DNA of 36,084 nt from assembly GCA_005879535.1 (NCBI GenBank), contig VBKI01000075.1, positions 1 to 36,084 of the forward strand, written 5' to 3'. Position numbers and translations under genes: made by a program. Positions 1 to 36,084 of the stretch are shown here, piece by piece. Within the stretch, counting starts at the first letter, position 1, and each line of letters begins with the position of its first letter. Under the pieces are notes generated by a model. It was not told the DNA's origin, did no database searches, and saw only the letters and a list, made by a program, of their open reading frames with translations. This stretch comes from Deltaproteobacteria bacterium. GTDB lineage: Bacteria > Myxococcota > Myxococcia > Myxococcales > 40CM-4-68-19.

Positions 1-62
1 TCGCCCAGCCCGCCCGTCTTCACGTAGGGCGCCGCCTCGGACGCGACGAAGAGGATCTTCAC
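1..62 (-). CDS. glgA: Glycogen synthase GlgA, N-terminal fragment (runs off the window)
   Basis: Only the first 20 or so codons lie in the window. Read on the minus strand from a GTG at 62-60 they give MKILFVASEAAPYVKTGG followed by LG, the characteristic start of bacterial and plant starch/glycogen synthases (GT5), where the K-T-G-G-L segment binds ADP-glucose. The enzyme adds glucose from ADP-glucose to the non-reducing end of alpha-1,4-glucan in the cytoplasm. The start overlaps the galT stop by four bases (GTGA), so translation is probably coupled to galT. The context supports the call: glgC, which makes ADP-glucose, lies upstream in the same transcription direction. Nothing can be said about the rest of the gene. 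Confidence 0.85.
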   Translation of the reverse strand, partial: MKILFVASEAAPYVKTGGLG

Positions 63-1045
63 GAAAAGACCTCCGTCTGCCGGAGGAAGCTCGCTGCCTC
101 CTCCGGTGGCGTGGGATTGATGTAGCACCCGCTGGCCCACTCGAATCCAGCCTGCTGCGTGAGCACGGGCTTGAGCTCGAGGTGCCAGTGGTAGAAGTCG
201 TTCGGCGCCTCGCGCAGCGGCATGGTGTGCAGGAAGAGATTGAACGCGGGCTTTTCCAGCGCCACGTCCACCTTTCGCAGGACCGTCCGCAGAGCGTCCC
301 CGATGGCGTGAAGCTGTTGTCCGCTGGCCGACTCGTACGAGGAGCGGTGCGCCCGGGGCAGGATCCACAGCTCGAACGGGCTGCGCGCGGCCCACGGAGA
401 AAGGACAACCGCACCGTCGGACTCGAGCACCACGCGCTCCTTGTCGTGCGACTCCTGCGCGACGACGTCGCAAAAGACGCAGCGCTCCTTCTCGTCGAAA
501 TGGCGGCGCGCCGCACGCACTTCCGCATCCAGCGTCTCGGGAATGAACGGCAGGGCGATCAGCTGGGAGTGCCCATGAAAGAGGGTGGCGCCGGCGGGCC
601 CGCCGTGATTCTTGAATGCGATCAAGGATTTGAGGCGAATGTCTCGAGAGAGATCGACCATTCGCTCCTGCCACGCCCGCAGCACGCTCTCGATCTGCTC
701 GACCGGCTGGTCGGCCAGCGTGGCGCGGTGGTCGCGGGTCTCGATCACCACCTCGTGCGCGCCCACTCCGGCCATGCTGTCGAACATCCCGGCCCCTTCG
801 CGGACCATCTGGATCTCGGTGCGCAGGGCCGGGTAGCGGTTGGGGACCACGCGCAATGTCCAGCCGTTCTCGTCGCGCCGGGAAAGCACTTCCGGCGGCG
901 TCATCGACTCATTGCCGGGACAAAAGGGACAGACGCCCCCGTTGTGCTCGGGCGCCGGGCGCAGAAAAGCGCTCGGGCGCTCGGCACGCTCCGGCGCGAT
1001 GATCACCCATCGGCCCACGATCGGATCTCGGCGAAGTTCGGGCAC
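59..1045 (-). CDS. galT: Galactose-1-phosphate uridylyltransferase
   Basis: This 328-residue HIT-superfamily enzyme transfers UMP from UDP-glucose to galactose 1-phosphate (Leloir pathway, cytoplasm). It has the GalT opening L-R-x-D-P-I-V-G-R-W, a first zinc pair C39-P-F-C42, VVPNRYPAL at about 66-74, HEVVIE at 97-102 and the active-site H157-G-H159-S-Q161, in which H159 would be the nucleophile uridylylated during catalysis. A second C-x-x-C (CVFC) starts the C-terminal half, which ends in the YHWHLEL strand. The H-G-H-S-Q form differs from the HPHGQ of E. coli and resembles archaeal and short bacterial GalT. The start is a GTG without a clear ribosome binding site, 19 bases after the GH57 gene, and the stop overlaps glgA. 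Its place among glycogen genes suggests a supply of UDP-sugars or glucose 1-phosphate. A related nucleotidyltransferase specificity (ADP-glucose phosphorylase) is possible. Confidence 0.88.
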   Translation of the reverse strand: MPELRRDPIVGRWVIIAPERAERPSAFLRPAPEHNGGVCPFCPGNESMTPPEVLSRRDENGWTLRVVPNRYPALRTEIQMVREGAGMFDSMAGVGAHEVVIETRDHRATLADQPVEQIESVLRAWQERMVDLSRDIRLKSLIAFKNHGGPAGATLFHGHSQLIALPFIPETLDAEVRAARRHFDEKERCVFCDVVAQESHDKERVVLESDGAVVLSPWAARSPFELWILPRAHRSSYESASGQQLHAIGDALRTVLRKVDVALEKPAFNLFLHTMPLREAPNDFYHWHLELKPVLTQQAGFEWASGCYINPTPPEEAASFLRQTEVFS

Positions 1046-1064
1046 CCGCGCGCAATTTAGCAGG

Positions 1065-3176
1065 TCAGACGTGCCAGTGGGTCTGCTCGAAAGTCTGATC
1101 GGGCACCGTCAGCTCGAGCTCGCCGTAGCGGGGAAGCCGGTCGACCTCCACGCCGGCGCGGGTCAAGCGCAGCAACATGCCCGCGCGATCCCCGGGCGCC
1201 AGTCCGAGCGCGCTGATCGCCACGGACAGCTCGACGAGCGCCCCCGCGCGGCCCGCCCCGCACTTCGTTCCGCGCTCGTCGACCACGGAAGTCTCCGCTC
1301 CCGACGGAACCACCTGCATCCGCAGGGTCCGTTCGTCCTTGCCGCGCGTCAGGAGGATCCGCAACTCGCCGGACAAGTCGGCTCCCTGGACGGGGTCCAG
1401 GCGCACGTACAGGTCGGTGAGCGAGAACCCGTACCAGAGTTGCGAGAACGCTCCTCCTCCCTCGTACATGGCCGCTCCCGAGACGCTTCCGGGACGGTAG
1501 AATCCCGCCCCGTTCCACTCGAAATAGCTGCGCGAGTAGCCGTCGATCATCGGCCGGATCAGCCGCCGCGGCGAGATCGAGATGGCCGCCGCCTGCGACT
1601 TGTCCTTGTAGGGCGCGATGATCGGCCGCGCCAGGCGCTCCGGCGGCGCCATCCCGATGTGGCGGAAGATCTGCTCCACGTTGCGCCGGAAGAGCGCGTC
1701 GAACTCCGGCGCGTTCTCGGTGGTGAACTCGTCGCCGTACCACCAGAACCAGTCGCTCCCCTCGGCGGCCAGCGCAGCCTCGTATGCCTTTTCGAAGCGG
1801 TCCGGCGGCAGCTCGGGCCGGGTCCGCTCGAGAATGGCGCGCGCCTGCCCCAGCATCGTCCAGGCCTGGTTGTCCTCGGAGTGGCCGATCCAGATGCGGA
1901 AATTCGAGTCGATCCAGCTCCCGGAGTGGATGCGCGAAATCCGCGCCGCGGGGGGACGCGCCGCGATCTCCTCCCGGGGCAACACCGGGACGACGTCGTC
2001 GCCGAAACCACCGTAGAGCGCGTCCAGGAAGAGCTCGCCCGAGCGCGGATAGTGCTCCCACGGGTTCTCGCCATCGAGCGCGACGGTGACCGTGGCCTCC
2101 TCGTCCGCCGCTGCGAGGCGCGCGAAGAGGTCCTTGGCGGCGTCGGCCGGGTCGCTCTTGCCGTACCGGAAGCCGATGCGGTCGCTCAGGTCGCGATCGC
2201 GAAAGAACACCGCCACGTCGCCGCACATCCAGGGCGCATGGTGCAGGGGCTTGGGCGTGGGCTTCTCCAACTCGCTGCGCTCCAGGTTGCCCTGATCCGT
2301 CGCGCACCAGCTCACGCCTTCGGAGGCGAGGATCTGCAGCACTTCGGGCGATACCGACCCTTCGCTGGGCCACATGCCCACGGGCCGGGCGCCGAAGTCC
2401 CGCTCCGCCCGGGCGAGGCCGCGGCGGACCTGTTCGCGCGCGTCCTGCGGGAACTGGAAACGCGGCGGAAGCGCAGCGTCGGGCATCGCCCGGCGCGCGG
2501 AGTCGCTGTCCACGAGCAGCGGCAGGATGGGGTGGAACATCGGCGAGCACGTCAGCTCCACCGCGCCGCGCTGCGCCAGCGCTTTCCAGCGAGCGACGAT
2601 GCGGGCGGCGATCTTCCGCGAGACGTCGAAGAGCTGCGTCTTCTCTGCTTCGCTGAAGCCCCGCTCCTTGCGCACCAGTTCGGCGACGAGCGCATGCTCG
2701 CCGCGCGCAGCGAATCCCATCCACGCCAGCGCGAAATGCATCTGGAGGTCGATCAGGTCCTGCGTGGAGAAGCCCTCCTGTGCGCGCAGGAGGTCCACCT
2801 TGGCGGGATCCTTGCCGCGCTTCGCGAGGAGCTCGGCGTAGCGCGGGACGGGCTTCAGCCACAGTTCCCAGTCGACGGAGAAATCCTGACGCAGCACGTG
2901 TGCGCGCTCGGCGGCCGTCAGCGAGTCCGCCGGCTTGCGCGCGATCTGCTCGTCGCGGTCGACGGCTGCCCCGGACGCGTACGCCTCCAGCTGCAGCAGC
3001 AGCGAGGGCGCCCAGTTCGCCACAACCCGGGCGCGCTCGTGGCGCTCGAGGGCCGCGGCCATGTCGTTGTAGGACCGCGTGGCGTGCAGTCGGACCCAGG
3101 GAAGAACGGGCTGCCCGGATACCGGATCGCGGTACTCGGGCTGGTGCATGTGCCAGAGGAAGACGACGCGCGCCAA
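1065..3176 (-). CDS. Glycoside hydrolase family 57 protein (alpha-amylase/branching-type)
   Basis: A 703-residue protein of the COG1449-type GH57 family, acting on alpha-glucans with retention of configuration. The conserved GH57 regions are visible: HMHQPEY at 9-15, SPMFHPILPLL at 211-221, MWPSEG at 268-273 with E272 as the probable nucleophile, and ALDGENPW at 366-373 with D368 as the probable acid/base. A C-terminal beta-rich part (about 480-703) ends in a W-H-V motif, as in related proteins. No signal peptide is visible, so it is probably cytoplasmic. I chose TTG at 3176 because AAAGAGG lies five bases upstream and homologues begin just before the HMHQPEY strand; the frame stays open further upstream, but only as a shadow of glgC. 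The gene begins 11 bases after the glgC stop and is followed by galT and glgA. Amylase, branching and 4-alpha-glucanotransferase activities cannot be separated from the sequence. Confidence 0.85.
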   Translation of the reverse strand: MARVVFLWHMHQPEYRDPVSGQPVLPWVRLHATRSYNDMAAALERHERARVVANWAPSLLLQLEAYASGAAVDRDEQIARKPADSLTAAERAHVLRQDFSVDWELWLKPVPRYAELLAKRGKDPAKVDLLRAQEGFSTQDLIDLQMHFALAWMGFAARGEHALVAELVRKERGFSEAEKTQLFDVSRKIAARIVARWKALAQRGAVELTCSPMFHPILPLLVDSDSARRAMPDAALPPRFQFPQDAREQVRRGLARAERDFGARPVGMWPSEGSVSPEVLQILASEGVSWCATDQGNLERSELEKPTPKPLHHAPWMCGDVAVFFRDRDLSDRIGFRYGKSDPADAAKDLFARLAAADEEATVTVALDGENPWEHYPRSGELFLDALYGGFGDDVVPVLPREEIAARPPAARISRIHSGSWIDSNFRIWIGHSEDNQAWTMLGQARAILERTRPELPPDRFEKAYEAALAAEGSDWFWWYGDEFTTENAPEFDALFRRNVEQIFRHIGMAPPERLARPIIAPYKDKSQAAAISISPRRLIRPMIDGYSRSYFEWNGAGFYRPGSVSGAAMYEGGGAFSQLWYGFSLTDLYVRLDPVQGADLSGELRILLTRGKDERTLRMQVVPSGAETSVVDERGTKCGAGRAGALVELSVAISALGLAPGDRAGMLLRLTRAGVEVDRLPRYGELELTVPDQTFEQTHWHV

Positions 3177-3187
3177 GGCCGCCTCTT

Positions 3188-4426
3188 TCAGCCCGCGAGA
3201 CGCATTCCCTTGGGGACGATCACGATCCCCTTCGGGCTGACGAAGAACCGCTTTTTGTCCTCCTCGGGATCGTATCCGATCTGCAGACCCGCCGGGATGT
3301 CGACGTTCTTGTCGATGATCGCGCGGCGGATACGCGCGCGCCGGCCGACCTGGACGCCCTCGAAGAGGATGCTCTCCTGGACGTCCGCGTACGAGTTGAT
3401 GCGGACGTTCGGCGAGATCACCGAGCGGTCGACCCGGCCGCCCGAGATGATGCATCCCTCGGACACCAGCGAGTCGGTGGCGCGGCCGACCCGCTGCTCT
3501 TCCTCGTTGGCGAAAACGAACTTCGCCGGCGCGGCGGTGTGGGCCGGGGCGGTATAGATGGGCCAGCGGTCGTTGTAGAGCGAGAGCTTGGGGTCGACGG
3601 CGACGAGATCCATGTTGCACTCGTAATACGTGTCGAGATCGCCCACGTCCCGCCAGTAGCCTGCCTCGTTCGGGCCTTGGCCGGGTACGTTGTTCGTCGC
3701 GAAGTCGTAGACGGCAACCTTCGTGCGTTTGTGCATCTCGCTGATGATCGACTTGCCGAAGTCGTGTGCGGATTCCTTTCCCGCGTCGCGAACGATCTCC
3801 CGCACCAGAGCCTCGGTGCTGAAGAGATAGTTGCCCATGGAGACCAGGGCCGCCCGCGGGTTGCGAATCATCGGCTTCGGGTGCTTCGGCTTTTCCTGGA
3901 AGTCGACCATCCGGCCGCGCTCGTCGGCGGTGATGATCCCGAAGGAGCTGCCCTCCTCGAGGGGCATGGGAATGGCGGCGACCGTGCAGTCCGCCTTCTG
4001 CGCGACGTGGAAGTCGAGCATCTGGCGCACATCCATGCGGTAGATGTGGTCGGCGCCGAAGACGAACACGTAGTCGGGCTCCTCGTCGGTGACGAGGTTC
4101 AGGTTCTGGTAGATGGCGTCGGCGGACCCCTTGTACCACTCCGGTCCGGTGCGCTGCTGGGCGGGAACGCTCTCCACGAATTGTCCGAGCATCGAGCTCA
4201 GGCGCCAGCCGCGCGAGATGTGCGTGTTCAGCGATTCCGACTTGTATTGCGTCAGCACCTTCATCCGGAGCACGCCGGAGTTGGCGAAATTGGAGAGGAC
4301 GAAGTCGATGATCCGGTAGCGGCCGCCGAACGTGACCGCCGGCTTGGAGCGCTCCTGCGTGAGAGGCGCAAGACGGCGGCCTTCGCCGCCGGCGAGGATC
4401 ATGGCCAGGGTTTTGCCGACGGGCAT
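3188..4426 (-). CDS. glgC: Glucose-1-phosphate adenylyltransferase (ADP-glucose pyrophosphorylase)
   Basis: This 412-residue enzyme makes ADP-glucose from ATP and glucose 1-phosphate, the committed step of bacterial glycogen synthesis. It has the nucleotide-binding opening [16 protein letters not shown], the K-P-A-V-x-F-G-G-x-Y-R-I-I-D-F block, GSADAIYQN near 105, GADHIYRMD for the metal and substrate site, FQEKP, and [17 protein letters not shown]-terminal left-handed beta-helix of I/V-x-x-S/G repeats follows (about 300-390). Length matches the family. The ATG at 4426 has no strong ribosome binding site. It lies 65 bases after the adenosine deaminase gene and heads a tight run with the GH57, galT and glgA genes. 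The N-terminal region with R-x-x-P-L-T and the downstream basic residues suggests allosteric control by glycolytic intermediates, as in the family; effector specificity cannot be read from the sequence. Confidence 0.95.
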
Positions 4427-4443
4427 CCGCGGACGGTAGATCC

Positions 4444-4458
4444 CGGCGCACGGCGCCG
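4444..4458 (-). terminator. Possible weak hairpin after adenosine deaminase gene
   Basis: A perfect inverted repeat CGGCGC-ACG-GCGCCG lies 34 bases past the add stop and 17 bases before the glgC start. There is no T-tract after it. It could end part of the add transcript, or simply be a structured leader of glgC. The stem is short and GC-rich, of a kind that arises by chance in such DNA. Confidence 0.25.
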
Positions 4459-4491
4459 CAATGGCGTCGCGCCCGGCTGTTCAGCTTCCGA

Positions 4492-5619
4492 TCAGGCCCG
4501 CTTCACGGCCGGCGGCTTCGACGTGGCCGGCTTGGCGGGTATTGCCTTTGGAGCGCCGTTGCGCTGGGCGAACTCGCCGATGATCTCGTCCATCTCGTTC
4601 TGGGCCTTGCGCACGAGCTGGGCGCGATCGTGGAAGGTGAGGAACGCGCTCTTGAAGCCGGCCACCAGGATGTTGCGGATGTCGGCGGCGTTGAGGCCGA
4701 ACTGCCTGGAGACCACGGACAGCTCCTTGGTCACGGTGGTTTCGGTGATCAGCCTGTTGTCCGTGTTGATGGTCACCCGGATGCCGAAGTCCAGATAGAA
4801 CTTGAACGGATGCGTCGCCATGTCCGCGACGGCCCCGGTCTGCACGTTGCTGGACGGGCAGCACTCGATCGGGATGCGGTGGTCGTTGACGTAATTCAGG
4901 AGGTCGCCGTCCTCCCGCAGCCGCACGCCGTGGCCGATGCGGTGCGCGCCGCAGTAGTGCAGCGCCTGCGCGATGGACGGTGGGCCGTACGCCTCGCCGG
5001 CGTGGACCGTGCAGTTGATGTTGTTGTTCAGGATGAGCTGGAACGCTTCCTGGTGATCCTTGGCCGGGTTGCCATGCTCCGCTCCCGCCAGATCGAATCC
5101 CAGCACGCCCCGGTTCTTGTAAGCCACCGACAGCTCCGCGAGACGGAGCGAGACTTCCGGGCTCATGTTGCGGATGCCGCAGACCAGGACGCCCGCGAGG
5201 ATGCCGGTCTCCCGCGTTGCCGCGCGGAGCCCCTCGAGCACCGCCTCCACGACGACCGTGGGCTTGAGCCCCTTCTGGAGGTGGAGGACGGGCGCGTAAC
5301 GCACCTCGATGAGCTTGCAGTTCTCCGCGGCGGCGTCGATGGCCAGCTCGTATGCGGCGCGGTAGAGGGCGTCCTCCGTCTGCAGGACGCTGAGGGTAAT
5401 GTCGAAACCCTTCAGGTACTCCTCGAGGCTGCCGTGGCGCTCGCCGAGCTTCATCGACTTGGCCAGGCCATCCTCGGTGTCAGCGGGAAGGCGGATCCCC
5501 TGCTCTTCCGCCAGCGCGAGTACGGTGCTCAGGCGGAGCGACCCGTCCAGATGGCAATGCAGGTCGGTCTTCGGGAGCGCGTGGAGCAGTTCGTCGGTGA
5601 CGGGGACGTCGGGGATCAT
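4492..5619 (-). CDS. add: Adenosine deaminase
   Basis: A 375-residue amidohydrolase that converts adenosine to inosine in purine salvage. The zinc and catalytic motifs are in order: H21-C-H23-L-D-G-S, the VHAGEAYGP motif with the catalytic glutamate, RIGHGVRL, ECCPSSN, and TINTDN for the final aspartate ligand. The second Asp of the more common N-T-D-D is Asn here, a form I recall from actinobacterial members, so it is probably not a defect. The last 20 residues are a Pro/Ala/Lys-rich tail without a recognisable domain. The ATG at 5619 directly follows GGAGG with almost no spacer, which is unusual, but an in-frame TAG shortly upstream prevents an earlier start. The gene is divergent from the small membrane protein gene at 5672, with a 52-base gap that shows no convincing promoter. 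Confidence 0.92.
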   Translation of the reverse strand: MIPDVPVTDELLHALPKTDLHCHLDGSLRLSTVLALAEEQGIRLPADTEDGLAKSMKLGERHGSLEEYLKGFDITLSVLQTEDALYRAAYELAIDAAAENCKLIEVRYAPVLHLQKGLKPTVVVEAVLEGLRAATRETGILAGVLVCGIRNMSPEVSLRLAELSVAYKNRGVLGFDLAGAEHGNPAKDHQEAFQLILNNNINCTVHAGEAYGPPSIAQALHYCGAHRIGHGVRLREDGDLLNYVNDHRIPIECCPSSNVQTGAVADMATHPFKFYLDFGIRVTINTDNRLITETTVTKELSVVSRQFGLNAADIRNILVAGFKSAFLTFHDRAQLVRKAQNEMDEIIGEFAQRNGAPKAIPAKPATSKPPAVKRA

Positions 5620-5671
5620 CCTCCGACGGATCTAACCCATCCCCAGGGCCGGATCACGCTATCTTCCCTGC

Positions 5672-5992
5672 ATGTCCTGGCTGGCGCTGAAGCTCTCCTC
5701 GTGGCTGATCCACGCCTTGGTCGTCATGGTGTCCGTCGCGGCGGTTTCCAAAGGAAATCCGAAGAATACGCTGCCGCGAGCACTGATCGTGACCTTCCTC
5801 GTGGCGCTGCTCGTCACCCCGTTCGCCTGGTTCTGGTTCCTGCTCATCCCCGGGATCGTCGCGATGATCGCCTGGTTCCTCGTCTACAGCATCGCGTACG
5901 ACATCGGCTTTGGACAGGCATTCGCCGCGGGGCTGGTGCAGGTGGCCATCGGGCTGTTCGTCGACTACATGCTGCCGCCGCACATGTGGTGA
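5672..5992 (+). CDS. Small integral membrane protein, unknown function
   Basis: A 106-residue hydrophobic protein with three or four likely membrane segments: about 4-24, 36-56, 58-78 and 85-102. A short basic loop (SKGNPKN) lies after the first. There is no catalytic or binding motif that I recognise. The aromatic stretch FAWFWFLLIPG, rich in Trp and Phe, lies at the second/third segment boundary. The start ATG has no clear ribosome binding site. The gene stands alone between the divergent add gene and the convergent helicase gene, six bases from the helicase stop, so neighbours give no clue to its role. Amino-acid composition and an uninterrupted frame with a plausible topology make it a likely real gene, not a shadow. 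Confidence 0.7.
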   Translation: MSWLALKLSSWLIHALVVMVSVAAVSKGNPKNTLPRALIVTFLVALLVTPFAWFWFLLIPGIVAMIAWFLVYSIAYDIGFGQAFAAGLVQVAIGLFVDYMLPPHMW

Positions 5993-5998
5993 CCCGCT

Positions 5999-8506
5999 TT
6001 AAGCCGGGTCGATGAAGCGGGCGAGCACCTTCTTCAGGCCCACGCCGGGCCCGAAGCGGACGACGAGCTTGCGGTTCATCCCCTCGCCGTCCGCGTCCTC
6101 GACGGTGCCGACGCCGAAGCTCGGGTGCTTGACCCGCGATCCGGGTCCGAGGCCAGAGGCGCCGGGAGCGGCCGGTTTGACGACGGGCTTGGAGGCCGGG
6201 TCGTAGCGCGACTCCCGCATCTTGTTGCGCGCGGGCAGCGGGGAATCGTCGCCGTAGCGGGGCCGCTGATCGAACTCGTCGTAGAACACGTCCTTGCGGG
6301 CGCGCTCCTGCATCGGCGAAAGGCGGTCGAGGGCGGCCAGACCTTCCGTCAGATCGGGCGGCAGCTCGCGGACGAAGCGCGAGGGCGGATTGAAGCGCAG
6401 CTCGCCGAACAGCGAACGGCAGCGCGCGAGCGACATCGCCAGCCGCTTGCGGGCGCGGGTCATGCCGACGTAGCAGAGACGCCGCTCCTCGGCCATTTCG
6501 GCGGGGTCCTCCTCGCCCGACGCCATGGGGCCGGTCTGGCCGAGGGAGCGCGAGGAAGGAAACACCCGTTCCTCGAGGCCCGTCATCCAGACGGCGTCGA
6601 ACTCGAGGCCCTTGGCCGCGTGTAACGTCATCAGCGACACGCGATCGCCGCCGCCGGCCGCGTCCGCGTCGCCCACCAGCGCGAGCTGCTCGAGGAAGCC
6701 GAGCAGTGGCGTATCCGCGCGCCCGTCTTCGTCGTCGGGGGCCGCGGCGGCGAGAGCCGCCATCGCGTCCGGTCGGTCGCCCGGAGGATCCTCGGACGCC
6801 TGCGAGCTGCCCAGCGATCCGGGCGCGGCGCGCACGGCGCGCAGATACTGCGCGCGGGTCTGGGTGAGCGGATTTGGAACCAGCGGCTTTCCTTCCGCCT
6901 TGTCCGGCACTTCCCGGACGGGCTCGGCGGCCTGTACGACCTCGCCCGCCCAGGCGCGATCGAACTCGCGCGCCGCGCCGACGAGCTCCATCAGGTTTTC
7001 GAGACGATCCTCGCCCTCCTCCCCTTCCAATCGCAGGCGATCGGCGTAGCCCGTCTGGTCGATCACGCGCTCGATGGCGTCGGCGGCGCCCGCGTCCTGC
7101 GCCACTTGCTCCCGGAGTTTCTCGATCAGCGACTTGAACGGCACAAGCTTCGCGCGGGCGCCGGAGGGCATCTCCGGGTCGTCGGAGGCCAGCGTTTCCC
7201 AGAGCGAGAGACCCTGACGGTTCGCGGACGCGCGCAGATGGTCGACCGTGGTGTCGCCGATCCCACGAGGCGGCATGTTGATCACCCGCAGCAGATCGCC
7301 GTCGGAGCGTGGGTTCACGCAGAGGCGCAGGTACGCCGCGATGTCCTTCACCTCTGCCCGGTCGTAGAACGAGCGCCCGCGCACGACGCGGTAGGGGATG
7401 CGCCGGGCGCGAAGCGCATCTTCCAGCGCCCGCGATTGGGCATTGGCGCGATAGAAGACCGCCATCTCGGCGTACGACGTTCCCCGCGCGTTCTCCGCGT
7501 ACAGCTCGGAAGCGACGCGGCTGCCCTCGTCGCGCTCGTCCTCGGCGACGAAAACGCGCACCTTGTCGCCCTCGGCGGCGGCGGTCCACAGCTTCTTCTC
7601 CGCGCGGCGCTCGTTCTTCTCGATGACCGCGTGCGCCGCGCCGAGAATCCGACCCGAGCTGCGGTAGTTCTGCTCCAGCCGGACGACCTTCGTCCCCGCG
7701 AAGTGCTTCGGGAAGTCGAGGATGTTGTCCACCTCCGCGCCGCGCCAGCGGTAGATGGCCTGGTCATCGTCGCCGACCACGCAGAGGTTTCCGTGGACGG
7801 AGGCGAGCTGGCGGAGCAACTGGTACTGCGCCGGATTGGTGTCCTGGAACTCGTCCACCAGGATGTGGCGAAAGCGTCCGGCGTATCCTTGCAGGATGTC
7901 GTCCCGCTTCTTGAACAGCTCGCTGACCCTGACGATCAAGTCGCCGAAATCGACGGCGTTCGACGCCTGCAACGCCGCCTGGTAGCGCCCGTACACTTTG
8001 AGCCCGGTCTTCCCGGGTACGTCGTACTCCGCTACGCGCACCTCGGCGGGTAGCAGGCCGGCGTTCTTCCAGCGATCGATGCGCACGAGGTGCTGGCGCG
8101 AGGTGCCGACGTCGAACCCCAGGTCGCTGGTCGCCCGTTTCGCCTCCGCCAGCTGATCCGCATCGTCGTAAATGGCGAAGCTCCGGGTGAGGCCGAGAGC
8201 TTCGGCCTCGCGCCGGAGGATCCGCGCACCTGCCGCATGAAACGTCGCGACCCACAGGCGCTGCGCGTCCGGGCCAACCAGCTTCTCGACCCGCTGGCGA
8301 AGCTCTCCGGCGGCCTTGTTCGTGAACGTGACCGCCAGGATCTCTGGCGCCCGGGCAAGGCGCTCGCGGAGCAGGTGCGCGATCCGGTGCGTGAGCACGC
8401 GGGTCTTGCCGGAGCCGGCGCCCGCCAGGATGAGCAAGGGACCTTCGCCGTGGCGGACCGCTTCGAGCTGCGGAGGATTGAGGACTTTGGCCAGCGGATC
8501 GGACAC
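5999..8506 (-). CDS. uvrD: ATP-dependent DNA helicase, UvrD/PcrA/Rep family
   Basis: An 835-residue superfamily 1A 3'-5' DNA helicase for nucleotide excision repair, mismatch repair or clearing of replication forks. All helicase motifs are present: Q-motif LNPPQ at 9-13, Walker A AGAGSGKT at 28-35, TFTNKAA at 60-66, Walker B LVDEFQDTN at 216-224, VGDDDQAIYRWRGA at 244-257, LEQNYRS at 277-283, the motif V region SLMTLHAAKGLEFD at 624-637, and motif VI YVGMTRARKRL. The C-terminal end (about 785-835), with V-K-H-P-S-F-G-V-G-T-V, is the Tudor-like RNA-polymerase-binding domain typical of PcrA/UvrD. An extra Ala/Asp/Pro-rich stretch sits at about 522-597 in the 2B region. The start is GTG without an obvious ribosome binding site, 38 bases from the divergent RNase J gene. 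PcrA and UvrD names are both possible. Confidence 0.93.
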   Translation of the reverse strand: MSDPLAKVLNPPQLEAVRHGEGPLLILAGAGSGKTRVLTHRIAHLLRERLARAPEILAVTFTNKAAGELRQRVEKLVGPDAQRLWVATFHAAGARILRREAEALGLTRSFAIYDDADQLAEAKRATSDLGFDVGTSRQHLVRIDRWKNAGLLPAEVRVAEYDVPGKTGLKVYGRYQAALQASNAVDFGDLIVRVSELFKKRDDILQGYAGRFRHILVDEFQDTNPAQYQLLRQLASVHGNLCVVGDDDQAIYRWRGAEVDNILDFPKHFAGTKVVRLEQNYRSSGRILGAAHAVIEKNERRAEKKLWTAAAEGDKVRVFVAEDERDEGSRVASELYAENARGTSYAEMAVFYRANAQSRALEDALRARRIPYRVVRGRSFYDRAEVKDIAAYLRLCVNPRSDGDLLRVINMPPRGIGDTTVDHLRASANRQGLSLWETLASDDPEMPSGARAKLVPFKSLIEKLREQVAQDAGAADAIERVIDQTGYADRLRLEGEEGEDRLENLMELVGAAREFDRAWAGEVVQAAEPVREVPDKAEGKPLVPNPLTQTRAQYLRAVRAAPGSLGSSQASEDPPGDRPDAMAALAAAAPDDEDGRADTPLLGFLEQLALVGDADAAGGGDRVSLMTLHAAKGLEFDAVWMTGLEERVFPSSRSLGQTGPMASGEEDPAEMAEERRLCYVGMTRARKRLAMSLARCRSLFGELRFNPPSRFVRELPPDLTEGLAALDRLSPMQERARKDVFYDEFDQRPRYGDDSPLPARNKMRESRYDPASKPVVKPAAPGASGLGPGSRVKHPSFGVGTVEDADGEGMNRKLVVRFGPGVGLKKVLARFIDPA

Positions 8507-8544
8507 GGGCGGTGTGATAACCCAAAAGACGGTACGATGCGGCG

Positions 8545-10227
8545 GTGCCGTCGCCCGCTCCGGTCCGCATCATTCCGCTCGGCGGCCTCGGCGAGGTCGG
8601 GATGAACTGCATGGTCGTCGAGTCCGGCGGCGACCGGGTCGTGATCGACTGCGGCCTCATGTTCCCCAACGCCGAGCAGGCGCTCGGGGTGGAGGTGATC
8701 GCTCCGGATCTCGCGTATCTGAGGGCCTCCGGCAAGGTGGACGCCATCCTGCTCACGCATGCGCACGAAGACCATGTCGGCGCGCTCCATTACCTGTTGC
8801 GCGAGTTCCCCGACGCAACGGTCTGCGGCACGCGGTTCACGCTGGCGGTGGTGAAGGAAAAGCTGGCCGAGCAGGGAATCACCGCGGACCTGCACGCCGT
8901 CGAGCCGCGGACGATGGGAATGGTCGGCAACCACATCGACTTCGAGCCCCTGCAAGTACCGCACAGCGTCCCGGACGCCGTCGGATATGCCCTGCTCACC
9001 GAGGCGGGTCTGGTGATCCACACCGGCGATTTCAAGATCGACTGGAGCCCGGTGGATGGAAAGCTCCTCGACGTACGGCGGTTCGCGGAGCTGGGCGAGA
9101 CCGGCGTGGCCTGTCTGCTCTCCGATTCGACCAACGCCGAGCGCGAAGGCACGACCCCCAGCGAGCGCGAGGTGGGCGAGTCGCTGATCCGGATCTTCGC
9201 CGGTCCTCTGGCGAAAGGCCGCGTGGTGGTGGCGATGTTCGGCTCGAACATCCACCGCGTCCAGAGCGTCGTTCGCGCCGCGCTGGCACAGAACCGGAAG
9301 ATCGTCCTGCTCGGGCGATCGATGCAGACCAACGTGCGCCTCGCGCTCGACCTCGGCTACATCCGTTGCCCGCCCGATTCGTTCGTCGATCCCGAGGCGG
9401 CGGGGCACTTTCCGGCGCGGGAGCTCGTCATCCTCTGCACCGGTGCGCAGGGCGAGCCGCGCAGCGCGCTGGCGAGGCTCGCGCTCGGCGAGCATCCGAC
9501 CGTGAAGCTCGAGAAGAACGATCTGGTGATCCTCTCCAGCCGCGTGATCCCCGGGAACGACCGGGCCCTCGGCAACATCATCGACCACCTGGTACGGCGC
9601 GGATGCCGGGTGATGTCGGGCAGCGCCGGCTCGACGGAGCTGGTGCACACCAGCGGCCACGCCTGCCAGGGTGAGCAGCGGATGATGATCGATCTCGTCC
9701 GCCCCCGGAGCTTCGTCCCGATCCACGGCGAATACCGCATGCTCGCCGCACACGCGCGGACCGCCGAGGCTGCGGGAGTGAATCCGCTTGCCTGCGTGAT
9801 CGCCGAGGACGGCGATGCCGTGGAGTTGCGCAAGGACGAGATCGTCGCGGTGGTGCCCAATGCGGTCTCGGCGGGGCGGCTCTATCTCGACGCGCGTGGC
9901 GCGTTCGCCGACGTCGGCGAGGTCGCGCTCCGCGATCGCCAGCTCCTCGCGGAGACGGGCATGCTGGTGTGCCTCTGCGTCCTGGACCACAAGAGCGGCG
10001 AGGTGGTGCGCGGGCCGGAGCTTCTGGGCAAGGGCGTCGCCGGGCTCGACGATTCCCGCCTCGCCCAGGCCCGCCAGGCTGCGCTCGATGCGCTCGCCGA
10101 GCTGGGTCCCGCGCAGCGCACCGATCACGGAATGGTGGAAGAGGCCCTCCGCCGCGCCGTGCGCTCCGCCTGGAAGAAGGGCGTGGAGAAGCGGCCGATG
10201 GTGCTCCCGGTCGTCCTGGAGATGTGA
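8545..10227 (+). CDS. rnj: Ribonuclease J
   Basis: A 560-residue metallo-beta-lactamase/beta-CASP ribonuclease for mRNA decay and rRNA/tRNA end maturation. RNase J enzymes combine endonuclease and 5'-3' exonuclease activity. The metal motif H72-A-H74-E-D76-H77 follows the typical opening IIPLGGLGEVGMN. Later motifs are HTGDFKID, SDSTNAEREG, the beta-CASP GSNIHRVQS, HTSGHACQGEQ and the end motif VPIHGEYR. A C-terminal domain from about 450 completes the normal length. The GTG start is the first usable codon before the family-typical N terminus; no ATG is available in frame. It is divergent from uvrD and followed after one base by yajQ, so the two are probably cotranscribed. RNase J without a visible RNase E fits deltaproteobacteria that use RNase J as a main decay nuclease; that link is inference. 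Confidence 0.93.
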   Translation: MPSPAPVRIIPLGGLGEVGMNCMVVESGGDRVVIDCGLMFPNAEQALGVEVIAPDLAYLRASGKVDAILLTHAHEDHVGALHYLLREFPDATVCGTRFTLAVVKEKLAEQGITADLHAVEPRTMGMVGNHIDFEPLQVPHSVPDAVGYALLTEAGLVIHTGDFKIDWSPVDGKLLDVRRFAELGETGVACLLSDSTNAEREGTTPSEREVGESLIRIFAGPLAKGRVVVAMFGSNIHRVQSVVRAALAQNRKIVLLGRSMQTNVRLALDLGYIRCPPDSFVDPEAAGHFPARELVILCTGAQGEPRSALARLALGEHPTVKLEKNDLVILSSRVIPGNDRALGNIIDHLVRRGCRVMSGSAGSTELVHTSGHACQGEQRMMIDLVRPRSFVPIHGEYRMLAAHARTAEAAGVNPLACVIAEDGDAVELRKDEIVAVVPNAVSAGRLYLDARGAFADVGEVALRDRQLLAETGMLVCLCVLDHKSGEVVRGPELLGKGVAGLDDSRLAQARQAALDALAELGPAQRTDHGMVEEALRRAVRSAWKKGVEKRPMVLPVVLEM

Positions 10228-10228
10228 C

Positions 10229-10726
10229 ATGCCGAGCTTCGACATCGTCAGCAAGGTGAACGAGCAGGAGGTCGATAACGCCTTCCAACAGGCGAAGAAG
10301 GAGATCGACCAACGCTACGACTTCAAGGGCACCGAGACCTCGCTGGAGAAGGTCTCCGCGCCGGAGAAGGGTCTGAAGATCCGCAGCACCACCGAGCAGC
10401 GGCTGGAGGCGGCGCGGACGGTTTTGGTGGAGAAGATGGCCAAGCGCGGCGTCCCCCTGCGCGGCCTCAAGTACGGCACCGTCGAACAGAGCGGAAAGCA
10501 CGTCGCGCAGGTGCTCAGCTTCGTCCAGGGCATCGAGGTGGAGAAGGCGAAAGCCATCGTGAAGATGATCAAGGACAGCAAGCTCAAGGTGCAGGGCTCG
10601 ATCCAGGGCGACGCCGTCCGCGTCTCGGGGAAGAACCGCGACGACCTGCAGTCGGTCATCCAGATGGTCCGCGCAAAGCAGGACGAGCTGAAGGTGGACC
10701 TGGTGTTCGAGAATTTCCGCGACTAG
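10229..10726 (+). CDS. yajQ: YajQ family nucleotide-binding protein (UPF0234)
   Basis: A 165-residue cytoplasmic protein of the YajQ family, two ferredoxin-like domains that bind nucleic acid or nucleotides. In Xanthomonas a YajQ protein binds cyclic di-GMP and acts as a transcription co-regulator. Family signatures are MPSFDIVSKV at the start, the N-A-F-Q-Q-A-K-K-E-I-D-x-R-Y-D-F-K-G block at 17-34, and GSIQGDAVRVSGKNRDDLQ near 129-147, with VDLVFENFRD at the end. The ATG lies one base after the RNase J stop, with GGAG seven bases upstream inside the rnj coding end. The frame stays open far upstream, but that part is a shadow of rnj. Cotranscription with RNase J would fit an RNA-related role; its function here is not proven. 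Confidence 0.93.
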   Translation: MPSFDIVSKVNEQEVDNAFQQAKKEIDQRYDFKGTETSLEKVSAPEKGLKIRSTTEQRLEAARTVLVEKMAKRGVPLRGLKYGTVEQSGKHVAQVLSFVQGIEVEKAKAIVKMIKDSKLKVQGSIQGDAVRVSGKNRDDLQSVIQMVRAKQDELKVDLVFENFRD

Positions 10727-10732
10727 GCGCTC

Positions 10733-10749
10733 CCGCACCGTAGGTGCGG
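10733..10749 (+). terminator. Hairpin after yajQ, probable terminator
   Basis: A perfect seven-base stem CCGCACC/GGTGCGG with loop GTA begins seven bases after the yajQ stop and is followed by TTAT. The tract is too short for a textbook intrinsic terminator, but the position fits the end of the rnj-yajQ transcript. A second hairpin, TAGGTGC at 10741-10747 with GCGCCTA at 10754-10760 (one U-G pair), shares bases with the first, so the two cannot form together. Confidence 0.5.
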
Positions 10750-10820
10750 TTATGCGCCTACGCTTGAGACTGCGCCCGCGGACCTCCCGGTGTTGCGGGT
10801 GGATGAGCAGCGTCCCCCGC

Positions 10821-11687
10821 ATGCGCATCCACCATCTGAGCTGCGGCACGCTCTGTCCCGTCGGCGGACGCCTGATGTCCGAGCGCAAGTCCAGGCCCCT
10901 GCGCGGCGCCCTCGCTTGCCACTGCCTGTTGATCGAAGCCGGGCAGCGCTTGATCCTCGTCGACACCGGCCTCGGCCTGCTCGACATGGGCAACCGCAGG
11001 ATGGACCGCTTCTTCCGGTTCCAGTGCAAGCCGCTGGTGACGCCGGAGCAGACGGCGGTGCGGCAGGTGCAGAGGTTGGGGTATTCCCCGCGAGACGTCC
11101 GCCACATCGTCCTCACCCATCTCGACTTCGATCACGCGGGCGGGCTCGATGACTTCCCCGGTGCACAGGTCCACCTGCACGTCAAGGAAGCGGACGCGGC
11201 GAGCGCGCGCAGGGGCCTGATCGCGCGCGGCCGCTACCGGCCGGAACAGTGGAGCAGCCACGATCGCTGGAGGCTCTATCGCGACGGCGGAGAGCCGTGG
11301 TTCGGGTTTGCTTCCGTCCGCAACGTCGGCGTTCCCGAAGTTCTCCTCATCCCGCTGGTGGGACACACCTGGGGTCACTGCGGAGTCGCCGTCGCCCGGC
11401 CGGGCGGAGGCTGGCTGCTGCATGCGGGCGACGCTTTCTTCGACCGGCGCGAGCTGGATTCGAAAAATCTGCGCTGCAAGGCAGGCCTCCGGTACTACCA
11501 GCTGCAAATGGAGGTCGACCGGCGGCTCCGGCTCTGGAACCAACGCCGCCTGCGCGACCTGGTCCGGCTGCACGGCGATGAGGTGCGCGTGATTTGTGCC
11601 CACGATCCCGTCCAGTTCGAAGAATGGGCGCGGCGGTCGCCGGAGCAGCCGCTGGTGGCCGCTCCCAGCGGGACGGCGACGTTGTAG
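10821..11687 (+). CDS. Metallo-beta-lactamase-fold hydrolase (lactonase-like)
   Basis: A 288-residue cytoplasmic protein of the MBL-fold hydrolase superfamily, closest in layout to the N-acyl homoserine lactonase-like group. The metal motif is H100-L-D102-F-D104-H105-A-G-G, with Asp where most members have the second His. Downstream ligands are the His residues of VGHTWGHCGV, the Asp of LLHAGDAFF, and the late His of ICAHDP. I chose the ATG at 10821 (MRIHHLSCGT) because homologues I recall start there. The open frame reaches 10752, but the extra residues are Arg-rich and look non-coding; 10803 is an alternative start preceded by GGGTGG. The gene stands between the hairpin after yajQ and rimO, on the same strand. 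The substrate cannot be told from the sequence: lactone, thioester or other esters are possible. Confidence 0.82.
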   Translation: MRIHHLSCGTLCPVGGRLMSERKSRPLRGALACHCLLIEAGQRLILVDTGLGLLDMGNRRMDRFFRFQCKPLVTPEQTAVRQVQRLGYSPRDVRHIVLTHLDFDHAGGLDDFPGAQVHLHVKEADAASARRGLIARGRYRPEQWSSHDRWRLYRDGGEPWFGFASVRNVGVPEVLLIPLVGHTWGHCGVAVARPGGGWLLHAGDAFFDRRELDSKNLRCKAGLRYYQLQMEVDRRLRLWNQRRLRDLVRLHGDEVRVICAHDPVQFEEWARRSPEQPLVAAPSGTATL

Positions 11688-11748
11688 GCCGGCCAGGCTG
11701 GATTCCGCGTCGCGGTCTGTTATACGGGGGCCCTTTCGCCGTCCCCCG

Positions 11749-13158
11749 ATGAATACGACGCTGCTTCCAGACCAGCCCTCGCTTTTCCTGCTGTCGCTCG
11801 GTTGCCCGAAGAACCGGGTAGACAGCGAGGTGATGCTCGGCAGCCTGCTCAACGAGGGTTACCGCCTGGTCGGCGAGGCGAAGGACGCGGAAGTGATCCT
11901 CATCAACTCCTGCGCCTTCATCGGCGAGGCAAAGCAGGAGTCGATCGACGCCATCCTCGAGCATGCCCGCCTCAAGGAAACCGGGCGCTGCAAGGCGCTG
12001 GTGGTTGCCGGCTGTCTCACGCAGCGCTACGCAGACGTTCTCCAGCAGGAGATGCCGGAGGTCGATTACTTCGTCGGGACCTCCGCCTATCCGCGCATCG
12101 CGCAGATCCTGCGGGGAGAGCGCGACCGGGCCGTGATTCCGGATCCGGACTACATCGCCGACAGCCGCACTCCGCGGCGCAATTCGATGCCGCGCTGGAC
12201 GGCTTACGTGAAGATCAGCGAAGGCTGCGACAACAAATGCACCTTCTGCATCATCCCCACCCTCCGCGGCCTGCAGCGATCCCGGCCCATCGCCGATATC
12301 GTCGCCGAAGCCGAGCGGCTCTGCGCCGAGGGCGCAATCGAGCTGAACCTCGTCGCCCAGGATCTCACCGCCTACGGGCACGACCTTCCGGGTAAACCGA
12401 AGCTCCACGAGCTCCTGCACGCCCTGCGGGACGTGCCCGCGCGCTGGATCCGGCTGCACTACGCCTATCCGCGCGACTTTTCAGAAGCGCTGATCGACGG
12501 GCTCGCGCGCCAACCCAACGTCGCTCGTTACCTCGACATGCCGCTGCAGCACATCAGCGACTCCGTGCTTCGCCGGATGAAGCGGGGCCGTGACTCCGCG
12601 TGGGTGCGCAGGCTGGTGCGCAGGATCCGCGAGCGCGTCCCGGACCTCACCTTCCGGACCAGCTTCATCGCCGGCTTCCCGGGTGAGACGGAGGAACAGT
12701 TCCAGGAGCTCTGCGACTTCGTCGAGGAGATGCGGTTCGAGAAGGTGGGCGTGTTCCAGTTCTCGCGCGAGGAAGGGACGGAATCCTTCCAGCTCGACGG
12801 GCAGCTCCCCCAGCGCGTCAAGGCGCAGCGGCAGAAGAAGCTTCTCGGCATCCAGCGGAAGATCAGCAGGGAGCACCAGCAGCGCCTGGTGGGGCGGACT
12901 CTCGACGTCCTGGTCGAAGGCGTTTCCGAGGAGACCGATCTGCTTCTGGAAGGGCGGTGGATGGGGCAGGCGCCGGAGATCGACGGAAAGGTCTACGTCA
13001 ACCGCGGCCAGGGGCGCCCCGGCGAGATCGTGCCCGTCGAGATCGAGCAAGCGGGCGACTACGATCTGGTGGGCGGGATCGCGGGTGCGGAAGGACCGCC
13101 GCGGCCAGTGACCGCGCCAAAGGCAGCCCGGCCGCGTTTTCCCATTCTCTCCCACTGA
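11749..13158 (+). CDS. rimO: Ribosomal protein S12 methylthiotransferase RimO
   Basis: A 469-residue radical-SAM methylthiotransferase that adds a methylthio group to the conserved aspartate of ribosomal protein S12. The N-terminal iron-sulfur cysteines are C19 (SLGCPKNRVDSE), C55 (NSCAFIGEAKQES) and C89 (AGCLTQRY). The radical-SAM cluster is C160-DNK-C164-TF-C167. The LGCPKN-R-V-D-S-E and N-S-C-A-F-I signatures point to RimO instead of MiaB. A C-terminal TRAM domain (about 375-445) precedes a short Pro/Ala-rich tail. The ATG at 11749 fits the family start; the open frame upstream is a shadow. There is no Shine-Dalgarno sequence; instead a CGGGGG/CCCCCG inverted repeat ends directly before the ATG. 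The unknown gene at 13162 follows after three bases. Confidence 0.95.
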   Translation: MNTTLLPDQPSLFLLSLGCPKNRVDSEVMLGSLLNEGYRLVGEAKDAEVILINSCAFIGEAKQESIDAILEHARLKETGRCKALVVAGCLTQRYADVLQQEMPEVDYFVGTSAYPRIAQILRGERDRAVIPDPDYIADSRTPRRNSMPRWTAYVKISEGCDNKCTFCIIPTLRGLQRSRPIADIVAEAERLCAEGAIELNLVAQDLTAYGHDLPGKPKLHELLHALRDVPARWIRLHYAYPRDFSEALIDGLARQPNVARYLDMPLQHISDSVLRRMKRGRDSAWVRRLVRRIRERVPDLTFRTSFIAGFPGETEEQFQELCDFVEEMRFEKVGVFQFSREEGTESFQLDGQLPQRVKAQRQKKLLGIQRKISREHQQRLVGRTLDVLVEGVSEETDLLLEGRWMGQAPEIDGKVYVNRGQGRPGEIVPVEIEQAGDYDLVGGIAGAEGPPRPVTAPKAARPRFPILSH

Positions 13159-13161
13159 TCG

Positions 13162-13656
13162 ATGAAGGCGGATTTCCTCAACAAGCTCGACGCTCACCTC
13201 CAGACCTCGGGGTTGACGCGCGTGCACGCCGAATCGTCGGAGCCGACTGCCCGCGCCGCCGTCGAGGCGCTCGCCGGACTCCCCCACTTCGACGAGATCT
13301 GGGCCGGCGATCTTCGCCTCTCGCTGCAGATCGTCGTCGTCGCGTCCGGCGATCGGGTGCCCGGCGTCGAGTTCGCCCGCCGCGCGCACCTCCTCCGGGA
13401 ACGGGCGGCCTCGCTGAGCGGCCGCGCCAAGGGCGAGGTGCAGGTGCTGCAGCTCGCCCTGTACGATCGCCAGGTCCCCCCGGAAGAGCGGCAGTTCATC
13501 GTTGAGAATGCGCGCGTCGCGCCGTGGTGGCCCCTCTCACGCGGCCGCGTCGCCACCTGGGTGGTCGCGCTCTCGGAACCCGCTCTGTACGCGGCGCAGT
13601 TTCGCGGGTGGCCGCAGGAGCTTTCGGCCGATCAATTCCGCGCGCTACTCGCGTAA
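13162..13656 (+). CDS. Conserved-looking protein of unknown function
   Basis: A 164-residue soluble protein that I do not recognise. It starts three bases after the rimO stop and is probably in the same transcript. It has no signal peptide or membrane segment. The visible features are an amphipathic N-terminal helix (about 1-20), an alternating hydrophobic beta region (about 52-62, LSLQIVVVA), a basic helix at 70-90, a further strand (VQVLQLALYD, about 94-103) and a Trp-rich end with APWWPLSRGR and TWVVALSEP. The alternation of strands and helices suggests a small alpha/beta domain. Its 3' end overlaps the convergent anti-sigma gene by 25 bases. Nothing supports a specific function beyond the link to RimO. 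Confidence 0.75.
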   Translation: MKADFLNKLDAHLQTSGLTRVHAESSEPTARAAVEALAGLPHFDEIWAGDLRLSLQIVVVASGDRVPGVEFARRAHLLRERAASLSGRAKGEVQVLQLALYDRQVPPEERQFIVENARVAPWWPLSRGRVATWVVALSEPALYAAQFRGWPQELSADQFRALLA

Positions 13657-14381
13657 GCGAGGCGATTCTGCAGCGTCCATCCGGCGAGCGCCGCCGCGAC
13701 GACGCCGCCGACGTGGAACACCCACAGGTGGGGTGCCTGGGCATGCGCCGTGCAGGCGAGGTGCAAGGCGGCTTGGGCCGCGAGCGCGCCCGCCGCAGCA
13801 GTGGGCGCCAGCGAGGCCGAGGACCAGCCCGCCCTCCACATCACGAGCGCCGCCGCCACGGCGCCACCAGCGAGCTCGAGCGCAAGGCAATCGACGCCGA
13901 TGCGCATGGCGAGCCCCGCTTCGGCATCCGGGAGGCCGGGAATTCCGCCCGCGGCAATGGCGAATCCAGCCGATGCGCCGAGCGCGACCCAGGCGCCGGC
14001 TCGCAGGACGCCGGCTACGGAGCTGAGCGCCGTCGCGAGCACCAGCACCACCAATGCAGCCGTCCAACCCTCCGTATCGCGGTGCCGGGAAAAGAGCAGC
14101 GGGATGGCGAACGCGACCAGCGCCGCCAACGCGCGCAGACCCCACCGGGACGGCGTCAGGTCCGCGAGGATCGGCGCCGACGCCCGGCGCAGCGCTCGCG
14201 ACGAAGGTGTGGGCAGCTCGGCGCGCGCCAGCGCCTCAAGGAGCTTTTCTCCCTCGCGCAGCGCCTGCATGCAGCCGGGGCAGCCTCGCGCGTGCGCGAG
14301 GAACGATTCGCGCTCGGGATCGCCCTCGGGAAGAGCGGCGATGCCTGCCGCCTTGGGCCGCATCTCGTCGCAGGCGCTCAC
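13632..14381 (-). CDS. Zinc-finger anti-sigma factor with six-helix membrane domain
   Basis: A 249-residue protein starting at a GTG that overlaps the sigma factor stop by four bases (GTGA). The N-terminal 70 residues have C4 and the H30-x3-C34-x2-C37 motif of zinc anti-sigma (ZAS) domains, which hold ECF sigma factors inactive. The rest has about six hydrophobic segments (near 93-110, 115-135, 139-155, 170-190, 197-214 and 222-240), with Cys/His residues near the last two (HLACTAHAQAPH, VFHVGG). This resembles the DUF1109/NrsF six-helix anti-sigma family, but with a zinc domain on the front. By position it is the membrane-bound partner of the neighbouring ECF sigma. The real start was chosen by the coupled GTGA; the frame stays open upstream as a shadow of the sigma gene. 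Confidence 0.8.
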   Translation of the reverse strand: MSACDEMRPKAAGIAALPEGDPERESFLAHARGCPGCMQALREGEKLLEALARAELPTPSSRALRRASAPILADLTPSRWGLRALAALVAFAIPLLFSRHRDTEGWTAALVVLVLATALSSVAGVLRAGAWVALGASAGFAIAAGGIPGLPDAEAGLAMRIGVDCLALELAGGAVAAALVMWRAGWSSASLAPTAAAGALAAQAALHLACTAHAQAPHLWVFHVGGVVAAALAGWTLQNRLAYASSARN

Positions 14382-14917
14382 AACAGCCCTTTCAGGCGCT
14401 GGCGGAGCGCCTCGTATCCGCGAAATGCCCGGAGCTTGACCGCTCCGGACGTCGAACCGAGCACGTCGGCGATCTCCCCGAACGTCATCCCCTCGTACCG
14501 GTGGAGATGGATCACGGTGCGCTGCGACTCCGGCAGCGCTTCCAGCGCCGCGCGAACGGCATTCTTGACGTCCGCATCGAGCGGGGGATCCGCCGGATCC
14601 TGGACTTCGGCGCGGGCGATCGCGTCCTCGTCGGCGTCCTCGGGGAGGCGTAGCCGCCGGCGCAGCTCGTCCAGGCGGACCCGCGCGGCGACGGCGAAGA
14701 GCCACGGCGCCAGCCTGTGGCCCGGCCGGTACTGCTGCCTCGCCCGGTGGATCTTCATGAACGTCACCTGCAACAAGTCGTCCGCCACTCCTTCGTCCCG
14801 GAACGAGCGCAGGAAGAACCCGTGCACCCGGGGCGCCAGCCGGGCGAAGAGCTTCTCGAACGCGCGGGCATCGCCCGCGACGTAGGCCGACATCAGCTCT
14901 TCGTCCGTCGGTCTCAT
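14378..14917 (-). CDS. ECF-family RNA polymerase sigma factor
   Basis: A 179-residue group 4 sigma-70 factor. Region 2 (about 10-90) contains the DDLLQVTFMKIHRA core-binding helix and the APWLFAVAARVRLDELRRR segment that reads the -10 element. A short acidic linker (PEDADEDAIARAEVQDPADP) follows, then region 4 (about 117-175), with LPESQRTVIHLHRYEGMTF and the helix-turn-helix around GEIADVLGSTSGAVKLR that reads the -35. It directs RNA polymerase to a stress or envelope regulon. The ATG has AAGG seven bases upstream. The downstream gene, translationally overlapping, encodes a zinc-finger membrane protein expected to hold it inactive. The regulon and signal are unknown. A possible autoregulatory promoter lies at 14926-14950. 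Confidence 0.92.
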   Translation of the reverse strand: MRPTDEELMSAYVAGDARAFEKLFARLAPRVHGFFLRSFRDEGVADDLLQVTFMKIHRARQQYRPGHRLAPWLFAVAARVRLDELRRRLRLPEDADEDAIARAEVQDPADPPLDADVKNAVRAALEALPESQRTVIHLHRYEGMTFGEIADVLGSTSGAVKLRAFRGYEALRQRLKGLL

Positions 14918-14925
14918 TCAGGCCT

Positions 14926-14950
14926 TACGTCGGCGCCGCCGCGGAGGTTA
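14926..14950 (-). promoter_or_regulatory. Possible ECF-type promoter of the sigma factor gene
   Basis: On the minus strand TAACC (14950-14946) and CGTA (14929-14926) are separated by 16 bases. AAC in the -35 and CGT in the -10 are hallmarks of ECF promoters, so the sigma factor could drive its own gene. The implied start site is only a few bases before the ATG, giving a nearly leaderless transcript, which weakens the case. Confidence 0.25.
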
Positions 14951-14975
14951 CGCGATCGGGGCGTAAGATGCAGGA

Positions 14976-16115
14976 ATGAACCTGGTCGTCCTCGCCGCTG
15001 CCTTGTTCGTCGTCGACGGCCACGCCGACACGCCGCAGTTCCTGCTCGATCTGGGAACGGACCTGACCCGCTCCGGCGAGCAGATGGTGGACCTTCCCAA
15101 AGCGCGGCAAGGTCGCCTGGGCGCCGAGTTCTTCAGCATCTGGGTGGACCCGGAATTCTATGGAGCGCACCCGGCCCGGCGAGCGCTGGACCTGATCGAC
15201 GCCGTGCACCTTCAACTGGAGCGGCATCCTCGCGAGCTGGCCGTGGCGCGCACGGCGTCGGAGGTGCTCGCCGCGCGGAAGGCCGGCAAGCTCGCCGTGC
15301 TGATGGGCCTCGAGGGAGGCCACGCGCTGGAGGGAGATCTGCGGATGCTCCGCACCTTCCACCGGCTCGGCGTCCGCTACATGACCTTGACCTGGTCGAA
15401 TACCAACGAGCTGGGCGACTCGTCCGGCGACGCGCAGAAGCCTGGAGTCAAGCACCACGGCGGCCTCACCGCGCTCGGCCGGCAGGCCGTCGAGGAGATG
15501 AACCGGCTCGGGATGCTGGTCGACATCTCCCATGTCGCGGACACGACCTTCTTCGACGCGCTCGAGGTCTCGAAGGCGCCGGTGATCGCGTCGCATTCGA
15601 GCTGCCGCGCGCTGACCGATCACCCGCGCAACATGACCGACGAGATGCTGCGCGCCGTGGCGAAGAACGGCGGGGTGGTAATGGTGAACTTCTTCTCGGG
15701 CTTCGTGGACGAGAGCTTCCGCAAGGCGTTCGAGGCGTTGCGGCCGGAGGAGGACAAGGCCCTCGCAGCGATCAACGAAAAATACAAGGACGATCCGGCG
15801 GCGCGGACCAAGGCCTGGTTCACGGCGGGACGCGAGATCGCCGCGCGCGTTCCGCGGCCGCCGATGAAGTCGCTGATCGATCACATCGAGCACGTCGCCC
15901 GGGTCGCGGGCGTGGATCATGCTGGAATCGGTTCGGACTTCGACGGGATCCCTTCGACGCCCGAAGGGATCGACTCCGCCGCCGACCTCCCCAGGATTGC
16001 GTCGGAGCTCCGCAAGCGCGGCTTCACGCAGGCGGAGGTCGCGAAGGTCTTCTCGGGGAACGTCCTGCGGGTGATGCGGGCTGCAGAGAAGATCGCGGCC
16101 GGACCTAGCCCCTAG
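14976..16115 (+). CDS. Membrane dipeptidase (peptidase family M19)
   Basis: A 379-residue zinc dipeptidase of the renal dipeptidase family, which cleaves a broad range of L,L- and L,D-dipeptides. Metal and catalytic residues visible are H16-A-D18 in the DGHADTP motif, the bridging Glu in GLEGGHALE, His in DISHVAD, His in IASHSSCRAL and the Asp of GIGSDFDG. The N terminus is odd: only about 12 hydrophobic residues (MNLVVLAAALFV) precede the metal motif, which is too short for a normal signal peptide, and an in-frame TAA lies 12 bases upstream, so the start cannot be earlier. The protein is therefore probably cytoplasmic or poorly anchored. GCAGGA lies directly before the ATG. It is divergent from the ECF sigma gene and convergent with dnaJ. 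Confidence 0.9.
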   Translation: MNLVVLAAALFVVDGHADTPQFLLDLGTDLTRSGEQMVDLPKARQGRLGAEFFSIWVDPEFYGAHPARRALDLIDAVHLQLERHPRELAVARTASEVLAARKAGKLAVLMGLEGGHALEGDLRMLRTFHRLGVRYMTLTWSNTNELGDSSGDAQKPGVKHHGGLTALGRQAVEEMNRLGMLVDISHVADTTFFDALEVSKAPVIASHSSCRALTDHPRNMTDEMLRAVAKNGGVVMVNFFSGFVDESFRKAFEALRPEEDKALAAINEKYKDDPAARTKAWFTAGREIAARVPRPPMKSLIDHIEHVARVAGVDHAGIGSDFDGIPSTPEGIDSAADLPRIASELRKRGFTQAEVAKVFSGNVLRVMRAAEKIAAGPSP

Positions 16116-16156
16116 CTCCCAGGCAGCGCGCGGACCCCCGCGTCGCTGCGGGACAG

Positions 16157-16176
16157 CCGGCGCGACCCCGCGCCGG
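16157..16176. terminator. Hairpin between convergent dipeptidase and dnaJ genes
   Basis: A perfect eight-base stem CCGGCGCG/CGCGCCGG with loop ACCC lies 41 bases after the dipeptidase stop and one base before the dnaJ stop. It is symmetric and could terminate transcripts from both sides. There is no T-tract, which is common in GC-rich genomes. Position between two convergent genes is the main support. Confidence 0.5.
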
Positions 16177-16177
16177 G

Positions 16178-17323
16178 CTAGCCCGTCGCTTCCTCTTCCG
16201 ACTCTTCGGCGCCGAAGAGCTCGCGCACCTTGGCGAAGAACGACTTGGACTGTGGGTGCGCGTCCTCGCCGGCGAGGGCACCGAACTGCTCGAGCAGCTC
16301 GCGCTGCTTCTTGGTCAGCTTCTCCGGCACCTCCACGGTCACCCGCACGTGCTGATCGCCGCGCTGGTAGCCGTTCAGGTGCGGTATCCCCTTTCCGCGG
16401 AGCCGGAAGACTTTTCCGCTCTGCGTGCCGGAGGGGATCTTCATCTTCACCTTGCCGTCGAGGGTCGGGACGTCGATGGTCGCGCCCAGCGCCGCCTGGG
16501 TGAAACTGATTGGCACCTCGCAGATGACCTCCGTGTCCTCGCGGATGAAGATCGGGTGCTCGTGGACGTGCACCACGACGTACAGGTCGCCGGGCGGGCC
16601 GCCGCGGTCGCCCGGCTCGCCTTCGCCCGTGAGCTTGAGGCGGGTCCCGGTATCGACGCCGGGTGGCACTTTGACGCTCAGTGCACTTTCGGTCTCGACC
16701 TTCCCGGCGCCGCGGCAGGTCGCGCACGGGTCGGTGATCACCTTGCCGGTGCCCTGGCAGTGGCCGCAGGTCCGCGAGATCTGGAAGAACCCCTGCGTCA
16801 TCCGCAGCTCGCCTGCGCCGTGGCACGTCGGGCAGGTCTTCGGACCTGTGCCGGGCTTGCTGCCCGAGCCGTGGCAGGTCGAGCACTGCTTGTGGCGCGG
16901 GATCTTGACCTTTGCCTCGGTCCCGAACGCGGCCTCGGTGAAGCTCACCTCGAGGTTGTAGCGGAGGTCGGCGCCGCGCTGTCGCGCGCTCCGGGAACGC
17001 CCGCGCTGCCCGAAGATCTCCCCGAAGATGTCACCGAAGATGTCGTTGATATTGCCGGTGAAACCGGCCTCGAAGGGGCTCGGGCCGAATCCGCCGGGCG
17101 CCTGGTGACCGAAGCGGTCGTACCGGGCGCGCTTCTCCCCGTCGCAGAGGACTTCGTAGGCCTCGGAAGCTTCCTTGAACCGGTCCTCGGAGGCCTTGTC
17201 GCCGGGGTTCTTGTCGGGGTGGTACTGAATCGCGAGCTTGCGGAAGGCGCTCTTCAGTTCCTGTGAAGTGGCGGTTCGGGCAACGCCGAGGACTTCGTAG
17301 TAATCGCGCTTCTGGGACACCAT
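16178..17323 (-). CDS. dnaJ: Chaperone protein DnaJ
   Basis: A 381-residue type I Hsp40 co-chaperone that delivers unfolded protein to DnaK and stimulates its ATPase. The J domain (about 6-72) contains the HPD motif in YHPDKNPG. A Gly/Phe-rich linker follows ([17 protein letters not shown]). The zinc domain has four C-x-x-C-x-G-x-G repeats ([32 protein letters not shown]), then C-terminal client-binding domains and an acidic tail (EESEEEATG). The start is ATG at 17323, with GAGGAG two bases before; the next codon is GTG, which would have better spacing. An open frame continues eight codons upstream to another ATG but without homology. The gene lies last in the hrcA-grpE-dnaK-dnaJ order, 76 bases after dnaK, with its own candidate promoter in that gap. 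Confidence 0.96.
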
Positions 17324-17367
17324 CACTCCTCGCGAACAGCCAGGCAAGCGCTCGACGCGCCCCGTCT

Positions 17368-17395
17368 AACGTAAGAACAACGGCAGCCTTGTCAA
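17368..17395 (-). promoter_or_regulatory. Candidate sigma-70 promoter for dnaJ
   Basis: On the minus strand a perfect TTGACA (17395-17390) starts four bases after the dnaK stop, followed after 16 bases by TACGTT (17373-17368), a three-of-six match to the -10. It would give a leader of about 40 bases before the dnaJ start. The exact -35 is the main support; the -10 is weak. Confidence 0.4.
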
Positions 17396-17399
17396 TCCT

Positions 17400-19283
<1,884 letters not shown>

Positions 19284-19365
19284 TGACGGAGCTCTCCCCA
19301 CGATCCGTTCTACCTCAATGCTCGCGGCGGCCCGAAATTTCTCGGTGGAGCGGGCGTGGGCAAAT

Positions 19366-20010
19366 TCAGGCTTGTCCCCCACCCTCGGAATTCGCCGCCG
19401 GAGGCGGTTCCGCCGGGGTGCGGGGCTTGGACACCACCACCGCGGCGGGGCGGACCAGCCGATCGTTGAGCTTGTAGCCCTTGGCCATCTCCGACACGAC
19501 GGTCCCGGCGGGCTCGTCGCTCTCCTGCTGCATGAGCGCTTCGTGCAGGCTGGGGTCGAACGGCTTGCCCAATGCGGAGAAGCCGACGACGCCGTGCTTT
19601 GCGAGGACGGTCTCGAACAGCTTCTGCACCAGCCGGACGCCCTCGATCACCTGCCGTGAATCGTGCTGCTCGGCGTGATCGAGCGCCCGCTCGAGGTTGT
19701 CCATCACCGGGAGGAAGTCCTTCAGCAACCGTTCGATGCCGAACCGCTGCACGTCCTCCTTCTCCTTCACCGCACGCTTCTTGAAGTTGTCGAATTCCGC
19801 CGCGGTGCGGAGCAGGCGGTCGTGGGTCTCCTTCAGCCGGTCCGACGTGTCGCGGGCGCGCCTGAACGATTCCTCGAGCTGCGCCTGGAGAGTGGCGAGC
19901 TTGTGTGGCTCGCCGCCGCCTTCGGCTGCGCCGGGGTCCGCTGCGCCGTCTGGGACTGCCCTCTGCTCGTCGACGGCGGCATCGGGCGGGACCTGCGTAT
20001 CGTCGGGCAC
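19366..20010 (-). CDS. grpE: Nucleotide exchange factor GrpE
   Basis: A 214-residue homodimeric exchange factor that releases ADP from DnaK. A disordered acidic N terminus (about 1-36) is followed by the long dimerising coiled-coil helix (about 38-110) with [20 protein letters not shown], and then [18 protein letters not shown]. The beta domain contains [20 protein letters not shown] and ends with the [18 protein letters not shown] signature. A Pro/Gly-rich tail follows. The start is GTG at 20010. A strong GGAGGTGAT ribosome binding sequence lies upstream, but with a nine-base spacer from the GGAGG, and it is covered by a predicted hairpin (20018-20035). The gene lies second in the heat-shock operon, 58 bases after hrcA. 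Confidence 0.95.
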
Positions 20011-20017
20011 TGCTCAT

Positions 20018-20035
20018 CACCTCCACAAGGAGGCG
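20018..20035 (-). promoter_or_regulatory. Hairpin masking the grpE ribosome binding site (possible RNA thermometer)
   Basis: In the minus-strand RNA, CGCCUCC and GGAGGUG pair as a seven-base stem (one G-U) with loop UUGU. The 3' arm is the whole grpE Shine-Dalgarno sequence, and the GTG start follows seven bases later. Hiding the ribosome binding site of a heat-shock gene is what RNA thermometers do, but this stem is very GC-rich and short, and its melting behaviour cannot be judged by eye. Confidence 0.45.
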
Positions 20036-20068
20036 GTAAGATAACGCAGCCGGGCGCTTCGCCAAGGT

Positions 20069-21145
20069 TCAGGCTTCTTCTTTGGCGTCGAGCGTGAGCC
20101 CGACCGTCCGTGCGGTCAGCTCGACGAGCGGGACGACGCGCGAGTAGTCCATGCGCGTCGGCCCGATCACCCCGAGCGCCCCGACCACCTCGCCCTTCAG
20201 CCGGTACGGCGCGGCCACGATCGCCAGGTCCGGCTCGACGATTCCGCTCTCCGCGCCGATGAAGATGCGCAGCTCCTCCGCCGCCAGGGTCCGATCGAGG
20301 ACGGCGAGCAGCAGCTCCTTCTCGTCGAGGGCGCGGAAGAGGGCGCGGATCTTCATCAGATCTTGCGCCAGCGCCTTGTCGTCGAGGAACGAGGACTGAC
20401 CCTCGATGTGCACGGTGGGCGCTTCCACCTGCACCGCCTCCGCACCGAGAGCGAGCGCCCGTGCCTGCAGCTCGCCGAGCTCCCGGCGGTCGCGCTCCAG
20501 CTCCGTCCGCAACCGCGCACGTGCCTCGGCCAGGGTGCGGTTTGCGATCAGCGAGTTCAGGTAGTTCGCGGCGTGCTCGAGCTGCCCCGCCGAGAGCGGC
20601 TGCTGCAGCGCGATCAGGCGGTTGTGGACGGCGCCGGATTGCGCCACCAGAACCGCGAGGGCACGCCCTTCGCGGAGGGGAAGGAACTCGATGCGCTGCA
20701 GCCGCTCGGACTGCGGCCGCGGCGAGGCGATGACGCCGGCGTGACGGGTGAGCGAATGCAGCACGCGCGACGCCGCCGTCATCAGCCCGTCGAGCTGCGT
20801 CGCTTCCTGTGCCCGGCGCGCGATCTGTTCGCGCTCTTCCGGCAGCGGCGGCTTCACGCGAAGGAGCGCATCCACGTAGTAGCGGAACCCCTGCGCGGTG
20901 GGAATGCGCCCCGCGCTGGTGTGCGGCTTCTGCAAGAATCCCATCTCCTCCAGATCGGACATCACCGAGCGCACCGTCGCCGACGAGACGTCGACGTCGG
21001 GACGGCGGGCGATTGCATGGCTGCCTACGGGTTCTCCACCATGGATGTAATCGCGCACGATCGCTGCGAGGACGCGGCGCGATCGGTCGTCGAGAGACGC
21101 TTCGGCGCTCCGGGGATGTCCGCTGGGCGTGGCGCGCGCAGCCAT
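20069..21145 (-). CDS. hrcA: Heat-inducible transcription repressor HrcA
   Basis: A 358-residue repressor that binds CIRCE elements in front of groE and dnaK operons and is kept active by GroEL in many bacteria. The N-terminal winged helix-turn-helix (about 17-90) includes DDRSRRVLAAIVRDYI, GEPVGSHAIARR, the recognition part SSATVRSVMSDLEEMGFL and PHTSAGRIPTAQGFRYYVD. A GAF-like domain and inserted dimerisation domain fill the rest, with SSFLDDKALAQD and the ending GVIGPTRMDYSRVVPLVE. It heads the operon hrcA-grpE-dnaK-dnaJ. I see no TTAGCACTC-N9-GAGTGCTAA CIRCE in the 96 bases upstream or in the gaps of the operon. An eight-base inverted repeat with a different sequence lies upstream. The start ATG has no obvious ribosome binding site. 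Confidence 0.95.
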   Translation of the reverse strand: MAARATPSGHPRSAEASLDDRSRRVLAAIVRDYIHGGEPVGSHAIARRPDVDVSSATVRSVMSDLEEMGFLQKPHTSAGRIPTAQGFRYYVDALLRVKPPLPEEREQIARRAQEATQLDGLMTAASRVLHSLTRHAGVIASPRPQSERLQRIEFLPLREGRALAVLVAQSGAVHNRLIALQQPLSAGQLEHAANYLNSLIANRTLAEARARLRTELERDRRELGELQARALALGAEAVQVEAPTVHIEGQSSFLDDKALAQDLMKIRALFRALDEKELLLAVLDRTLAAEELRIFIGAESGIVEPDLAIVAAPYRLKGEVVGALGVIGPTRMDYSRVVPLVELTARTVGLTLDAKEEA

Positions 21146-21151
21146 GGGTGA

Positions 21152-21214
21152 GGAACGGTAGCCGCGTCACCTGCCCCATGCAACGGAACGGCTGCGAACC
21201 TGATTTGCCGTTCC
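21152..21214. promoter_or_regulatory. Repeated GGAACGG boxes with an inverted repeat between hrcA and the MCP gene
   Basis: GGAACGGC at 21185-21192 and GCCGTTCC at 21207-21214 form a perfect inverted repeat with a 14-base spacer. A third copy, GGAACGG, lies at 21152-21158, 33 bases before the first, close to three helical turns. The 21207-21214 arm overlaps a weak candidate -35 (TTGCCG at 21205-21210, with TACAGT at 21227-21232) for the MCP gene. The layout suggests an operator serving one or both divergent genes. It is not the classical CIRCE sequence. Confidence 0.35.
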
Positions 21215-21241
21215 CGCGCCTCGGGATACAGTGCAGGCGGC

Positions 21242-22654
21242 ATGGCGACCCCCGCGCACCACGAACTGCTCGGAGCGGACGAGCACGATGTCCCGCTGCG
21301 GTCGCTGGCGACGCCCGCCCGGCCTCCTCCTCCACCCCCTGCGCCCAGCAGCCCGGGGCTGCGGCCGGTGCGCCCGTCCCGCGCTTCCTCGCGTCGGCTC
21401 GGCCTGTTCTTCAAGGTGTTTTTCGGCGACATGAGCATCTGGGCGGTGCTCTCCGGCGTGCTCACCTACGAGGTGATTCGGCAGGGTCTCCATCCGCAGC
21501 ACGCCATCGCCGGCGCCACCGCAGGCCTCATCGTCGCCATCGCCGTCTCGGTCGGCCTCAAGCAGATCGCCAACCGCATCGTGCGCCTGAACCGCAGCGC
21601 CCTCGAGATCAGCCGCGGAGATCTCTCCAAGGCGTTGCCCAGCGAGAAGCCCTCGTTCCTCGGCGTGGACGAGGTGGACGAGCTGACGGTCGCGATCTCG
21701 CACATGCAGGAGAACCTGCGCGACCTGGTCCGGCACATCCAGAACACCAGCCGCGCCGTGGCCGACTCGGCGGACGAGATGCAGGTCTCCACCGGCAACG
21801 TGACCGCCTCCGCCGAAGAGATCAAGGAGTCGATGGACCGCATCGCCAAGGGTGCGGAGGAACAGCTGCGACTGGTGGAGCGGGCCAGCGGCTTGATCAA
21901 CGGAATCGCCACCTCCATCAAGTCCAGCGCGAATACCGCTCAGGCGGCGGCCGAAGTGGCCACGGCGACTTCCACGGCGGCGCAGGCCGGCGGAGCGGCC
22001 GCCCAGCTCGCCGCGGAGAAGATCAAGAAGGTCTTTGCCGAGATCGAGGCCGCGTCGGAGACCGTCTTCGCCTTCGGCGAGAAGACGCAGGAGATCAGCA
22101 AGATCGTCGTCGCCATCACCGGCGTGGCGCAGCAGACCAACCTCCTCGCCCTCAATGCAGCCATCGAGGCAGCCCGCGCCGGCGAATACGGCCGCGGCTT
22201 TGCCGTCGTGGCCGACGAGGTCCGGAAGCTGGCGGAGTCCGCCGGGCGATCCGCCGAGCAGATCAGCCGGCTCGCCCAGGAGATCAGCCAGCGCAGCCAG
22301 CACGCCGTCGCCGCGATGAAGGAAGGCATCGACGAGCTGGGACAAGGCCGCGAGGACCTCGCGCAGATCATCCTCTCCCTCGACGAGATCGTCCACGCCA
22401 CGCAGGAAGGGACCGAGCGCGTCACCGCCATCTCCCAGGCCGCCAAGGAACAGCTGGCGGGCTCCGAGGAGATGGTGAAGGCCATCCGCGAGATCCGCGA
22501 AGTGGCTTCCTCCAACGCCAAGAGCACGGAGGAGGTGTCGCGCGCCATCCGCGAGCAGGCGGTGGTGACCGCCTCCATCGCCTCCGCCTCGCAGGAGCTG
22601 ACCAACCTTTCCGTCGAGCTGCAGAGCGTCGTCTCGCGGTTCAGGCTGGAGTGA
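21242..22654 (+). CDS. Methyl-accepting chemotaxis protein with minimal sensor region
   Basis: A 470-residue chemoreceptor. A Pro-rich cytoplasmic N terminus (about 22-50) precedes two membrane segments (about 62-78 and 88-107) separated by only about ten residues, so there is no periplasmic ligand domain. A HAMP-like segment (about 108-165) follows, with GDLSKALP and [14 protein letters not shown]. The long signalling coiled coil contains the conserved hairpin tip [20 protein letters not shown], followed by [13 protein letters not shown], which contacts CheA and CheW. No C-terminal CheR-docking pentapeptide is visible. It heads an operon with cheW, cheY, cheA and a CheC-like gene. Lack of a sensor domain suggests that it senses membrane state or an intracellular partner, or is a relay; that is inference. 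It is divergent from hrcA. Confidence 0.93.
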
Positions 22655-22658
22655 ACCG

Positions 22659-23078
22659 ATGCCGCGCGCCGTCATCTGCCTGCATGGAGGCAACCGATAC
22701 GCGCTCCCGCTCTCCGCGGTGCGGCGCGTGACGGAGATGACGTTCGTCTCCCGCGTTCCTCGCGCGCCCCCGGCGCTCCTCGGGGTGATGAGCCAGCAGG
22801 GACGCGTGGCTGCCCTGATCGATCTCGGCCCGCTCGTCGGTTTGCGCGCGCGCCCGGCGCGCCCCGAGGGCAAGGTGGTGATGCTGCAGCGGGCGAGAGG
22901 CGACGTCGGTCTCTACGTGTCGGAAGTGGCCGGGATCGACGAGATCCCCGCCGAAGCACGCGAGCTGAAGGAGCCGGCGGGGGCGGCGCTCGCGCAGGTG
23001 GATTCCGCCGACGGTCCCGTGAAGCTGATCGATCCCGAGCAGCTGCAGCGGGCCATCGACAACCTGGTGGAGGCGTAA
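22659..23078 (+). CDS. cheW: CheW-domain adaptor protein
   Basis: A 139-residue single CheW domain linking the receptor to CheA. The pattern is typical: AVICLHGGNRYALPLSAVRRVTE is broken into strand, turn and strand (4-26), then VPRAPPALLGVMSQQGRVAALIDL (33-56) and GLYVSEVAGIDEIP (83-97). Length matches the family minimum. It starts four bases after the MCP stop and is followed after two bases by cheY, so the genes are certainly in one transcript. The match is to a divergent CheW, and the usual G-x-x-N-x-R-G motif is relaxed to LLGVMSQQGR. Confidence 0.85.
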   Translation: MPRAVICLHGGNRYALPLSAVRRVTEMTFVSRVPRAPPALLGVMSQQGRVAALIDLGPLVGLRARPARPEGKVVMLQRARGDVGLYVSEVAGIDEIPAEARELKEPAGAALAQVDSADGPVKLIDPEQLQRAIDNLVEA

Positions 23079-23080
23079 CG

Positions 23081-23449
23081 ATGCCCCAGAGGCGAGTGCT
23101 GATCGTCGACGACGCGCTGTTCATGCGCAATACGCTGCGCGACATCTTCGCCGGCGCCGGCTTTGCCGTCGCGGGTGAGGCGGACGACGGCGTCCAGGCC
23201 GTCAACCTCTTCCGCGACCTGAAGCCCGACCTCGTCACCATGGACATCGTGATGCCCTACAAGTCGGGCATCGACGCGACGCGCGAGATCGTCCAGCTCG
23301 ATCCCAACGCGGTGGTGATCATGTGCTCCGCGCTCGGACAGGAGTCGCTGGTCATGGAGGCCATCGAGGCCGGGGCGACGGACTTCATCGTCAAGCCGTT
23401 CCGGGGGGAGGACGTGCTGGCGGTCGTGAAGAAGGTGCTCGGCGAGTAG
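23081..23449 (+). CDS. cheY: CheY-like single-domain response regulator
   Basis: A 122-residue receiver domain without an output domain. The acidic pocket is D10-D11, the phosphorylation site is D55 (LVTMDIVMP), the switch residue is S83 (MCSALGQ) and the conserved lysine is K105 in KPF. The sequence around MDIVMPYKSGIDA is close to true chemotaxis CheY. Phosphoryl transfer is expected from CheA, encoded immediately downstream, and removal by the CheC-like phosphatase at the end of the operon. Output partner (a flagellar switch or another motility or transcription target) is not in the window. Confidence 0.93.
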   Translation: MPQRRVLIVDDALFMRNTLRDIFAGAGFAVAGEADDGVQAVNLFRDLKPDLVTMDIVMPYKSGIDATREIVQLDPNAVVIMCSALGQESLVMEAIEAGATDFIVKPFRGEDVLAVVKKVLGE

Positions 23450-23457
23450 GTCCCCTC

Positions 23458-25461
23458 ATGGCGGAGACCCCCCACAAGTACCTGCACGCTTTCATCGCGG
23501 AAGCGACCGAGCAACTCGAGCAGCTCGCTTCCGAGCTGGTGCGCATCGAGCAGGAGTCGCCGGGCGGAGCGCTCTGGGATTCCATCTTCCGGCGCGTGCA
23601 TTCGGTGAAAGGGAGCGCCGCAACCATCGGCCTCTCCGCCATCGTCGACATCGCGCACGCGGCGGAGACGCTGATCGGCAAGCTCAAGGCGCGCAACGCG
23701 AAACCGGAGCGCAGCCACGTCGATCTGCTGCTCCAGGCGACCGACGGCCTCGTCCAGGAGGTGCAGCACGCGTCGGGAACGGCGCAAGGCCCGCGCGAGG
23801 GCGAGAAGGCGCCCGCCGCGATCGCCGCAAGGCTCTCGGCGGCGTCGGCCGCGCTGCCCGATGCGTTTCCCCTCGCGGCGGTGCCGAAGGTGGCGAAGAA
23901 GGTGGTCGCCGATCCTTCGCTCCCCAGGCTGGACGTCGCGTTCGCGCTGTCCAAGGCGTGCCAGGCGCCGGGCGCGCGAAGCCTGATCGTGCAGCGGAAG
24001 CTGAAAGCGCTGGGGGTGCTCCTGGAGATGGACCCGCAGCCGACGGCGCTGATGCAGAAAAAGGGCGGCGTGCGGGTCACCGCGCTGCTCGCCACGGCGC
24101 GTCCGGTCGAGCAGGTCCGCGCGGCTTTCGACGGGATTCCGGAAGTGGAAGACGTCGAGGTGCGCCTCGCGCCAGCGCCGACGGCCAGCGGACCCCAGCC
24201 CGTGGAGCCGCAGCCGGGCGGCGCGGTGCGAATGGTCACGGATGCGCCGATGCCCGACGACGGGAGGACGGACGCGACGGTCCGCGTCCGTGCCCAGGCG
24301 CTCGATCAGCTTCTCGACCAGGCGGCGGAGGTGCTGCACGGCATCGCCAGACTCCGCGAAGCCGCCCGGAAGCTGCCCGAGAACGCTTCCGGACAGTTCG
24401 AGGCCGAGATCGATCGGCTGCGCCGGAACGCCCGCGACCTGCATGGCCGCGTGATGAACGCACGCCTGACCCCGTTCTCCTCCCTCACGGAGCGTCTTCC
24501 ACGTGCCGTTCGCGATCTGGCGCACCGGTTGGGCAAGGAAGTGGAGCTCGAAGTGCAGGGCGGGGAGGTCGAGCTCGATCGCACCGTGATCGAGGCGCTG
24601 GCGGACCCGCTCACGCACCTCGTCCGCAACGCCGTCGATCACGGTCTGGAGACCAGCGCCCAGCGCATCTCGATGGGGAAGTCGCTGCGCGGCCTGCTGG
24701 TGCTGTGCGCGCGCCGCGAGCGCGACAAGGTCCTGGTGGAGGTCAGCGACGACGGCGCGGGCTTCGACGCGGAGCGGCTACGCCAGCGCGCCATCGACAT
24801 GGGAACGCTCTCGCCGGACAAGGTGGGCGAGATCACCGAGCAGCAGAGTTACGAGCTGGCATTCTTGCCCGGCCTCTCGACGCGCGAGGAAGCAACGGAT
24901 CTCTCCGGCCGGGGTGTGGGCCTCGACGCCGTGAAGGCCGCGGTGGAAGGCCTGGGCGGCAAGATCGGGCTGCGCTCGGCGCCGGGAAAGGGCTCGCGGT
25001 TCACCCTCGAGCTCCCCCTCAGCGTCTCCATGGCGAATCTTCTTCTCGTGCAGGTGGGAGGCGAGCTGTACGGGTTGCCGATGAGCCGCGTCGTTGCCAC
25101 CACCGAGTACGATCTCTCCGCGCGCGGAGGAGAGGGGTTCGAGGCGAGGTCGCTGGCGGTGATGGGACAGCTCGTGCGTGCGTACTCGCTGGCGAAACTT
25201 TTCGGGCTACCGTCGCTCGCGCCTCCCGGGCCCCGGCCGTTCGCGGTGCTGGAAGTCGACGGCATCACCTTCGCGCTCTCGGTCGACCGGCTGGTCGGCC
25301 AGGAAGAAGCGGTGCTGAAGCCGCTCTTTGCGCCGATCGATCGGATCAAGGGGCTCGCCGGAACCACCGTCCTCGGAAACGGCCGGCCGCTGCTGGTGCT
25401 CGATCCCCGCGGGCTGCACGAGCTGGCGGAAGCTTCCCAGCGGATGCGGGGGGCGGCCTGA
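23458..25461 (+). CDS. cheA: Chemotaxis histidine kinase CheA
   Basis: A 667-residue class II sensor kinase. P1/Hpt (about 1-115) carries the phosphorylated H48 in RRVHSVKGSAATIG. A ferredoxin-like region at about 155-243 probably is the CheY-binding P2. The dimerisation helices P3 begin near 280. The ATPase domain has the N box HLVRNAVDHGLE, G1 VSDDGAGFD and G2 GRGVGLDAVKAAVEGLGG. A C-terminal CheW-like P5 domain (about 525-660) couples to CheW and receptor. I chose the ATG at 23458; the frame is open further upstream only as a shadow of cheY. Its stop shares one base with the start of the next gene (TGATG). All catalytic elements are intact. Confidence 0.95.
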   Translation: MAETPHKYLHAFIAEATEQLEQLASELVRIEQESPGGALWDSIFRRVHSVKGSAATIGLSAIVDIAHAAETLIGKLKARNAKPERSHVDLLLQATDGLVQEVQHASGTAQGPREGEKAPAAIAARLSAASAALPDAFPLAAVPKVAKKVVADPSLPRLDVAFALSKACQAPGARSLIVQRKLKALGVLLEMDPQPTALMQKKGGVRVTALLATARPVEQVRAAFDGIPEVEDVEVRLAPAPTASGPQPVEPQPGGAVRMVTDAPMPDDGRTDATVRVRAQALDQLLDQAAEVLHGIARLREAARKLPENASGQFEAEIDRLRRNARDLHGRVMNARLTPFSSLTERLPRAVRDLAHRLGKEVELEVQGGEVELDRTVIEALADPLTHLVRNAVDHGLETSAQRISMGKSLRGLLVLCARRERDKVLVEVSDDGAGFDAERLRQRAIDMGTLSPDKVGEITEQQSYELAFLPGLSTREEATDLSGRGVGLDAVKAAVEGLGGKIGLRSAPGKGSRFTLELPLSVSMANLLLVQVGGELYGLPMSRVVATTEYDLSARGGEGFEARSLAVMGQLVRAYSLAKLFGLPSLAPPGPRPFAVLEVDGITFALSVDRLVGQEEAVLKPLFAPIDRIKGLAGTTVLGNGRPLLVLDPRGLHELAEASQRMRGAA

Positions 25462-26072
25462 TGCAGCAGCGCAAGCCCGTCACTCCGCTGGAGCTCACGC
25501 CGCAGCAGATCGAGGCGCTGCGGCAGCTCGCCCAGTTCGGCTCCGCGGATGCCGCGCGATCGCTCGGGCGACTGCTGGGGACGTTCGTGGAGGCGGTGCA
25601 GCCCCGCGCCCAGGTGGCGCCGAAGGGGGCGGTGCAGCGGGTGCTGCAGCCCGACGGCGCGGCCTTCTCGGTCCACTTCGAGGTCGACGGCGGCGCTCGC
25701 CTGCGCTGGATGATGCACGTGACGGAGGAGGGAGCGACGTTGATGGGCGGGCTGCTCCTGGGCGCTCCCGGAGGCGCCCTGCAGCAGCCCACGCTGTACA
25801 CAAGCGCGCTGGCGGAGATGTCGAACATCGTGGTGTCGAGCTACGTGGGAGGCGTCGCGGCGGCGGTCGGGCTCACCCTGGTTCCGTCCATCCCTCACGT
25901 CGGCGGGGGCACGCTCGCCGAGACCATGGAGGCGGCGTTCGGGGATCTCGACTCCTCGCTGCTACTGGTGACCGATCTTCGTCTTCCGGGCGTCCGGTAC
26001 GCCGGCCGCATCGTCGCCGCTCCTGTCGACGAATCGCTCTCGCGCCTGCTCTCGATGCTCGGCGTCGTGTGA
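25461..26072 (+). CDS. cheC: CheC-like CheY-P phosphatase
   Basis: A 203-residue member of the CheC/CheX/FliY phosphatase family, expected to dephosphorylate CheY. The second half holds the full active-site pattern D/S-x3-E-x2-N-x22-P: S-ALA-E-MS-N near 115-122, then Pro 23 residues later. The first half keeps the fold signature TPQQIEALRQLAQFGSADAA, but the active-site residues corresponding to E and N are Gln (Q and Q), so this site looks inactive. The ATG overlaps the cheA stop by one base. No cheD, which often partners with CheC, is present in the window. Naming it cheC instead of cheX rests on length and on the two-halves layout. Confidence 0.82.
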   Translation: MQQRKPVTPLELTPQQIEALRQLAQFGSADAARSLGRLLGTFVEAVQPRAQVAPKGAVQRVLQPDGAAFSVHFEVDGGARLRWMMHVTEEGATLMGGLLLGAPGGALQQPTLYTSALAEMSNIVVSSYVGGVAAAVGLTLVPSIPHVGGGTLAETMEAAFGDLDSSLLLVTDLRLPGVRYAGRIVAAPVDESLSRLLSMLGVV

Positions 26073-26085
26073 TAGATCGCCCGCG

Positions 26086-26889
26086 ATGGACGCGCGGGCG
26101 CTGCGTGACTTTCTCGAGCGGGTCAAATCGGGCGAGCTGGCGGTAGAGGACGCCGCTCGCCTCCTGACGGAGCTTCCCGTCCAGCAGATCTCCGACTTCG
26201 CGCAGCTCGACGGCGAGCGCGCGCTCCGCATGGGCGTGCCGGAGGTGATCTTCGGCGAGCGGAAGCGGCCCGAGCAGATCGGCGCGCTCGTCGAGCGGCT
26301 GGTCACGCTCGGCCAGGCCGTTCTGGTCACGCGCATGGCGCCGGAGGCCGAGGCGGCGGCGCTCGCGGCTGCTCCCCGGGGCCGCTACGACCCGGTCTCG
26401 CGCACGTTCACGGCCCCTCCGGCCGCCGGGATTCCGCCGCGGGAAGGTCTGGTCGCCGTGGTCTGCGCCGGCACCACCGACATCCCGGTGGCGGAAGAGG
26501 CATGCGCGACCGCCCACGTCGTCGGAGCGCAGGTCGAGCGCGTCTATGACGTCGGCATCTCCGGCCTGCACCGCCTGCTGCGGCGGGCGCCGGCGCTGCG
26601 CGAGGCCGATGCGCTCGTCGTCTGCGCCGGGATGGAAGGCGCGCTGCCGTCGGTCGTCGGGGGGCTGGTAGCGCGTCCCGTGATCGCCGTCCCGACCAGC
26701 GTCGGCTATGGCGCCTCCCTGGGTGGAATCGCGGCTCTCCTGGCGATGCTGAACTCCTGCGCCGCAAACGTCACGGTGGTGAACATCGACAATGGCTTCG
26801 GCGCCGGCTTCGTGGCCGCGCTGATCGCGCGCCAGTCGCACGCCGTGCGGGACGCCAGAGACCGCCGGCAGGAGGCGCGGCCGCGATGA
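26086..26889 (+). CDS. larB: Nickel-pincer cofactor biosynthesis protein LarB
   Basis: A 267-residue protein related to AIR carboxylase (PurE). LarB carboxylates the pyridinium ring of nicotinic acid adenine dinucleotide and hydrolyses the phosphoanhydride, the first step of the nickel-pincer nucleotide cofactor of lactate racemase-type enzymes. An N-terminal region (about 1-110) contains VIFGERKRPEQI, and the PurE-like core (about 115-265) contains CAGTTDIPVAEEA, VYDVGISGLHRLL, CAGMEGALPSVVGGL, and PTSVGYGASLGGIAALL, all family signatures. It lies 13 bases after the CheC-like gene and overlaps larC by ATGA, so the two are coupled. There is no larA or larE in the window, which would complete the pathway. 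Confidence 0.93.
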   Translation: MDARALRDFLERVKSGELAVEDAARLLTELPVQQISDFAQLDGERALRMGVPEVIFGERKRPEQIGALVERLVTLGQAVLVTRMAPEAEAAALAAAPRGRYDPVSRTFTAPPAAGIPPREGLVAVVCAGTTDIPVAEEACATAHVVGAQVERVYDVGISGLHRLLRRAPALREADALVVCAGMEGALPSVVGGLVARPVIAVPTSVGYGASLGGIAALLAMLNSCAANVTVVNIDNGFGAGFVAALIARQSHAVRDARDRRQEARPR

Positions 26890-28049
26890 GCACCCTCGTC
26901 CTCGAGCCTGTCGGCGGGATCGCCGGCGACATGATGATCGGCGCCCTGCTGCACCTCGGCGCGCCTCGGGCGGCGCTCGACGACGGTCTGCGGCGTCTCG
27001 CTCTTCCCGGCGTCTCCGTCGATGCGCGCGAAGTGGAGATCGCCGGAATCCGCGCGCTCCACGTCGACGTCCGCGCACCACGCGATCGGCACACCCACCG
27101 CCCGTGGCGGGAGATCCGCGATCTCCTCTCCCGCGCGCACCTTCCCTCCCGGGCCGCCGGCATGGCGCAGGCCGCCTTCGAGGTGCTCGTCAAGGCGGAA
27201 GCGCGCATCCACGGGATCGCGCCCGAGGAGGTCGAGTTCCACGAGGTCGGCGCCGTCGACTCGATCGTCGACGTGGTCGGCAGCGCGGCGCTGATCGAGG
27301 CGCTCGCGCCGCGGCGGATTCTCGCCCTGCCTCCGCCTTCCGGCGGCGGAACGATCCCTGCCGCTCATGGCGTCATTCCCGTTCCCTCGCCCGCCACGCT
27401 CGAGGTCCTGCGCGGACGGACGGTGCGTCCCAGCGGCCCGGGTGAGCGGACCACGCCCACCGGTGCGGCGCTGCTCGCCGCCTGGAGCGAGGAGTCGCTC
27501 GCGATCCCGGAGCTGACCATCGACCATATCGGGTATGGCGCCGGCACCAGGAGGTGGGAAGACGCCCCGAACCTGTTGCGCGCGCTCCTCGGGCGGTCCA
27601 CGGTCCCCTCGGATGCGGTGTGGGTGCTGGAAGCGAACCTCGACGACCTTTCGCCGCAGCTGCTGGCGGCGGCCCTCGATTCCATCCTTGCCGCCGGCGC
27701 ACTCGACGCCTGGATTGCCCCTGTGACGATGAAGAAGGGGCGGCCGGGACACCTTTTCGGCGCGATCTGCGACGACACACGCCGGAGCGCCGTCGAAACC
27801 GAGATGTTCAGGCAGACCAGCACCCTCGGGGTTCGGGCGACGCGCGTCGAGCGCCGCGTGCTCGACCGGGAGCTCATCGAGGTCGAGACCGCGTACGGAA
27901 AAGTGCGCGTCAAGGTAGGACGGCTCGGGGGAACGATCGCCAACGTGGCACCGGAGTTCGAGGACTGCAGGCAGGCAGCCGAGCGCTTGGGCGTCGCGGT
28001 GAAGGAGGTGATGGCGGCGGCTCTCTCGGCATTTCGTGGAGCACGCTGA
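26886..28049 (+). CDS. larC: Nickel insertion protein LarC
   Basis: A 387-residue enzyme that inserts nickel into the pincer cofactor precursor in a CTP-dependent reaction. It has the family opening LEPVGGIAGDMMIGALLHLG, an HRPWREIRDLL segment with a His-rich DRHTHR, EFHEVGAVDSIVDVVG, GTIPAAHGVIPVPSPAT, RTTPTGAALL, and the C-terminal half EANLDDLSPQLLAAAL plus VTMKKGRPGH. In Lactobacillus the two halves are joined by ribosomal frameshifting; here the gene is a single continuous frame. The start overlaps the larB stop by four bases. Expression together with larB is clear, while the enzyme that uses the cofactor is not encoded nearby. Confidence 0.93.
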   Translation: MSTLVLEPVGGIAGDMMIGALLHLGAPRAALDDGLRRLALPGVSVDAREVEIAGIRALHVDVRAPRDRHTHRPWREIRDLLSRAHLPSRAAGMAQAAFEVLVKAEARIHGIAPEEVEFHEVGAVDSIVDVVGSAALIEALAPRRILALPPPSGGGTIPAAHGVIPVPSPATLEVLRGRTVRPSGPGERTTPTGAALLAAWSEESLAIPELTIDHIGYGAGTRRWEDAPNLLRALLGRSTVPSDAVWVLEANLDDLSPQLLAAALDSILAAGALDAWIAPVTMKKGRPGHLFGAICDDTRRSAVETEMFRQTSTLGVRATRVERRVLDRELIEVETAYGKVRVKVGRLGGTIANVAPEFEDCRQAAERLGVAVKEVMAAALSAFRGAR

Positions 28050-28091
28050 CTCGCGGTAGAGTTTCCGGCCGGGGGACGAGAGAACGACCCG

Positions 28092-29474
28092 TTGCCGGAG
28101 CATCGCAGATTCCGCATTGCATTGATCGGTCCCGCGGCCCAGGCGCTTGCAGCGCAGATGGTTGCGGCCGGATTCGACCTGGCCGACGGTGGCGCGGCGG
28201 TCGTCGACGTCGAAGGCGCGCAGGAAGCGATCGCCGACGTTCGCCACCGCTACGCTCCAGTCGTGGGGGTCCTGAGCGGTGACGCTCCGCTTTCCGCGGG
28301 GGCGAGCGCACTCGACGCGCTGGTGCGGCTTCCCTACGGCGCGACGGATCTTCCGCCGCTCCTGCGGACGCTGATCCGTGCCGCGGACGATCGCGGCGAG
28401 CTGTCGCAACTGCGCCGGTACGAGGATTTCTTCAGCCACATCAACGACGGCATGGCGGTGCTCGATGAGCAGGGCCGCGTCCTGACGGTCAATCCGGCAG
28501 GCTGCTCGATCCTCGGCCTCCATGGCGAGGAGGCCCGTGGGTTGCCCCTGCCCGAGTTGGTGGCGAAGGAGAGCGCGATGGAAGCGACCCTGCTCTGGCG
28601 GGAGCTGGCTGGCGGCGGCCGCGTGCTCTCCGCCGACCTGCGCGTGCAGACCAGGGACGGGCGCCCCCTGACGTTGTCGGTATCCGCCGGGCCCCTGCGG
28701 TCGCAGAATGGCCACGCCATCCTCACCTTCCGCGACGTCTCCGAGCGCCGCGAGCTGGAGAGCGAGCTGCGCCAGACCAAGGAGTTTCTCGAGCGGCTCA
28801 TTCACGCCACCTCCGATGGCATCGTCGCCGCCGACCTGCAGGGAACGCTCCTCCTGTTCAACAAGGGCGCGGAGCGGATGACGGGCTTCCCCGCCGGGGC
28901 GCTGGTGGGGAAGTCGAACATCCGCGAGCTCTATCCGCCGGGGTTGGCGGAAGAGATGATGCGCCGGCTTCGGGAGGCGCGGGCGGCAGGCGAGGAGTTC
29001 GGTCGCGTGCGCTGCGAGATCGTCGCCCGCAGCGGCGAAGTGATCCCCGTCGACTTGTCCGCAGCCATCGTCACCGAGGACGGCCGCGATACCGCCACCG
29101 TCGGCGTGTTCCGCGATCTGAGAGAGGAGCTGCGGCGCGAGTCGGAGCTGCGCAAGACGCGCGAGCGGCTGGAGGAGGCCGAAAAGGCGGCGGTCGTTTC
29201 AGAGCTCGCCGGCGCCGCTGCGCACGAGCTCAACCAGCCGCTCACGAGCGTCCTCGGATTTTCCGAGCTGCTGTTCCGGCGCACGCGCGAGCACGAAAAA
29301 GGCCGGGAAGAGCTGGCTGCCATCCTCCGCGAAGCGGAGCGGATGGCGCAGATCGTGAAAAAGATCGGCAGGATTACGCGGTACGAAACCACCGCCTACG
29401 TGGGAAAGACGCGGATCGTCGATCTCGATCGGGCGTCGAATCCGCCAGCGGTCGTCATCCGCGACAAGCCGTAG
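28092..29474 (+). CDS. PAS-PAS-HisKA signalling protein lacking an ATPase domain
   Basis: A 460-residue soluble protein, starting at TTG. The first 100 residues look like a worn receiver fold (RIALIG, then VVDVEG, without a clear phosphorylation site). Two PAS domains follow (about 112-230 and 240-355), with DGMAVLDEQGRVLTVNPAG and DGIVAADLQGTLLLFNKGAERMTG split across strands, and each ends in a conserved FRD-type motif. A coiled coil leads to a HisKA dimerisation domain with H378 in AHELNQPL. The protein stops about 80 residues after that His with YETTAYVGKTRIVDLDRAS. No HATPase_c domain is present or hidden in other frames downstream. It may be phosphorylated by a partner kinase, or act without phosphate. 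The ending resembles a family I recall from myxobacteria. Confidence 0.85.
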   Translation: MPEHRRFRIALIGPAAQALAAQMVAAGFDLADGGAAVVDVEGAQEAIADVRHRYAPVVGVLSGDAPLSAGASALDALVRLPYGATDLPPLLRTLIRAADDRGELSQLRRYEDFFSHINDGMAVLDEQGRVLTVNPAGCSILGLHGEEARGLPLPELVAKESAMEATLLWRELAGGGRVLSADLRVQTRDGRPLTLSVSAGPLRSQNGHAILTFRDVSERRELESELRQTKEFLERLIHATSDGIVAADLQGTLLLFNKGAERMTGFPAGALVGKSNIRELYPPGLAEEMMRRLREARAAGEEFGRVRCEIVARSGEVIPVDLSAAIVTEDGRDTATVGVFRDLREELRRESELRKTRERLEEAEKAAVVSELAGAAAHELNQPLTSVLGFSELLFRRTREHEKGREELAAILREAERMAQIVKKIGRITRYETTAYVGKTRIVDLDRASNPPAVVIRDKP

Positions 29475-29486
29475 GTGCGTCGTCGC

Positions 29487-31250
29487 TCATCGCGGCACTG
29501 CAAGGAGTGCATAGCCGCCGACGCTCGGCAGGATGGTCGAGACCGAGAAGCCCGAGGGGTTGAGCGTGATCCTCTCGCCGTCCCGGCCGCCGCTGCGCTC
29601 CGGCGCGAACCAATAGCCCGAGCGGCCGCCGCCGGCCGCTTGCCCGGCGATGCTCACCTGCACGCCCTGCGCGGGGACGAAGGCGGCATCCTGAAGATCG
29701 AGGTTGACGAAGTGCACGTCCAGCTTCCGCTCCGGATCGAGATACGCGCGCGAGAAGAGCCTGCCGCGGCCGCTGATGGTGACCTGCGGGCGGGCGCGGG
29801 TCGACAGCTCCCGCAACGCGCGGGTCAGCGCTGCGTCCTGGGCGCCCTCGTCGAGCGCGAACACGCGTCCTTCGCCGACGCGCTCGAGGCCTGACTTCAC
29901 TTCGGGGAAGAGCGGGTCGCCGGTGCGGCCTTCCTCGTCGATCGGCGTGCACTTGCCGACCATCAATAGATCCCCGCCTGCTTCGACGTATCGGCGCGCT
30001 GCCACTGCGTCCGACGCGGGCAGCGCGGTCGCGCCAGCCAGCACCAGAAGCCGCGCGCGGATGCCGCCCGAAAGATCGAGTCGGACGACGGGCTGGAGCT
30101 GCGCCCGCGCCAGCGCGGCGACGGCGGCTGCCGCCGCGCGCTCATGTCCGCCGTCCGCCCAATGGTCGCAGCGCGGCGAGAGCAGCACCTCGACGTCGAG
30201 GAGCGCGACGCTCGGGCGGTAGCGCTCGCGGACCAGGCCGAGAAACTGCCGATGCGCCGCGAGAGCCTCCCGCGCCTGCGGCGGCGCGTCGTCGCCGAGC
30301 AACAGATCGGCGTCGCACGCCGTCGCCAGCCCGGCAAAGAGCTGCACTTGCGCCGCGCTGGCCCCCGCAGGAAGAACGGCGACGGCCGGCCTCAGCCCGA
30401 GAGCGGCCCGCGCCGCAAGCAGCGGAAGCAACGCGGCGAACGGGTCGAGCGAGGGGAGGTCGAAGACGAGCCCGTCCAGGTGGCGGCAGAGCTCGAGCGC
30501 GAGCGGAGACAGCGTTCCCGCCCGCCCGAGGACCGCCACCTCCACGCTGCGCTGGCGGCGCGCTTCGTCGCGGGCGCGAAGAATGGACCTCTTGGCCGCC
30601 TCGACCGACTCGAGAAGACGCAGCGCCTGCTTCTGGCGCGCGAACGGGCGCTCGCGCCGCGGCAGCGTGGAGGAGCGCATTTCCTCGAGCGCGTCGAAGG
30701 GCTCGAGGTGATCGCCGTAGGCCTCGCGCAGGTACTCGACGAGCGCGAGCTCGCAGCTGCGGCAGTAGCCGGCGCCCTCAGGCCCGAGGCGGTACCAGCG
30801 ATCGAGGCCTTCGAGAAGGACCGCTTCTCCCGCGAGCGCGGCGCGCGCCGCGAGTGCGCCCGCGGCGTCGCGTCCTTCGAGAGAAGAGGCACAGCGGACC
30901 GCTGCCGGCGCGCCGTCGAGCGCCCGACACCGGTCGGTTTCGCCCGTGGGCACGCCGACGTCGGCGCCGATCACCCAGGGGACCTGGCGAGTCTGCGGAG
31001 CGGGAGCCTCCGTCCCGGCCTCCAGCGCGGGGACCGGCGCCGCAGCGGGCAGCGCGCCCTTTTCCGGAACTCCCGGCGCTCCCGGCTCGACCGGCGGCGG
31101 GAGCGGGACGCCCGCCGGGGGCGTGACCTGCGCGGCAACCCGGATGGGAACGAGAATCGCTTCGCTTCCCGCCGCTTTCGCCTCCCCGCCCTGTTCAAGT
31201 CCGGACAGCGCGACGTGCCGCGTTCTCGGGAAGGTGACCTCGCGCGCCAT
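29487..31250 (-). CDS. Large protein of unknown function with traces of a GH42-like fold
   Basis: A 587-residue protein with no confident match. After a short N-terminal strand region comes a Pro/Ala-rich low-complexity stretch (about 38-80). A globular part follows with a YCRSCELALVEYLREAYG motif, which is like the Cys pair and helix before the active region of GH42-like beta-galactosidase families. A later alpha/beta region with LLVLAGATALPASDA and RRYVEAGGDLLMVG resembles their amidotransferase-like trimerisation domain. Canonical GH42 catalytic Glu motifs are not apparent. The end (VSTILPSVGGYALLAVPR) is a beta-rich finish. I used ATG 31250; a hydrophobic stretch upstream (LLLLPGAAAAATAEAG) could be a signal peptide if a GTG further out is used. 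The gene is convergent with the PAS/HisKA gene and divergent from exbB. Confidence 0.7.
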   Translation of the reverse strand: MAREVTFPRTRHVALSGLEQGGEAKAAGSEAILVPIRVAAQVTPPAGVPLPPPVEPGAPGVPEKGALPAAAPVPALEAGTEAPAPQTRQVPWVIGADVGVPTGETDRCRALDGAPAAVRCASSLEGRDAAGALAARAALAGEAVLLEGLDRWYRLGPEGAGYCRSCELALVEYLREAYGDHLEPFDALEEMRSSTLPRRERPFARQKQALRLLESVEAAKRSILRARDEARRQRSVEVAVLGRAGTLSPLALELCRHLDGLVFDLPSLDPFAALLPLLAARAALGLRPAVAVLPAGASAAQVQLFAGLATACDADLLLGDDAPPQAREALAAHRQFLGLVRERYRPSVALLDVEVLLSPRCDHWADGGHERAAAAAVAALARAQLQPVVRLDLSGGIRARLLVLAGATALPASDAVAARRYVEAGGDLLMVGKCTPIDEEGRTGDPLFPEVKSGLERVGEGRVFALDEGAQDAALTRALRELSTRARPQVTISGRGRLFSRAYLDPERKLDVHFVNLDLQDAAFVPAQGVQVSIAGQAAGGGRSGYWFAPERSGGRDGERITLNPSGFSVSTILPSVGGYALLAVPR

Positions 31251-31464
31251 CGGAGTGCGGAACCTAGCACGGCGCAATGGCCCGGTCCCTGCTTCCGCGG
31301 TGGCGGCGGCAGCGGCGCCGGGAAGCAGCAGCAAGCGCCCGATTGCCGATTCGGTGAGCGGCACCCAGATTGCTGAACGGGCCAGTGGCCCGGTTCGAGG
31401 GAGGCGGGGGGGCCCCGCGGTCCCGGCCGGTTTTGAACTCTTTTCCTGCAGAGGACGGAAACGA
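31251..31464. promoter_or_regulatory. Divergent intergenic region before the ExbB/ExbD genes
   Basis: This 214-base gap separates the unknown protein gene (leftward) from exbB (rightward) and must hold both promoters, but no good -35/-10 pair is visible on either strand. It contains a hairpin CGGGCC-AGT-GGCCCG at 31378-31392, flanked by GAA and TTC. A GAGGA ribosome binding sequence lies in front of the exbB ATG. Confidence 0.4.
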
Positions 31465-32136
31465 ATGAGCCCGATTTTCGAGACGGTCGCGCAGCACTGG
31501 AAGGGCGGCGGCTTCGGCATGTACCCGATCGCGATCTGCCTCGTCTTCGCGGTCGCGGTGATCATCGACCGCATCCAGGTTCTCTTCTTCTCCGCCAGCG
31601 TCGACAAGGACCAGTTCTTGCGCGGCCTGAAGACGCACATCTTCAACGGCGACCTGGACAAGGCGATCAGCTACACGGCCGGCCAGAAGACGACGCCCCT
31701 GACCAACATCGTCAAGGCGGGACTCATCAACGTCCCCAAGGGAGAGGACGAGGTGCAGGCCGCGATGGACGAGGCTTCGCTGCGGGAGATGCCCCGCATC
31801 GAGAAGCGCACCGGCTATCTGGCGATGATCGGCAACGTCGCCACCCTGGTCGGCTTGCTCGGCACCATCATCGGCCTGATCCAGTGCTTCGCCGGCGTCG
31901 CCGGTGTGGACGCCAGCGAGAAGGCCCGCGTCCTCTCCGACGGCATCGCGGAGGCGATGAACTGCACGGCGTTCGGCCTCATCGTCGCCATCCCCTCGCT
32001 GGTGGCGTTCTCGCTGCTGCAGGGGCGGACCCAGCACATGATCGACGACATCAACGAGACGTCGGTCGGCGTGCTGAACCTGATCGTGGCCAACAAGGAC
32101 AAGATGCGGATCCCCGCCAACCTGCCCCAGCAGTAA
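31465..32136 (+). CDS. exbB: MotA/TolQ/ExbB-family proton channel protein
   Basis: A 223-residue inner-membrane protein of the proton-conducting motor family. Three membrane segments are visible: about 18-40 (MYPIAICLVFAVAVIIDRI), 116-140 (LAMIGNVATLVGLLGTIIG) and 160-185 (AFGLIVAIPSLVAFSLLQ), with a large cytoplasmic part between the first two. The family signature GLLGTIIGLIQCF and the following GIAEAMNCTAFGLIVAIPS are intact. The ATG at 31465 has GAGGA upstream; the open frame before it is a shadow of the divergent gene. Two ExbD proteins follow in the same operon. This one-ExbB/two-ExbD layout matches TonB-like energisers and also the AglR-AglQ-AglS gliding motor of Myxococcus; the sequence cannot separate these. 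Confidence 0.9.
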   Translation: MSPIFETVAQHWKGGGFGMYPIAICLVFAVAVIIDRIQVLFFSASVDKDQFLRGLKTHIFNGDLDKAISYTAGQKTTPLTNIVKAGLINVPKGEDEVQAAMDEASLREMPRIEKRTGYLAMIGNVATLVGLLGTIIGLIQCFAGVAGVDASEKARVLSDGIAEAMNCTAFGLIVAIPSLVAFSLLQGRTQHMIDDINETSVGVLNLIVANKDKMRIPANLPQQ

Positions 32137-32160
32137 CCGGACGGCGAGGAGAGAACGATC

Positions 32161-32625
32161 ATGGCTGGCGCGGCTCCGCAGGAACATACCGGGAAAGGCG
32201 GAAAGAAGGCGCTGGACGCCGAGCTGAACCTCGTGCCGTTCATCGACCTGCTCTCCTGCTGCATCAGCTTCCTCCTGATCACCGCGGTGTGGACACAGAT
32301 CGCGGGCCTCCAGGTGGCGAGCAGCGGCGGTCCGCCGGATCCACAGGCGAAGCAGGAGAGCACCATCGACGTGCGGCTGCTCCTGAACGACAAGGGCTAC
32401 CAGCTCATCATGGCCGGAGCGATTCTCGACATTCCCAAGCAGAACGGGGTCTTCGATCGCAAGACGCTCGCCGAGAAGCTGAAGACGCTGAAGTCGAGCC
32501 TGCCAGACCAAAGCGCCATCACCGTGCAGCCCGAGGATTCGGTCGCGTACGCCGACCTGGTCGAGACCGTGGACACCGCGATGGGCGAACAGCTGCGCAA
32601 CGTGACCGTTGCGCCGGCGAACTAG
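32161..32625 (+). CDS. exbD: ExbD/TolR-family protein, first copy
   Basis: A 154-residue biopolymer transport protein with a short cytoplasmic N terminus, one membrane segment (about 24-44) and a periplasmic domain. D29, in NLVPFIDLLSC at the start of the segment, is the proton-binding aspartate that makes ExbD/TolR/MotB work with the ExbB channel. Periplasmic residues (about 60-150) carry an alpha/beta domain with IDVRLLLNDKGYQL and AITVQPEDSVAYADLVETVD. It lies 24 bases after exbB, preceded by GAGGAGAG. It is probably one of a pair with the next gene. Confidence 0.9.
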   Translation: MAGAAPQEHTGKGGKKALDAELNLVPFIDLLSCCISFLLITAVWTQIAGLQVASSGGPPDPQAKQESTIDVRLLLNDKGYQLIMAGAILDIPKQNGVFDRKTLAEKLKTLKSSLPDQSAITVQPEDSVAYADLVETVDTAMGEQLRNVTVAPAN

Positions 32626-32634
32626 GGGGGCGCA

Positions 32635-33207
32635 ATGGCCATCGTCACGCCGGGGAAGCGGCCCTGCGATCGGATCGCCCAGAGCAAGGTCCTGGAAAAG
32701 AAGTTCAACCGCGGCAAGCGCGGCGTCTACGCCGGTCTCACGCTGACCTCGCTGGTGGACGTGATGACCATCATCGTCATCTTCCTCCTGATGAACTTCA
32801 GTGCGAACGGCGAAGTGCTCTACATGAGCAAGGACATCAAACTGCCCGACGCGTACCACGGCTCCCAGCTCGACCGCGCGCCGGTCATCTCCGTCTCCCC
32901 CGAAGCGGTCACGTTCGACGGCAGGATGCTGCTCAACACCGCGGACCTGGCGAAGGGTGACGCGGTCAACGTGCCCGAGCTCGAGGACGCGCTGCGCGAC
33001 GAGAAGCGCCGCTACGAGACCGTCCACCAGAACGACCCGGATCATCCCTTCCGGGGGCTGATCAATGTCCAGGCGGACAAGCAGATCCCGTTCAAGGTGA
33101 TCAAGCGGGTGATGTTCGCGTGCAACCAGAGCGGGTTCGGGAACATCAACTTCGCCGCGCTCTCGCGCGAAGCGGGTCCGGCCAAGACGGTCACGGCCAG
33201 CAGGTAG
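32635..33207 (+). CDS. exbD: ExbD/TolR-family protein, second copy
   Basis: A 190-residue protein of the same family, with a longer basic N terminus (about 1-34) before the membrane segment (about 35-56). The channel aspartate is D42 in LTSLVDVMTIIVIFLLMNF. The periplasmic domain (about 60-190) contains VISVSPEAVTFDGRMLL and a QADKQIPFKVIKRVMFACNQSG segment close to the ExbD/TolR consensus, with GFGNINFAAL at the end. It starts nine bases after the first copy behind a G-rich ribosome binding site. The two copies differ in length and sequence, so they probably form a heteromeric stalk, as AglQ/AglS are thought to. That comparison is inference. Confidence 0.9.
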   Translation: MAIVTPGKRPCDRIAQSKVLEKKFNRGKRGVYAGLTLTSLVDVMTIIVIFLLMNFSANGEVLYMSKDIKLPDAYHGSQLDRAPVISVSPEAVTFDGRMLLNTADLAKGDAVNVPELEDALRDEKRRYETVHQNDPDHPFRGLINVQADKQIPFKVIKRVMFACNQSGFGNINFAALSREAGPAKTVTASR

Positions 33208-33267
33208 CCGACCGCTCAGTCTTCAAGCGCGCGGAGATTTTGGGGCTTGCCGATCCCGCCAAAGGAA

Positions 33268-33294
33268 CCTCCGCGTCCTCTGCGTTCTCCGCGG
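33268..33294. repeat. Three tandem 9-mers of a C/T-rich interspersed motif
   Basis: Three adjacent nine-base units, CCTCCGCGT, CCTCTGCGT and TCTCCGCGG, form a direct repeat with small differences. I recall this kind of string as a widely scattered intergenic repeat in GC-rich bacteria, sometimes mistranslated as a protein; that recollection is not checked here. Confidence 0.6.
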
Positions 33295-33327
33295 CAAGGT
33301 TTTTGGCCTTGGCATGCGCCGTTGGGC

Positions 33328-33356
33328 TTTACAGGCGCGGCGGATCACTCTATTTT
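33328..33356 (+). promoter_or_regulatory. Candidate sigma-70 promoter for the membrane pyrophosphatase
   Basis: TTTACA (33328-33333, five of six to the -35) and TATTTT (33351-33356, four of six to the -10) are 17 bases apart, the optimal spacing. The predicted start is near 33363, leaving a leader of about 30 bases to the ATG at 33392. This A/T-rich patch stands out in very GC-rich surroundings. Confidence 0.5.
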
Positions 33357-33391
33357 TCGCCGCCCCGAAAAACCGGGAGTCCCGCGCCCCC

Positions 33392-35821
33392 ATGCAGAAT
33401 ATCGTCCGCCGTTTTGCCCTGCCCGTCCTGGCCGTCCTCGCGCTTCCGTTCGCTGCCCGCGCCGACGAGGCGAAGCTGATCCTTCCCGATCTGGGGAGCG
33501 TCGGCTTTCTCGGGATGTCGGGACGCAGCCTGCTGGAGATCGGACTCGTGATCTGCGCGCTCGGCCTGATCTTCGGCATCGTCATCTTTGCCCAGCTCAA
33601 GCGATTGCCGGTCCACCGGGCGATGCTCGAGGTCTCCGAGCTGATCTACGAGACCTGCAAGACGTACCTCGTCACCCAGGGCAAGTTCATCCTCATCCTG
33701 GAGACCTTCATCGGCGTGATCATGGTGATCTATTTCGGCTGGCTCCGGCATTTCGAGGCGGCCAAGGTGATCACCATCATCATCTTCAGCCTGCTCGGAA
33801 TCGGCGGCAGCTACGGAGTTGCCTGGTTCGGCATCCGCGTCAACACCTTCGCCAACTCGCGCACCGCCTTCGCCGCCCTGCGCGGAAAGCCATTCCCGAC
33901 GTACGTCATTCCGCTGAAGGCGGGCATGTCCATCGGCACGATGCTGATCAGCATCGAGCTCCTGATGATGCTCTGCATCCTCCTCTTCGTGCCGGTGGAC
34001 TACGCGGGGCCCTGCTTCATCGGATTCGCCATCGGCGAATCGCTTGGCGCCTCCGCGCTGCGCATCGCCGGCGGGATCTTCACCAAGATCGCCGACATCG
34101 GCAGCGATCTGATGAAGATCGTCTTCAACATCAAGGAGGACGACGCGCGCAACCCTGGCGTGATCGCCGACTGCACCGGGGACAACGCCGGCGACTCGGT
34201 GGGTCCCTCGGCCGACGGATTCGAGACCTACGGCGTCACCGGAGTAGCGCTGATCAGCTTCATCCTGCTCGCGGTGCCCGAGCCGCGGGTGCAGGTGCAG
34301 CTCCTGGTCTGGATCTTCGCGATGCGGATCATGATGATCGTCGCTTCCGTCGGATCGTACCTGATCAACGAGACGATCCAGCGCGGCCGGTACGCCCACG
34401 CCGACCGGATGAACTTCGAGGCGCCCCTCACCTTCCTGGTCTGGCTCACCTCGCTGGTCTCCGTCGCGCTGACCTTCGTCGTCAGCTGGCTCCTGATCCC
34501 GAATCTCGGCGGTGACACCACCATGTGGTGGAAGCTTTCGCTCATCATCACGGCGGGAACGCTCGCCGGCGCGATCATCCCCGAGGTCGTGAAGGCATTC
34601 ACCTCGACCGAGTCCAGCCACGTCCGCGAGGTGGTGACCGCCTCGCGCGAGGGAGGAGCCTCGCTCAACGTCCTCTCCGGGCTGACCGCCGGCAACTTCA
34701 GCGCTTACTGGATGGGGATCGTCATCGTCTCCCTGATGGGCATCGGCTTCTTCGTTTCCGCCCAGGGCCTCGGCCAGATGATGCTCGCGCCCGCCGTGTT
34801 CGCCTTCGGCCTGGTCGCCTTCGGCTTCCTGGGGATGGGCCCGGTGACCATCGCAGTCGACAGCTATGGACCAGTGACGGACAACGCGCAGTCCGTCTAC
34901 GAGCTCTCACTGATCGAGCAGATCCCCGGCCTCGAGGCCGAGGTGAAGCGGGACTTCGGGTTCGATCTCTCCTTCGACAAGGCCAAGCACTTCCTGGAGG
35001 AGAACGACGGCGCCGGGAACACCTTCAAGGCCACCGCGAAGCCGGTGCTGATCGGGACCGCGGTGGTAGGCGCGACGACGATGATCTTCTCGATCATCAT
35101 GGTCCTCACCGACGGGTTGCGGACGAACATGCAGTACCTGACCATGTTGCACGCACCCTTTCTCCTCGGCCTGGTCACCGGCGGCGCCGTCATCTACTGG
35201 TTCACCGGCGCGTCCATCCAGGCCGTCTCCACCGGCGCCTACCGCGCGGTGGAGTTCATCAAGGCGAACATCAAGCTCGAAGGAGCCACCAAGGCCTCGA
35301 TCTCCGACTCCAAGAAAGTGGTCGAGATCTGCACCCAGTACGCGCAGCGCGGCATGTGGAACATCTTCCTGGTCGTCTTCTTCTCCACCCTCGCCTTCGC
35401 CTGCCTCGAGAGCTACTTCTTCATCGGTTACCTGATCTCCATTGCCCTGTTCGGCCTCTACCAGGCCATCTTCATGGCGAACGCCGGCGGCGCCTGGGAC
35501 AACGCGAAGAAGGTGGTGGAGGTAGAGCTGAAGGCGAAGGGGACGCCGCTGCATGCCGCATCGGTGGTGGGCGATACGGTGGGCGACCCGTTCAAGGATA
35601 CCTCCAGCGTGGCGATGAACCCGATCATCAAGTTCACCACCTTGTTCGGGTTGCTCGCCGTCGAGCTCGCGACCGAAATGCAGACGGGTACGCGCCTGGT
35701 GCTGGCAGCGATCTTCTTCGCGCTCTCGGTGGTGTTCGTCTGGCGCAGCTTCTACGGCATGCGCATCCAGAGCGCGGTCCGCGCCACCCAGACGACGCGA
35801 GCGGCCGCCCGCGCCGCCTGA
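33392..35821 (+). CDS. hppA: Membrane-bound proton-translocating pyrophosphatase
   Basis: An 809-residue integral membrane pump with about 16 hydrophobic segments that uses pyrophosphate hydrolysis to export H+ (or Na+). Catalytic loops are DDARNPGVIADCTGDNAGDS at 250-269 and ADGFETYG following, GPVTDNAQ at 493-500, GGAWDNAKK and GDTVGDPFKDTSSVAMNP. K546 in GNTFKA occupies the position where Lys marks K+-independent enzymes. Hallmark Asp residues are kept, but several neutral positions differ from canonical H+-PPases (ADCTGDNAGDSVG against ADNVGDNVGD). An N-terminal segment with a clear signal peptide and A-R-A cleavage site (about 1-24) is unusual but known in some members. The ATG is used; the upstream frame is non-coding. 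It follows the ExbB/ExbD operon with its own candidate promoter. Confidence 0.93.
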   Translation: MQNIVRRFALPVLAVLALPFAARADEAKLILPDLGSVGFLGMSGRSLLEIGLVICALGLIFGIVIFAQLKRLPVHRAMLEVSELIYETCKTYLVTQGKFILILETFIGVIMVIYFGWLRHFEAAKVITIIIFSLLGIGGSYGVAWFGIRVNTFANSRTAFAALRGKPFPTYVIPLKAGMSIGTMLISIELLMMLCILLFVPVDYAGPCFIGFAIGESLGASALRIAGGIFTKIADIGSDLMKIVFNIKEDDARNPGVIADCTGDNAGDSVGPSADGFETYGVTGVALISFILLAVPEPRVQVQLLVWIFAMRIMMIVASVGSYLINETIQRGRYAHADRMNFEAPLTFLVWLTSLVSVALTFVVSWLLIPNLGGDTTMWWKLSLIITAGTLAGAIIPEVVKAFTSTESSHVREVVTASREGGASLNVLSGLTAGNFSAYWMGIVIVSLMGIGFFVSAQGLGQMMLAPAVFAFGLVAFGFLGMGPVTIAVDSYGPVTDNAQSVYELSLIEQIPGLEAEVKRDFGFDLSFDKAKHFLEENDGAGNTFKATAKPVLIGTAVVGATTMIFSIIMVLTDGLRTNMQYLTMLHAPFLLGLVTGGAVIYWFTGASIQAVSTGAYRAVEFIKANIKLEGATKASISDSKKVVEICTQYAQRGMWNIFLVVFFSTLAFACLESYFFIGYLISIALFGLYQAIFMANAGGAWDNAKKVVEVELKAKGTPLHAASVVGDTVGDPFKDTSSVAMNPIIKFTTLFGLLAVELATEMQTGTRLVLAAIFFALSVVFVWRSFYGMRIQSAVRATQTTRAAARAA

Positions 35822-35842
35822 AACGGTGTAGGCTCGCCCGCC

Positions 35843-36084
35843 ATGGACGACGCGGAGCGCGTCCGGCGCACCCTGACGAACCTTCCCATCTTTCCCTTGC
35901 CGGGCGCGGTCCTGCTGCCCCATGCGCTGGTGCCGCTGCACATCTTCGAGCCGCGGTACCGCAAGATGACGCGCGACTGCGACGAGGGCCTGCGCGTGCT
36001 CGCATTGGCGAACATTCCCGACGACCGGGCCGCTGCCGAGCGGCCGGCGCGGGTATTGCCGGTCATCGGGGTAGGCATCCTCGC
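35843..36084 (+). CDS. LON-substrate-binding-domain protein, N-terminal fragment
   Basis: The first 80 residues are visible before the window ends. The sequence LTNLPIFPLPGAVLLPHALV and PLHIFEPRYRKMTRDC match the N-terminal (PUA-like) domain of Lon proteases and of short LON-only proteins (cereblon/YcaP-like). The domain binds substrates. No ATPase or protease part is visible, and in this group most stand-alone proteins are about 200 residues. It starts 21 bases after hppA on the same strand and is probably cotranscribed. Full-length Lon cannot be excluded. Confidence 0.85.
   Translation, partial: MDDAERVRRTLTNLPIFPLPGAVLLPHALVPLHIFEPRYRKMTRDCDEGLRVLALANIPDDRAAAERPARVLPVIGVGIL

Follow-up and report, generated by a model that had tools for sequence, protein, structure and literature searches.

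A conserved family of HisKA proteins without an ATPase domain, and its neighbouring complete kinase, in Myxococcota

We identify c0, a HisKA protein from a myxococcal genome, as an intact representative of a family that is old and mostly present in single copy. The family combines receiver-like, GAF and PAS sensor parts with a HisKA hairpin and a fixed tail, and lacks an ATPase domain of its own. In much of the lineage, the c0 gene lies immediately upstream of the gene for a particular complete histidine kinase, c1. We propose that c0 acts as a non-catalytic sensor and phosphoacceptor subunit that pairs with c1 and is phosphorylated by it in trans, which we regard as the most likely reading, at a probability of roughly one half. 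HisKA proteins without an ATPase domain are usually dismissed as incomplete or misannotated kinases (PMC5847659, PMC3591291). Most of the phylum keeps c0 as one copy, and the family has an invariant tail residue, a coupled kinase, fusions and reciprocal partner loss. These features make it testable in cultured myxobacteria whether HisKA proteins without an ATPase domain are real signalling subunits.

Results

The window, by which we mean the whole stretch of 36,084 nucleotides analysed (contig VBKI01000075.1), encodes c0 as a 460-residue open reading frame at 28092-29474 on the forward strand, with a TTG start. Pfam recognizes PAS in two stretches (E 4.6e-32) and a HisKA domain at residues 370-428 (E 2e-12; 29199..29375), the latter also seen in the AlphaFold model as a hairpin of two helices, 344-397 and 402-429. 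PAS 1 spans residues 109-216 (28416..28739), and PAS 2, delimited by Pfam (PAS_3 at 256-339) together with the model, about residues 226-345 (28767..29126). In front of them, residues 8-97 (28113..28382, positions assigned by eye) are modelled as alternating strands and helices in a receiver-like fold; judged by eye, Asp39 and Ser62 are kept and the acid pair (Gly13-Pro14) and the lysine (Leu80) are missing. A GAF domain, present in most relatives, is absent from the window's copy. The putative phosphoacceptor is His378 (29223..29225), within AAAHELNQPLTS, and a conserved C-terminal tail lies at residues 429-449 (29376..29438), with the sequence RYETTAYVGKTRIVDLDRASNPPAVVIRDKP. The protein stops 31 residues past the second HisKA helix. 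The HATPase_c domain that follows HisKA in a canonical kinase is absent, and Pfam finds no HATPase anywhere in the open reading frame.

Model confidence is about 63-74 pLDDT over the HisKA hairpin of the monomer and falls below 50 from residue 431. A disordered tail would be expected if it folded only on a partner, low confidence being no proof of this. A Foldseek search with the model brought up mainly structures that contain PAS domains, FixL among them, and was silent on the tail. Among solved structures, the HisKA profile matched ordinary kinases, and the two alignments shown stop short of the tail.

These assignments agree with an earlier note on this DNA, made from its letters, which had described two PAS domains, a HisKA domain bearing His378 and, after a short tail, a stop codon. 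The same note held that an opposite-strand gene fills the next 1.7 kb and that no frameshifted ATPase domain lies there. Both claims stand: the GC content by codon position in the reverse-strand frame at 29487-31661 is that expected of a genuine gene, the frame has relatives elsewhere, and a six-frame search of the window with the HATPase profile at maximum sensitivity found CheA (23179-25458) as its sole real match, the other three matches listed having E>=1.8. A frameshifted or hidden ATPase domain downstream of c0 is ruled out by this search.

We surveyed the family with a profile of HisKA plus tail built from 18 rows, at a cut-off of E<=1e-18. Of the 195 genomes searched in the phylum, 147 have exactly one match, and these cover 69 of 90 genera. 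The examined loci yielded 78 distinct tail-bearing open reading frames, and 76 of these have no HATPase; 69 of the 76 end within 40 residues of the profile match and the remainder carry longer extensions. As a control, we considered 51 other HisKA frames that match the front of the profile only. HATPase is present in the same frame in 38, and the other 13 all reach the edge of the DNA examined, as judged by eye from their coordinates. His378, Gln382, Pro383, Leu384 and Tyr436 are invariant (78/78), and Glu379, next to the histidine, is found in 91%, a minority of members, one fusion among them, having Gln, Asn or Lys instead. Elsewhere in the tail, Ile442 (94%), Asp444 (95%) and Leu445 (92%) are nearly fixed. 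The constant core of the family is HisKA plus tail, mostly with PAS 2 in front; in one genome (G023) a receiver-like part stands where PAS 2 usually is. A search of the window genome with the 94-residue C-terminus for a second copy of the tail gave nine other matches, all weak (E 1.6e-7 or worse, in frames of 469-898 residues), and plasmids gave no copy of c0 at 1e-30. The earlier suggestion that this is a real family rather than a broken gene is borne out by this distribution and by the shared ending, and close homologues that run on into HATPase_c, which would have pointed to a truncation, were not found: the two frames that continue belong to distant relatives in which the module is joined to an entire second kinase. 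We conclude that the ending of c0 is not a chance truncation.

The kinase c1 is complete, with the order PAS-GAF-PAS-HisKA-HATPase, and its histidine and ATP-site residues are invariant in 13 of 13 aligned rows. It is matched in 123 of the 195 genomes at E<=1e-100, a cut-off at which divergent c1 genes may be missed. Both genes are held by 107 genomes, and in 106 of these c1 lies directly downstream of c0 on the same strand; in the exception (G147) the c0 match starts 217 bases from the end of the contig. The two matches overlap by 4 bp in 65 genomes, and ATGA-type overlaps were read in the nucleotides of two loci (L088 and L045). By the same cut-off, 40 of the 147 genomes with c0, the window's included, have no c1, and 16 have c1 without c0, namely 14 genomes of family f6 plus G030 and G101; in G101 the match to c1 starts at contig base 10, and c0 may be off the edge. 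Neither gene therefore strictly needs the other. We looked for a HATPase frame around c0 in the 40 genomes without c1 (loci L149-L178, the window, L084-L087, L101, L091, L094 and L095, with L084 and L087 being draft contigs). None has such a frame directly downstream on the same strand; the HATPase frames found nearby are either upstream of c0, in several genomes as CheA, or encoded on the opposite strand. A c1 gene elsewhere in the window genome is ruled out, there being no match at E<=1e-110.

Two genomes outside the phylum (G233 and G378) carry the c0 module, its tail and a complete kinase in a single open reading frame, of 1653 and 1651 residues, the two being 38% identical over 1624 columns. 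The order, from Pfam run on the first, is the c0 module with its tail, then PAS/GAF parts, PAS, HisKA and HATPase. Their N-terminal halves match c0 at 36% over 598 residues (L144) and 31% over 604, and their C-terminal halves match c1 at 42% over 431 and 33% over 461. When the C-terminal half from L144 was searched against six genomes, c1 was the best match in all five that hold it (260-309 bits, compared with 162-188 for the next kinase); in the sixth, the window genome, the best kinase reached only 148 bits. By these sequence comparisons, the kinase half of the fusions is orthologous to the separate gene c1. As with c0 elsewhere, larB and larC precede both fusions. A third genome outside the phylum (G343) has a c0 with a receiver that looks intact by eye, followed by a HATPase kinase. 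Separately, a 260-residue protein in G371, likewise outside the phylum (L147, 5743-6522, forward strand), consists of an intact-looking receiver, HisKA and the same tail, and nothing else, a composition that would suit a possible minimal His-Asp relay protein.

In the window, c0 follows a run of forward-strand chemosensory genes (21242..26072): mcp (21242-22654), cheW (22659-23078), a cheY-like receiver (23081-23449), cheA (23458-25461) and a gene that looks like CheC/CheX by eye and has no Pfam match (25461-26072). Next come larB (26086..26889) and larC (26886..28049), both on the forward strand and identified by NCBIfam, and the larC stop lies 42 bp before the c0 start. This che-lar-c0 order (21242-28049) recurs in distant genomes, two outside the phylum included, and there is no evident reason for the presence in it of larB-larC, which are nickel-cofactor genes. 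Beyond c0 lies c6 (29487..31661, reverse strand), a 724-residue frame for which Pfam gives nothing at E<=1; its relatives occupy six other loci, of which two belong to a single genome. It is conserved in the window's family, has a 31-36% relative in f6, and stands on the opposite strand to c0 or c1 where it follows them; in the window, no c1 lies between c0 and c6. In distant families, a gene of about 250-320 residues, LolA-like by eye, often stands directly after c0 (L149-L151, L153-L157, L165, L170-L172). We rejected these genes as kinase partners, which by eye they do not resemble.

Further downstream on the forward strand, Pfam identifies a TolQ/ExbB-type motor gene, c2 (31465..32136), and two ExbD-type genes, c3 (32161..32625) and c4 (32635..33207). 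A membrane pyrophosphatase (H_PPase, E 8.4e-180; 33314-35821) comes after them, and f6 has the same order. Relatives of c2 share one blast cluster with a gene of AglR length in locus L098, where the ExbB/ExbD/ExbD genes encode 245, 162 and 194 residues. M. xanthus AglR, AglQ and AglS have the same lengths (PMC3169522), and by gene order and matching length c0-c1 appear to adjoin the gliding-motor genes aglRQS in L098, which is a statement of proximity only. Proximity to ExbB/ExbD/ExbD genes is the one feature that would point to a gliding role for c0.

Gene order in related genomes reveals a reciprocal loss. One genome (G012, L088) has larB-larC-c0-c1. The window's family has larB-larC-c0 followed by c6 on the opposite strand, and the related family f6 has larB-larC-c1 followed by c6, with larC and c1 abutting in L104; at the same place, c0 survives in the first of these families and c1 in the second. 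What the earlier note could not show is that the partner kinase usual among relatives is missing here and that c0 is patchy within the window's family: 5 of its 12 genomes yielded no copy (two of these five are 97-98% complete), and two more copies are interrupted, one split over two frames in G002, of the window's genus, and one with an in-frame TGA in G010. Both are draft assemblies, and the interruptions may be errors. Over seven genomes of the family, dN/dS for HisKA plus tail lies at 0.046-0.374 in the 20 of 21 pairs for which it could be computed, and for PAS 2 it is 0.157-0.489 in 15 pairs with the frameshifted G002 left out. The HisKA and tail of this family are under purifying selection, which speaks for a function of c0 after the loss of c1. 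Sensor parts are less stable, with GAF lost from the window's copy and G007 and both GAF and PAS 1 lost from G005 and G006. L101, L042, L085 and the window thus document recurrent deletion of GAF or PAS 1 in a single family, in which PAS 2, HisKA and the tail are kept.

Discussion

We propose that c0 and c1 would work as one signalling unit. In this scheme, c0 would sense through its own PAS/GAF parts, and its HisKA helices would pair with a second HisKA, either its own or that of c1. His378 would be phosphorylated in trans by the ATPase domain of c1, and the phosphoryl group would then be handed to a receiver. The tail, standing where a kinase has its linker to the ATPase domain, may serve as a docking strand. 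In the window's lineage, which has lost c1, another kinase of the cell would presumably serve c0. The invariant His378, the glutamate that follows it in 91% of members, the adjoining c1 gene and the fusions all speak for phosphorylation in trans. Against it stand the genomes that have one gene and lack the other, the absent or interrupted copies in the window's family, the members in which Gln, Asn or Lys replaces the acid, and a tail to which the model gives no confident structure; c1 also has its own HisKA and so needs no outside acceptor. We hold a more far-reaching version as tentative and rather unlikely. It states that c0 and c1 are the two subunits of a dedicated kinase, with c0 as the conserved sensor and phosphoacceptor and its tail as a docking strand for another kinase's ATPase domain. 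It further states that, once the window's family had lost c1, the orphan c0 came to be served by some other kinase, possibly the upstream CheA, and that in several lineages c0 signals beside gliding-motor genes.

The best-surviving rival to phosphorylation in trans, possible though on balance unlikely, is that c0 heterodimerizes with c1 through its HisKA helices and tunes it while remaining unphosphorylated, as RetS does on GacS. The coupling and fusion of c0 to a complete kinase would fit such a role, and the replacement of the acid by Gln, Asn or Lys in some members that keep the rest of the H-box may weaken the phosphoacceptor reading. The adjacent kinase-like proteins FasB and FasC offer a precedent, since they heterodimerize by two-hybrid and the FasC ATPase domain is dispensable (PMC12675982). 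A purely structural role, however, would not need a histidine that is invariant in all 78 sequences, and c0 is present without c1 in 40 genomes.

We consider it improbable that c0 is a phosphatase that dephosphorylates a response regulator, an idea that Galperin et al. raise for comparable archaeal proteins (PMC5847659) and that the CheY-like receiver near c0 in the window would suit. According to work on CrdS of M. xanthus and three further kinases, the acidic residue following the histidine is required for the kinase reaction and dispensable for phosphatase activity, and E372Q abolishes the kinase activity of CrdS; in CrdS it is position +4, which HisKA phosphatases fill with Asn or Thr, that serves the phosphatase reaction (PMC3510030). 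The c0 family departs from this HE/DxxN/T motif, with Gln at +4 in 78 of 78. Retention of the acid in 91% of members together with an invariant Gln at +4 leans towards a phosphoacceptor over a phosphatase. FixL, which also has HELNQPL, is reported to dephosphorylate FixJ, and Gln at +4 is thus no proof against phosphatase activity. Weakest of all is the view that c0, with c1 gone, is a functionless relic on its way out of the window's lineage: absence from 5 of 12 family genomes, the frameshift in G002, the in-frame TGA in G010 and the repeated loss of GAF or PAS 1 would fit it, but HisKA plus tail is constrained in 20 of 21 pairs, the window's copy has its frame, His378 and tail intact, and the interrupted copies come from drafts.

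Comparison with known systems

Spo0B and ChpT use a DHp hairpin as a phosphotransfer subunit, with a degenerate ATPase-like domain and no sensor domains. The hairpin is common to these proteins and c0, whereas c0 carries sensor domains and ends soon after the hairpin, leaving no room for a degenerate ATPase-like domain. Split kinases such as R. sphaeroides CheA3/CheA4 place phosphoacceptor and ATPase on different proteins (PMC3591291). By contrast, c0 is of the HisKA rather than the CheA type, and its partner is no bare ATPase: c1 carries both a HisKA with an invariant histidine and a HATPase. Nor does c0 have the HE/DxxN/T signature of split bifunctional kinases (PMC3591291), its HELNQ carrying Gln at +4. 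FasB and FasC of group A Streptococcus are encoded by neighbouring genes and heterodimerize, the FasC ATPase domain being dispensable on overexpression, and GacS and RetS are mentioned alongside them as kinase-like proteins that form heterodimers (PMC12675982). A comparable adjacency holds for c0 and c1 in 106 of 107 genomes with both, though not in the window genome, and two natural fusions may hint, indirectly, at a physical heterodimer; FasC, however, retains an ATPase domain and c0 has none.

The absence of HATPase from HisKA proteins defines an already recognised class (PMC5847659, PMC3591291), to which one count assigns 1556 of 42417 HisKA proteins (PMC3591291). With the archaeal members, c0 shares N-terminal PAS/GAF sensors, a C-terminal HisKA with a conserved histidine and the absence of HATPase (PMC5847659). 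Within the literature covered on HATPase-less kinases, M. xanthus two-component proteins and LarB/LarC, with most subscription journals outside its scope, the c0 family is not described. Some archaea have several such genes per genome (PMC5847659), whereas c0 occurs once per genome and spans a bacterial phylum. New in the c0 family are its fixed tail, its phylum-wide single copy and its coupled or fused complete partner kinase.
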